40,995 bases of DNA from a virus, in IMG/VR virus record IMGVR_UViG_3300024265_000113, positions 1 through 40,995 of that record. The stretch is one strand, 5' to 3'. Position 1 is the stretch's first letter; the number at the start of each line of letters is the position of its first letter. The notes below the pieces were generated by a model that saw only the letters and a list, made by a program, of their open reading frames with translations, had not been told where the DNA came from and ran no database searches. Both the position numbers and the translations under genes were made by a program. Of the stretch, positions 1 to 40,995 are shown one piece after another.

Positions 1-145
1 CATGCATATGTACACCTTACAATTCCGGTGGCCGCATTGTTACATTGTCCAGTCAGTCCTGGGTCAAAGGGTCTCAGAAAAAGCAGATTGCATTCCGTAG
101 CTGGCTTAATGACTTGGATGCGGTGATTGAGTCAATACCCGAGGG
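1..145. repeat. Left copy of terminal redundancy (same as 40849-40995)
   Basis: Bases 1-145 match 40849-40995 base for base, apart from two bases (TC) missing after position 20. This is the signature of a circular or circularly permuted molecule cut open by assembly. A headful-packaging P22-like phage is expected to give this. It is not evidence for a biological terminal repeat. Confidence 0.9.
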
Positions 146-206
146 AACATTTAGAGAAAGCGGTACCAGCATTGCCACCATGTTGATAACCATTGATAAA
201 ACCTAA
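1..206 (+). CDS. 3' part of the DNA adenine methyltransferase gene (completes the gene at 40334)
   Basis: This is the C-terminal end of the methyltransferase that runs off the right edge of the window. From base 21 the frame is open and ends at TAA 204-206, adding 19 residues beyond what the right-hand copy shows. Bases 1-20 are in a different frame because TC, present at 40869-40870 in the other copy, is missing here; this is most likely an end-of-contig error and not a real frameshift. Joining 40334-40995 to 146-206 gives an uninterrupted protein of 240 residues. The sequence overlap is seen directly; the error explanation is inference. Confidence 0.85.
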   Translation, partial: CICTPYNSGGRIVTLSSQSWVKGSQKKQIAFRSWLNDLDAVIESIPEGTFRESGTSIATMLITIDKT

Positions 207-401
207 TTATGAAATAGTTAATTAGGTAGGCTTCACTACTTAAACCAGCCCGTTAATTCGGGCTTTGTGGGTGCCAAGATATGAAATATCAAACAACCAG
301 AGGATAACGCTATGCAAACGCAGGGGGAAAGCCCTTAGAGATTAATCTCCGCCCCCGCTTAATTGCGGGTTTGTCGGTAGTAAAACAACGAAGGAACTAA
401 C
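207..401 (+). promoter_or_regulatory. Leader region with two stem-loops and a 12-bp palindrome
   Basis: This gap holds no convincing gene. It contains the stem-loop AGCCCG/CGGGCT with a TTAATT loop (247-264, followed by TTT), a perfect 12-base palindrome GAGATTAATCTC at 338-349, and the stem-loop CCCGC/GCGGG with the same TTAATT loop (354-369, followed by TTTG). The stems look like weak intrinsic terminators between the methyltransferase and the next gene. The palindrome could be an operator or just part of the leader. A nine-codon reading frame at 312 was ignored. Confidence 0.45.
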
Positions 402-611
402 ATGATAAATGATCAACTAAATAATGTAAGAATGGCCGTTGTAAAATTAGCTGAACTAATAGCCGAGGAAGAAGAGTCCCGTTATTACATGGTGTCAAAA
501 TATAGCCTTATCCGGTTAAATGCCTTGGTTGACGCCCACGCTATAGTGACAGGCACAAAGGCTATTCATTACACTCAAGACAAGCCAGAACCGGCAAAAG
601 ATTATGCTTAA
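402..611 (+). CDS. Hypothetical protein, 69 aa
   Basis: This is a short acidic and helical protein with no recognised domain. The ATG at 402 follows GAAGGAAC at a good distance. Its 3' end overlaps the next gene, whose ATG is at 604, which indicates translational coupling. It is the first gene after the stem-loop leader and directly precedes the lysis genes. Function unknown. Confidence 0.65.
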   Translation: MINDQLNNVRMAVVKLAELIAEEEESRYYMVSKYSLIRLNALVDAHAIVTGTKAIHYTQDKPEPAKDYA

Positions 612-738
612 CTCCGACATAGTGATACGCGCGCTTACCTTAACGACCGTATCGTTGTCTGTATTATTTATATTCGCAGTTACATGCGTTGCGCTTTCAA
701 TCTGTTTAATAAACAAATTTGGAGAGGATAATGAGTAA
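604..738 (+). CDS. Small membrane protein, 44 aa
   Basis: The frame starts at ATG 604 inside the previous gene and ends at TAA 736-738 inside the endolysin gene. A hydrophobic segment runs from about residue 10 to 36, enough for one membrane helix. Double overlap with both neighbours and its place directly before a lysozyme suggest a lysis accessory role, such as an antiholin or small holin. That role is inferred from context only; no family is recognised. Confidence 0.55.
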   Translation: MLNSDIVIRALTLTTVSLSVLFIFAVTCVALSICLINKFGEDNE

Positions 739-1144
739 ATTAATCGAGCAAATAAAATATCATGAAGGTTTACGCTTAAAGCCTTATAAATGCACCGCTG
801 GAAAGTTAACCATTGGCTATGGTCGAAATCTTGAGGATCGCGGCATCACAAAATATGAAGCTGAACTTCTTTTGGCTCATGACCTGGGAGAAATCGAAAG
901 CCAATTAAATGATAAGCTCGAGTTTTGGAACGCACTCGATCATGTTCGCCAGGCTGTGCTGATTAATATGGCTTTCAATATTGGCATTAATGGCTTAATG
1001 AAATTCAAGAAAACTTTGGCCGCGATCGGAAATGGTGAATATTCATATGCGGCAATTGAAATGATGGATAGCCGATGGGCAAAGCAGGTTCCAAACCGCG
1101 CACTTGATTTGAGCGTTCAAATGGACCTGGGGATTTTCTCGTGA
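731..1144 (+). CDS. Endolysin, T4-lysozyme type (GH24 muramidase)
   Basis: This is a 137-residue lysozyme that cleaves peptidoglycan at the end of infection. The GH24 catalytic signature E-x8-D/C-x5-T is present as E12, C21 and T27, followed by the family's IGYGRN stretch at 28-33. Length is close to phage lysozymes, which are about 145-165 residues. No signal peptide or SAR helix is visible, so export probably depends on a holin. ATG 731 is preferred over the in-frame TTG at 719 because GGAGAGG lies just upstream of it. Its stop overlaps the GTG start of the holin gene at 1141. Confidence 0.92.
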   Translation: MSKLIEQIKYHEGLRLKPYKCTAGKLTIGYGRNLEDRGITKYEAELLLAHDLGEIESQLNDKLEFWNALDHVRQAVLINMAFNIGINGLMKFKKTLAAIGNGEYSYAAIEMMDSRWAKQVPNRALDLSVQMDLGIFS

Positions 1145-1503
1145 GCTGGCTTACTAGTTTATTCTCCGGTGGAGTTGTTAAGTCAATTGAGAATATTGCA
1201 TCTGAATGGATTGAGACCGATATGGAGAGTGCTGAAGCTAAAGTGCTCATGGTTAAGGCGCTTGATCCCAACGGTCTAATGCGTCGAGATTTGTCAAACA
1301 GAGTCACTGACTTATACACGTTGTATATAGTAGTTGCTTTATTATTGCTAATCTGCGAAAGCTTTGGTTTAGGTGATGCAGAAAATATAGCGGTAGCAAC
1401 TAAAAAAGTAACAGAGCTGTTTGTGCCCATTACTACTCTTTTCGGTGTGATAGTAAGCGCGAGTTTTGGCGTGAACTACGCTAACACCAGGCAGGGTAAA
1501 TAA
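1141..1503 (+). CDS. Holin of the 3-TM gene-transfer-agent type
   Basis: This 120-residue protein has an amphipathic N-terminal part (residues 1-40), a central charged segment with the family-like stretch LMRRDLSNRVTD, and two strong hydrophobic segments at about 60-76 and 93-111. This layout matches the GTA holin 3-TM family seen beside phage and gene-transfer-agent lysozymes. It would form the inner-membrane lesion that lets the endolysin out. The GTG start overlaps the endolysin stop as GTGA. A second holin-like gene lies at 2302, so which one triggers lysis is open. Confidence 0.75.
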   Translation: MSWLTSLFSGGVVKSIENIASEWIETDMESAEAKVLMVKALDPNGLMRRDLSNRVTDLYTLYIVVALLLLICESFGLGDAENIAVATKKVTELFVPITTLFGVIVSASFGVNYANTRQGK

Positions 1504-1504
1504 C

Positions 1505-1618
1505 ATGCTACACAGACCACCAAAACAAGAACCATATTGTCATAAATCAAACATGGCTGTGCTGGTGGTTCTTGCTTTTTGTGTGGCCTTGACGTTATGT
1601 GCTATCATATACAATTAA
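1505..1618 (+). CDS. Small membrane protein, 37 aa
   Basis: The ATG lies one base after the holin stop. A hydrophilic start of 15 residues is followed by a single membrane helix (about 17-35). There is no lipobox, so it is not an obvious Rz1-type spanin. The gene contains an imperfect inverted repeat (1526-1534 with 1566-1574), so its RNA could fold. It may assist lysis, judged only by location. Confidence 0.5.
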   Translation: MLHRPPKQEPYCHKSNMAVLVVLAFCVALTLCAIIYN

Positions 1619-1637
1619 TAAATCAATTGAGCTCTTA

Positions 1638-1838
1638 ATGGCTAAGAAACCTAAACCGGCCGTAAAGCCAAGGCCCAAACCACGGCCGAAACCTAAACCA
1701 CCAAGCGCGCCAAAGCCGAAGCCCAAGCCTGTAAAAATTGCTGCTGGTAATGGCGGCGCAAGAATGAGATTGCCACCCAGAGCGCCAAGTGTGGACAAGA
1801 ACGGTCGAGATCACGACAAGCTAGGGAGATTCGCATGA
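1638..1838 (+). CDS. Lys/Pro-rich basic protein, 66 aa
   Basis: The first half is a run of KP, RP and PKP units, and the second half is Gly/Arg-rich and ends in DKLGRFA. Such a chain is probably disordered and strongly positive, which fits binding DNA, RNA or the membrane. ATG 1638 is chosen because the in-frame ATG at 1599 would run into the preceding gene and lacks a ribosome site. The stop overlaps the next ATG at 1835. A second Lys/Pro-rich small protein is at 7635. Function unknown. Confidence 0.6.
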   Translation: MAKKPKPAVKPRPKPRPKPKPPSAPKPKPKPVKIAAGNGGARMRLPPRAPSVDKNGRDHDKLGRFA

Positions 1839-2290
1839 TTAAACCATTTGCTATGGCTGCATTAAGTTGGTTGTTTAGCCTATTAGTCTGGGAGTCGTAC
1901 AAAGACCCGACTTGGCAATGTCTCGTAAGCCTAGCGCTGGTTGATTTTATATTCATGGTTGCATTCTACCTAAGCGACATAAGTAACCAGAAAGTAAGGT
2001 GGATTTGTTCCATACTCATGCTCTCAATCATTGCCACATCAATTTCATTCGTAGTAATATATGCTTACCAGTACCATTTAATTAATGAAAACTTCCCAAT
2101 TCTTGAACTGGTGGTTAATTACTACGGGGCTTTTGGCTTTTCTGCCTCGATTCTTATAATGATCGTGTCGGTATTGAGTGATCGGTTAATGGATAAAATC
2201 GATGGTTTATGTTGGCCTGTTTTCGCTCGCAGCTTTCGCTTTAGTTTTGATTATAGCCGGTGGCGTAATTCTAAGGGCGGTGCATTTTGA
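1835..2290 (+). CDS. Integral membrane protein, 151 aa
   Basis: Four hydrophobic segments are visible, at about residues 5-18, 28-46, 55-77 and 90-116, followed by a 35-residue polar tail. The start overlaps the preceding stop (ATGA). The position between holin-like genes suggests a lysis-related or superinfection-related membrane role, but no family is recognised. The 3' end is overlapped in another frame by a candidate gene at 2202, and a shift into that frame would add another hydrophobic segment. Confidence 0.65.
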   Translation: MIKPFAMAALSWLFSLLVWESYKDPTWQCLVSLALVDFIFMVAFYLSDISNQKVRWICSILMLSIIATSISFVVIYAYQYHLINENFPILELVVNYYGAFGFSASILIMIVSVLSDRLMDKIDGLCWPVFARSFRFSFDYSRWRNSKGGAF

Positions 2291-2357
2291 AGATCGAAAG
2301 AATGCTAGACGCAGCAAGCGAACCAGTGGCCGAAGCAATAAACGCGGTGGGCCATAA
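2202..2357 (+). CDS. Possible overlapping small membrane protein, 51 aa
   Basis: An ATG at 2202 opens a 51-residue frame over the end of the 1835 gene and the start of the 2302 gene. The product has one clean membrane helix (residues 3-24) followed by a very basic tail rich in Arg and Lys. The helix-plus-basic-tail design resembles small holins and positive-inside membrane proteins. No strong ribosome site is seen, and overlap alone can produce such frames, so this stays tentative. Confidence 0.3.
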   Translation: MVYVGLFSLAAFALVLIIAGGVILRAVHFEDRKNARRSKRTSGRSNKRGGP

Positions 2358-2589
2358 ATTAGGGATTGCGTCTGTTGGCGCTTCTGTTGGTGTGGTGGCA
2401 AGTATTAAGGCTGGCATTATTGGTTTAGCTGACTCCTGGGGTATGCCAGAGACAGCGTTGTTAGCATCGACAGCGGTGTCAATAATGTGGTTCTTTAGAT
2501 TGCGCTCGGGAATCAAAAAAGACAAAGTTGATATGGCGAAAACACAACTCGAAATGGAACTAATGAAAAAGAAGGCTGAAAAAGAATGA
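2302..2589 (+). CDS. Holin-like protein, 95 aa
   Basis: The protein has a short N-terminal helix, two hydrophobic segments (about residues 20-40 and 47-64) and a highly charged C-terminal tail rich in Lys and Glu (about 66-95). This is the usual build of class II phage holins. ATG 2302 is used; an in-frame TTG at 2287 overlapping the previous stop would add five residues. The stop overlaps the next ATG at 2586. With the holin at 1141 it may form a holin/antiholin or two-holin arrangement, which is inference. Confidence 0.6.
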   Translation: MLDAASEPVAEAINAVGHKLGIASVGASVGVVASIKAGIIGLADSWGMPETALLASTAVSIMWFFRLRSGIKKDKVDMAKTQLEMELMKKKAEKE

Positions 2590-2759
2590 AAGTAACCACA
2601 GCAATTAAAAAGATATTACGTTGGATTGCTAATCCTGACATTGGCAACCAGCTAGGAAAAGCTGAATTAAAAAGAATTAAAGATGGCCGGCTTAGCACTA
2701 GGCTTTATAAAAACAATGACGGCTACATGGATATTAATAACGGATTCACAGGCGTATAA
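2586..2759 (+). CDS. Hypothetical basic protein, 57 aa
   Basis: It starts at an ATGA overlap with the preceding holin-like gene and ends at TAA 2757-2759. The chain is Lys/Arg-rich with no membrane segment and no recognised motif. It is the last gene of the lysis block; about 120 bases later comes an intrinsic terminator. Function unknown. Confidence 0.55.
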   Translation: MKVTTAIKKILRWIANPDIGNQLGKAELKRIKDGRLSTRLYKNNDGYMDINNGFTGV

Positions 2760-2880
2760 AAGAATAGACGGCACGGGCACGCTACCCAATCATCTTCAAC
2801 TGAGGAGGTGGGACCATCTAGGTATTTGGCAACACCAGGCGCATTAATATATCTGTGAAGGTGATTTAATGTGAGTAATC

Positions 2881-2905
2881 AGCATCCGAGAGGGTGCTTT
2901 TTATT
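2881..2905 (+). terminator. Intrinsic terminator after the lysis block
   Basis: AGCATCC and GGGTGCT form a 7-bp stem (one G-T pair) with a GAGA tetraloop, followed directly by TTTTTATTT. It closes the transcript of the lysis genes. Confidence 0.85.
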
Positions 2906-2927
2906 TGCCAAAAATTCAATAAACCCC

Positions 2928-2956
2928 TTGATATTTGCATCGTCGAGTGTAATACT
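2928..2956 (+). promoter_or_regulatory. Sigma70-type promoter with flanking operator-like repeats
   Basis: TTGATA (2928-2933) and AATACT (2951-2956) are separated by 17 bases. ATTTGCA at 2933-2939 and its inverse TGCAAAT at 2969-2975 bracket the start region, and the palindrome TTGCAA lies at 2961-2966. The promoter follows a terminator and precedes the HTH gene at 2991, so autoregulation by that protein is a reasonable guess. Confidence 0.55.
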
Positions 2957-2990
2957 TTCATTGCAAGGTGCAAATAAGGGAGGTTACTTA

Positions 2991-3155
2991 GTGAGTCAGC
3001 CATGCAAAGAAACAGCAAAATTAACAGTTAAGGGCTACACGCTAGCCGAAGGAGTTAAAGCCCTTGGCATTAGCCTTAGAACTTATCGCAATTGGATAAT
3101 TAAAAATCCAGATAAATTAAATAAACTCATTGACGAATTAGTCGATAAAACATAA
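2991..3155 (+). CDS. Small helix-turn-helix DNA-binding protein, 54 aa
   Basis: Residues 20-39 (TLAEGVKALGISLRTYRNWI) have the spacing of a helix-turn-helix, with the turn at LGIS. GTG 2991 is chosen because GGGAGG sits seven bases upstream and because a promoter lies just before it; a longer frame from 2871 would include the terminator and promoter. The protein is only a DNA-binding domain, like small phage Cro- or excisionase-type regulators, but it is not assigned to a family. It probably binds the inverted repeats in front of its own gene (inference). Confidence 0.65.
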   Translation: MSQPCKETAKLTVKGYTLAEGVKALGISLRTYRNWIIKNPDKLNKLIDELVDKT

Positions 3156-3170
3156 CAAGAGGAAAGCAAC

Positions 3171-3464
3171 ATGAATAAATCAACGGAAAGCGCATGCGGA
3201 CAAGCAGCGCCATGCCCTGAAGAAAAGTATGTATCACTAATGTCTGTTTACCATCAGATTAATGATGTTCTTAATCGATTAGACAACTTAAACGAAAGAC
3301 TTGGTGTTTATGGCGATATGGTAGTCAGCGACAATAAAGAAAAAGAATCCTGCAAAGATCCTAACAACTTGATTCAGGTCATAGATAGATTGCCTGGGAT
3401 GGCTAGCGACAAACTATCGAATATTCATGACTTGATTTCGCAATTAGAATCTCGATTGATTTAA
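3171..3464 (+). CDS. Hypothetical protein with a helical region, 97 aa
   Basis: ATG 3171 follows AGAGGAAAG. Residues 22-45 form a likely coiled coil (repeated I/L at heptad spacing), and the remainder is polar. No family recognised. It is followed by a GC-rich stem-loop (3475-3494), ACCGGC/GCCGGT, that resembles the leader hairpins elsewhere in the genome. Confidence 0.6.
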   Translation: MNKSTESACGQAAPCPEEKYVSLMSVYHQINDVLNRLDNLNERLGVYGDMVVSDNKEKESCKDPNNLIQVIDRLPGMASDKLSNIHDLISQLESRLI

Positions 3465-3474
3465 ATAAAACCCC

Positions 3475-3494
3475 ACCGGCTTTAATCGGCCGGT
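3475..3494 (+). other. Intergenic stem-loop ACCGGC/GCCGGT
   Basis: A 6-bp stem with a TTTAATCG loop lies between the 3171 and 3513 genes, with only a short TT after it. It could be a weak terminator or a message-stabilising hairpin. Stem-loops with closely related TTAATT loops occur at 247 and 354. Confidence 0.45.
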
Positions 3495-3512
3495 TCAAAT
3501 AAGGAAATAACG

Positions 3513-3830
3513 ATGACAGAGAAATTTACGCAGGGCGAGTGGGTTGTTGACGATAATTACTCGACAATGCTTAATGTAACGGTCAAGCATGACAAGCACA
3601 ACGAGACCGGAATTTGTGAGGTTGATTGCAGCTGGGTTTGGGATGAGCACAATGAGTATCAAAACGACCCGACCGACGAGGAGTTGGCCAACGCCCACCT
3701 AATCGCCGCAGCGCCTAAGATGTATCGAGAGCTGCTAGGATGGGTGGAGATTTTAGATCGAGCGGACTTTGATGTATCAGGAATTAGATCGCTACTAGCC
3801 GAAGCCCGCGGAGAAAGTAAAGACAACTAA
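3513..3830 (+). CDS. Conserved phage protein with AHLIAAAPKMY motif, 105 aa
   Basis: Residues 61-70 (AHLIAAAPKM), followed by YRELL, are a well-known signature of a small phage and prophage protein family of unknown function. The N-terminal part is beta-rich (GEWVVDD, TVKHD). ATG 3513 follows AAGGAAA. The gene is the last one before the long non-coding region at 3831-4297. Confidence 0.75.
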   Translation: MTEKFTQGEWVVDDNYSTMLNVTVKHDKHNETGICEVDCSWVWDEHNEYQNDPTDEELANAHLIAAAPKMYRELLGWVEILDRADFDVSGIRSLLAEARGESKDN

Positions 3831-3841
3831 TTAGTTGGTGT

Positions 3842-3849
3842 GGTACAAT
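3842..3849 (+). promoter_or_regulatory. Extended -10 promoter TGGTACAAT driving a structured RNA
   Basis: TGG plus TACAAT (3844-3849) is an extended -10 element with no good -35 box. The same TGGTACAAT occurs before the small terminase (7772) and the gp7-like gene (20126). Transcription would start near 3855, just ahead of the structured RNA. Confidence 0.6.
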
Positions 3850-3855
3850 GGTTTT

Positions 3856-3957
3856 GTTGATTGGCGTGGAATCCAAAAGACACTAGATAAGGTTTAGTTA
3901 GTAGCTGGGGTAAATGTCACTTACCCATTCCACCAGTTACTAGACTAAGCCTTTTTT
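3856..3957 (+). ncRNA. Candidate structured phage small RNA with possible pseudoknot and intrinsic terminator
   Basis: The sequence lies between an extended -10 promoter and a T-run. A 20-bp arm at 3889-3908 pairs with 3933-3953 (one bulged G, G-U pairs allowed). Inside it GGTAA (3909-3913) pairs with TTACC (3921-3925). The unpaired seven-base bulge CATTCCA (3926-3932) is complementary to TGGAAT at 3867-3872 in the 5' leader, so a pseudoknot could form. The 3' arm runs straight into TTTTTTATT, making the whole fold an intrinsic terminator. No credible reading frame is present. An alternative reading is a transcription attenuator for the Lar-like gene downstream. The pairings are seen in the sequence; function is unknown. 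Confidence 0.65.
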
Positions 3958-4297
3958 ATTGCCTCAGTTTTACGTCAAGATTTATCCTAGCTACACACTT
4001 CATCAACAAAACGTGATTATTCATGCAGAATAAAAATGCAATTAACACAAAGTCCAAGCACTGACCCGCCATGTCAACTTGGCCCCATCATGAAACTCTA
4101 TGAGTGTCAGCGTTATTTATAACGACCGAGTAATCGGGTTAGGGGATCAATTAGTACCTATGGATTGTTATTTGGTCCATATTTAACTAGATACACGCTT
4201 TGCCAGTAATGGTTAAGTCCTTTAGTTAACTAGCTGTGTAGGTATCAGTTAGGGGGAAATGGCTTACTGATCCACAAACAAAATTAAAGGTTAAATT
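3958..4297 (+). other. Gene-free leader with several stem-loops upstream of the Lar-like gene
   Basis: I find no reading frame longer than 16 codons with a ribosome site. Visible pairings are CCAAG/CTTGG around TGAC/GTCA (4053-4081), CCGA/TCGG (near 4126-4138), TATGGA/TCCATA (4159-4181), GTTAA/TTAAC (4212-4230) and ATCAGT/ACTGAT (4244-4270). TTAACTAG occurs twice (4183, 4226). The region may be a long 5' leader, part of a larger structured RNA, or remnant DNA. The Shine-Dalgarno AAAGG near its end serves the next gene. Confidence 0.35.
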
Positions 4298-4504
4298 ATG
4301 ATTGAATTAAAAAACTGTCCGTTTTGCGGAAGCGAAGTAAATTGGTGCGGCGAGACCCCTGAAGATGAGGCCCATGAGTGCCATCAAATAAGCTGTAATG
4401 GTTGTGGCGCTCAACTTGATGTTAATAGCGATGAAACTAAGAACGCTGGAACAATGGACGAACTAAAGCAGGTTATGGCTAAAGCTTGGAATTCTAGGGC
4501 TTAA
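4298..4504 (+). CDS. Lar-family-like zinc-binding protein, 68 aa
   Basis: The N-terminal CPFCG (7-11), a second pair CNGCG in the middle, and the closing WNSRA match the Lar restriction-alleviation type of small zinc-ribbon protein common in phages. In the Rac prophage, Lar modifies type I restriction so that unmodified DNA survives. Here the assignment is by motif layout only, and many such proteins have no tested role. ATG 4298 follows AAAGG. Confidence 0.7.
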   Translation: MIELKNCPFCGSEVNWCGETPEDEAHECHQISCNGCGAQLDVNSDETKNAGTMDELKQVMAKAWNSRA

Positions 4505-4538
4505 CTAAATCTATTCAAGCAGCAAAGAGGAATAACAA

Positions 4539-4589
4539 ATGACATTTACATTAATTGTTTACATGAGTAGTCCCTTTCTGTATTATTAA
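4539..4589 (+). CDS. Possible 16-residue peptide or severed gene start
   Basis: An ATG with an excellent ribosome site (AAGAGGAATAACAA) opens a frame of only 16 codons. The initiation region resembles that of the 5243 gene (AGGAAT-x-ACAAATGA in both), with the endonuclease-like gene in between. This looks like a start site duplicated or cut off when the 4622 gene was inserted. A translated leader peptide is also possible. Confidence 0.35.
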   Translation: MTFTLIVYMSSPFLYY

Positions 4590-4621
4590 TTTAAATGTAA
4601 ATTTAAGTTGGGAACCGGTAA

Positions 4622-5239
4622 ATGCATATAGAGATAAAGGCAAGTGAGCAGTCAATATCTAGAAGGAAGTTGATATTCGGAGTGGCCACTAATGATGCAT
4701 GGTACAGGGTGGTACTGAAGGTTAAGGGGGTAAAAACAAGATGCCCGTACTATTCAAGATGGCTCAGTATGATTGCGAGGTGCTATTACGATGACGGAGG
4801 GGGAATAAGAGAGGCATACAAAGGGTGCTCGGTGTGCGATGAGTGGCTAATGTTTAGTAACTTCAGGTCATGGATGAAGATGGAAAGGTGGGAAGGTTTG
4901 GAGCTTGACAAGGATATAATTAAACCTGGCAATAAAATTTACTCGCCAGAAAGCTGCTGCTTTGTCAGTAAGAGACTTAACGGCCTATTGGTTGGCGCTA
5001 TTGGCGCAGAAAGTAGATATAAGGGGTTTAGATTTATAGTCGAGCTTGGTAAGTATCGAGCGGTAATAAGGGATTGCGGAAAGTCATTGTATATTGGCGA
5101 CTTTTCCACGGCAAAGCAAGCTAGATCTGAGTACGTAAAAATGAAGTGTAATTTTTTAAAGCGAGAGATAGCTAAGTGCGATAATCCATCGGTAGTGGCT
5201 GGGCTCTTGTCTCATATTAAAATAATGAAACAGGAATGA
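4622..5239 (+). CDS. Homing-endonuclease-like protein with AP2-type DNA-binding domain, copy 1 (205 aa)
   Basis: The central part carries the signature RW-x2-MI-x-RCY, VCDEW, FRSWM, LDKDI, PGNKIYSPESC, FVS and LN, which is typical of phage HNH-like endonuclease proteins. It is followed by an AP2-like DNA-binding stretch (about 135-170: KYRAVI, GKSLYIGDF, TAKQA). Such genes are usually mobile and cut intron-less or gene-less sites. A relative with the same layout sits on the other strand at 29674. Start ATG 4622 has only a weak ribosome site. It ends three bases before the next gene and seems to be an insertion between a duplicated start region. Confidence 0.75.
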   Translation: MHIEIKASEQSISRRKLIFGVATNDAWYRVVLKVKGVKTRCPYYSRWLSMIARCYYDDGGGIREAYKGCSVCDEWLMFSNFRSWMKMERWEGLELDKDIIKPGNKIYSPESCCFVSKRLNGLLVGAIGAESRYKGFRFIVELGKYRAVIRDCGKSLYIGDFSTAKQARSEYVKMKCNFLKREIAKCDNPSVVAGLLSHIKIMKQE

Positions 5240-5242
5240 CAA

Positions 5243-6493
5243 ATGAACAATTTTACTTACGAGAATACGAAAGACGCGACGCACTTTATTGGTGGGGAAT
5301 TTAAAAAAATAATCACAGGGAATAATCCTCAATGGTTATATGTAGGGGGCAATCCTGGGTTTAGCTGGATGATGTCCAGCTATAGTAATAAATATCTACT
5401 CAGTTGCGAAAGCATTATCGAGCTATCCCGCTCACACAACGAAACCCGCGAATACTGGACAACTAACGACGTAACACAATACGCACAGGGGAATAATATG
5501 AATAAAGATGAAATGCTACCAATCTCATACGTTAAGAAGATCACGCCGTTGGTTGCGGGTGATGGATGGGCCGACTCAAGCGGCAGGTCAGGAATCATTA
5601 ATAGTGGAAATATAGGAGGCTTTAACGATGATGATTGCTGTCGTAGTAAATGCTTCATAACATCATTCGCAGACCGCCCAAACACAGGTAAGCATCCAGT
5701 GGGTGACGATGTGGTTGTTGATTGTATTCTTCGTAACGGTAAACCACCGGCTGAAAATGATAACAGGATTGCTAGAGGCTTTAATTGGGGTATTAAAACA
5801 GAGTTCTCTAGCGACGTAATATCATGGAAACCCAACAAAGACGCCATGCTAAAACAATACCAAGCAGAGCAGCTAGAGCAAGGTGTTCATATTGATGATG
5901 ATGGCGATTTAGCTGTAGGAGCTGAAAAGGTTGGTGTTGCCACTAAAGAGGTTAACGCAGCTACAGCACTTTACGCTTTCGCTGGCTGGCTAACATCAAT
6001 GAGGGAGCCTATAACATTTAGCTCAGGTCACTGGGCCACCCCTGCCGCCGATATGGTCGGAGCATTTATTAACTTGAACAATCTTGCTGATGTCATTGAT
6101 TTTGATTCTGTAAAGACGCCAAGCGATTCAATTATCCCTAAAGCGCTAACAAATGAATCGGAAGACGATGGGCTGTCAACCGTAGAAACCCCAGCATTCA
6201 CACAGGGAATGAAAGATTCTGGCAGTCGGTTAACTATCGGCATGCATTACTTAGATGATAGCGGTGATCGATGTGAGTATGTCGGAATTAGCGCGTCAAA
6301 TATTATTGGTCGATATGTTGATATGAATAATGTTCGTTCTGATCACCTTAGTATTTCAGATGGTGATGACATCAAGCCAATCCAGACAGACGAAGACAAG
6401 ATTCGCAACATTTTAACTAATGCTTTAATTCCGGTGTTCGTTGTTAATTATTTACTAGATAACAATGAACTAACTATTCAATTAAAGGAGTAA
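5243..6493 (+). CDS. Conserved phage protein of unknown function, 416 aa
   Basis: The first third is rich in aromatic residues and Asn. The best recognisable part is YAFAGWLTSM followed by FSSGHWATPAADMV and NNL (about residues 244-283), a motif seen at the end of many phage accessory proteins, perhaps a small partner-binding domain. The Cys-rich stretch DDDCCRSKC lies near 130. No catalytic motif is recognised. ATG 5243 follows AGGAATGAC. It heads a block of tightly packed genes up to 7447. Confidence 0.65.
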   Translation: MNNFTYENTKDATHFIGGEFKKIITGNNPQWLYVGGNPGFSWMMSSYSNKYLLSCESIIELSRSHNETREYWTTNDVTQYAQGNNMNKDEMLPISYVKKITPLVAGDGWADSSGRSGIINSGNIGGFNDDDCCRSKCFITSFADRPNTGKHPVGDDVVVDCILRNGKPPAENDNRIARGFNWGIKTEFSSDVISWKPNKDAMLKQYQAEQLEQGVHIDDDGDLAVGAEKVGVATKEVNAATALYAFAGWLTSMREPITFSSGHWATPAADMVGAFINLNNLADVIDFDSVKTPSDSIIPKALTNESEDDGLSTVETPAFTQGMKDSGSRLTIGMHYLDDSGDRCEYVGISASNIIGRYVDMNNVRSDHLSISDGDDIKPIQTDEDKIRNILTNALIPVFVVNYLLDNNELTIQLKE

Positions 6494-6496
6494 ATA

Positions 6497-6820
6497 ATGG
6501 ACACATTATCCCTATGTAGAAAAGTAGCTGATATTGACGGCTGGGCTGGCGTTGACACTATAACAAGCGTCGGAGCACTAGCGGCTGTTGTGGATGGCAA
6601 AGGCGGAGTGATGGGGAAAGCCTTGTTACTTGATTTGATGTTTAAGTATAACGTTTGCATTGATAGAGGCTTCGCTGGCATTGAGCAGGGGCTAGCTGAG
6701 ATATGGCCCAAAGATATTGATACGTGCAACCTTATCGGCACTTACTGCGCTGAATTTAAATCTAATGAAGATATACCACGCGCAGTACTAGAATGTATCA
6801 TCCAGGCTAATGACCTGTAG
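6497..6820 (+). CDS. Hypothetical protein, 107 aa
   Basis: ATG 6497 lies three bases after the previous stop with AAGGAG in the preceding codons. The chain is mixed helical, with a Gly-rich segment (VVDGKGGVMGKA) at about 32-43. Its 3' end overlaps the start of the next gene by 11 bases, showing operon coupling. No family recognised. Confidence 0.6.
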   Translation: MDTLSLCRKVADIDGWAGVDTITSVGALAAVVDGKGGVMGKALLLDLMFKYNVCIDRGFAGIEQGLAEIWPKDIDTCNLIGTYCAEFKSNEDIPRAVLECIIQANDL

Positions 6821-7022
6821 TAAAATAGTGTTTGCTTCTAAATCGGAGGCAAACGCATTTATCCGAACGAGTAAGCGGCGTAAGGGTAAGAAGTCAATGC
6901 ATAAATGCAGGCCATATCGATGCCCGAAGTGTGACGGCTTTCATTTAACAAGCCAAACGCCGAAGGAATCAAAATCCCGCAAGAGGGCATTGCGGAATAA
7001 CTTAAAATTGAAAGGGGAATGA
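6810..7022 (+). CDS. Small basic zinc-ribbon-like protein, 70 aa
   Basis: The motif HKCRPYRCPKCDGFHLTS (residues 31-48) contains CPKC and two His residues in a zinc-binding arrangement typical of small phage proteins. The rest is Lys/Arg-rich, consistent with nucleic-acid binding. The start overlaps the previous gene and the stop overlaps the Ntn-hydrolase start region. Exact role unknown. Confidence 0.65.
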   Translation: MTCSKIVFASKSEANAFIRTSKRRKGKKSMHKCRPYRCPKCDGFHLTSQTPKESKSRKRALRNNLKLKGE

Positions 7023-7024
7023 TG

Positions 7025-7447
7025 ATGACAACAATAGCTTATCACCACAAAGACAAACAAATAGCAGTTGATAGTCGCTTAGTTAGTCACGGCCTAATCA
7101 GATCTGATTTGTTTGATAAAACGATAAGAAACGAATTTGGGACATGGATATTTTGTGGTACAGCATCAGACATTAAAGACTTATGCAAATTAAAACATAA
7201 CGATAATGTAAGTGTTATCCCTAATTGCTCGGCATTATTGATTGCTGATGGTAAATGTTACGACGTTATTGTTAATAACGATGGTTACTGTGAGCATTTC
7301 GAGATAGAGCATAATGAGGCCAAAGGTTCTGGCAGTGAATTAGCTTTAGCTGCTATGGATTTTGGCAAGAGCGCAAAAGAAGCCGTAGAATATGCAATAA
7401 CCAGAGACATTTACAGCGGCGGAAAGGTTAGAGTTTTTGACGTTTAA
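7025..7447 (+). CDS. HslV/proteasome-like Ntn hydrolase, 140 aa
   Basis: Removal of Met would leave Thr at the N-terminus in TTIAYHHKD, matching HslV, which begins TTI. In mature numbering D15 and K31 are 16 residues apart, as are the HslV/proteasome catalytic-site D17 and K33. GSGSELALAAM (101-111 with Met counted) matches the family's GSG motif around the active-site Ser. So a threonine-peptidase fold is likely, and activity is plausible. No ATPase partner (HslU-like) is encoded nearby. ATG 7025 is preferred because it places Thr second; ATGs at 7019 and 7022 lie directly upstream. The length is shorter than HslV (about 175). Substrate unknown. Confidence 0.75.
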   Translation: MTTIAYHHKDKQIAVDSRLVSHGLIRSDLFDKTIRNEFGTWIFCGTASDIKDLCKLKHNDNVSVIPNCSALLIADGKCYDVIVNNDGYCEHFEIEHNEAKGSGSELALAAMDFGKSAKEAVEYAITRDIYSGGKVRVFDV

Positions 7448-7454
7448 TTGAATG

Positions 7455-7463
7455 TGTTACAAT
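7455..7463 (+). promoter_or_regulatory. Extended -10 promoter TGTTACAAT
   Basis: TGT plus TACAAT (7458-7463) lies 21 bases before the ATG at 7484. It is a member of the recurrent TGTG(G/T)TACAAT series in this genome. No clear -35 box. Confidence 0.55.
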
Positions 7464-7483
7464 ATTGATTTACGGAGAAAGAC

Positions 7484-7525
7484 ATGCCAACGGCACGTAA
7501 AGAGGTAGTAATATGGCGCAAGTAA
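7484..7525 (+). CDS. Possible 13-residue leader peptide
   Basis: ATG 7484 follows ACGGAGAAAG and the frame ends at TAA 7523-7525, overlapping the start of the next gene at 7513. The spacing fits a translated leader that couples to the 41-residue protein. It could also be a chance frame. Confidence 0.3.
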   Translation: MPTARKEVVIWRK

Positions 7526-7638
7526 ATCCGAAAAACGTTATATTCGCAAAAAGAAACATTAACGAGTTAATAGCTACCAAGCCGATTAATACCGTCACGG
7601 TGGCCCCTAAGAATAAATCAATAAAGGTGAAGCCATGA
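7513..7638 (+). CDS. Hypothetical small protein, 41 aa
   Basis: ATG 7513 follows AGAGGTAGT at proper distance, and the stop overlaps the next ATG at 7635 (ATGA). The product is basic, with no membrane segment. Overlaps on both sides and the upstream promoter make it likely to be translated. Function unknown. Confidence 0.5.
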   Translation: MAQVNPKNVIFAKRNINELIATKPINTVTVAPKNKSIKVKP

Positions 7639-7736
7639 AAAAGCCAGCAAAGGTAAAAGTAAAGAAGCCCACACCGAAGCGTCCTAAAATGCCCAAGCCA
7701 ACAAAGCCCAAGAGAGGCGGAGGCGGTTCGTACTAG
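7635..7736 (+). CDS. Lys/Pro-rich basic protein, 33 aa
   Basis: Almost half of the residues are Lys, with Pro spaced through the chain, and the end is GGGGSY. It resembles in composition the Lys/Pro-rich protein at 1638. The start overlaps the stop of the 7513 gene, and an intrinsic terminator follows eight bases after the stop. A small DNA- or RNA-binding or condensing role before packaging is possible but unsupported by any family match. Confidence 0.5.
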   Translation: MKKPAKVKVKKPTPKRPKMPKPTKPKRGGGGSY

Positions 7737-7743
7737 CTAAATT

Positions 7744-7766
7744 AGCCCTTTATAGGGCTTTTGTTT
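7744..7766 (+). terminator. Intrinsic terminator before the packaging genes
   Basis: AGCCCT/AGGGCT forms a 6-bp stem with loop TTAT, followed by TTTTGTTTT. It separates the 7484-7736 unit from the terminase promoter immediately downstream. Confidence 0.8.
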
Positions 7767-7771
7767 TATGT

Positions 7772-7779
7772 GGTACAAT
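7772..7779 (+). promoter_or_regulatory. Extended -10 promoter TGGTACAAT for the terminase operon
   Basis: TGG plus TACAAT at 7774-7779 lies 31 bases before the small terminase ATG, directly after a terminator. The ATGTGGTACAAT context is shared with 3842 and nearly with 20126. This is a good candidate late promoter. Confidence 0.6.
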
Positions 7780-7809
7780 AGCGTTAACTAAGGCATTTTT
7801 AAGGCATTC

Positions 7810-8292
7810 ATGGCTAACACTAGAGCAACAAAAACCACCCTAAAGAAGGGTGATAACTTACCGCCAAGGGGTAAGGCCAAAAAGACGTTAATGCTTGACG
7901 CTATCAGGTCTGTGTGCGGCAATGAGGAAGATTTCCTTAAACAGGTGGTATCTATAGGTCTTGGTGGGTGGACCAAGCCAGAGCCTAAGGAAGGAGAAGA
8001 ACCGGTTGAGCCGATATTCCAAACCCCCAACCCTGTATTGTTAACTTTAATTTTAAACAGAATAGAACCTCCTCTTAAGTCGGTTTCTCCGAATGTTGAA
8101 TTCAAATTTAGAAAGGGAGCCAAGCCGCACGAACAAGCCTGTGATGTTATGTCAGCCATAGCTAAGGGCAATATACCAAGCGATATAGGGGGTATGTTTA
8201 TAACAAGCATTCAATCAATGTTAAAGATACAAGAACTAACCGACTTCGAAGAAAGACTAAAGGCGATAGAAGATGCTAGCAAGCAGGATTAG
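7810..8292 (+). CDS. Terminase small subunit (P22 gp3-like position)
   Basis: This 160-residue protein has nearly the length of P22 gp3 (162). It has a basic N-terminus (KKTLKKG, RGKAKKT), a helical middle, and the C-terminal helix ending FEERLKAIED that is common in small terminases of this type. It should bind the packaging site and hand DNA to the large subunit. The gene directly precedes and overlaps TerL by 20 bases. The ribosome site is weak, within a doubled AAGGCATT. In P22 the pac site lies inside this gene; I cannot point to it here. Confidence 0.8.
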   Translation: MANTRATKTTLKKGDNLPPRGKAKKTLMLDAIRSVCGNEEDFLKQVVSIGLGGWTKPEPKEGEEPVEPIFQTPNPVLLTLILNRIEPPLKSVSPNVEFKFRKGAKPHEQACDVMSAIAKGNIPSDIGGMFITSIQSMLKIQELTDFEERLKAIEDASKQD

Positions 8293-9943
8293 CCGGCTCA
8301 ATAAGCTTGAAAGCGAAGTTATGTTTTCTCAAGGTGAATTCAATAAAACGGTAATAGGGTTTGTCAATCCAGAAACCAAGTTATTAACTAGCACCTATCA
8401 CTTAGTTGGCAAGACATGGACGCCAACAATAAAAGAGCCGTCTGCATTTTTCCCCGAAGTTGTAAAGCCAATGTTTCTAAGCCCTAAAAGATTCATGGCA
8501 TTAATAGGTGGTCGAGGCTCAGGGAAAACATTAGTCGAAGGCGATCATGGTTTGATTAACATGCATGACCTTGGGCGGAATATGATGTGCATTCGTGAAT
8601 TTCAATCGTCAGTTGCCGATTCCGTTCATGCTGTGCTTAGCTCTGAAATATCAAGGTTAGAGTTGGACAACTCCGACACCACAGAAAGGACAATTAAGTT
8701 TACCCACAACAATGCAATGGCCCGCTTTATGGGTCTAAGTAGAAACCCTGAGTCGGTCAAGTCTGCGTTTGGTTTCCTAGATTGGTGGGTAGAAGAGGCT
8801 CAATTCTTAAGTGAAAAATCGTTAAGGGTGTTAACTCCGACGGCGCGAAAAAAACCAAAGCGCGGGTTACCTGGTAAGCAAAAAGAAATAGAAGTTAATG
8901 AGGTTGACATGGAAGACGTTAGAATGGTCTTTTGTGCCAACCCCGCATCGAGTGAAGATCCATTTAGCCAGCGCTTTATAGTTCCATTTGTTGAAGAATT
9001 AGATAGTAAAGGCATTTATGAAGATGATTTACACTTAATAATTAAAATGAATTGGTCTGACAATCCCTGGTTTGAAGAGTCGGGGCTAGAGGCTGAAAGG
9101 CAATTCGATTTAAAAAACTTACCTAGATCAACTTATGATTGGGTGTGGGAAGGCGGATTTAATGACGACATTGAAAACGGACTTATCAAACCTGAATGGT
9201 TCGATGCTTGCGTTGATGCCCATATCAAACTAGGATTTAAACCATTCGGTGTAACAAAGGTTACTCATGACCCGTCAGATTTGGGTGGAGACCCTAAAGC
9301 AACACTAGTTAGGCGTGGCAATGTGATAACCAACGTTATGCAGCGCACGGACTTGGATGTTAACGACGGCAGTGATTGGGCTCTAGGCGTGGCAATTAAC
9401 GAAGCTGCCGACCATTACGAGTGGGACGTGGGCGGGATGGGCGTAACCCTTAAGAAGGACGTTAACGCCGCCTTAGCTGGCAAGAGTATGGGCGTTCACC
9501 AATTCAACGGCGCATCAAAGGTTGATCACCCAAATACAATATACGAGCCGTCCGGGGCGTCAAACGTTGTTAAGCAAATGACTTGGGATCAAGTTTGCTA
9601 CAATTTACGCGCTCAATGTTACTTGAAGATTAGGGAAAGAATATTTAGAACATACAAGGCCGTGACTGAAGGTGTCATGACCGACCCTGATAATCTGATA
9701 TCTTTCAGTTCTGAATGTGAAAACCTAAAAACATTAAGGTCTGAATTATGCAGAATGCCAATCAAGCCAAGGTCAGATGGAAGGTTTGAGCTGTATACTA
9801 AAAAAGAGATGCGAGAAAAGTTTAAGGTGCGTTCACCTAACTGTTCTGACGTGCTGATGATGTCTGAGCGCATACATGGTATTATTAACCAAATAAACAG
9901 GTCTCACAGGCCTAAACCGCGCAAACCTATGGGGCGACGATAA
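8273..9943 (+). CDS. Terminase large subunit (P22 gp2-like)
   Basis: This 556-residue packaging motor has Walker A GGRGSGKT at 79-86, Walker B FGFLDWWVEEA at about 167-176 with the catalytic Glu, and coupling motif CANPAS near 221-226. A C-terminal RNase-H-like nuclease domain begins with THDPSD (331-336) and includes later acidic residues, for example near NCSDVLMM. It translocates DNA into the prohead and makes headful cuts. ATG 8273 overlaps the small subunit gene; a downstream ATG at 8321 is an alternative. It is longer than P22 gp2 (499). Confidence 0.96.
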   Translation: MLASRISRLNKLESEVMFSQGEFNKTVIGFVNPETKLLTSTYHLVGKTWTPTIKEPSAFFPEVVKPMFLSPKRFMALIGGRGSGKTLVEGDHGLINMHDLGRNMMCIREFQSSVADSVHAVLSSEISRLELDNSDTTERTIKFTHNNAMARFMGLSRNPESVKSAFGFLDWWVEEAQFLSEKSLRVLTPTARKKPKRGLPGKQKEIEVNEVDMEDVRMVFCANPASSEDPFSQRFIVPFVEELDSKGIYEDDLHLIIKMNWSDNPWFEESGLEAERQFDLKNLPRSTYDWVWEGGFNDDIENGLIKPEWFDACVDAHIKLGFKPFGVTKVTHDPSDLGGDPKATLVRRGNVITNVMQRTDLDVNDGSDWALGVAINEAADHYEWDVGGMGVTLKKDVNAALAGKSMGVHQFNGASKVDHPNTIYEPSGASNVVKQMTWDQVCYNLRAQCYLKIRERIFRTYKAVTEGVMTDPDNLISFSSECENLKTLRSELCRMPIKPRSDGRFELYTKKEMREKFKVRSPNCSDVLMMSERIHGIINQINRSHRPKPRKPMGRR

Positions 9944-12004
9944 ATGCTAGACCATGCTGAACTATTACGGCTTCATGATACGGCTTATAATAATAATTAC
10001 GATACGCGCCTAAAGGCTGCGGATGATATGCTATTTGCTTGGGTTACTCAATGGGATGATACTTATTTGTCTGAGTCTGATTTAGGTTATCGTGGCGAGT
10101 TCAATATCATTCGTAAGGCTATGCGCCAAATAATTACCGACTTAATATCAAATCCTATATCAGTTGATTTCGATCCCGTTGATGATACCGACGATAGTGC
10201 CGCCGACATTATGGATGGCATGTATCGCGCTGACATGAGGAATAACACATCACAAGAAGCCAAGAAGAACGCCAACCAAGAAGCAGTTGTTTGTGGTGTT
10301 GCAGCTTGGGAGCTGCGCAACGAATGGAAAACTAACCGACTTGGTGACGAGCGGCAGGTAGTAAAACGTTATCCGCTATATGAAGCCAACAACAATGTAA
10401 TGTGGGATCCTAACGCCAAGTTACTGGACAAGTCTGATGCTTTCTTTGTTTCGTGCCTAGTTGCTTATTCTGATGACGGGTATAAAAAACTAAAAGAAGA
10501 TCTAACCGGCGATGATGATGTTGATGCAAGCTTTGCATTCCCTGAGCATAGTTATACTTTCCCCTGGATAAGTGAATCTAAAAAGATATTCGTTAGTCGA
10601 TTCTTCCACAAAGAAGAAGTGACCGAAAAGTTTTTAACTTACGTTGATATGTTTAATGAAAAAATATCAATCGAAAAGTCAAAGCTGGCAGATCGAGAGG
10701 ATGAATTGGCGGAGCGAGGCGCGACATTTGTATCTGAGAAATCAGTTAAGCGATTTAAAATCACGCGTTACATTGCAAGCGGCGAAGGGATTTTAAAATC
10801 AAGCGTTGTGCCTGGTGAGAACATTCCGGTGATTCCCCAATACGGTGAACGTCAATTCGTTGAGGGCGAAGAGCATTACGAAGGTATTGTTAGGCTAGCT
10901 AAAGATCCTCAACGATTAAGAAACTTTCAAATGTCTTACCTTGCTGACATTGTAAGTCGAAGCCCGAGAGAGAAGCCTATCTTTACTCAAGAGCAGATCC
11001 AAGGCTTCGAAGATATGTACGAGCAAAGCGGAGCGGAGAATAACTTACCTTACGCACTTCAAAACGCTTTAGATGCTAATGGCGATGCTTTACCTGTTGG
11101 CCCTGTTGGTTACATGAAAGCGCCAGAAATTCCGCCTGCTCTTGCTATGTCGATGGGCGAGACTAGGGCTGCAGTGGATGACGTTGCCGGCGCTGGCTTA
11201 CCTGCTGACATTACCGACGTTGACATATCAGGCAAGGCGCTTAACTCGCTTAATAAGCGATTGGATATGCAATCTTACACTTATCAAGACAATCATAAGT
11301 TTGCAATGCGCCGTGATGGTGAGGTTTACGCTTCAATGATGCGCGACATCAAAGACGTTGAAGAAGATGTTGTGCTAGTTAAAGTTGATGGATCGAAGTC
11401 TAAAGAAGTAATCAACAAGGCCAAGGTTACATTTGACGATAACTTGGGAGTTATTCACGGCATTGAAAACAACATTCAGGAAATGACGTTCGAGGTTTAC
11501 GCGGACATTGGCCCGGCATTTGAATCAGTTAAGGCTCAGAACAAGGAAGAAATCAAAGAGCTTCTTAATTCATTACCTCACGGAACGCCTGAGCACACCA
11601 TACTGCTAAATGAATATCTAACAATGACCGATGGCATGGCGTTTAAGGATTTGCGCGACTATGGCCGCAAGCAGCTTATTCTGATGGGAGTTAAGACGCC
11701 AGAAACAGATGAAGAAATACAAATGTACCAGCAGGCGCAACAAGATCAGCAAAACAAACCGGATCCATTAATGCTGGAAGGTCAAGCTAGATTAATGGAA
11801 GGGCAGGCCGCATTACAAAACGAGGTCAACGATGCCAACGCCAATGCGATTAAGCAATTCGACGCGGAGACAAAGCGCATTGATATAATGACCAAGGCAC
11901 AAGTTGCCGGGGTTAATATCCAAAACACGCAAGTCGATACTGAAGGTAAATTTATCGACAACGCGCAAAAGATAGCTCAAGGACTAATGCAAAGAATAAA
12001 CTAA
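9944..12004 (+). CDS. Portal protein (P22 gp1-like)
   Basis: At 686 residues it is close to the P22 portal (725). The N-terminal third carries the typical RLKAADDMLFAWVTQWDD and FNIIRKAMRQI stretches. The C-terminal part (about 590-686) is a long Gln/Ala-rich helix of the kind that forms the barrel of the P22 portal. It builds the dodecameric ring at one vertex, where TerL docks and where the gp4-like adaptor binds. ATG follows the TerL stop directly, and a terminator follows the gene. Confidence 0.93.
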   Translation: MLDHAELLRLHDTAYNNNYDTRLKAADDMLFAWVTQWDDTYLSESDLGYRGEFNIIRKAMRQIITDLISNPISVDFDPVDDTDDSAADIMDGMYRADMRNNTSQEAKKNANQEAVVCGVAAWELRNEWKTNRLGDERQVVKRYPLYEANNNVMWDPNAKLLDKSDAFFVSCLVAYSDDGYKKLKEDLTGDDDVDASFAFPEHSYTFPWISESKKIFVSRFFHKEEVTEKFLTYVDMFNEKISIEKSKLADREDELAERGATFVSEKSVKRFKITRYIASGEGILKSSVVPGENIPVIPQYGERQFVEGEEHYEGIVRLAKDPQRLRNFQMSYLADIVSRSPREKPIFTQEQIQGFEDMYEQSGAENNLPYALQNALDANGDALPVGPVGYMKAPEIPPALAMSMGETRAAVDDVAGAGLPADITDVDISGKALNSLNKRLDMQSYTYQDNHKFAMRRDGEVYASMMRDIKDVEEDVVLVKVDGSKSKEVINKAKVTFDDNLGVIHGIENNIQEMTFEVYADIGPAFESVKAQNKEEIKELLNSLPHGTPEHTILLNEYLTMTDGMAFKDLRDYGRKQLILMGVKTPETDEEIQMYQQAQQDQQNKPDPLMLEGQARLMEGQAALQNEVNDANANAIKQFDAETKRIDIMTKAQVAGVNIQNTQVDTEGKFIDNAQKIAQGLMQRIN

Positions 12005-12010
12005 TTAACT

Positions 12011-12037
12011 AGCCTGCTTTACATGCGGGCTTTTTAT
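12011..12037 (+). terminator. Intrinsic terminator after the portal gene
   Basis: AGCCTGC/GCGGGCT forms a 7-bp stem with a G-U pair and a TTTACAT loop, followed by TTTTTATT. It divides the structural operon into at least two transcription units. Confidence 0.82.
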
Positions 12038-12078
12038 TGTCATAGTATTAAAACTAATTTTAATGAAAGGACTTAGCA

Positions 12079-12210
12079 ATGGAAGATGAGGAATACGAAG
12101 GGCCATCAGCATATTTTTGCGACTGCACTTGTGAACACGAATCGGAGGAGCACGGATGGGGTAGCTGTGATGTTGAAGGCTGTGACTGTGAAGGCGGATG
12201 GGAAGAATAA
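12079..12210 (+). CDS. Acidic cysteine-rich microprotein, copy 1 (43 aa)
   Basis: The chain has six Cys arranged C14-x-C16-x-C18 and C30-x4-C35-x-C37, plus His20 and His25 and the motif HGWGSCD. About 14 residues are Asp/Glu. This suggests a small metal-binding fold. ATG follows AAAGGA, and the stop overlaps the next ATG. A close relative lies on the other strand at 25779-25907, sharing CTCEH, EHGWGSCDVE and CDCEGGWEE. No known family is recognised. Confidence 0.75.
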   Translation: MEDEEYEGPSAYFCDCTCEHESEEHGWGSCDVEGCDCEGGWEE

Positions 12211-12377
12211 TGAAGAAATATAAATCAAGCGACCTAACCCACAAGCGCGCCGAAGTATTGAAGGAGGCTGAGCTTAACGGCGTTATCATTCAGCAGCTAG
12301 AGACTAACGGCAAGGTTAGGAAAGAGTTTGTGCTTGTTTCGCTTAGTGATTATCACAATATAAATATGCACAGGTGA
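12210..12377 (+). CDS. Phd/YefM-like antitoxin-type protein, 55 aa
   Basis: The pattern SSDLTHKRAEVLKEAELNGV followed by VIIQQ, NGKVRKEFVLVSLSDY follows the Phd/YefM antitoxin fold: an N-terminal helix that assembles on DNA, then two strands. No toxin partner with a recognisable fold is adjacent, and the neighbours are a small membrane protein and a 55-residue unknown. It could be an anti-toxin decoy protecting the phage, or a repurposed regulator. It starts at an overlap with the microprotein gene. Confidence 0.55.
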   Translation: MKKYKSSDLTHKRAEVLKEAELNGVIIQQLETNGKVRKEFVLVSLSDYHNINMHR

Positions 12378-12380
12378 CTC

Positions 12381-12494
12381 ATGATGCGTAAACTAATAGT
12401 AACTATGTGCCTGTTAATCTCAGTGCCTATATTCATGTTTAACGTATGGGCGGGCATTGCTTTTGTTGCGGTATGTTATGTGTGGACTGACTGA
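12381..12494 (+). CDS. Small membrane protein, 37 aa
   Basis: This is almost entirely hydrophobic, with segments at about 5-18 and 20-35 and a charged MMRK start. ATG lies three bases after the preceding stop, and its own stop overlaps the next ATG at 12494. No family recognised. If the preceding Phd-like gene is a real antitoxin, this could be a toxic membrane peptide, but that is speculation. Confidence 0.5.
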   Translation: MMRKLIVTMCLLISVPIFMFNVWAGIAFVAVCYVWTD

Positions 12495-12661
12495 TGGAAT
12501 ATAAAGAACGTTTACTAAAAAATCGTAACATCGAATTTACAAAATACATGGATACGATTTATGTAGTCGATACCACTCTTAGCGAGAAGGATGTAGAGTT
12601 TTTGATTGAATTAGGTTTTACTTATTCAAAAAGGAATTCGGGTTACGTAGAGAATATGTAA
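12494..12661 (+). CDS. Hypothetical protein, 55 aa
   Basis: The start overlaps the previous stop (TGATGG). The chain is mixed charged with a predicted strand IYVVDTT and a helix EKDVEFLIEL. It is the last gene of the four-gene insertion between portal and scaffold, followed by a strong terminator. Function unknown. Confidence 0.55.
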   Translation: MEYKERLLKNRNIEFTKYMDTIYVVDTTLSEKDVEFLIELGFTYSKRNSGYVENM

Positions 12662-12688
12662 TTCCAGTGCAACCGGCATCAACCAACT

Positions 12689-12712
12689 AACCACCTTAAC
12701 CGGTGGTTTTTA
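12689..12712 (+). terminator. Strong intrinsic terminator before the scaffold gene
   Basis: AACCACC/GGTGGTT gives a perfect 7-bp stem with a six-base loop, followed by TTTT. It ends the small-gene unit. Confidence 0.88.
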
Positions 12713-12730
12713 TTGCCTAAATTTAGCAAG

Positions 12731-12760
12731 TTGGTCAATTTGACTAAATAGTAGTAGAAT
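12731..12760 (+). promoter_or_regulatory. Candidate promoter for scaffold and coat genes
   Basis: TTGGTC and TAGAAT are separated by 18 bases; the -10 sits in TAGTAGAAT, a looser relative of the TGTGGTACAAT series. It lies between a strong terminator and the scaffold gene, so some promoter is needed here. Confidence 0.45.
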
Positions 12761-12824
12761 AGACCTACACCTTTAAAGTTGGTGAATTAACTTTAGTTAT
12801 CGTTACACTACGAGGAAAATAAAA

Positions 12825-13892
12825 GTGGCCAAATCTCTGAATGAATTAAAGGCGGAAAACGCAGCGGCGGAATTAGCAAAGGTCGACACACTGGTAGTTG
12901 ATGTTAAGGAAGATATCAAAGGCGAGTATGTTGAAGTTGTTGAAGAAATTAAAGCGGATGATACAGGCGGCGATCACCAGGAAGGTGATGAGCAAGAAGT
13001 TGAATTAGAAAGCTGGCAATTAACCGAAGAAGCAGAGGCTTCGGAAGATGATCGAAAAACTGGTTTCGTTCCTAACCATGAAGCAGCTAAGCGGCGCAAA
13101 CAAGCGCAAGCATTAAAAGGCGAGCTATCAGAAGCTAAGAGCGAGAACGAAGAATTACTTGCAAGACTTGCAGCGTTAGAATCTGGCACAGCTAAACCCC
13201 CACAGAAACAAGTGGTAACGGATAGCCCTAAGCCTAAGCGCGAAGATTTTTATGATAATGATGACCCTGACGAAGCGTATACTGACGCCTTGGTTGACTG
13301 GAAGCTTGATAAGAGCATTTCAGCACAAAACACTAAGACACAGCAAAGCGAAAAGTTAGCGAATCAAACTAGAAATCAAGAAGCACAGCAGCAAGTAGTG
13401 CAAAAAAGTTTAGATGATCATTATGGTAGAGCAGCAGAGTTAGTTGCTGAAGGCAAAGTATCGGAAGAGTCATACAAAAATGCTGATCGCATGGTTCGAA
13501 TGAGTATGAATAACATCGTGAAAGGCCAAGGCGACGTATTAACAGACGCGCTTATATCAACACTTAATAGCTTAGGCAAAGGTAGTGAGAAAGTAATGTA
13601 TCAGCTTGGAGTTAACCCTCTTAAGCTGCAAGAGCTTCAGAGTAAGCTAATCGCAGACCCTACAGGGCTTACTGCATCAGCTTATTTAGGGCAATTACAA
13701 TCTCAAATACAAACGCCGGGCAAACGTAGAAGTCAAGCACCAGCACCAGGCGAAGACGTAAACGGGGAAGGCGGCAACGGCGGGAAGGCAGGCACAATGC
13801 AAAAGCAATATGCCAAATCTAACGACCCATCGGAGCGCGTATCTATGAAGCGAAAAGCCAAGGCGCAAGGTGTTGACGTCAGTAAATGGTAA
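12825..13892 (+). CDS. Scaffolding protein (P22 gp8-like position)
   Basis: This 355-residue protein is very acidic in its first 80 residues, highly helical with many Gln, Glu and Lys in the middle, and ends in a basic helix pair (about 328-355, SERVSMKRKAKAQGVDVSKW). P22 scaffold (303 aa) binds coat through a basic C-terminal helix-turn-helix, so the same design is visible. It guides prohead assembly and should exit before packaging. GTG 12825 follows GAGGAAA. It lies directly before the coat gene. Confidence 0.85.
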   Translation: MAKSLNELKAENAAAELAKVDTLVVDVKEDIKGEYVEVVEEIKADDTGGDHQEGDEQEVELESWQLTEEAEASEDDRKTGFVPNHEAAKRRKQAQALKGELSEAKSENEELLARLAALESGTAKPPQKQVVTDSPKPKREDFYDNDDPDEAYTDALVDWKLDKSISAQNTKTQQSEKLANQTRNQEAQQQVVQKSLDDHYGRAAELVAEGKVSEESYKNADRMVRMSMNNIVKGQGDVLTDALISTLNSLGKGSEKVMYQLGVNPLKLQELQSKLIADPTGLTASAYLGQLQSQIQTPGKRRSQAPAPGEDVNGEGGNGGKAGTMQKQYAKSNDPSERVSMKRKAKAQGVDVSKW

Positions 13893-13910
13893 TTAAAAGG
13901 TAAATTAATC

Positions 13911-15170
13911 ATGGCTAGTCAAGGCAAGATTGTAGAAGTTCTTTACGAACAAGCGTTAGAAACATTCGAGACACAAGATCAGATTCTTAATCTAGTGTCA
14001 TTCTTTCAGCCCGAAGCATCATCAATGCAGAACAGTGAAAACTTTATTTGGCGTCCTGTTGAACAACACGCTCCAATTTTGGAAGGCTGGGATATCTCAG
14101 GCCAAGAGCAAGAAATTATCGAGGAGACTTACCCGGCAGTACTGGGAACTCCTAAAAATGACTTTGTTAAGCAACGTGCCGATCAACTTCGTGATATGAC
14201 CTTCTGGGAGCGTCGAGGTAAAGAGTCGGGTCGCCGTCAATCATCAAACCTGAATCAGGCAATTGTTAACGCAATTAACACTCAAGGCTCTATGTTCTAT
14301 AAGTCAGCCGCAACCAGTGGTTATCCGTTTATCGCTGAAGCTCAAGCTTTAATGAATGAGCGCCAGGGTTATGTAACTGATCGCTGTTTCCTTTTGAACG
14401 ATCGAAGCACGTTAGATTTTTCCGCAGACTTAGCGGCACGTCAAACATTACAGGGTCGACCAGAAGATGCGGCATGGGCTAAGGGTCAAATAGGTTCAAA
14501 CGTTGCAGAGTTCAATGTTTACACCGGATCTTACTTGCCTTCACTTGTTGGCGGCGCGTCACCTAACACTACCGTAACTGGAAATCAATCGTTCAAGCCT
14601 GAAGGTGGTACTGTAGATCCTGTAACCGGTGTTTGTACTAACATTGATTATCGTCAAGCGGTTATCCCTGTCGCTGCTTCGGCTTCATATAACATTGGCG
14701 ATAAGGTAACAATGGGCGTTAACGCTATCGGCCTTGATGATAAGACCGATACGGGACAGCTAATGACGTTTACTATCGTTGCTAAGCCAACTGGTACAAG
14801 CATTACTGTTTACCCTAAGCCGATCGCTGCTGATGATGGCGCATTAACAGATACAGAAAAGGCTTACGCTAATATTGACACTACCATCGTTAATACTGCT
14901 GTAGTTGCTCGACTCAACACTGACGCTACAGCTCGTTCTAATCTGTTCTGGGATAAGGACGCGGTTGAAGTGTTAGGCGGTACAATCCCGGCTGAACTAA
15001 TGATGCAGTTTGATGGTAAAAAAGTTATGACCGAGCGCATGAAAAACGGCTTAAACATGTACATGGTTTACGATGGCAACATCAATGACATGACATTCCG
15101 TTATCGTTTATTCACCTGGTACGGCATCACAATCAAAGATCCGTCCCGCGTTGGTATAGCGCTACAGTAA
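13911..15170 (+). CDS. Major coat protein (P22 gp5-like)
   Basis: At 419 residues it is near P22 coat (430). The N-terminal helix VEVLYEQALETFETQDQIL and the FIWRPVEQHAP strand match the P22-type HK97 fold. A beta-rich insertion of about residues 220-345 corresponds in position to the I-domain of P22 coat. It forms the icosahedral shell with scaffold. ATG 13911 follows AAAAGGTAA. A strong terminator lies just downstream, as expected for an abundantly made product. Confidence 0.92.
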   Translation: MASQGKIVEVLYEQALETFETQDQILNLVSFFQPEASSMQNSENFIWRPVEQHAPILEGWDISGQEQEIIEETYPAVLGTPKNDFVKQRADQLRDMTFWERRGKESGRRQSSNLNQAIVNAINTQGSMFYKSAATSGYPFIAEAQALMNERQGYVTDRCFLLNDRSTLDFSADLAARQTLQGRPEDAAWAKGQIGSNVAEFNVYTGSYLPSLVGGASPNTTVTGNQSFKPEGGTVDPVTGVCTNIDYRQAVIPVAASASYNIGDKVTMGVNAIGLDDKTDTGQLMTFTIVAKPTGTSITVYPKPIAADDGALTDTEKAYANIDTTIVNTAVVARLNTDATARSNLFWDKDAVEVLGGTIPAELMMQFDGKKVMTERMKNGLNMYMVYDGNINDMTFRYRLFTWYGITIKDPSRVGIALQ

Positions 15171-15188
15171 AATATCCACAATGAAAAG

Positions 15189-15213
15189 AAGGGGCCTAAA
15201 CGGCTCCTTTTTT
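15189..15213 (+). terminator. Intrinsic terminator after the coat gene
   Basis: AAGGGGCC/GGCTCCTT makes an 8-bp stem (one G-U) with loop TAAAC, followed by a run of T. It likely lowers expression of tail genes relative to coat. Confidence 0.88.
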
Positions 15214-15228
15214 ATTTCTTCCTAACTG

Positions 15229-15237
15229 TGTTAAAAT
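15229..15237 (+). promoter_or_regulatory. Extended -10 promoter TGTTAAAAT
   Basis: TG at 15229-15230, T, then TAAAAT (15232-15237), in the context CTGTGTTAAAAT, 22 bases before the next ATG and right after the coat terminator. It belongs with the other extended -10 elements. Confidence 0.5.
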
Positions 15238-15258
15238 TATTAAAAAGAGAGGTTCAGT

Positions 15259-15510
15259 ATGTCCACGGTATTATACAAACTTGTTAACGGCAAACCTGAA
15301 TTTGAAATGGTCGACGCTCTTGATGTCGATCGGTTACTAAAAGCTGGTTACGCCACGACCGCTAAGGGTCTTATTAGCGCAAATAAAGCAGACACTAATA
15401 TGTCTGGCAAGCTATCTAGTGCTGAAGTAAAAGCGGCGGCTGAGAAGGCTGGATTAACCATTAAAAATAAAACCATAAAACAACTTAAGAAAGAGTTAGG
15501 TTATGAGTAA
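15259..15510 (+). CDS. Hypothetical protein following coat, 83 aa
   Basis: The first half is a small alpha/beta unit with a VDALDVDRLLKAGYATT stretch. The second half is Lys-rich and helical (TIKQLKKELGYE), like a SAP- or Rho-N-type helical end. ATG follows AGAGGTTC. The stop overlaps the start of the gp4-like gene. It could be a head-tail completion or decoration factor by position; unproven. Confidence 0.6.
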   Translation: MSTVLYKLVNGKPEFEMVDALDVDRLLKAGYATTAKGLISANKADTNMSGKLSSAEVKAAAEKAGLTIKNKTIKQLKKELGYE

Positions 15511-16213
15511 GACCAAGATTGAGCATATAGCAAAAGCCTACAAGCGGCTTAGGATAAGCGGGATAACTGTTAACCCGTCAAATGAAGATGTGCGGGACGC
15601 GCTAGAAACTCTAGAGGATATGATGTATACCTTTAGATCTAGAAATATATGCTCATCTTATATCTTTGAGGAGGAGTTGGATCCTAATACCGATTCGGGT
15701 ATCGATCCATCTTTCAACGAAGCAACTGCCGATAACCTTGCTATAAGAATGGCGGCCAACTTCGGCAAAGAAATACCACAATCATTGGCTAAACTTGCTA
15801 GAGCTGGCTTGTCCAACTGGTCGGCCAGGACAGCAGTATTTAGGCAGATTGCACCACCAAGACGCCAGCCGAAAGGCTCTGGCAATACATTTAGATTCAT
15901 TAACTGGCTAAGGTTCTATCGGTTCGAGGATGGATCGCCAATATCATGCGACACGTTGGAGCTAAAGCGTGACGAGATAGATACTTTCTCGGTTGATTTC
16001 TCTAATTATCTATTAGAAAACGCAACCATAGTTAGCGCCATATTGGAGCCAACTAAAGGAATTGAGATAATAAGTGATTCATTCACTGATGATGCGGTTA
16101 CTATGGAATGTAAAGGCGTTGGGTGCGGCACTCAAAGTGTGTTAATAACAATCACCACATCAACCGGCAGGGTTAACCCTGAGACAGTTTACTTTAACGT
16201 AACAGAGGTTTAG
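15503..16213 (+). CDS. Tail accessory factor, P22 gp4-like, with extra C-terminal domain
   Basis: Residues 1-150 fit the gp4 head-completion family: a basic N-terminus, LRISGITVNPS, and the central LAIRMAANFGKEIPQSLAKL helix pair. In P22 gp4 (166 aa) binds under the portal after packaging and starts tail assembly. Here the protein is 236 residues; the last 80 are beta-rich (LILT-type strands, TSTGRVNPETVYFNVTEV) and look like an Ig-like domain that P22 gp4 lacks. It sits directly before the gp10 homologue. Confidence 0.82.
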   Translation: MSKTKIEHIAKAYKRLRISGITVNPSNEDVRDALETLEDMMYTFRSRNICSSYIFEEELDPNTDSGIDPSFNEATADNLAIRMAANFGKEIPQSLAKLARAGLSNWSARTAVFRQIAPPRRQPKGSGNTFRFINWLRFYRFEDGSPISCDTLELKRDEIDTFSVDFSNYLLENATIVSAILEPTKGIEIISDSFTDDAVTMECKGVGCGTQSVLITITTSTGRVNPETVYFNVTEV

Positions 16214-16215
16214 CT

Positions 16216-17625
16216 ATGGCTTCTATATCGTTCATCAAAGGCGATAAGGCAGACAACAATGTAGATTACAGGGATTCATTGCCTGTAAATTACTATGCCG
16301 TACTCCGTGAGATATACGGAGAAAAAGGCTATATGCTTAACTACTACGGTCTGTCAGACTTTGCCACCGGCCAAGGTAAGAGTAGGGGTGGGATATGGGT
16401 AGCCAGAGAGAGCTTTGAGGGTCAATACAGAGTTAGCGGAGCATCTCTAATAAAGATTGAGGACGATCAGACTGTAACTGTTCTGGGGTCGATACCAGGA
16501 GCGGATCAAGCCTCGTTAACTTACTCGCTAAATAACTTGGCTATAGTGGCAGACAACAGGCTTTACTATTACAACCCCACTGACGGGTTAAGGGAAATAA
16601 CCGATCCTCAAGTAGGAAATATAATAGACATTGTTTGGGCTGACTTCCGTTTTGTTGCCACTGATGGCGAGTTCCTGTATCAATCAAAAGATCTCGACGA
16701 GGAACAATACGAGCCGTTAGATTTTACCGGGTCAGATTTTCAGCCAGATAAAATATGGGGAGTTGGTCTTGATGAAGATAACGAGCTAATAGCGTTTAAC
16801 GAGCTAACAACTGAGTATTTTGTAAACTCCGGCATTGATAATTTTTCTTATACTAGAATACAACTTAAAGCAGTTAAGGCTGGCATTGTTGGCACTCATG
16901 CAAAAAGCGAGTACAGAGATAAATGGTTTTCATTAGTTAGACGGGTTAATACTCAGCCTCATTTCGCTGTAATTCAATCGGGATCTTCCGAGTCAATAAC
17001 TAGCCGTGAGATAGAAAAGTTACTATCAAACTACACAGCGTTTGAGCTATCAAAAACAGTTGTTGAAGTGTTTGTTAAGGACACCGTGACGTGGATGATC
17101 GCGCACCTTCCAGACCTTACGCTAGCCTACAATGAAACTGTAGCCAAGAAATATGGCCTTGATTTGGCCTGGTCGATACTAAAGACCGATGTTTTAGGTG
17201 ATGATACATATAGAGGTAAGGATTTAATATTCGACCCAAGGTTTAAGCTCTGGTCAATTGGTGACAAGCTAGATTCAAAAATAGGCTTTCTTGATGATTC
17301 CGCTTGCACGCATTATGGCGAGATAGTTGAGGGCTTATTATTTACTCCCTCTCTTGATCTTGAGACTTTATCAATCGATGAGATAGAAATTGAAACAATA
17401 CCAGGTATAGCGCCAAGCAACGACGCCACAGTGTTTATATCTCGCTCCGATGACTTGCGGATTGACGGCATGGAATGGACCGCAGAATATGGCGGCAACT
17501 TAGATTTCAATAAAAACTTTATCATTCGTAGGTTGGGGTATGTTAGAAAAAATGTATCACTAAGATTACGCACAGCATCTCGGGCAAGGATGGCATTTTG
17601 CCGGTTTAATTTGGATGCATCATAA
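16216..17625 (+). CDS. Packaged-DNA stabilisation protein (P22 gp10-like)
   Basis: At 469 residues it is almost the same length as P22 gp10 (472). It has the expected beta-propeller-like pattern of repeated strands, for example VADNRLYYYNPTDGLREI, and WSIGDKLDSKIGFLDD. It forms the hexameric tail hub below the gp4 ring, seals the portal, and carries the needle and tailspikes. ATG 16216 is two bases past the gp4-like stop. Confidence 0.9.
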   Translation: MASISFIKGDKADNNVDYRDSLPVNYYAVLREIYGEKGYMLNYYGLSDFATGQGKSRGGIWVARESFEGQYRVSGASLIKIEDDQTVTVLGSIPGADQASLTYSLNNLAIVADNRLYYYNPTDGLREITDPQVGNIIDIVWADFRFVATDGEFLYQSKDLDEEQYEPLDFTGSDFQPDKIWGVGLDEDNELIAFNELTTEYFVNSGIDNFSYTRIQLKAVKAGIVGTHAKSEYRDKWFSLVRRVNTQPHFAVIQSGSSESITSREIEKLLSNYTAFELSKTVVEVFVKDTVTWMIAHLPDLTLAYNETVAKKYGLDLAWSILKTDVLGDDTYRGKDLIFDPRFKLWSIGDKLDSKIGFLDDSACTHYGEIVEGLLFTPSLDLETLSIDEIEIETIPGIAPSNDATVFISRSDDLRIDGMEWTAEYGGNLDFNKNFIIRRLGYVRKNVSLRLRTASRARMAFCRFNLDAS

Positions 17626-18114
17626 ATGGCAGATCCTAGAAGCACGAACACCAGGCGAGCTGTATTAAGTTATGATCAGCTTAAAAAATTAACGGGTGAC
17701 TCAGGCTTTGTATGGCCGGACCTATTAATTAAGGATTATCAAGGGATAATTCAGGACTTCAATTTTCTTGCTGACGAGGCTGACGCGCTTGATCTAAGGA
17801 TAGCCATTAACGAGGCGGATATAGATGACCTGCAAATTAGGGTAGAGGCGCTTGAGTATAGGGTGTTTGAAACTATATTTACCTCAGTAAGTTTAACTAC
17901 TGAAGAATTTCAGACTATTATTTGCAATAACACTTCATCTATTAATATCACTCTAAAAACGACACCATTAAGAGACGACGAGGTTAATATCAAACGAAGC
18001 GAAAGTAAAATAACGGTAATCGGACTTATCGATGGAAAACAAAACAAAGTTATTAATGTTAAGGGTTATTCAATGCACCTTGTATTTAATGGGGTTGAGT
18101 GGAGTGAAATATAG
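17626..18114 (+). CDS. Trimeric tail needle or fibre candidate, 162 aa
   Basis: This starts MADPRSTNT, similar to the MADPSLNN start of the P22 tail needle gp26, and it occupies the gp26 position after gp10. Residues 38-82 have clear heptads (IIQDFNFLADEADALDLRIA and onward) predicting a trimeric coiled coil. The C-terminal 75 residues form a beta domain ending GYSMHLVFNGVEWSEI, which is found at the end of several phage fibres. It is shorter than gp26 (233). A plug or needle role is inferred. Confidence 0.65.
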   Translation: MADPRSTNTRRAVLSYDQLKKLTGDSGFVWPDLLIKDYQGIIQDFNFLADEADALDLRIAINEADIDDLQIRVEALEYRVFETIFTSVSLTTEEFQTIICNNTSSINITLKTTPLRDDEVNIKRSESKITVIGLIDGKQNKVINVKGYSMHLVFNGVEWSEI

Positions 18115-19580
18115 TGAGTAATAATGTAACAAAAGAGTTTCAAAATACCGCTTTTGGTGAAAATTCAAACGCTGAGTTGACGCCTATATTCCAAATAAGC
18201 GCAGCGTATGGAATATTTAGCGACGTGCTTACAATTATTGATGAGGGAAGCTCCGGCACAACAACAACTGTAGATAATATGTATACTTGCAAAACAGGCG
18301 TGGCAGCTGATGGTCTATCAAGTATACTCACGTTTCGACAATTAAAGTTTAGACAAGGACAAGGGGCAGGCTCAAGATTTGATGCTTTATTTACTCCGGG
18401 TGTTGCAAACTCACAACAGTTAGCGGGTTTAATTACTGCCGAAAATGCCTTTGCATTTGGGTTTGTGGGAACATCCTTCGGCATTATTCATGCGTTCGAC
18501 GGGGAGGCGGAAAACCAAGAGCTAACCATTACCACTCCGGCAGCTGGCGCAGAAACGGCGACAGTTACAATTGACGGGATAGGTTACCCAATTGCAATCA
18601 CGGCAGGAACGGCGCAACATAACGCCTTTGAAATATCTGAAGGATTAAAAGCGGCACCTGTACCTAATTATATAATCACTTCAAATGATGATCAGGTGGT
18701 TGCCCAAGCTTTAATTTCTGGCCCGCAAGGAGCTTTCACTTTTTCTAGCACAGGCGCGGCCGTGGCAGCATGGTCGCAAGTTACAGCTGGCGTCGATGTG
18801 ACTGTGGATTTTGTTCCACAAGTAAGTTGGAACGAAGACACGAGATTAACCGGGGACACTCAAGATATCCTAGATCCAACCAAAGGTAATAACTATCAGA
18901 TACAAGCTTGCTCAGGGTTTGGTGGCGTTTCTTTCTACGTAGAAGATAGTAAAACATTAACTTTAATTAAGGTTCATGTAATCCAATGGGGAAACCAAAA
19001 CACAACACCAATATCTTCAAACCCTACCTACAGAGTCGGCTGGCTTGCAAGAAACCTAGGAAACACAACAGACATAACGATTCAGGGTGAATCAGCAGCT
19101 ATTTATATCGAGGGAAGAATAGAGAGGGCTGCGCAGCCGTTATCTGATGAGAACAATCAATTATCAGTAGGATTGATACAAACTAATATTATTGCTTTTA
19201 GGAATAGATCTTCGTTTTCTGGGAAAGTTAATAGAATCGAAGTGCTTCCGAATTTATTTGTCACGGCAACAGAATCAAATAAGGCCGCAGTATTCCAATT
19301 GATACTTAACCCTACGTTTATAGGGGATCAGGACTGGACATATTTTGATAAAGATACATCTATAACTGAGGTGATGACGGATGCTTTGCCTTTGGTTGGT
19401 GGCGTGGTTCTCGGCTCTGCGGTAGTATCGGCAGGAACATCATTCCCAATAAGGTTTAATTTAACCAGAGATCAAGTAACTGCTTTCGGGCCAACTTTAA
19501 CTTTGGCTTTAGTGGCAAACATAACCAGTGGTGCGCCGGGCGATATGTTCGGATCGGCAACTTGGATAGAGGATAGATAA
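18114..19580 (+). CDS. Virion structural protein, probable fibre or decoration, 488 aa
   Basis: The chain is beta-rich throughout, with almost no charged clusters. Residues about 136-240 hold a separate module (TATVTIDGIGYPIAITAGTA, then NAFEI, SNDDQVVAQ, GPQGAFTFSS, AAVAAW) seen as an inserted domain in many environmental phage virion proteins. P22 has no counterpart at this position. GTG 18114 overlaps the preceding stop. Adsorption or capsid decoration is plausible. Confidence 0.6.
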   Translation: MSNNVTKEFQNTAFGENSNAELTPIFQISAAYGIFSDVLTIIDEGSSGTTTTVDNMYTCKTGVAADGLSSILTFRQLKFRQGQGAGSRFDALFTPGVANSQQLAGLITAENAFAFGFVGTSFGIIHAFDGEAENQELTITTPAAGAETATVTIDGIGYPIAITAGTAQHNAFEISEGLKAAPVPNYIITSNDDQVVAQALISGPQGAFTFSSTGAAVAAWSQVTAGVDVTVDFVPQVSWNEDTRLTGDTQDILDPTKGNNYQIQACSGFGGVSFYVEDSKTLTLIKVHVIQWGNQNTTPISSNPTYRVGWLARNLGNTTDITIQGESAAIYIEGRIERAAQPLSDENNQLSVGLIQTNIIAFRNRSSFSGKVNRIEVLPNLFVTATESNKAAVFQLILNPTFIGDQDWTYFDKDTSITEVMTDALPLVGGVVLGSAVVSAGTSFPIRFNLTRDQVTAFGPTLTLALVANITSGAPGDMFGSATWIEDR

Positions 19581-19918
19581 TGACTTTAAGAGACGCGGCA
19601 ACCATAAAGATTATTAGTGACAACAACCAGCCTGCGGCAAAAACCACACTTGACGGCGTTGTTGGAGTGGCTATTGATACAGCCATGTCGGATGCCGCAC
19701 TTCTTGGCATGGAAAGGATTGAAATACATTTAGAGGCAGTAATAAACGGCAGAACAACACCTATAGAAATCGTTCAATCTGGTGGTAACTTATCGCTTAC
19801 CGACGTATGTGATACTCTGAAAGAAAAGGGCTATAGGATATCAGTTAGGAAAAAGAAATCTTACAGGGTAGGCGGGCAGGACCGTGTTACTTTAACTGTC
19901 GGGTGGGGAGCAGTATGA
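19580..19918 (+). CDS. Hypothetical protein, 112 aa
   Basis: It starts at an ATGA overlap with the fibre-like gene. Residues 1-55 are helical, then a strand-turn-strand ends with GGQDRVTLTVGWGAV. The segment LTDVCDTLKEKGYRISVRKK looks like a small alpha/beta unit. It lies roughly where P22 has gene 14, but no sequence resemblance is claimed. Confidence 0.6.
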   Translation: MTLRDAATIKIISDNNQPAAKTTLDGVVGVAIDTAMSDAALLGMERIEIHLEAVINGRTTPIEIVQSGGNLSLTDVCDTLKEKGYRISVRKKKSYRVGGQDRVTLTVGWGAV

Positions 19919-20109
19919 ATGTTTGTGAGCTAAATAAATTTATAAATGCGGCTGGTAGTATCGCGATGGATTGTTATCAATTCAATCCGGTTACGGAAAA
20001 AACTACCATCTCAAAGGGGCAAGAAAGCGTTGTAATTGATTTAAATATATCACACGAAGATCAATTATTATTATTTCAATCATTCCTGAACTCGTTAAGT
20101 GGTGGTTAG
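19915..20109 (+). CDS. Hypothetical protein, 64 aa
   Basis: ATG 19915 follows GGGGAG and overlaps the previous stop. The product is acidic, with a helical C-terminus (DQLLLFQSFLNSL). No motif recognised. It lies just before the promoter and the ejection-protein genes. Confidence 0.55.
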   Translation: MNVCELNKFINAAGSIAMDCYQFNPVTEKTTISKGQESVVIDLNISHEDQLLLFQSFLNSLSGG

Positions 20110-20125
20110 TAATTACGCTATGTAT

Positions 20126-20133
20126 GGTACAAT
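20126..20133 (+). promoter_or_regulatory. Extended -10 promoter TGGTACAAT before ejection genes
   Basis: TGG plus TACAAT (20128-20133) lies 27 bases before ATG 20160. The nine bases are identical to the elements at 3842 and 7772. It allows separate expression of the ejection proteins and tailspike. Confidence 0.6.
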
Positions 20134-20159
20134 TAATAAAATTTACAAAGGTAAATATT

Positions 20160-20804
20160 ATGGGTTTATTTAGCAAAATAGCAGGTATCGCTACTGGTGG
20201 TATTGTTGGCGATGATCCGTTCAAGTTTTTACGAACAGGAGCCACATCAGCCGCAAGAGAGGCAAAGGAGGCAGGAGAGGAGCAGCTAGGGCGAGAAACC
20301 GACTTCAGAGGTGAGCTTAAAGGGCTTTTTTCTCCAATGATAGAGCGCGGGCAGCAAGCGTTTACTGGACTAGCTGATTATTACGGCGGCGACCAGCAAC
20401 CAATTATAAGTCAAGCTCAGTCATCCCCGTTATATAGCTCATTGGTGGGGGCTGGCGAAAGCTCTATAGCCAGAAACAGGCAAGCAACCGGCGGGTTTAG
20501 AAGTGGGACGACTCAAGAAAACCTTGCAGAAAATGAGCAAGGCGTTTTGATGAATATAATTCAGCAGATACTTCAGGGCCAGGGCGCAATTGCTGACACC
20601 GGGACGGCAGCAACAAGGGATTACGCCCAGTATGGAAGTAATATATTAAATCAAATTGGCGGAACTTCTGGTCAAATTGCTAACGTTGGCATTAACCAAG
20701 CGGCGCAAAAGGGAAATCTTCTTTCTGGCTTAGCTGGTGGGTTAGCAAAAGTGGGAGCTGCGGCTCTAGCTAGTGGTGGCGACAGTGGCGGCGGCAGTGA
20801 TTAA
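20160..20804 (+). CDS. Ejection protein, P22 gp7-like
   Basis: This 214-residue protein begins with a glycine-rich hydrophobic stretch (IAGIATGGIVG) and ends with another (LLSGLAGGLAKVGAAALA, followed by GGDSGGGSD). The middle is polar and Gln-rich. P22 gp7 (229 aa) is ejected into the host and forms part of the trans-envelope channel. The motif SSPLYSSLVGAGESSIARNRQATGG is typical of phage DNA-transfer proteins of this size. ATG 20160 follows AAAGGTAAA. Confidence 0.8.
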   Translation: MGLFSKIAGIATGGIVGDDPFKFLRTGATSAAREAKEAGEEQLGRETDFRGELKGLFSPMIERGQQAFTGLADYYGGDQQPIISQAQSSPLYSSLVGAGESSIARNRQATGGFRSGTTQENLAENEQGVLMNIIQQILQGQGAIADTGTAATRDYAQYGSNILNQIGGTSGQIANVGINQAAQKGNLLSGLAGGLAKVGAAALASGGDSGGGSD

Positions 20805-20827
20805 ATAAATTAATAAGGTTAAATATT

Positions 20828-22063
20828 ATGGCTTTTCAAATCGACTTATCACCACTAGAAAGAAGCTCGCAAAATATAGCGCAGGGACTTTCTAGTGTAG
20901 GCGGCTCAATTGCAGATATTTTGCAAGGCAATAAGCAGCGTGAGCAACAAGAGCAAATGCAAGACTTAATGCAGAAGGCGGCAGGGGGAGATAAGCAAGC
21001 TGTAGAGCAATTATACTCAATAAACCCTAAAGTCGCTGAGCAATTCGAGCAGAGAATAGCAGGACAGCAACAAGCAGGGCGGGTCGAAATAGAAAAAGCA
21101 ACGGCGGGTGTGGTTGAGCAAATGCACCTAGCCAAGTCGCCAGAAGAAATGCAGCTTATTTTTGACGCGGCTGTCGATGATGATCGATTTGATATTGACG
21201 AAGAGGACCGGCCATACTTTACCGACCCTAATGCTAGAAAGGCGCTTATAACTCAAGTTAAGGGCAAGGATTACGCTGCGGCTCTGTTTGGCGATAGTGA
21301 TGTTAAGCTTTCGGCCGAAGCCTCGTCGTTTCAGGATTTAATAAAGGACTTCACCCCGGAAGAGCAAGTCCTAGCAAAAAAAGTAAAGGCAGGCCTGAAA
21401 GGTCGAGCAATGAGCAATGCGGTTTTATCCGCAATAAAAAGCGGCGATATCCAAAGCCTGGCACAAGCAAAAGCAGAAATAAAACAGGCTGAAAAATTCG
21501 GGGAGATGACAGGAACCTCAAGAGCGAAGGCTATCGATAAAGGCTTTGAAAGTATAGTTAAAATTGATGCCGGCATCGGGAATATAGATAGAGCTATAGC
21601 GGCTATCGACAAAGGCGCGGGCGTTGGTGCCGTAGAGAAGCTATGGCCTTCAATCAAAGCAGCATCCGTTGAACTTGACAACATACGCGGCCAAATGGCT
21701 CTTGATGTTGTCGGGGCTACAACCTTTGGCGCGCTATCCAAAGGTGAATTGGATTTAGCTAAGGACATCGCTTTACCTACAGGCTTGGACTCTGCCGAAC
21801 TAAAAGAATATTTAATCAAAAAGAAAACGGCGCAAGAAAAGCTAAAGTCTTATTACAATGAGCAAATTCAATTTCTTGATCAGGGTGGGACTGTCGCTGG
21901 GTTCTTGAGGCAAAAGAAAGGATCGCAGGGGCAGCAAGATAAGGATTCATTTAATAGTACGACGCTAGGGCGTCAAGTTTCCGAACAGGACATATCAGAC
22001 ACATTGCAGGCTAACCCTGGATTAACAAGAGATCAGTTATTCCAACAATTAGGCATTCAATAA
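20828..22063 (+). CDS. Ejection protein, P22 gp20-like position (411 aa)
   Basis: This long helical protein is rich in Gln, Lys and Ala (for example QREQQEQMQDLMQKAAGGDK), without membrane segments. It lies between the gp7- and gp16-like genes exactly as gp20 does in P22 (471 aa). It would be packed inside the capsid and ejected ahead of the DNA. Assignment is by synteny and composition. The stop overlaps the next ATG. Confidence 0.75.
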   Translation: MAFQIDLSPLERSSQNIAQGLSSVGGSIADILQGNKQREQQEQMQDLMQKAAGGDKQAVEQLYSINPKVAEQFEQRIAGQQQAGRVEIEKATAGVVEQMHLAKSPEEMQLIFDAAVDDDRFDIDEEDRPYFTDPNARKALITQVKGKDYAAALFGDSDVKLSAEASSFQDLIKDFTPEEQVLAKKVKAGLKGRAMSNAVLSAIKSGDIQSLAQAKAEIKQAEKFGEMTGTSRAKAIDKGFESIVKIDAGIGNIDRAIAAIDKGAGVGAVEKLWPSIKAASVELDNIRGQMALDVVGATTFGALSKGELDLAKDIALPTGLDSAELKEYLIKKKTAQEKLKSYYNEQIQFLDQGGTVAGFLRQKKGSQGQQDKDSFNSTTLGRQVSEQDISDTLQANPGLTRDQLFQQLGIQ

Positions 22064-23751
22064 TGGCGAATTTACTAGCTGAATTACAGCAGCAACCGCA
22101 ACAAAGAAAGTCGGTTAATTTGCTGTCTGAATTAAATCAGACTTCACAAAAAGCAACACAAGATCCAATATCACAGCTTTCGCCACAGGAACTAGCCCAG
22201 CAGCAAGCAGACATACCAACCGAGGCTAATTTAGCAGCAGAGCAAGCTAGGATTGATGCCATTCCGGCTAGAACGTTAAGTGAAACCATAGAGGGGCTGG
22301 GGGAGGCGGCGCTGACAACTGCGACAGGGGCAACAGGCGGAGCTTTAGGGTTTGGGGCTGGAGCGCTGAGCGGAATAATCGGAGAGCTAACCGGAAGATT
22401 GGAACCGGGAAAGGGGCTTGAGGAAGCTCAAGCTCTAGCGGCTAAGTTAACTTTCGAGCCAAGAAGCGAAGCAGGAAAAGAATTTGTTAGTGATATAGGT
22501 GAGATTGCCGGCGTGCTGCCGCCTGTCTTGGCTGGGGTCGCTCCTGGCAGCTTGCGGGGCTTGAATGCCCCATCAAAACTAAAGCTATCTAACAGTAAAA
22601 GCCTGTTAGCCAAAGAAATAGCAGAAGAATCGACAGGGCAAGTTAAAAAGAGTTTCGAACAAAAATTAACCCCAAGCCGAAAATACAGCAAACAAGCGGG
22701 AGAAGCTGTTAAACAGGGGTTTGATGATGGCATGGTTACGGTTATTACAAACTCAAGCCCCATAGATAAGCGTAGAATGCTACAAATGATTTCTAAGCTA
22801 GAAAAAGGCAAGGGAGATCCTTTATTTCAATCTATAAATAGACCGGCAGATGTGGCTGGTGAATCTTTACTTAGGAAAATAAGATTCCTTAAAAGCAATA
22901 ACAGTCAAGCGGGCAAACAGTTAAATAGGGTGGCCGCAGGATTAAAAGGTAAAGAAGTTGACATAAACGAGCCTGTGAAATCTTTTTTTAATGATGCCGC
23001 TGAGCTTGGTGTTAAGTTTGATGAGAATCTTAAACCAGACTTTGAAGGCTCACAAATAGAAACCATAGCCCCGGCTAAAAAGCTAATAAGAGATTTGTCG
23101 CTAAGAATAAGACGAAACCCAGAGCCCGACGCTCTTGATGCTCATAAGTTCAAAAGGTTCATTGACGAGAATGTTACATTCGGTAAGGTAGCCAAAGGGC
23201 TTGGCGGTCAAACTGAGCGGATAGCCAAAAAACTTAGGGCGGGAGTTAACGAGACTTTGGGTAGTCAATTCGACAAATATAAAGAGGCCAACTTTAGATA
23301 CTCCGAAACTATCGACGCTATAGAATTATTACAAAAAGCAGCCGGTAGTAAAGTTGACTTCTTTGGTCCTAATGCTGACAAGGCTTTAGGCACTGTATTA
23401 CGAAGACTAGAAAGCAACGCTCAATCAAGAATACCAATAATGGACGCGATCAAAAATGCAGAAATCGTTGCCAAAAAGTTCGGCGGTGCTTTCGATGACG
23501 ATATATTGACGCAGGTCCTTTTCGCTGATGAATTAGAGGCTGTATTTGGCGGCGCTGCAAGGACTTCGCTAAAGGGTCAGGTTAAAGGTGCTAATATTGA
23601 GTCTGCTATTGATCTATCTCAAATGTCTATACCTGGCGCAGTAGCGGTAGGGGCAAAGGCAGGAGTCAGGAAGTTAAGAGGCATCAACGAGAAGAACCAA
23701 CTTAAATCAATAAAAGCACTTTTAAAAGCAAGCACACCAAAAACTAAATAA
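22063..23751 (+). CDS. Ejection protein, P22 gp16-like position (562 aa)
   Basis: The N-terminal 60 residues are Gln-rich, then a hydrophobic glycine-rich segment at about 76-103 (TTATGATGGALGFGAGALSG) could insert in a membrane. The rest is a long basic helical region. In P22 gp16 (609 aa) is the ejection protein needed for DNA entry. Order, size and the glycine-rich hydrophobic stretch agree; no lytic transglycosylase motif is seen. Confidence 0.75.
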   Translation: MANLLAELQQQPQQRKSVNLLSELNQTSQKATQDPISQLSPQELAQQQADIPTEANLAAEQARIDAIPARTLSETIEGLGEAALTTATGATGGALGFGAGALSGIIGELTGRLEPGKGLEEAQALAAKLTFEPRSEAGKEFVSDIGEIAGVLPPVLAGVAPGSLRGLNAPSKLKLSNSKSLLAKEIAEESTGQVKKSFEQKLTPSRKYSKQAGEAVKQGFDDGMVTVITNSSPIDKRRMLQMISKLEKGKGDPLFQSINRPADVAGESLLRKIRFLKSNNSQAGKQLNRVAAGLKGKEVDINEPVKSFFNDAAELGVKFDENLKPDFEGSQIETIAPAKKLIRDLSLRIRRNPEPDALDAHKFKRFIDENVTFGKVAKGLGGQTERIAKKLRAGVNETLGSQFDKYKEANFRYSETIDAIELLQKAAGSKVDFFGPNADKALGTVLRRLESNAQSRIPIMDAIKNAEIVAKKFGGAFDDDILTQVLFADELEAVFGGAARTSLKGQVKGANIESAIDLSQMSIPGAVAVGAKAGVRKLRGINEKNQLKSIKALLKASTPKTK

Positions 23752-23765
23752 ATAGGTGAAATCAA

Positions 23766-25739
23766 ATGTCCGTCATAAACTTTCCAATTCTTTATATACC
23801 CGATCCAACAAAGGGGCGCCCATTATTTAATGGGCAAATATTTGTAGGGATTCCTGACCTCGACCCCGAAGTAGTAATAAACCAAAAACAGTTAAACGTT
23901 ATCCAAGAGGACGGCACTGTAGTGCCTGTTGATCAACCGTTTTTTTTGAGTTCTGGTGGTGTTCCGATCTATCAAAACCAAACTGTCAGGCTTGATGTTG
24001 CTGGAAATTACTCATTAAAAATACTAGATAATCTTGGCGCTCAAAAGTATTTAATAGAAAACGTGTTCGAAGGCGAGCCAGTAACTCAAGCCGATATAGA
24101 CCGCCTAAAACCTGACACGCTAGCAATATGGCAAGCTGACACCTCGGCATTGGCTGATGATGTTATAACCACCAAAGAGTTCGCTACAGGCGATGGCGGC
24201 GGCGCAGATTATGACGTAATTGCAGGAACCGGAACAGCAAATACAGCCGATAAAATTGCACATGGCACTCTATCACTAACGGCAGTATACAGACCCGAAC
24301 CAACAGTTAAAATCAGTCAAATTGGCGGTAACTCAACATCGACAAGTGCGGCCACTATGACGGCACTTGCTACTTTTACTACAGTTGAATTTGATGTCGA
24401 AACAAAGAAAACTGGCACTTATTTTATACCAGCTAATCAGAAGATTATATTTTCAGCTAACGTTATTCAAAATGATGACACATTTTCGTTTGTCGGCAAC
24501 GCAATTGGGTGGTCGCTAGCTGGCTCAGGAAAGATACACAGGGCGGCAGGATTGCCCGTTTCCTTTATCGCAAATTCAATTGGCTTGTTAATATCATCAA
24601 CGGCGTTTGGTTGGTCAATTTCTGGTGACATTAGAATCGAGCACTTTGCTGGCTCAGGCATTACGCTGAATGGTAGTGATATATTAGTGCCACCTGTTAG
24701 CCGATCTAAAATATCGGGGCTAACTTGCCATGAGAACGCGCAGAACTGGGAAATACTAGCGGGATTCCCTGCGGAGTATGTATCTATAGTAAACTGCTAT
24801 GCTACTGACGGAACAGTTGTTGGGGTGCTAGAAGAGGCCGGTAACGTCAACTGGGTGGGAGGGACAATATCAGGAAACAAAGGCGGTGTCCACCTTAGGC
24901 AACCAGTGAGCGGAGCTAACCCTCATCACGGAATGTTTGTGGGTGTTCATATAAATCACAACATTGACTTCCAGGTTCACGCCGAAATTGTTGCCCTTGG
25001 CTATGACTTCTCTGCATGTCATTTCTTTGATAACGCTGACCCCTCAACAGGGCGCATCATTCTTGATAGTTGCCGCGGGATAAATATCACAGGCGGCACA
25101 ATTGGCTGTAATGTCGCATATACAGACACGAATCCAATAACGGCAAACATTGGAATGAATAGAATATCTGGCAATAAAATGGAAGCCGCCGCCGCAATTG
25201 TCACAGGCATTGGATTTGATAGAACAAAATTATTTGTAGAAGGGAATTTCGATATTAGCGGCGATTGGTTATTTAATGACTCTTCGCGCTTGCATGGTTT
25301 AATAAGGGCGCAGGCTAACGAGGTAATAACTGGATCGACTAGCTACAACCTGGTTGTATTGTTAGGCGCTGTAGGTGGCGGAACTAATATTTTAGCTGAT
25401 AACCGAGACGCGTTTACCACAGGTAATTTCGTTGTGCCTTGGTTTGTTGATTTAATCACAAGAATAGGGATAGATTTCACATTCTCTCAAGCGTTAATAG
25501 GCTCAGAAATATTAACAATAAGCCGTGATGACTCTGGTGGAGGAACGTTTTCTACACTATTCACATACAACTTTTTAAACGCTAGCTGGACAACGGCATT
25601 ACAATCAACAATAACAGCATCGCATAGGTTTCCAGTTAGTTCTGGTGGTCAAATGTCTGTGTTTATTAGTGGGTTTTCAGCGGCCAACTCTATAACAATC
25701 AAAGAAGGCGCATTCATTAACTTTGATAGTCAGAATTAA
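23766..25739 (+). CDS. Tailspike with P22-type head-binding domain (657 aa)
   Basis: Residues 1-105 match the P22 tailspike head-binding domain: IPDPTKGRPLFNGQIFVG, PVDQPFFLSSGGVP and LDVAGNYSLKILD. Then a linker leads to the right-handed beta-helix region, with repeated short strands and the opening GDGGGADYDV typical of phage spikes. P22 gp9 is 667 residues. It should recognise surface polysaccharide and may cleave it; the receptor part is unlike P22, as expected for a different host. It is the last + strand gene of the virion operon. Confidence 0.92.
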   Translation: MSVINFPILYIPDPTKGRPLFNGQIFVGIPDLDPEVVINQKQLNVIQEDGTVVPVDQPFFLSSGGVPIYQNQTVRLDVAGNYSLKILDNLGAQKYLIENVFEGEPVTQADIDRLKPDTLAIWQADTSALADDVITTKEFATGDGGGADYDVIAGTGTANTADKIAHGTLSLTAVYRPEPTVKISQIGGNSTSTSAATMTALATFTTVEFDVETKKTGTYFIPANQKIIFSANVIQNDDTFSFVGNAIGWSLAGSGKIHRAAGLPVSFIANSIGLLISSTAFGWSISGDIRIEHFAGSGITLNGSDILVPPVSRSKISGLTCHENAQNWEILAGFPAEYVSIVNCYATDGTVVGVLEEAGNVNWVGGTISGNKGGVHLRQPVSGANPHHGMFVGVHINHNIDFQVHAEIVALGYDFSACHFFDNADPSTGRIILDSCRGINITGGTIGCNVAYTDTNPITANIGMNRISGNKMEAAAAIVTGIGFDRTKLFVEGNFDISGDWLFNDSSRLHGLIRAQANEVITGSTSYNLVVLLGAVGGGTNILADNRDAFTTGNFVVPWFVDLITRIGIDFTFSQALIGSEILTISRDDSGGGTFSTLFTYNFLNASWTTALQSTITASHRFPVSSGGQMSVFISGFSAANSITIKEGAFINFDSQN

Positions 25740-25744
25740 AGATA

Positions 25745-25778
25745 AGGCCCCAAGGAAGGGGTAATCACTTTAGTGATG
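25745..25778. terminator. Convergent hairpin region between late and early operons
   Basis: CCCC/GGGG (25748-25761) and ATCAC/GTGAT (25764-25777) form two adjacent hairpins between the tailspike stop and the end of the minus-strand operon. T-runs are short on both sides, so termination may be weak in either direction. Confidence 0.5.
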
Positions 25779-25907
25779 TTATTCTTCCCACCCACCTTCA
25801 CAGTCGCACTCTTCTACGTCACAACTTCCCCAACCGTGCTCATCTGGGTCATGCTCACAAGTGCATTCACAAAAATATTGCATTTGGTCGAATTTTTCAT
25901 CTTCCAT
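25779..25907 (-). CDS. Acidic cysteine-rich microprotein, copy 2 (42 aa)
   Basis: Read on the minus strand, this is a close relative of the protein at 12079. It keeps all six Cys, both His and the blocks CTCEH, EHGWGSCDVE and CDCEGGWEE, while the N-terminal dozen residues diverge. The start overlaps the preceding stop (TAATG). Strong retention of the Cys pattern in two differently regulated copies argues that it is made and useful, perhaps as a metal- or partner-binding peptide. No known family. Confidence 0.78.
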   Translation of the reverse strand: MEDEKFDQMQYFCECTCEHDPDEHGWGSCDVEECDCEGGWEE

Positions 25908-26110
25908 TATTTTTCTCCATATAGTGCTTGTTTAATTTTAGATCGGCAACTTCTACAAACTGAGATTCTAGATCCTTGCTCAGTTGCTAGGGCTGCGTGT
26001 TGAGCGTCGGTAAACATCCAGTTTGTCGGATCTTTACCGCACCATGTAACAACTTTGCTTTTACTTAGCTTTTTACCATCTTGGTATTCAAACTTAACTA
26101 CACATGACAT
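25907..26110 (-). CDS. Small Cys-containing protein, 67 aa
   Basis: ATG at 26110 is preferred because AAGG lies upstream at good spacing; an in-frame ATG at 26119 exists. The protein starts as a beta unit (CVVKFEYQDGKKL), then a helix, and ends VCRSCRSKIKQALYG. The CxxC near the end and WCG earlier could bind zinc. This type of small protein is common in phage early operons, function unknown. Confidence 0.6.
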   Translation of the reverse strand: MSCVVKFEYQDGKKLSKSKVVTWCGKDPTNWMFTDAQHAALATEQGSRISVCRSCRSKIKQALYGEK

Positions 26111-26121
26111 TTTTACCATCC

Positions 26122-26298
26122 TTAACTAAAAGCTACAGCTGCTATTATTAAAGAGCTAACCAGAAAAGCAACCTGGCTTAATCTTCTTTCGTTGTACATA
26201 TCACTTAAGGCGCCCCCACTTATCATCATAAGTTTCATGCCTGAAAAAGCCCAAATCATGCAAGGTATAAAAAATAACATTTCTAAACTGATATTCAT
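26122..26298 (-). CDS. Small membrane protein, 58 aa
   Basis: Start ATG at 26298 follows a perfect AGGAGAGGG site. Two hydrophobic segments (about 7-27 and 41-57) flank a short charged loop (DMYNERRLSQ). No family recognised. Its place in the early operon suggests takeover or exclusion of other phages rather than lysis, but this is a guess. Confidence 0.6.
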   Translation of the reverse strand: MNISLEMLFFIPCMIWAFSGMKLMMISGGALSDMYNERRLSQVAFLVSSLIIAAVAFS

Positions 26299-26322
26299 AA
26301 TCCCTCTCCTATCTGCTGTAAT

Positions 26323-26760
26323 TTATTTCTTATCTTCAGCCATAATAATCCCATGACTTTGAAGAAAAGGTTCAATATCTTTAACTGAGCAACCAGTAAA
26401 ACTAATCGATTTTAATACCCATTTATTTAGTTTGTAATCATATCTACATCTAGGTTTGGTAATAATTTTTTCGTCCTGTTTAACTGCAGGTATAAATTTT
26501 AATTTGTCATTTACCTCAGAATGAAACTCCCCTTTGACATAAGGAGTGTTTTTATCTACAGCTTTAAATTTACGTAACAATTCAATCTTCCCTTGTTTCC
26601 ACCTCCATTTTTCCAACTCATCTATTAATTTTTTATTTCGTCGTTCAGCATGTCCTGGGTAATAATACTTATCCAATAGATGGCAAGCAAAGCATGATAA
26701 AATTAATGATAACGCTAGCCAAGCAGCGATAATTATATTTGCAATATCTTGGTCTGACAT
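26323..26760 (-). CDS. Membrane-anchored protein with a small domain shared with the 29459 gene (145 aa)
   Basis: Residues 8-28 form one membrane helix. The remaining part is soluble, and near residue 102 it has KPRCRYDYKLNKWVLKSISF, which resembles KPRFKYNWKLEKWELQINLV in the 72-residue protein at 29459; the earlier KWRWKQGK stretch also has a counterpart there. So this is a membrane-tethered version of that small domain. The start is preceded by the repeated TAGGACGGAAAA module. Function unknown. Confidence 0.62.
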   Translation of the reverse strand: MSDQDIANIIIAAWLALSLILSCFACHLLDKYYYPGHAERRNKKLIDELEKWRWKQGKIELLRKFKAVDKNTPYVKGEFHSEVNDKLKFIPAVKQDEKIITKPRCRYDYKLNKWVLKSISFTGCSVKDIEPFLQSHGIIMAEDKK

Positions 26761-26770
26761 ATTTTCCGTC

Positions 26771-27055
26771 CTATTTTAATTTATCTAAAACTGAATCAAA
26801 TATTTTATTACTATCTTCTTCAGACAATACTGTTTTTGTTAACTTTAAAATCAATTCAAAACATTCTGTTTTAGACATTTCAGATACAATTGATAAAGCA
26901 GCATCTATTTTTTTATAACCTAAAACTTCATCTTCAGAAACTTGCATTCCATGATCACAATGTGGTGTATCCTTTTGAGGAGAAACCCATATAAAACCAT
27001 CATTTTCTGAATATTTAATTAATTTTACAAAAACTGGCATCCTATCTTCACTCAT
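26771..27055 (-). CDS. Hypothetical protein, 94 aa
   Basis: The N-terminal half is beta-type with HCDHG in the middle (possible metal site), and the C-terminal half is helical and acidic. Both its start and its stop are formed by copies of the repeated TAGGACGGAAAA module: TAG in the downstream copy is its stop codon. No family recognised. Confidence 0.55.
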   Translation of the reverse strand: MSEDRMPVFVKLIKYSENDGFIWVSPQKDTPHCDHGMQVSEDEVLGYKKIDAALSIVSEMSKTECFELILKLTKTVLSEEDSNKIFDSVLDKLK

Positions 27056-27067
27056 AATTTTTCCGTC

Positions 27068-27265
27068 CTATTTAGTTGTTAAGCTTTCTTGATATTCTCT
27101 GCCTTTTTCAAATGCAGCCTGGACTGTTGTATCAAGTAAATTATGTAAATCTCTGAGTAGTTTCCCTTGCTCTTCAATGTCATAACAACGCGCGCGCAAC
27201 ACAGCTTCATTAATATCTTCGTATTCACTATCAAGGCGACATTTTACCTTTACACATATATTCAT
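27068..27265 (-). CDS. Hypothetical protein, 65 aa
   Basis: A short strand (ICVKVKCRL) is followed by two helices. The start is preceded by TAGGACGGAAAATT and the stop TAG belongs to the next copy of the same module. Possibly a small binding protein of the early operon; no family recognised. Confidence 0.55.
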   Translation of the reverse strand: MNICVKVKCRLDSEYEDINEAVLRARCYDIEEQGKLLRDLHNLLDTTVQAAFEKGREYQESLTTK

Positions 27266-27284
27266 AATTTTCCGTCCTATTTAA

Positions 27285-27350
27285 TTAAAATGGCCTTCCA
27301 CTATCATCAGGGTTGTTGTCTCGAATTAGTTTAAATAGACAAAACATCAT
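27285..27350 (-). CDS. Possible 21-residue peptide ending in DSGRPF
   Basis: This frame overlaps the end of the nuclease gene at 27331 and fills an otherwise empty gap. Its end, NNPDDSGRPF, looks like the conserved end of small phage proteins. There is no clear ribosome site, so translation would depend on coupling to the upstream gene. Confidence 0.35.
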   Translation of the reverse strand: MMFCLFKLIRDNNPDDSGRPF

Positions 27351-27600
27351 CAATGCTAGTTATTAATTTGTACTCACCTTGCCATTCATCTTTAAATTTT
27401 ATCTCTCCTTTTGATAATTTTTGCTGACTTGGTGGCTTTGAACCGTCTTTTATTTCCACGGCAATTGTTCTTCCGCCTTTGCTGACTATAATGTCACAGC
27501 AATTCTTTAGTTGGCTAATGATTAAAACATACCAACCAAGATCGCGGAACACCTTTACTATTTCCGGTTGATTTGCGTCAACCCTTGCTGCTCTAAACAT
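27331..27600 (-). CDS. VRR-NUC-like / PD-(D/E)XK nuclease, 89 aa
   Basis: The sequence RAARVDANQPEIVKVFRDLG is followed by D36 in CDIIVSKGG and E49-x-K51 in VEIKDG, the D...ExK catalytic set of small phage VRR-NUC type nucleases. KPPSQQKLSKGE and W..EYKLITSIDD follow the usual family layout. It may resolve branched DNA during recombination. It is in a run with YbcO- and NinB-like genes and overlaps the YbcO gene end by eight bases. Confidence 0.78.
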   Translation of the reverse strand: MFRAARVDANQPEIVKVFRDLGWYVLIISQLKNCCDIIVSKGGRTIAVEIKDGSKPPSQQKLSKGEIKFKDEWQGEYKLITSIDDVLSI

Positions 27601-27868
27601 TTACTAACCCCTTGTCAATAAGTTTCATAATTGTTTCTTGATTGGCTCTCATTTGGTCTTCGTAATCAACCTTGCTAGCGTCAAGTAATAAATGACGCTC
27701 ATAGCAAGCGTAAACACCAAATATATCAGGCGATTTAAAGCCCGTACCGCGATAGTTTGAGTTTAAATGCGCCAACACTACCTTACCCTCTTCATCGTGC
27801 GAGCATTTAGGGCTTACGCGCAATGAGCAGCATTCGTTCTTAGCTGACTTGGTTATCTTACTGGCCAT
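27593..27868 (-). CDS. YbcO/DUF1364-like putative nuclease, 91 aa
   Basis: The order KITKSAKNECCSLRVSPKC, then VVLAHLNSNYRGTGFKSPD, then ACYERH fits the YbcO (DUF1364) family found in the nin region of lambdoid phages. This family is an HNH-like Cys/His-rich nuclease. The usual CHD in the last motif is YERH here, so one ligand may differ. It overlaps NinB upstream and the VRR-NUC-like gene downstream. Confidence 0.75.
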   Translation of the reverse strand: MASKITKSAKNECCSLRVSPKCSHDEEGKVVLAHLNSNYRGTGFKSPDIFGVYACYERHLLLDASKVDYEDQMRANQETIMKLIDKGLVNV

Positions 27869-28283
27869 TTGATTTATCCTTTAATTTTTGATATTCGTTA
27901 TCGTCGGGCATTGGCAAAATAATCATTTTGTCGATCGCCCATTGCTCAATTCGATTTAAGTAAAAATGCATTTCGCCAACATCAAGCCGTTTGGTTGATC
28001 TCTCTGATGTTTGACCTACCGGAAGCGGTACCACCTTTACCGGGCAAAAGTAGCGCTTAAAATAACAGTGCCAAGTTTCAGAGTCATAGTAAGAGCCGCC
28101 AACTTCGACGGTGTTAGCTATTTCAGTAAGCCATTTCCAATATAAGCTATTTTGATCAACGCTTCGTTTTTCTCGCCACTTAACAATTTTTACCCGAAAC
28201 CTGCCGCCCTTTAACACAAGCTCAGTGCATAACTTAAAGAACGCTGATAATGTGTCTATACTTAGGCAGAAATCTTCTTTCAT
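27858..28283 (-). CDS. ninB: NinB (Orf)-family recombination mediator, 141 aa
   Basis: The motif KWREKRSVDQNSLYWKWL (residues 35-52), WHCYFKRYFCPVKVVP and the closing ERSTKRLDVGEMHFYLNRIE match the NinB/Orf family (lambda Orf is 146 aa). Lambda Orf binds single-stranded DNA and helps the phage strand-annealing protein, replacing host RecFOR. Start ATG at 28283 follows AGAGGATAAC. It leads the three-gene recombination block NinB-YbcO-VRR-NUC. Confidence 0.85.
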   Translation of the reverse strand: MKEDFCLSIDTLSAFFKLCTELVLKGGRFRVKIVKWREKRSVDQNSLYWKWLTEIANTVEVGGSYYDSETWHCYFKRYFCPVKVVPLPVGQTSERSTKRLDVGEMHFYLNRIEQWAIDKMIILPMPDDNEYQKLKDKSNGQ

Positions 28284-28311
28284 GTTATCCTCTGCTTTGT
28301 TAGTTCTCTTT

Positions 28312-28336
28312 GCCCATCTTATTGATGGGCTTTTTT
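28312..28336 (+). terminator. Intrinsic terminator pointing against the minus-strand operon
   Basis: GCCCATC/GATGGGC gives a perfect 7-bp stem with loop TTATT, followed by six T on the + strand. The T-run overlaps the stop codon of the minus gene at 28335. In minus direction there is no T-run, so it acts on + transcripts only. Two more such sites are at 34162 and 35221. Confidence 0.75.
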
Positions 28337-28511
28337 AATCGGAATCATCAGTAATTATATCTTCATAAGTTATCTTCGTGTCGTGCCTCTGCATCCAGGT
28401 TGGAATATTTTCATTAAGCCAATTCCAGGCATCGCTTTCAGTTTTCAGCCCGTCATACCACCTGACATATTTAACTAGCTCGTCGATTTCGGATTGAGAC
28501 TTAAGGCTCAT
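28335..28511 (-). CDS. Hypothetical protein, 58 aa
   Basis: ATG at 28511 follows AAGAGG and overlaps the end of the 28508 gene. The protein is acidic and tryptophan-rich (RWYDG, AWNWL, PTWMQRHD) and ends DDSD. Its TAA stop lies inside the T-run of a + strand terminator. No family recognised. Confidence 0.6.
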   Translation of the reverse strand: MSLKSQSEIDELVKYVRWYDGLKTESDAWNWLNENIPTWMQRHDTKITYEDIITDDSD

Positions 28512-28669
28512 CGCCCCGACCTCTTAAATTTCCCGCGGCGATTCTTCTTGTGCGGTGGTGTGAATGATTCTAACTGCCTTTTGTCAAATTTATAGTTAAA
28601 CACTGGCAAAATAAAAGCTGGTAATGCTAGAGCTAAGCCTAACGCACATATTAATTGGGATTTATTCAT
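28508..28669 (-). CDS. Small membrane-anchored basic protein, 53 aa
   Basis: ATG at 28669 follows GAGGAATAAA. One hydrophobic segment (5-24) precedes a very basic tail (HKKNRRGKFKRSGR). Longer upstream starts are in frame but lack a ribosome site and would overlap the previous gene. The stop overlaps the next gene. Possibly membrane- and nucleic-acid-contacting; unknown. Confidence 0.55.
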   Translation of the reverse strand: MNKSQLICALGLALALPAFILPVFNYKFDKRQLESFTPPHKKNRRGKFKRSGR

Positions 28670-28670
28670 T

Positions 28671-28871
28671 TTATTCCTCATTTTTAGCCGCCTTAGCAGC
28701 CTGCTCTGCGTCGTATGCAACTTTAGCCTTGTCAGGACGGTCATAACCGAACATTTTATTGAAGCTGGTAATCATATTGCCTTGCTGCTTGACCACATCT
28801 TTAAGCGCTTGGACATTTTCGACTGGCTTGATTAATGGCGCCCATAATAGTGCGTTCATATTGAATAGCAT
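28671..28871 (-). CDS. Hypothetical protein, 66 aa
   Basis: ATG at 28871 is chosen because GGGAG lies eight bases upstream; an in-frame ATG at 28901 would overlap the previous gene by 29 bases. The chain has a hydrophobic start (NALLWAPLI), a helical middle and an Ala/Lys/Glu-rich tail. No family recognised. Confidence 0.55.
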   Translation of the reverse strand: MLFNMNALLWAPLIKPVENVQALKDVVKQQGNMITSFNKMFGYDRPDKAKVAYDAEQAAKAAKNEE

Positions 28872-28872
28872 G

Positions 28873-29373
28873 TTATTTTTGCTCCCGTAGTTCATTAGCA
28901 TAAAGATTAGCCATAGTTTCTAGTTCTATTGACTCACAGCCATGCTCATCATTAAAGCCCTGACCACTCCGACTGAACCCTTCGTAAAATCCAGCCTTTC
29001 CAGCATCAGCCTTCACATCCGCTAGGCATTGCCCGTCTATATCGGTGTCTATCATTCGGTACAGCTGATTAAGCCACAAACGCTCTAGGCCGGCGTTATT
29101 TTCAGAGTTTTCGCAATATGCACCATCGATTAAATATTTAACCGCGGCGAATTGCGCCTTCAACCCATTATTCTCATCAACCAGCTTGTTAATTTTCGCA
29201 TCAGCTACCGACAGCAACTCTTGATTAACAATCTCGATATTGGTTATCTGATCGTCGTGCTGCTCGAGCTCGGCTTTTAGCTTTATGAATTCACTTTTAG
29301 GAACATACTCGCCAAGCCCTTCAACCATGATAAGACTTGAGCCGTTACCATCGGTGTATATTTTTCTTTTCAT
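28873..29373 (-). CDS. Conserved phage protein with coiled coil, 166 aa
   Basis: Residues 28-72 form a heptad-rich coiled coil (LKAELEQHDDQITNIEIVNQ and onward). The C-terminal part, CLADVKADAGKAGFYEGF, matches a motif that recurs in small phage proteins with otherwise different N-termini. It is preceded by a gene-free stretch of about 85 bases. Function unknown. Confidence 0.65.
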   Translation of the reverse strand: MKRKIYTDGNGSSLIMVEGLGEYVPKSEFIKLKAELEQHDDQITNIEIVNQELLSVADAKINKLVDENNGLKAQFAAVKYLIDGAYCENSENNAGLERLWLNQLYRMIDTDIDGQCLADVKADAGKAGFYEGFSRSGQGFNDEHGCESIELETMANLYANELREQK

Positions 29374-29458
29374 TTCGATTTCTCCACTTGTTTATTAGTT
29401 TAATTTATATCACTTAACTGATTTATTGTATCTACGACTATGGTCTGGTTGACTTTTG

Positions 29459-29677
29459 TTAATCTAATTTAATCCCGCAATAAGGCCAGCCAGAATTATG
29501 ATCGACAAGGTTAATCTGCAACTCCCATTTCTCTAACTTCCAATTATATTTAAAGCGTGGCTTAGAGTTTCTTTGCTTAACGGAATTCGGAGTGATTAAC
29601 AAATTATGCTTCCATTTTGGCCACGTCTTAACTATTTCACTACATCGCTTTAAGTTTTCTGCAAATGAATCGCTCAT
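29459..29677 (-). CDS. Conserved small phage protein, 72 aa
   Basis: ATG at 29677 is chosen for the GGAGAAAG before it; it overlaps the stop of the endonuclease-like gene as ATGA. SEIVKTWPKWKHNLL (13-27) is a common phage signature. The second half KPRFKYNWKLEKWELQINLV resembles the end of the membrane-anchored protein at 26323. Function unknown. Confidence 0.65.
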   Translation of the reverse strand: MSDSFAENLKRCSEIVKTWPKWKHNLLITPNSVKQRNSKPRFKYNWKLEKWELQINLVDHNSGWPYCGIKLD

Positions 29678-30303
29678 ATTTTCTTTCTCCATAAATTGAC
29701 ATCTAACGATTCAGCGCACTCAACTAATAATTTTGCGTGAGCAATCATCCCAAGCCTTATCCTATGGTCTGACTGACTTATTGATGCCATTATAATTATT
29801 TTTGACTTCTCTTTTGCGTAGGCGATCGCCGCTTGCTTTGGTGTTTTATACCCTCCAACATATTTGGATTTGCCGCCAACATGAACCCTAGCCCTATAAG
29901 TTCGGCTCCTCTTTTGATAGTCAACACCTTGCGGCAGTTTTCCTCTGGATAATGTACAGCTATTTAAAATGGTATTTAGCTGCTCACTAACAAAAGCGCA
30001 ACTCTCAGGCGAGTAAATTTTATTTCCTGGCCTGATAATGTCTTTATCTAGGTGCGTGCCCTCCCATTCTTGCTTCATCATCCAAGATCTAAATGACATC
30101 AAGCTGTGCCATTCGTCGCAAACTTCGCAGTCCGTATAAGTAGGCCACGCCTTATGAAATGCCGATGAATAACATCTTCTTATCATGCTATGCCATCTAA
30201 CAAAATATGGACAAACCCACTTGTCCTTATTCTTTGTTATTTGAATGACGTAATTAGCATCATTAATTCCCACCCCAAAAACTAGATTATATTTTTCACT
30301 CAT
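29674..30303 (-). CDS. Homing-endonuclease-like protein with AP2-type domain, copy 2 (209 aa)
   Basis: It shares with the 4622 protein the ordered blocks FGVGINDA, CPYFVRWHSMIRRCY, CEVCDEW, FRSWMM, HLDKDII, PGNKIYSPESC and FVSEQLN, then an AP2-like part (about 133-165; TYRARVHVGGKSKYVGGYKT, PKQA). The two copies are clearly related but diverged, so they did not arise by a recent duplication in this genome alone. ATG at 30303 follows AGAGGTTAAT. It sits in the early operon and overlaps the 29459 gene start, so its insertion spared the neighbours. Confidence 0.75.
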   Translation of the reverse strand: MSEKYNLVFGVGINDANYVIQITKNKDKWVCPYFVRWHSMIRRCYSSAFHKAWPTYTDCEVCDEWHSLMSFRSWMMKQEWEGTHLDKDIIRPGNKIYSPESCAFVSEQLNTILNSCTLSRGKLPQGVDYQKRSRTYRARVHVGGKSKYVGGYKTPKQAAIAYAKEKSKIIIMASISQSDHRIRLGMIAHAKLLVECAESLDVNLWRKKI

Positions 30304-30311
30304 ATTAACCT

Positions 30312-30629
30312 CTAATTTATTTTGGCCTCCCAAAGGCCGTCACTGGAATTATATTTGCGCCCTTCTAATTTTCTAACTGGCACTGCTTTAGCCTTCAGCT
30401 TAATAACCCTTTCCGGTCGCTCTGGTCGATACTCCTCGGCAACTGATCGAAGATATTTATTAGCTTCATCACGCCCCGAACACCCCTCATTAAACTTAAG
30501 CAACTTCTCATAATGATTAGCCACTTCCTGCCGCATATCTTCTGGAATGACTTTCATTTTCTTAATTATCCAAAAGATATCATTAACACCGCGGCGGCAA
30601 AAATACATGATTGGTCTAATTAGCTTCAT
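30312..30629 (-). CDS. Hypothetical protein, 105 aa
   Basis: The start overlaps the previous stop (ATGA at 30626-30629). A hydrophobic start (LIRPIMYFCRRG) is followed by a mainly helical charged chain and a final W-containing segment. No family recognised. Confidence 0.55.
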   Translation of the reverse strand: MKLIRPIMYFCRRGVNDIFWIIKKMKVIPEDMRQEVANHYEKLLKFNEGCSGRDEANKYLRSVAEEYRPERPERVIKLKAKAVPVRKLEGRKYNSSDGLWEAKIN

Positions 30630-30835
30630 GCTTTGCCCTTGCTTTTTGCTTTGGATTCTTTAACGGCCGCTGAAATTAATCTTTCAATCATTTTTCCAAC
30701 TGACTTATCAGGAAAGCTTGATTGCTTAAATAACTTAACCCCCTGAAGTGCGTGATTAAGCGCGGCCCTTTCGGCTGCTCCTTTGTTTATTGCGCCTTTG
30801 TATATTCCATCATAAACAACGTCATTTGCATTCAT
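30626..30835 (-). CDS. Hypothetical protein, 69 aa
   Basis: ATG at 30835 overlaps the clamp-like gene stop by one base (TAATG). The protein is helical and basic, ending in KESKAKSKGKA, which suggests nucleic-acid or protein binding. It is linked with the clamp-like gene by position. Confidence 0.55.
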   Translation of the reverse strand: MNANDVVYDGIYKGAINKGAAERAALNHALQGVKLFKQSSFPDKSVGKMIERLISAAVKESKAKSKGKA

Positions 30836-31371
30836 TAATCGATCCTCGCTGGCATAACAACGAATTTAGGGTTGCCGTATTCATTATTTATTGGGGCGCT
30901 TGTTGATGTTAATAACATTGAACCGTTTTCGCCGGTGAACTTTAATCTTGCAATGCCGCCAAATCTGCAATCAAACATTTTACCAAAAAGCCCAATGTAA
31001 GTGGTCTCAACTCCTATGGTTGGAATGCTTTTAAAGTGTTTTGGTATAACTCGGTTTATGTCTGGAAACTTTCCATCAATAACATCAACTACGCTAATTT
31101 TTATCAGCGAACCAAACGAGTCGTAATGCTTAACAAAGTTATCTCTGCCAAATACAAACTCTGATTCTTGAGCTTTTTTCGGTGTCGGACCCTGAATATT
31201 TAAAATACGGTCACTTTTAACCCGTTTACTCATTGTCATTTGAACTGCAATGTGACCGTTCGTAGCTTCAATTTTATTTTTATAGATGTGAATACCATTC
31301 AGATAATATCTAACATCATCTTTTGCCTGGCATACTTTTGCCGCCCTTAATTGATTGCTGTTAATTTTCAT
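30835..31371 (-). CDS. Truncated beta-sliding-clamp-like protein, 178 aa
   Basis: DVRYYLNG at 19-26 is identical to the start of domain II of bacterial DnaN, and is followed by an ATNGH motif (36-40, cf. ATDGH). IDGKFPDINRVIP (98-110) matches the clamp LVDGRFPDYRRVLP motif, and the end FVVMPARI matches the DnaN end YVVMPMRL. The protein therefore spans clamp domain II plus about half of domain III; domain I is absent (DnaN is about 366 aa). It may serve as a processivity factor, a decoy or an assembly cofactor. The GAGGGTGA before ATG 31371 sets the start. It lies with the replication genes. Confidence 0.78.
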   Translation of the reverse strand: MKINSNQLRAAKVCQAKDDVRYYLNGIHIYKNKIEATNGHIAVQMTMSKRVKSDRILNIQGPTPKKAQESEFVFGRDNFVKHYDSFGSLIKISVVDVIDGKFPDINRVIPKHFKSIPTIGVETTYIGLFGKMFDCRFGGIARLKFTGENGSMLLTSTSAPINNEYGNPKFVVMPARID

Positions 31372-31398
31372 AATTATCACCCTCGATGACTTGGCCAG

Positions 31399-31815
31399 TT
31401 AAAAAGTTACGCCAGTAAATACCCATTTAATTCTAGTCAGCCAATTAGCTTCATTAACCTTGGTCTTTAAGTCATTATAATTTTTATGATTTTCTTTGCT
31501 GGCATAGCTAAGGACGTTAACTCTACCTTTTAGCGAGCAGATCAGCTGCTCTTGTGATTTAGCTGTCACAGGGTTTTCTATCAAATAAAGATATTCCCAA
31601 ACTTTCCGCTCAACCGCCATGTAGTGAGTGACCCCGTAATCTACTATTTTGCTAATTGGTAGGTTTTCAATATCATAAGCTGGATGCACAAATTCATCAC
31701 TTCGACTTATTGAGGTTGTAGGATCCAAGTTAACGTTGCAAAATTCAATGCGGTCACTGTAATCACCTACCATTACGCGCTCACTTTTTAACTTTATTAG
31801 ATTTACTTCTTTCAT
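31399..31815 (-). CDS. Hypothetical protein, 138 aa
   Basis: The sequence is mixed alpha/beta with no recognised motif. It lies between the helicase loader and the clamp-like gene, six bases after the former, and so is probably part of the replication unit. A domain of about 80-130 is charged and helical (KENHKNYNDLKTKVNE). Function unknown. Confidence 0.6.
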   Translation of the reverse strand: MKEVNLIKLKSERVMVGDYSDRIEFCNVNLDPTTSISRSDEFVHPAYDIENLPISKIVDYGVTHYMAVERKVWEYLYLIENPVTAKSQEQLICSLKGRVNVLSYASKENHKNYNDLKTKVNEANWLTRIKWVFTGVTF

Positions 31816-31821
31816 AATTAT

Positions 31822-32553
31822 TTACCCCTGATTTTGGTATTCAGGCCAATTGAATTGCACCCATTGCCCGTTATCGTTTCTCATTCGACGCATAACCCTA
31901 ACGCCAAGTAGATCTTCAATTTCTTGCTTGCCCAAGTTGGTTAAAACTCCGGTTGGCTTTAAGTGGCATAAACGTTTATCAACGATATGGTTAATCGCTC
32001 GTTTCTCGTTGTTTGCCGCGTTGGTTGATGTTCGACCAAGACCAACCTCATCAATGACCAATAAATCAAGGTTAACCATTCCCTCGAAAAATTGTTCCTC
32101 GGTCATTTTGGCGCTATCACCGTAGCAGCTGTTTAACCGCATCATCAGTTCTGACACTGTAATTATTAGGCATCGCTTACCTTGCTCCATTAGCGCGTTG
32201 CATATTGCCGCTGACAAATGATTTTTGCCTGTTCCGGTAGTGCCGCCGAAAATAAAGCTACTGCCGTTATTTAAGTGGAAGTTATTAATAAACCATTCGG
32301 CATAGCCTCGGGCGTATTGTTGACCTTCACAATTAACAATATAGTTTTCTAATGAGCAACCTTGATGAATCGGTAATATGCCAGAACGCCCTACGATCGA
32401 TTTGCTGGCGTGTTCATCGTGCTGCCTAGTGAATGCCTCACTTGTTTGCTGTTCGCCTTGCTTACGGAGCTCCAGCAAGTCCTGATAGCTATACTTGGGC
32501 TTTTCGTTGGCTGATTGACTCATAATCTGGCTAAATCTTCGTTTCTGATTCAT
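31822..32553 (-). CDS. dnaC: DnaC-family helicase loader
   Basis: This 243-residue AAA+ ATPase has Walker A GTTGTGKN (104-111), Walker B LLVIDEVG (164-171), sensor TGVLTN (201-206) and the Arg-finger block GVRVMRRMR (217-225). The unusual Asn after GK is shared with E. coli DnaC (GTGKNHL), and the closing WVQFNWPEY also matches. It should load host DnaB at the phage origin with the O-like initiator, whose gene it overlaps by 23 bases. An in-frame Met at residue 11 is an alternative start. Confidence 0.92.
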   Translation of the reverse strand: MNQKRRFSQIMSQSANEKPKYSYQDLLELRKQGEQQTSEAFTRQHDEHASKSIVGRSGILPIHQGCSLENYIVNCEGQQYARGYAEWFINNFHLNNGSSFIFGGTTGTGKNHLSAAICNALMEQGKRCLIITVSELMMRLNSCYGDSAKMTEEQFFEGMVNLDLLVIDEVGLGRTSTNAANNEKRAINHIVDKRLCHLKPTGVLTNLGKQEIEDLLGVRVMRRMRNDNGQWVQFNWPEYQNQG

Positions 32554-33406
32554 ATCCGATCATCTCCCCGTGGTCGTTAAATATCATTTTTCTAAAGCCT
32601 GCTGGTGCTGAAAAATCAGTGCCGATCTCGTTAATGTCTCGATGCTGGCCAGAGCTAACCGTTTTCGATGCCGTTAAATATCCTTGAAACTTACTAGTTT
32701 GAAATAAAGTTGATGGTCTAAGGAACCCGGCCATTTCTTGGCTATTTCCCCATTGTGAATATTTAAAGTCGATCACTTTTTTTAAATCGTCAACACTGTG
32801 ACCTTCCGACAACCTAGCGCTGATATTTTGAATATGGCTTTTAGTTGACGTTTTGTATTTAGTCCCGATCACCGAATTCATGTAATTAATAATTTCCACA
32901 ACGTCGGGCTTGCACGACATAGGATCTTTATTAAGGGGTTCAGGTTTCAGGATAGGGGAGTCAGGAATCAGGATCAGGGAATCAGCACGATTACTATTAG
33001 AGTCGTTCCGTTCCAATCCAGATAAATCGCGATTAATCGCGAGTGTATCTAAATCAATAGCTTGGCGCATCTCATTTGTGATAGCTGGTATTTCACTACC
33101 CTTTAACCGTTCGTTCTTGTGCGGGTTCTGATGCTTGGTAAAGTTACTTACATTTAAGTAAATTTTATTACCGTCCGAGTAGAACCGTATGAATCCAGAT
33201 TTATCCAGATTAATCGCGAGCTCTGAAATATTGCAATCATCATAAGCTAATAGCTGCTTTTTAATTCGCTTACTTCGCCACTCAAGATCGCCCTTGAAAT
33301 CTGCCAGCGTCCAAAGCCCAATGAATAGCAATCGACCTAACGGATCTATATCTGCTAGTTCATCGTTATCAAAAAAGGCTGGCTTTATGTTTCTTGCTCT
33401 AGCCAT
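32531..33406 (-). CDS. O-like replication initiator protein, 291 aa
   Basis: The N-terminal part (2-97, RARNIKPAFFDNDELADIDP, and GLWTLADFKGDLEW) is a winged-helix-like initiator domain used by phage O-type proteins. The C-terminal domain (about 167-244, VVEIINYMNSV, VDDLKKVIDFK, W, FLRPSTLF) is the conserved phage C-terminal replication module. It should bind the origin and recruit the DnaC-like loader. ATG 33406 follows GGACGGAGC. The gene holds direct repeats, so the origin is probably internal, as in lambda. Confidence 0.85.
   Translation of the reverse strand: MARARNIKPAFFDNDELADIDPLGRLLFIGLWTLADFKGDLEWRSKRIKKQLLAYDDCNISELAINLDKSGFIRFYSDGNKIYLNVSNFTKHQNPHKNERLKGSEIPAITNEMRQAIDLDTLAINRDLSGLERNDSNSNRADSLILIPDSPILKPEPLNKDPMSCKPDVVEIINYMNSVIGTKYKTSTKSHIQNISARLSEGHSVDDLKKVIDFKYSQWGNSQEMAGFLRPSTLFQTSKFQGYLTASKTVSSGQHRDINEIGTDFSAPAGFRKMIFNDHGEMIGYESETKI
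32936..33222. other. Candidate replication origin inside the O-like gene
   Basis: Two repeat groups lie in the coding sequence. TCAGG occurs five times in 39 bases (32940, 32947, 32961, 32968, 32974). The 13-base GATTAATCGCGAG occurs at 33031 and 33208, with the close variant GATAAATCGCGA at 33021 and CCAGAT next to each. TTATCCAGA (33201-33209) resembles a DnaA box with one mismatch. Lambda-type origins also lie within the O gene. Origin function is inferred. Confidence 0.5.
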
Positions 33407-34136
33407 TTTTTGCTCCGTCCATAAGTCCATAAAATTCCGACACGGTATGGCAGGTTTTTGCCTTAGAAGTAAGGAGGCTTAGATCGGCTTCGTTGAAATC
33501 ACATTTTGAAACCTCAGAATAAAACCGATTCACATTGAAGTGATTAAATCTATTTCTTAAAATGCCTTTTATATAGCTTACTGCTTTGGCGTCATTATCT
33601 TGTTTTTTGCCTATATAGCTAAAGCCGCCGCTCCATTTTTTGCAGAAATCTTCAATCGTTGAGCTAAGCCCGTATGATTTATGAATGCTATCAATCACGC
33701 ACTGGTAGCCGTGTTTTTTGATTGCCTTCCTTATAATCATTAATCCATGCTCATTAGGAGATCTATCAACCATCAGCTTGCTAACTAACTCAGATACGCT
33801 ATCAATTAATAAATCATCAGCGTTTTCTAGCGATTCGCGCCATTCAATCATTAATTTTATTTGCTCGCGCTTTTCGGCCATGTTTGCCAATTGCTTTTGC
33901 TGCTTCTTTATCGCTGAATCATCAGAAAGTTCTATATTTGATTTTCCTGAGTTGCATGATTGACATGAAGTAACTAAGTTTAATATTCCGTTGTTACCGC
34001 CTTTAGATACTGGCTTGATATGATCGATATGAAGAATTACATCAGGAGCAACGCCGCCGAAATATTGACATGTAAAAGCATCGCGCTTTAACACCTCAAA
34101 TCTGACTCTCTTGCTTATACCTTTTCGCTTTGCCAT
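33399..34136 (-). CDS. HNH endonuclease with altered zinc knuckle, 245 aa
   Basis: The HNH core reads RVRFEVLKRDAFTCQYFGG, then HIDHIKPVSKGG, N53 and CQSCNSGKSN (58-67). DH at 38-39 and N53 are catalytic-type residues. The first knuckle should be CxxC, but C23 is followed by F26, so one zinc ligand is missing. The remaining 175 residues are helical and rich in Lys, of unknown role. ATG 34136 follows GAGGTAATT. The gene is directly ahead of, and overlaps, the O-like gene. Confidence 0.8.
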   Translation of the reverse strand: MAKRKGISKRVRFEVLKRDAFTCQYFGGVAPDVILHIDHIKPVSKGGNNGILNLVTSCQSCNSGKSNIELSDDSAIKKQQKQLANMAEKREQIKLMIEWRESLENADDLLIDSVSELVSKLMVDRSPNEHGLMIIRKAIKKHGYQCVIDSIHKSYGLSSTIEDFCKKWSGGFSYIGKKQDNDAKAVSYIKGILRNRFNHFNVNRFYSEVSKCDFNEADLSLLTSKAKTCHTVSEFYGLMDGAKNG

Positions 34137-34161
34137 AATTACCTCGTAACTTACTTTAATT

Positions 34162-34186
34162 AACCCCGCAGCCACGGGGTTTTTTT
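34162..34186 (+). terminator. Intrinsic terminator pointing against the minus-strand operon (second)
   Basis: AACCCCG/CGGGGTT gives a 7-bp stem with a 6-base loop, followed by TTTTTTT on the + strand. Again the T-run touches the stop codon of the minus gene (34185). Confidence 0.75.
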
Positions 34187-34343
34187 ATGCCTGCTCTAAA
34201 AAACGCTCAACGAAGTTGTTAAAGCTACGTCCATCCTTTTCTGCTAGCGCGGTAAGTCTTTCGACCAACTTAACGTTAAGGCGAATAGATGTTACTTTTT
34301 TTGCTGCTTTCTTGGGTCTTAGATTGATTCTTGGTTCCTTCAT
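34185..34343 (-). CDS. Ribbon-helix-helix regulator (Arc/CopG type), 52 aa
   Basis: The pattern TSIRLNVKLVERLTALAEKD followed by GRSFNNFVERFLEQA is the ribbon-helix-helix fold: one strand, two helices. The basic N-terminus (RPKKAAKK) would contact DNA. ATG at 34343 follows AAGGAGTTACC. It is the first gene after a promoter with a perfect TATAAT, so it likely controls the replication part of the operon and itself. The name Arc is not applied. Confidence 0.82.
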   Translation of the reverse strand: MKEPRINLRPKKAAKKVTSIRLNVKLVERLTALAEKDGRSFNNFVERFLEQA

Positions 34344-34371
34344 GGTAACTCCTTACTTGATGTGTATTTGT

Positions 34372-34399
34372 ATTATAACTAATTGTAGTCACATAGCAA
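34372..34399 (-). promoter_or_regulatory. Minus-strand promoter for the regulator and replication genes
   Basis: On the minus strand TTGCTA (34399-34394) and a perfect TATAAT (34377-34372) are 16 bases apart. It follows an intrinsic terminator at 34421-34447 and precedes the ribbon-helix-helix gene. Confidence 0.7.
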
Positions 34400-34420
34400 C
34401 ACTTTGATTAATTTATTTTG

Positions 34421-34447
34421 GCAAAAGAAAACCCTCGGAGTGAGGGC
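34421..34447 (-). terminator. Intrinsic terminator on the minus strand
   Basis: Read on the minus strand, CCCTC/GAGGG with a 5-base loop is followed by TTTTCTTTT. It ends the distal part of the minus operon that began upstream at 36739. Confidence 0.75.
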
Positions 34448-34458
34448 TTGGTGGGTGG

Positions 34459-34749
34459 TTATTTGTGCACCGGGTCAAATAAGGAGCCTATATTAATGTG
34501 CTTTATGTTTTTACCTTTCATAGCCTTTGCCATCTCTCGCAAATACAGCCCCATTCTATCAATGGCCTCTTCTGGCGTTTCTTGTGCTGGCATATCATTG
34601 AAGCTCATTTCAGCTTTCCATCCCTGCCCATCTTTATTGTAGAGAGAAACATTCGTTTCGTAACCTGTGCTGCCTCGCTTATCAAGGTTAACGTGAAAGT
34701 TTATATAAACCTCATCTTCTTGTATTGGGTCAAGTTTTATCGTTGCCAT
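34459..34749 (-). CDS. Hypothetical protein, 96 aa
   Basis: ATG 34749 follows AGGGGGG. The chain is an alpha/beta mix: INFHVNLDKRG, then W and an amphipathic helix EEAIDRMGLYLREMAKAM. It may be a small helix-sheet protein; no family recognised. It is the last gene before the minus-strand terminator. Confidence 0.55.
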   Translation of the reverse strand: MATIKLDPIQEDEVYINFHVNLDKRGSTGYETNVSLYNKDGQGWKAEMSFNDMPAQETPEEAIDRMGLYLREMAKAMKGKNIKHINIGSLFDPVHK

Positions 34750-34784
34750 CTTACCCCCCTTTATCGGTCATAGTTTAGTGGTGT

Positions 34785-35177
34785 TTAATCTTCTGGTGGC
34801 GATAGTGGCTTGATTATCTCTATGTATTTAGTGTCAACCATAGACAAGTCATCTGCTGCTAAGTTTTGCCAGTAATTAACTAGACCGCCAAATATACCGT
34901 AGTTATTAAAGTGGCAAATAATTATTTTCCCACAAGGGAAGTAAACCCAATACAAGTTATCGTTAGTAGTTGGCGGCTGATCTTCTGTGTTGATCCACTT
35001 GCTTTTTGAGTCGCGATCAAATAATTCAGAGTAAAACGGCTCTATCCATTCGCGCCACTTTGTGGACCTCTCCTCGTCGGTGTGACTCATTAAGCAATCA
35101 TCTTTGCCCGGTGCCATAGTTCCAGTTTCTTTGTAAAACTTAGCGGCCATGTATTCAAATCTTTCGTTAGCGTTCAT
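34785..35177 (-). CDS. Conserved phage protein with APGKD motif, 130 aa
   Basis: The start ERFEYMAAKFYKETGTMAPGKDD is a common N-terminal motif of small phage proteins, and the middle KWINTEDQPPTTNDN, then a strand VYFPCGKIIICHF resembles DUF551-type modules. ATG 35177 is preferred because GAGGA lies nine bases upstream. Function unknown. Confidence 0.65.
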   Translation of the reverse strand: MNANERFEYMAAKFYKETGTMAPGKDDCLMSHTDEERSTKWREWIEPFYSELFDRDSKSKWINTEDQPPTTNDNLYWVYFPCGKIIICHFNNYGIFGGLVNYWQNLAADDLSMVDTKYIEIIKPLSPPED

Positions 35178-35220
35178 TTTTGTCATTCCTCAATATGTGT
35201 TAGTATTAGTTGTCATTTCT

Positions 35221-35243
35221 ACCCGCTTTCGGGCGGGTTTTTT
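35221..35243 (+). terminator. Intrinsic terminator pointing against the minus-strand operon (third)
   Basis: ACCCGC/GCGGGT with loop TTTCGG, followed by six T on the + strand; the run touches the stop codon of the 35242 minus gene. Confidence 0.72.
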
Positions 35244-35502
35244 AATTGGGGTGCTTAATTCTGTCTATCGATGCGTATTTTGTGTAACCGTTGATGCTCT
35301 TAAAGTGCTTACCCAACTCTTTGTGCACAGTGAAGCCGTATTGTGATGGGTGGTTGTAATTATGCTCATTTAGGAAGCTATCGCTAACCTCAAAGCAGTA
35401 AACCCCTACGCTGTATCGATTACCCATAAAACCAATGGCTAGGTACTCAAACTTATAACTTCGCCGTTTACTCTTAAATAGCCACTTTAAAAACTTATTC
35501 AT
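35242..35502 (-). CDS. Hypothetical protein, 86 aa
   Basis: Beta-rich (YLAIGFMGNRYSVGVYCFEV) after a basic, aromatic N-terminus (FLKWLFKSKRR), which may touch the membrane. Start at 35502 overlaps the preceding gene stop. No family recognised. Confidence 0.55.
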   Translation of the reverse strand: MNKFLKWLFKSKRRSYKFEYLAIGFMGNRYSVGVYCFEVSDSFLNEHNYNHPSQYGFTVHKELGKHFKSINGYTKYASIDRIKHPN

Positions 35503-35705
35503 TTTGCTTCTCCAATAGGCTTAATAGTCCCGGCTCTAAGCGCCAGCACCGAACCAAAACCCTCACGCCCATCGCTGAATTTAACTGTTACGTTGTTATA
35601 GCCGCCATACATTGTGACGATTACGGGGTCGTCAGAATGATTGTTAGGGTATTCTTGGCCAACCTTGACTGATGGCGTTTTTCGTTTTAATTTGTTGTTG
35701 AACAT
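35499..35705 (-). CDS. Hypothetical protein, 68 aa
   Basis: A basic start (NKLKRKTPSVKVG) is followed by strands VIVTMYGGYNNVTVKFSDG, which look SH3-like. ATG 35705 follows AGGAGT, which can be hidden in a hairpin (35711-35737). The start lies inside the overlapping 35687 frame, so coupling is likely. Confidence 0.58.
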   Translation of the reverse strand: MFNNKLKRKTPSVKVGQEYPNNHSDDPVIVTMYGGYNNVTVKFSDGREGFGSVLALRAGTIKPIGEAK

Positions 35706-35827
35706 GATTTACTCCTTTTATTCATTCTCATAGGAGTGGTCATTGAGCGCGCTGTGCTTTTCTCGCCACAACGCTCAAAGACTATATTGTAATATCTAAA
35801 TGTGTGCTTACGATTAGGTTTAGACAT
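35687..35827 (-). CDS. Small basic protein, 46 aa, overlapping the next start
   Basis: ATG at 35827 follows GGGACTAAATT. The product MSKPNRKHTFRYYNIVFERC is strongly basic and continues to TTN. It overlaps the next gene by 19 bases. Translating it would open the hairpin covering the next ribosome site. A second hairpin (12-bp, TTGAGCG with CGCTCAA) lies inside it. Confidence 0.5.
   Translation of the reverse strand: MSKPNRKHTFRYYNIVFERCGEKSTARSMTTPMRMNKRSKSCSTTN
35711..35737 (-). promoter_or_regulatory. Shine-Dalgarno-sequestering hairpin
   Basis: ACTCCT (35737-35732 on minus) pairs with AGGAGT (35716-35711), the ribosome site of the 35499 gene, over a 15-base loop. The pairing would hold back initiation until the overlapping 35687 frame is translated. 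Confidence 0.45.
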
Positions 35828-35830
35828 AAT

Positions 35831-36037
35831 TTAGTCCCAGACTTCTTTGGTTAGGTTCGAGGCGATTTCCCGATTTTCAACCTCTCTAAGCCTTGACATT
35901 CTGACCTTCATGCGGCTAGGTTTGTCCTGCTCTTTGATGTGGTTAATTCTTTCGACTGCAAGTTTGATAGTTAAAAGTCGACCGCTTAGTTTTTTTGCTA
36001 CGCTTTCTGCCACGTCTGCTGTTATTTGATTTTGCAT
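35831..36037 (-). CDS. Hypothetical helical protein, 68 aa
   Basis: Almost entirely helical, with Lys/Arg and Glu spaced evenly (MRLREVENREIASNLTKE). It begins one base after the preceding stop (TAA c ATG). No family recognised. Confidence 0.55.
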   Translation of the reverse strand: MQNQITADVAESVAKKLSGRLLTIKLAVERINHIKEQDKPSRMKVRMSRLREVENREIASNLTKEVWD

Positions 36038-36038
36038 G

Positions 36039-36347
36039 TTATTGCTCCGTTATTAGTGAGAAATTAGATATTTCGTTTATAATTTCACTGAAACTTGACT
36101 TTGATATAGCGTCAGTATCTGGGTTTACTAGCTTTAAGCATGACTCTTCCGACCACTTAAAGTTGCCGTTAATTGTAGATTTCAAGTCTGTCTTATAGCT
36201 TTTGCGGCTTTTTGAGTGAGGTGTGCCATCTTCGTTAACTAGATCTTTAACCCCAAACCTACTAATAATAAATCTGTGCCCTTCACTTCCGGATTCTGAT
36301 TTTATTATTTCAACGTAATCACCTTCTTTGAATTTAAAATTTACCAT
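36039..36347 (-). CDS. Hypothetical protein with SH3-like start, 102 aa
   Basis: FKFKEGDYVEIIKSESGSEG at 4-23 looks like a KOW or SH3-type strand pattern. The rest is polar and Ser/Asn-rich with a helical tail. The start overlaps the end of the 36341 frame by seven bases. Function unknown. Confidence 0.58.
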   Translation of the reverse strand: MVNFKFKEGDYVEIIKSESGSEGHRFIISRFGVKDLVNEDGTPHSKSRKSYKTDLKSTINGNFKWSEESCLKLVNPDTDAISKSSFSEIINEISNFSLITEQ

Positions 36348-36448
36348 GGCATTGTCTCGATTATATTAACGAACGAATAGGCTTCGATAATTGCGAATAC
36401 AGCAAACAAGAACCAAAACCAGCGTTTTGCGTGTTTTTTATATGGCAT
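36341..36448 (-). CDS. Small membrane protein, 35 aa
   Basis: ATG at 36448 follows a good AGGAG site. After a basic start (PYKKHAKRW) there is one strongly hydrophobic segment (10-28) and a short polar end. It overlaps both neighbours. Likely a membrane peptide of the early operon. Confidence 0.55.
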   Translation of the reverse strand: MPYKKHAKRWFWFLFAVFAIIEAYSFVNIIETMPW

Positions 36449-36518
36449 TGATAGCTACTCCTATAATGACGGCGACAACGATAACCCAGGGGCTATTGCA
36501 GCGTTTATCCCAGTTCAT
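36438..36518 (-). CDS. Tiny membrane peptide, 26 aa
   Basis: ATG at 36518 overlaps the preceding stop as TAATG, and one hydrophobic helix (about 11-24) follows a short charged start (NWDKRC). It contains the ribosome site of the next membrane peptide and may mainly serve coupling. Confidence 0.45.
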   Translation of the reverse strand: MNWDKRCNSPWVIVVAVIIGVAINAI

Positions 36519-36739
36519 TATTTACGCCCCAAAATTTGATTAGCAATTGAATCGAAAACCGGCTGAATTTTTAACAAGTCGTGCATGTCGGTAGAGTAAA
36601 CGCTGCCGGTCGCCTTGTAATAGAGTAGGTCAAGAAATACCTTACCGCCTGAGTCGACTTCGCCAGACACTTCAACTTCTACCTCTTGCCCTTCTATGGT
36701 TATTGTTACTGGTCTATATGTGAATGCATGTGCTTTCAT
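36518..36739 (-). CDS. Hypothetical protein, first gene of the minus operon (73 aa)
   Basis: ATG 36739 is chosen for the GGGAGAG before it. The protein begins with beta strands (FTYRPVTITIEGQEVEVEVS) and continues as mixed alpha/beta. As the first gene behind the divergent early promoter region it is likely made very early. No family recognised. Confidence 0.6.
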   Translation of the reverse strand: MKAHAFTYRPVTITIEGQEVEVEVSGEVDSGGKVFLDLLYYKATGSVYSTDMHDLLKIQPVFDSIANQILGRK

Positions 36740-36828
36740 GGTGGCTCTCCCTTTTGTTTCATTCAAGTTACTATATGGCGCGGGAATAAGTCAACATATA
36801 TTTAAACTAAAAAAAGAACATAAAAAGA
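36740..36828. promoter_or_regulatory. Divergent early control region
   Basis: Two operons start here in opposite directions. On the minus strand TTGACT (36794-36789) is a good -35; possible -10s TAGTAA (spacer 15) or TATAGT (spacer 13) are poorly spaced. On the plus strand the block is AT-rich (GTCAACATATATTT and A-runs). A + strand promoter further on may be TTGCAT (36839-36844) with TAAAGT. No repeat-type operator is obvious. Confidence 0.4.
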
Positions 36829-36918
36829 ATGAAAGTAGTTGCATTAAATCTAAAGGGGAGTAAAGTTAACTCATCGAAACGAAGCAAACAAACAAAAGGC
36901 AAATATCATGAAAATTAA
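36829..36918 (+). CDS. Possible 29-residue basic peptide
   Basis: ATG 36829 starts a frame of 29 codons, rich in Lys, Ser and Arg, that overlaps the next gene. The ribosome site is weak (AAAAAGA). It could be a leader peptide for the + operon or a chance frame. Confidence 0.28.
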   Translation: MKVVALNLKGSKVNSSKRSKQTKGKYHEN

Positions 36919-37069
36919 AACTCTAGTTAAGCAAACTGTTAATAGTTTTGGCTCTATTATGCCAGCCGGCTCTCGGGTTGAGGTAGAGGTTGTTGTTGGT
37001 AGCAGCTTGGTTAAATGCCGATCTAGCGAGCTCGGGGTCTTTTATACTCGTCGCTCCAACGTTCAATAA
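36908..37069 (+). CDS. Hypothetical small protein, 53 aa
   Basis: ATG 36908 follows AAAGGCAAA. The chain has a strand-rich centre (SRVEVEVVVGSSLVKC) and basic end, perhaps a small beta barrel. It is the first solid gene of the rightward early operon. Function unknown. Confidence 0.55.
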   Translation: MKIKTLVKQTVNSFGSIMPAGSRVEVEVVVGSSLVKCRSSELGVFYTRRSNVQ

Positions 37070-37079
37070 GGTGGTAGTC

Positions 37080-37277
37080 ATGAATAAAGGTTTAGTGGTT
37101 CACATTTCGCTAACGGCGGATGAAAAAGAAAAGTTTTACAAGGCGGTTGACGCATCCGACTTTAACAAGAGCGTTTTCGCAAAAAAAGCACTTATGGCTA
37201 GCGTTTATAAATCTGGTAGAAAGATGTTTAAGCCAGCCGACATAAACAAAGGGATGTTGAGCACTAAAAATGAATAA
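37080..37277 (+). CDS. Small ribbon-helix-helix-like protein, 65 aa
   Basis: ATG 37080 is set by AAGGTGG. The VVHISLTADEKEKFYKAVDA segment, then helix FNKSVFAKKALMASV, has a strand-helix-helix profile close to ribbon-helix-helix regulators. The rest is basic. Longer upstream frames run over the previous gene. Moderate certainty for the fold. Confidence 0.55.
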   Translation: MNKGLVVHISLTADEKEKFYKAVDASDFNKSVFAKKALMASVYKSGRKMFKPADINKGMLSTKNE

Positions 37278-37395
37278 CCTCAAATGCCCAATGTGCGGAT
37301 CAAGCATGACCGTTAGAAAAGTAGCAGACGGCGAGGTTATCGATTGCGATAACGATAACCAAGAGTGCAATTTTCAAGTTGATAAGGAAGATTAA
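37270..37395 (+). CDS. Small zinc-ribbon protein, 41 aa
   Basis: CPMCG near the start and two further Cys (DC, EC) later make a probable zinc ribbon. It starts eight bases before the end of the preceding gene and ends one base before the next ATG, so it is tightly coupled. Acidic end. Function unknown. Confidence 0.6.
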   Translation: MNNLKCPMCGSSMTVRKVADGEVIDCDNDNQECNFQVDKED

Positions 37396-37396
37396 G

Positions 37397-37906
37397 ATGA
37401 GCATTGGATCTTACACTAGCGACAGCGGATGGGGTGGCGGGATTGATGAATTTGCTTTTGATTCAATTGGCGAAAACCTATGCAAAGGAATTTGGGAGGG
37501 GCAAAACTATACGCAATACAAAATATCAGAAATGACAGCTAGTCACTTGAGAAACACCATTCGACATTTGCAGGGTAAATCTAGCTCTATGTCGTTTTCT
37601 TGTGATTCCGAGTTATTTGATGATGTTATTGATGTTATGCAAGACGAGTTGATTTCTAGGATTGGCAAATCAAGTGCCAGTAAGCCCAAGGCGGCAAGCT
37701 TAAAACCAAAGCAAGCACCTAGAGGCTCAAAGTTAAAATTAAAATGTCACTGTGGTGGCGTTTACGAAGCAAGAAGCGCAGACATAAAAAGAGGATGGGG
37801 AAAGTCATGCTCTAAACGTTGTGCGGCCATAAAGCGAGATTTCGGCAGACCAAACCCAGTAATGGCCGACACTGGCGAAAAAGTAAAATTTGGCAAAAAG
37901 AAATAA
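37397..37906 (+). CDS. Phage protein with C-terminal zinc-finger-like domain, 169 aa
   Basis: The first 95 residues are an acidic alpha/beta part. A Lys-rich linker follows, and then a domain with CHCGG, ADIKRGWGKSCSKRCAA, typical of a family of phage proteins that may bind DNA. ATG 37397 overlaps nothing and follows AAGGAAG. Unknown role, possibly recombination-linked because the exonuclease gene is next. Confidence 0.62.
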   Translation: MSIGSYTSDSGWGGGIDEFAFDSIGENLCKGIWEGQNYTQYKISEMTASHLRNTIRHLQGKSSSMSFSCDSELFDDVIDVMQDELISRIGKSSASKPKAASLKPKQAPRGSKLKLKCHCGGVYEARSADIKRGWGKSCSKRCAAIKRDFGRPNPVMADTGEKVKFGKKK

Positions 37907-37929
37907 CTAAAATAAATAAGGTGACACCA

Positions 37930-38670
37930 ATGAAAATATTAGAACTAAAGCAGGGTGATGACATTTGGCACGAAGAGCGATTTAGATCCGTAACCGGAAC
38001 AAAATTAGAATCTGCAGTGGGCGCTTGCTATTCGGCCGCCAAAGCTCAGTGGGTTTTAGGCGGTAAAACGTGGGAGTTCGATGGCGATAAACTAGTGTGC
38101 GTCAAAGAAGGCAAGCAAACAAAAGCAAGCCGAGACAAGCAAGAAACGTTATTGCTTGATCTGGTATCTGAATGGCAAAGCGAGCTTGAAATAAACGATT
38201 TTTGCTCAGCAGATATGGAGAGAGGGAACGATTTAGAGCCTCATTCGGTAGCGGCAGCTAGTAAACGCCACAACGTTAACTTTGTAACGTGCGGAATGCT
38301 ACAAAGCGATACTATGCCAGCGTTTAAATTTAGCCCTGATGCAATTTGCTTTGATAAAAACGGCGTTATCGTTGGCGGGTATGAAACAAAATCAAAGGCA
38401 GGCAAAAAGCACATTGAATACATCATGGCCGACGAAGTGCCAAGCGAACATTTATTGCAGTGCTTATGCCCCATGATTATGGATGATTGCGTTAAGTGGT
38501 GGATATTTGGCCATTTTGATGACCGAAATCAAATTAACAATCTTTTCACCAAAGGCATTAAACGCGAAAATTACGAAGATTTTATTCAGGAAGCGCGATC
38601 TTTACTGGTGGCATTCTTGGCGGAAGTTGACGCAACAGTTGAAAAATTAGGTGGTGAATATCATGGCTAA
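37930..38670 (+). CDS. YqaJ/lambda-Exo-type recombination exonuclease, 246 aa
   Basis: The catalytic set is visible: MERGNDLE (96-103, with E103), SPDA (135-138, D137) and YETKSK (E152, K154), followed by HIEYI and VPSEHLLQCL. This is the viral recombinase exonuclease fold of YqaJ and lambda Exo, 5'-3' degradation of duplex DNA to give 3' single strands for annealing. ATG 37930 follows AAGGTGAC. It overlaps the next gene by eight bases. The annealing partner is probably encoded by the next gene, though no Bet/RecT/ERF is recognised. Confidence 0.85.
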   Translation: MKILELKQGDDIWHEERFRSVTGTKLESAVGACYSAAKAQWVLGGKTWEFDGDKLVCVKEGKQTKASRDKQETLLLDLVSEWQSELEINDFCSADMERGNDLEPHSVAAASKRHNVNFVTCGMLQSDTMPAFKFSPDAICFDKNGVIVGGYETKSKAGKKHIEYIMADEVPSEHLLQCLCPMIMDDCVKWWIFGHFDDRNQINNLFTKGIKRENYEDFIQEARSLLVAFLAEVDATVEKLGGEYHG

Positions 38671-39220
38671 TGTAAAGCAGGCAATGCAGTCAAAGTCAGA
38701 TCAATTAAATTATGTTGATGTTGGCGAGGGCAGCTTAATTGCCCTTATTGAATCTGTTCATGTAACAAATTCAGATCAGCAACCAATAACAATTACATTC
38801 GCCGGGTGTAATGGTAAGCCGTACAAGCCAAACAAGGGCATGATCCGGGTATTAGCTGGCGCGTGGGGTGAGGAATCCGATTACTGGGTAGGTAAAACCA
38901 TTAAGATAACCGGCGATCCAACGGTGAAGTGGGCAGGCGAGGAAGTCGGCGGTCTGGTTGTTGGTGCATTATCTGATATTGATAAGGCTGGGTACACGGC
39001 ATACATACAGAAAAATAAGCGCGTTAGAGTTAAGAAAACGATTCCGCTTTTAGCTGTTGAGCCTGTTTTTTATTCTGATGAGCTATTTTCTAATGATGCG
39101 GTAGCCATGTCCGAGGCCATAAAGTCAGGAGCTGAAACGGTCGATAGTATCGCTAAGCAATGGAATTTATCGCTGACACAAATTGAATCGCTAAACAAAT
39201 TATCTAAGTCGCAATCATAA
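38663..39220 (+). CDS. Conserved exonuclease partner protein, 185 aa
   Basis: The core KPYKPNKGMIRVLAGAWG, YWVGKTIKITGDPTVKWAGE and VGGLVVGALSDID is a well-conserved phage family, usually found next to recombination exonucleases. It could be a DNA-binding annealing accessory; no activity is established. ATG 38663 overlaps the exonuclease stop and is preferred to GTG 38651. Confidence 0.68.
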   Translation: MANVKQAMQSKSDQLNYVDVGEGSLIALIESVHVTNSDQQPITITFAGCNGKPYKPNKGMIRVLAGAWGEESDYWVGKTIKITGDPTVKWAGEEVGGLVVGALSDIDKAGYTAYIQKNKRVRVKKTIPLLAVEPVFYSDELFSNDAVAMSEAIKSGAETVDSIAKQWNLSLTQIESLNKLSKSQS

Positions 39221-39582
39221 TGATCGGCTTGCTGGGTTTATGTAACAGTATACTAAACCCGGTTGATTTGACTCACAAATTAACCGACGACTCAAAGCTG
39301 ATTGCCCGGGCAAAAGTAAAACAAAGACCAGGACCGGAACCAAAGCCATTCTACAGCCCGATATGGGCAGAAAACAAAACGGGCCCGGGGCGTCGAGTTA
39401 TAAGTGTTAAATTTGAAGATGGCGAAAGGCTTAAGCGTTGCCCGCAGTGCGAAACATGGAAGTCTGCCGACACAAAGAGCTTTAATGTAGATCCGCACCA
39501 GCTAATAGGGATATCTTCAAGGTGTCGATGTTGCTCAAGAAAAAACCAACGTAAGACGAAGGTCGTAGATACAAAACAATAA
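39220..39582 (+). CDS. Zinc-finger-like phage protein, 120 aa
   Basis: CPQCETWK and, after a 20-residue linker, CRCCSRK form a probable zinc site, with the phrase F..DPHQLIGISSRCRCC typical of small phage DNA-binding proteins. It starts at a TAATG overlap with the previous gene. Function unknown. Confidence 0.62.
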   Translation: MIGLLGLCNSILNPVDLTHKLTDDSKLIARAKVKQRPGPEPKPFYSPIWAENKTGPGRRVISVKFEDGERLKRCPQCETWKSADTKSFNVDPHQLIGISSRCRCCSRKNQRKTKVVDTKQ

Positions 39583-39584
39583 TA

Positions 39585-39608
39585 AGCCTTTAAAATCAAT
39601 TAAAGGCT
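39585..39608 (+). other. Perfect 9-bp stem-loop after the zinc-finger gene
   Basis: AGCCTTTAA and TTAAAGGCT pair perfectly around a 6-base loop. No T-run follows, so it is not a standard terminator; it may protect message ends or be an attenuation element. Confidence 0.5.
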
Positions 39609-39630
39609 AACAAACTAACAGGTGGATGAA

Positions 39631-40086
39631 ATGAAAACTGAATACGATATTAAAGTTGAGTTCAAAATAAAATCAACAAAAGATTTTAGCGTTGTCGCTA
39701 TTGGATGGAAAAGTCGCGACCAATGGAATTGGAATGTTTACGCAAACATATTTGAATCTCACCCTCTTTTTAATGACGCGGAAAAGGCTAAAAACTTACC
39801 ATTCAATTGCGGGTGCACCTTTGATAAGTTAATTACAGAGTCACCAACAAAAGACAAATCTGAATGGTACGACTTTGATCGCGAATACAAAACATTAAAA
39901 GTTGGCTCTGATTATAATCATATTCATGACGATTATGATAACCACCCAAGCCCTTTTGATGGGTTGCCTGGGTTTATTGAGCGAGATGCGCTTGAGCTTG
40001 TTAAGTCATTAATGACAAGAAATTCAAATTGGTTGAAGTCGAATCCGACCAATGAAATACCTATTAGCAGGCAACGAAAGCACTAA
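39631..40086 (+). CDS. Hypothetical protein, 151 aa
   Basis: An alpha/beta protein with several Trp and Asp-rich loops (DYNHIHDDYDNHPSP). ATG 39631 is preferred over GTG 39622 because of AGGTGG upstream. Its end overlaps the PapB-like gene by 35 bases. No family recognised. Confidence 0.58.
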   Translation: MKTEYDIKVEFKIKSTKDFSVVAIGWKSRDQWNWNVYANIFESHPLFNDAEKAKNLPFNCGCTFDKLITESPTKDKSEWYDFDREYKTLKVGSDYNHIHDDYDNHPSPFDGLPGFIERDALELVKSLMTRNSNWLKSNPTNEIPISRQRKH

Positions 40087-40306
40087 ACGGGTTGAGCTAT
40101 TAATCAGCTTAACTCGAATAGAAAGCGAGCCATTGATTAAGGCTCTAAACCAGCACTTAGTCAACGGTAAGCCAGAAAACAGCGCGGCCATACTTAACGG
40201 CATACCGCAGCCTAACTTTAATCGGGCAATGGTCAAGTTAAATAAAGTAGCTGAGACCGTTGAGGCAATTAAAGCGCTGGATTGGGCTCACATTAATAAC
40301 AAATAA
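40052..40306 (+). CDS. PapB-family-like regulator, 84 aa
   Basis: LLISLTRIESEPLIKALNQHLVNGKPENSAA, then NFNRAMVKLNKVAETVE, follows the helical pattern of PapB-type adhesin regulators, which phages also use. The pattern of ES...LI.AL..HLV.G is the main cue. The start lies inside the preceding gene. It directly precedes the methyltransferase and may control it (inference). Confidence 0.65.
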   Translation: MKYLLAGNESTKRVELLISLTRIESEPLIKALNQHLVNGKPENSAAILNGIPQPNFNRAMVKLNKVAETVEAIKALDWAHINNK

Positions 40307-40333
40307 ATTAAGTGATATAAACGGAGAATAAAA

Positions 40334-40995
40334 ATGGAGCAAGTAATCGCTAATATAGCAAAAATGGACGTTAACGGGATGCGTCTTGAACTACCTAAAG
40401 GTGAGCAATTCACTAACTACCCACAAGTCAAGAAGGCGCTGATAAAAGCTGGTGGTAAATACGTTAAATGTGGCTTTGTATTCACAACCTGCCCACAGGC
40501 AATTAAAGACCGCTTATGTGGTGGTGAGAAAATTGACGACAAGAAGAAGTTTCAGTTTTTCCCTACCCCGCGCAGTTTGGCTGTCCGTATGGTTGAAATG
40601 GCTGACATTCAGGAAAGTGACCGCTGTCTTGAGCCTAGCGCTGGCCAGGGCGCTATCGCTGACATTATACCGTTTAATAACCTGACAGTAGTCGAGCTGG
40701 ATCCGGTCAATCATAAGCACTTAATTGATAAAGGTCACATTTGTTACATTCGAGATTTTCTGACAGTCACTAAAGGTACCTTTGGTTTTAAATTTGACAA
40801 GATTGTCGCCAACCCACCGTTTACTAAAAACCAAGACATTGACCACATCATGCATATGTACACCTTACTCAATTCCGGTGGCCGCATTGTTACATTGTCC
40901 AGTCAGTCCTGGGTCAAAGGGTCTCAGAAAAAGCAGATTGCATTCCGTAGCTGGCTTAATGACTTGGATGCGGTGATTGAGTCAATACCCGAGGG
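40334..40995 (+). CDS. DNA adenine N6-methyltransferase (5' part; continues at 146-206)
   Basis: The SAM-binding motif I LEPSAGQGAIA (99-109) and the amino-methyltransferase motif ANPPF (159-163) are clear; FFPTPRSLAVRMVEMA before motif I is the usual phage lead-in. The N-terminal 70 residues are a separate, small, partly Cys-containing unit. The full protein, joined across the window ends, has 240 residues. ATG 40334 follows GGAG. Such genes usually protect phage DNA from host restriction. Confidence 0.9.
   Translation, partial: MEQVIANIAKMDVNGMRLELPKGEQFTNYPQVKKALIKAGGKYVKCGFVFTTCPQAIKDRLCGGEKIDDKKKFQFFPTPRSLAVRMVEMADIQESDRCLEPSAGQGAIADIIPFNNLTVVELDPVNHKHLIDKGHICYIRDFLTVTKGTFGFKFDKIVANPPFTKNQDIDHIMHMYTLLNSGGRIVTLSSQSWVKGSQKKQIAFRSWLNDLDAVIESIPE
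40849..40995. repeat. Right copy of terminal redundancy (same as 1-145)
   Basis: Bases 40849-40995 repeat bases 1-145, with TC at 40869-40870 not found in the left copy. This right-hand version keeps the methyltransferase frame and is the one to trust. Confidence 0.9.

Follow-up and report, generated by a model that had tools for sequence, protein, structure and literature searches.

GOLLD is a large structured RNA of phages that lies near tRNAs, has a variable 5′ part and sometimes holds a tRNA within it (PMC12286853). ROOL, an ornate phage-encoded RNA of unknown function, is located near tRNA islands (PMC12286853). In the Vibrio phage ICP1, an abundant noncoding transcript of about 800 nt arises from an unannotated gap near the lysis genes and is likened by its authors to GOLLD and ROOL (PMC7567579). 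The element described here belongs to a virus record of 40,995 bases, analysed at full length and called the window, with phage genes such as a lysozyme (719-1144) and a large terminase (8273-9943). It sits in a 467-base gap between the end of a phrog_1273 gene (3830) and the start of a Lar-like gene (4298). No open reading frame of at least 40 amino acids was found within 3842-4297 on either strand. A preliminary description had proposed a compact RNA of about 100 bases at 3842-3957. Its coordinates are correct to within one base, as read directly from the sequence; its unit is the 5′ module of a conserved noncoding RNA of about 410 nt, reaching from 3856 to approximately 4266.

The element resembles GOLLD in being phage-encoded and near tRNAs (L088, L107, L089, 1.085.O and 242E40-1; none in the window). 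Unlike GOLLD, it is shorter and has exchangeable 3′ modules and a kissing-loop 5′ module; the GOLLD pattern, in which a single 3′ region is conserved and the 5′ region varies, does not apply to it. The architecture of ROOL is different as well. The GOLLD model (RF02032) matched none of six records at E <= 10. The ROOL model (RF03087) gave the same result, a weaker test since the control genomes were equally empty. By these models, the element is a member of neither family. Apart from tRNAs, Rfam gathering matches were absent from the window, L086-L089, L107, L110, L116-L123, L125 and L126, in line with the earlier statement that no known family could be recognized. No description of this RNA family was found in the main texts of open-access papers. 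The searched stretch of ICP1 (L106) contained no module. BLAST searches of phages and plasmids with the window element gave no real match, and relatives were obtained by scanning IMG/VR for exact conserved patterns and afterwards by covariance models. The features are collected in Table 1.

Table 1. Positions in the window of the promoter, helices and modules assigned to the element.
Feature	Position and sequence	Strand	Basis or partner
Extended -10 element TGTGGTACAAT	3839-3849, hexamer TACAAT 3844-3849	+	sequence, homologues
P1 hairpin	UUGG 3861-3864 / CCAA 3873-3876, 8-nt loop CGUGGAAU 3865-3872	+	fold
Kissing strand 1, GUGGAAU	3866-3872	+	partner 3927-3933
P3 stem, 5′ strand	3890-3907	+	type I alignment
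Apical hairpin, 6 bp	3908-3913 with 3921-3926 (whole 3908-3926)	+	covariation
Kissing strand 2, bulge AUUCCAC	3927-3933	+	covariation and permutation
P3 stem, 3′ strand	3934-3952	+	fold and type I alignment
U-run (T6), terminator-like	3952-3957, directly after P3	+	homologues
P0 3′ strand	4002-4012, pairs with 3851-3861	+	11-bp perfect inverted repeat
J hairpin UUAUUC[AUGCA]GAAUAA, junction to 3′ module	4017-4033	+	both-side stem changes
3′ module type A, conserved noncoding	4043-4266	+	90-95% identity in L086, L087, L088, L089

The RNA of 3850-3960 folds with -36.5 kcal/mol, against -22.6 +/- 3.5 kcal/mol for shuffled sequences (z = -4.0; none of 200 equally stable). The long main stem P3 and the inner hairpin had been noted before with arms displaced by at most one base. 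P3 is AU-rich and encloses a pseudoknot; at other loci it comprises 15-21 bp. The leader TGGAAT (3867-3872), described as complementary to a bulge, forms part of the loop of the small hairpin P1, which the preliminary description lacked, and the cross-pairing extends to 7 bp (GTGGAAT with ATTCCAC). Counterparts of P1 at other loci are GUGG/CCAC, GCAG/CUGC and GUAG/CUAC. The window represents type I of two related 5′ modules; in the second, type II, a related start module, D0, comes first.

The earlier proposal had been made dependent on compensatory changes in homologues. These were found, with pairing kept through double base changes. All cells of the 35 pairs in the type I alignment are standard pairs (100%), six pairs showing double changes; none of 500 shuffles matched this, and a one-base slide left at most 49% paired. 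The kissing contact keeps all seven pairs in this alignment, with both sides changed in three, and both sides are changed in three of the six pairs of the apical hairpin (GGGUAA/UUACCC to UGAUGA/UCAUCA to UGGUGA/UCACCA). The window has the kissing version GUGGAAU/AUUCCAC, others have GUCGGAA/UUCCGAC, and independent versions occur in the later loci Vibrio 1.131.O (GUGAAAG/CUUUCAC) and 1.178.O (GUGAGAUG/CAUCUCAC). A kissing pair of 6-8 bp was present in 16 of 16 loci, six of which (L119, L127-L131) had played no part in setting the pairing rule. Reassignment of partners reached the observed total in 0 of 100,000 permutations; this and the other permutation tests take no account of common ancestry, and some samples contributed several loci. 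The covariation establishes the loop-bulge pseudoknot as genuine.

In D0, it is the P4 loop that contacts the P1 loop, with 6-8 bp at every locus. P3 is crossed by a second helix, P2, which is paired in nine loci, absent from the covariance model and without a direct counterpart in the window. Reassignment among these nine loci, with shared descent ignored, reached the observed totals in 3 of 20,000 cases for the kissing contact and in 1 of 20,000 for P2. By shuffling, P2 is weak in L089, L128 and L131. Some of the strands of P2, P6 and J were assigned manually.

The proposed promoter of the element itself held up. An extended -10 sequence (TGGTACAAT) is read at 3841-3849, one base longer than the 3842-3849 noted before, and normal promoter spacing leads to an expected start site near 3856. 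Taken by itself, the match in the window is not above chance (1 found versus 2.4 expected). It becomes convincing because the -10 hexamer is kept in the homologous modules with the same spacing in type I: of 19 modules, 18 have TA[TCA]AAT no more than 45 nt upstream of P1, versus 7% of background stretches, and the distance of the -10-like hexamer is identical across all six type I copies. The 11-mer TGTGGTACAAT is found again ahead of the small terminase gene (7769-7779), and the intergenic places with this sequence or a one-mismatch version are 7769-7779, 7453-7463 and 20123-20133. One TGTGGTACAAT-like site directly follows a terminator-like hairpin that precedes the small terminase gene; L002 and L003 keep it as TGTGGTATACT.

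As in an intrinsic terminator or attenuator, the P3 stem directly precedes six U. At least five T follow P3 in 18 of 19 homologous modules, in agreement with the T-run reported for the window. Unlike such a terminator, the long AU-rich stem surrounds a pseudoknot, and the flanks fold across the U-run. With loops limited to 8 nt, a simple terminator scan missed the site on the + strand. The idea that the leader-bulge pairing switches the terminator by simple competition fails, since this pairing and the P3 strands have no bases in common. The U-run may cause partial termination or have a structural role in the pseudoknot, and the element possibly acts as an attenuator.

The two 5′ modules combine with at least four 3′ modules. 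Pattern scans of IMG/VR yielded L086, L087, L088 and L089. A scan with 5′ motifs led to L107 and L110, and their 3′ motif to L111; in these three, the same 5′ modules are joined to a different 3′ module. The combinations are I-A (window, L087), I-B (L110, L111), II-A (L086, L088, L089) and II-B (L107). At other loci, B, C or D replaces 3′ module A. The four have no evident sequence relation and interchange behind the same 5′ modules. Module C is common to L116, 1.131.O, HS2, BS5, K30 and 14E30.2, and module D to 1.054.O, 1.178.O, 1.276.O and 242E40-1. Two of the four loci from the type I pattern scan (L108, L109) were unrelated DNA, and an 18-mer scan of genome contigs gave 16 matches, none convincingly similar outside the pattern.

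A D0 covariance model detected a diverged element in L116 (76 bits, E 6e-14). BLAST with the latter matched 87 phage records, some by short matches only; the match in Escherichia phage 121Q was judged to be chance. The model confirmed D0 in the Vibrio phages NF, 1.054.O, 1.275.O, 1.085.O, 242E40-1 and BT-1011 and in Pseudoalteromonas HS2 and BS5. Type I was confirmed in 1.131.O (29 bits); in 1.178.O it was placed by sequence reading, with a weak D0-model match. The homologues occupy gaps, mostly without annotation, in Vibrio, Pseudoalteromonas and uncultured phages. A plasmid search found no module. Covariance model R3 found none in 369 genomes of one bacterial class, a weak negative obtained under strict filters without a positive control.

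Further structured sequences were observed in these records and in related gaps. In the L116 record, the type II hairpin occurs a second time (L009 1743-2030); this copy has a large insert and is immediately followed by a ribosome binding site and an early gene. In the Vibrio phages K30 and 14E30.2 (L122 and L126, 1249-1690), a third, unrelated 5′ domain precedes 3′ module C and consists of two interleaved helices, CUUGACGGGA/UCCCGUCAAG and GGUAAUGCAUUUUGG/CCAAAGUGUGUUACC. Aeromonas Lahexavirus phages (L123, L124, L125, approximately 1263-2049) have a gap of about 780 bases, unannotated in two of three records, which looks like another large structured RNA. This gap and the L116 hairpin insert have the motif CTAGGTAAGTGGG...TTTGC.GAATA in common.

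HNH or homing endonuclease genes are located nearby in the window, L088, L110, K30, 14E30.2, 1.178.O and BT-1011. Those adjoining the element lie at 4622-5239 in the window, 4727-5350 in L110, 5367-6005 in L088, 1084-1623 in L130 and 1167-1565 in L129. From this proximity, the endonucleases may drive module exchange. In terminase-based synteny, the nearest relatives of the window were fragments that stop short of the site, with the exception of a tail in L003. The contig end of L003 (positions 1-110) shows the tail of 3′ module A in diverged form (TTAGTTAACTAGATGTGTAG), followed directly by a homologue of the window gene at 5243. Because module A directly precedes this gene in L003, the arrangement suggests that the Lar and HNH genes of the window are insertions.

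Conservation in L086-L089 continues to window position 4266 at 90-95%, while the flanking genes are mostly less alike or different, and the downstream part is at least as conserved as the 5′ module. Within the inverted repeat P0, the portion expected in the transcript pairs 3856-3861 with 4002-4007, past the T-run. Counterparts are present in L087, L110, L119 and L130. In D0 loci, helix P6 joins the 5′ end to bases past the U-run (98 of 50,000 permutations, shared descent ignored). The stem of the J hairpin changes to UAACC/GGUUA in L088 and to UAAUC/GAUUC in L086. Module A holds a GNRA-type hairpin, CCGA[GUAA]UCGG (4126-4137); its internal structure is based on few changes. Since the 5′ end also pairs past the U-run through P0 and P6, the long RNA is probably a functional product.

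The tRNAs take different places. In L088 and L107, D0 is separated from the type II hairpin by a tRNA-Trp and a tRNA-Tyr, respectively; visual inspection alone pointed to another tRNA-like sequence in L107. The hairpin of the L089 element itself houses a tRNA-like sequence (6310-6424; Rfam 33.6 bits) with intact D and T arms and an anticodon loop enlarged by about 45 bases. Given this long insert in the anticodon arm, it is unlikely to function as a tRNA. The Vibrio breoganii phage 1.085.O encodes tRNA-Trp and tRNA-Arg directly 3′ of the U-run, and 242E40-1 has a tRNA as well. No tRNA was found in the window.

These downstream parts also bear on whether the 5′ module is self-contained, as a regulatory RNA of about 100 nt or a leader attenuator of the downstream genes, the conserved 3′ sequence being a separate element. 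The U-run is kept in 18 of 19 modules despite strong divergence, and a given 5′ module occurs with different 3′ modules. In Vibrio phage BT-1011, D0 stands alone and a gene starts directly after the U-run; the long RNA is therefore not made everywhere, and the start module can, by this arrangement, act by itself. As a general account, the self-contained module is nevertheless rather unlikely: P0 and P6 tie the 5′ end to bases past the U-run, 3′ modules come after a 5′ module where loci were read completely, and the tRNAs of 1.085.O directly follow the U-run.

The explanation considered probable, with some reserve, is a 5′ module of a modular structured noncoding RNA of marine Gammaproteobacteria phages that works as follows. 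Transcription from the extended -10 promoter would start near 3856. P1 would form immediately at the 5′ end of the RNA and, through its loop, make a kissing contact with the apical region of the following hairpin; the domain would be closed by P3 just ahead of the U-run. There, a fraction of the polymerases probably terminate, releasing an RNA of about 100 nt. The remaining ones would read on into an RNA of at least 410 nt, whose extreme 5′ end pairs past the U-run (P0, or P6 in the other subtype) and encloses it; in other phages, the enclosure would also take in tRNAs or a stem-loop. Next would come the junction hairpin and then a 3′ module, drawn from several exchangeable ones. By analogy with proposals for GOLLD and ROOL, the long RNA may be structural or tRNA-carrying and made during infection.

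The compact fold also invites comparison with the put RNA of phage HK022, a compact structure at the start of the transcript that is not known to carry a terminator-like U-run of its own. On this analogy, the folded 5′ module would stay on RNA polymerase as a factor-independent antitermination RNA and let it pass downstream terminators. The module likewise lies at the very start of the transcript and has two hairpins with a tertiary contact, and the conserved downstream structures require read-through. It is longer than put and possesses its own U-run, which makes antitermination of this kind improbable. A DNA-level element, such as a recombination or homing hotspot or an origin with inverted repeats that merely resemble RNA, would fit the frequent module exchange between phages and the neighbouring HNH or homing endonuclease genes of the window and several phages; it is highly improbable in view of the G-U pairs tolerated in the helices on the + strand, the promoter at fixed spacing, the tRNAs on the same strand and a loop-loop covariation with no evident DNA counterpart.

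Sequence comparison establishes the element as a conserved, structured and modular RNA with a true loop-bulge pseudoknot. We infer its transcription, termination at the U-run and a role like that of GOLLD or ROOL; a function as cage or tRNA carrier is suggested by analogy. The best reading is a new GOLLD/ROOL-like class of phage RNA with a kissing-loop front end. A wider proposal is possible and offered tentatively: an undescribed, widespread RNA system of cassette-like exchangeable modules (a kissing-loop start, optional tRNAs or a stem-loop, a variable hairpin and one of several ornate 3′ modules), possibly spread by homing endonucleases, whose fold would hold or present tRNAs during infection. 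GOLLD and ROOL are large, ornate and abundant phage RNAs with no known function. A compact class in cultured Vibrio and Pseudoalteromonas phages offers ready-made comparisons on the role of such RNAs, namely module swaps, solitary copies and tRNA-bearing versus tRNA-less versions. The family also accounts for unannotated gaps, several hundred bases long, that recur in the genomes of marine phages.
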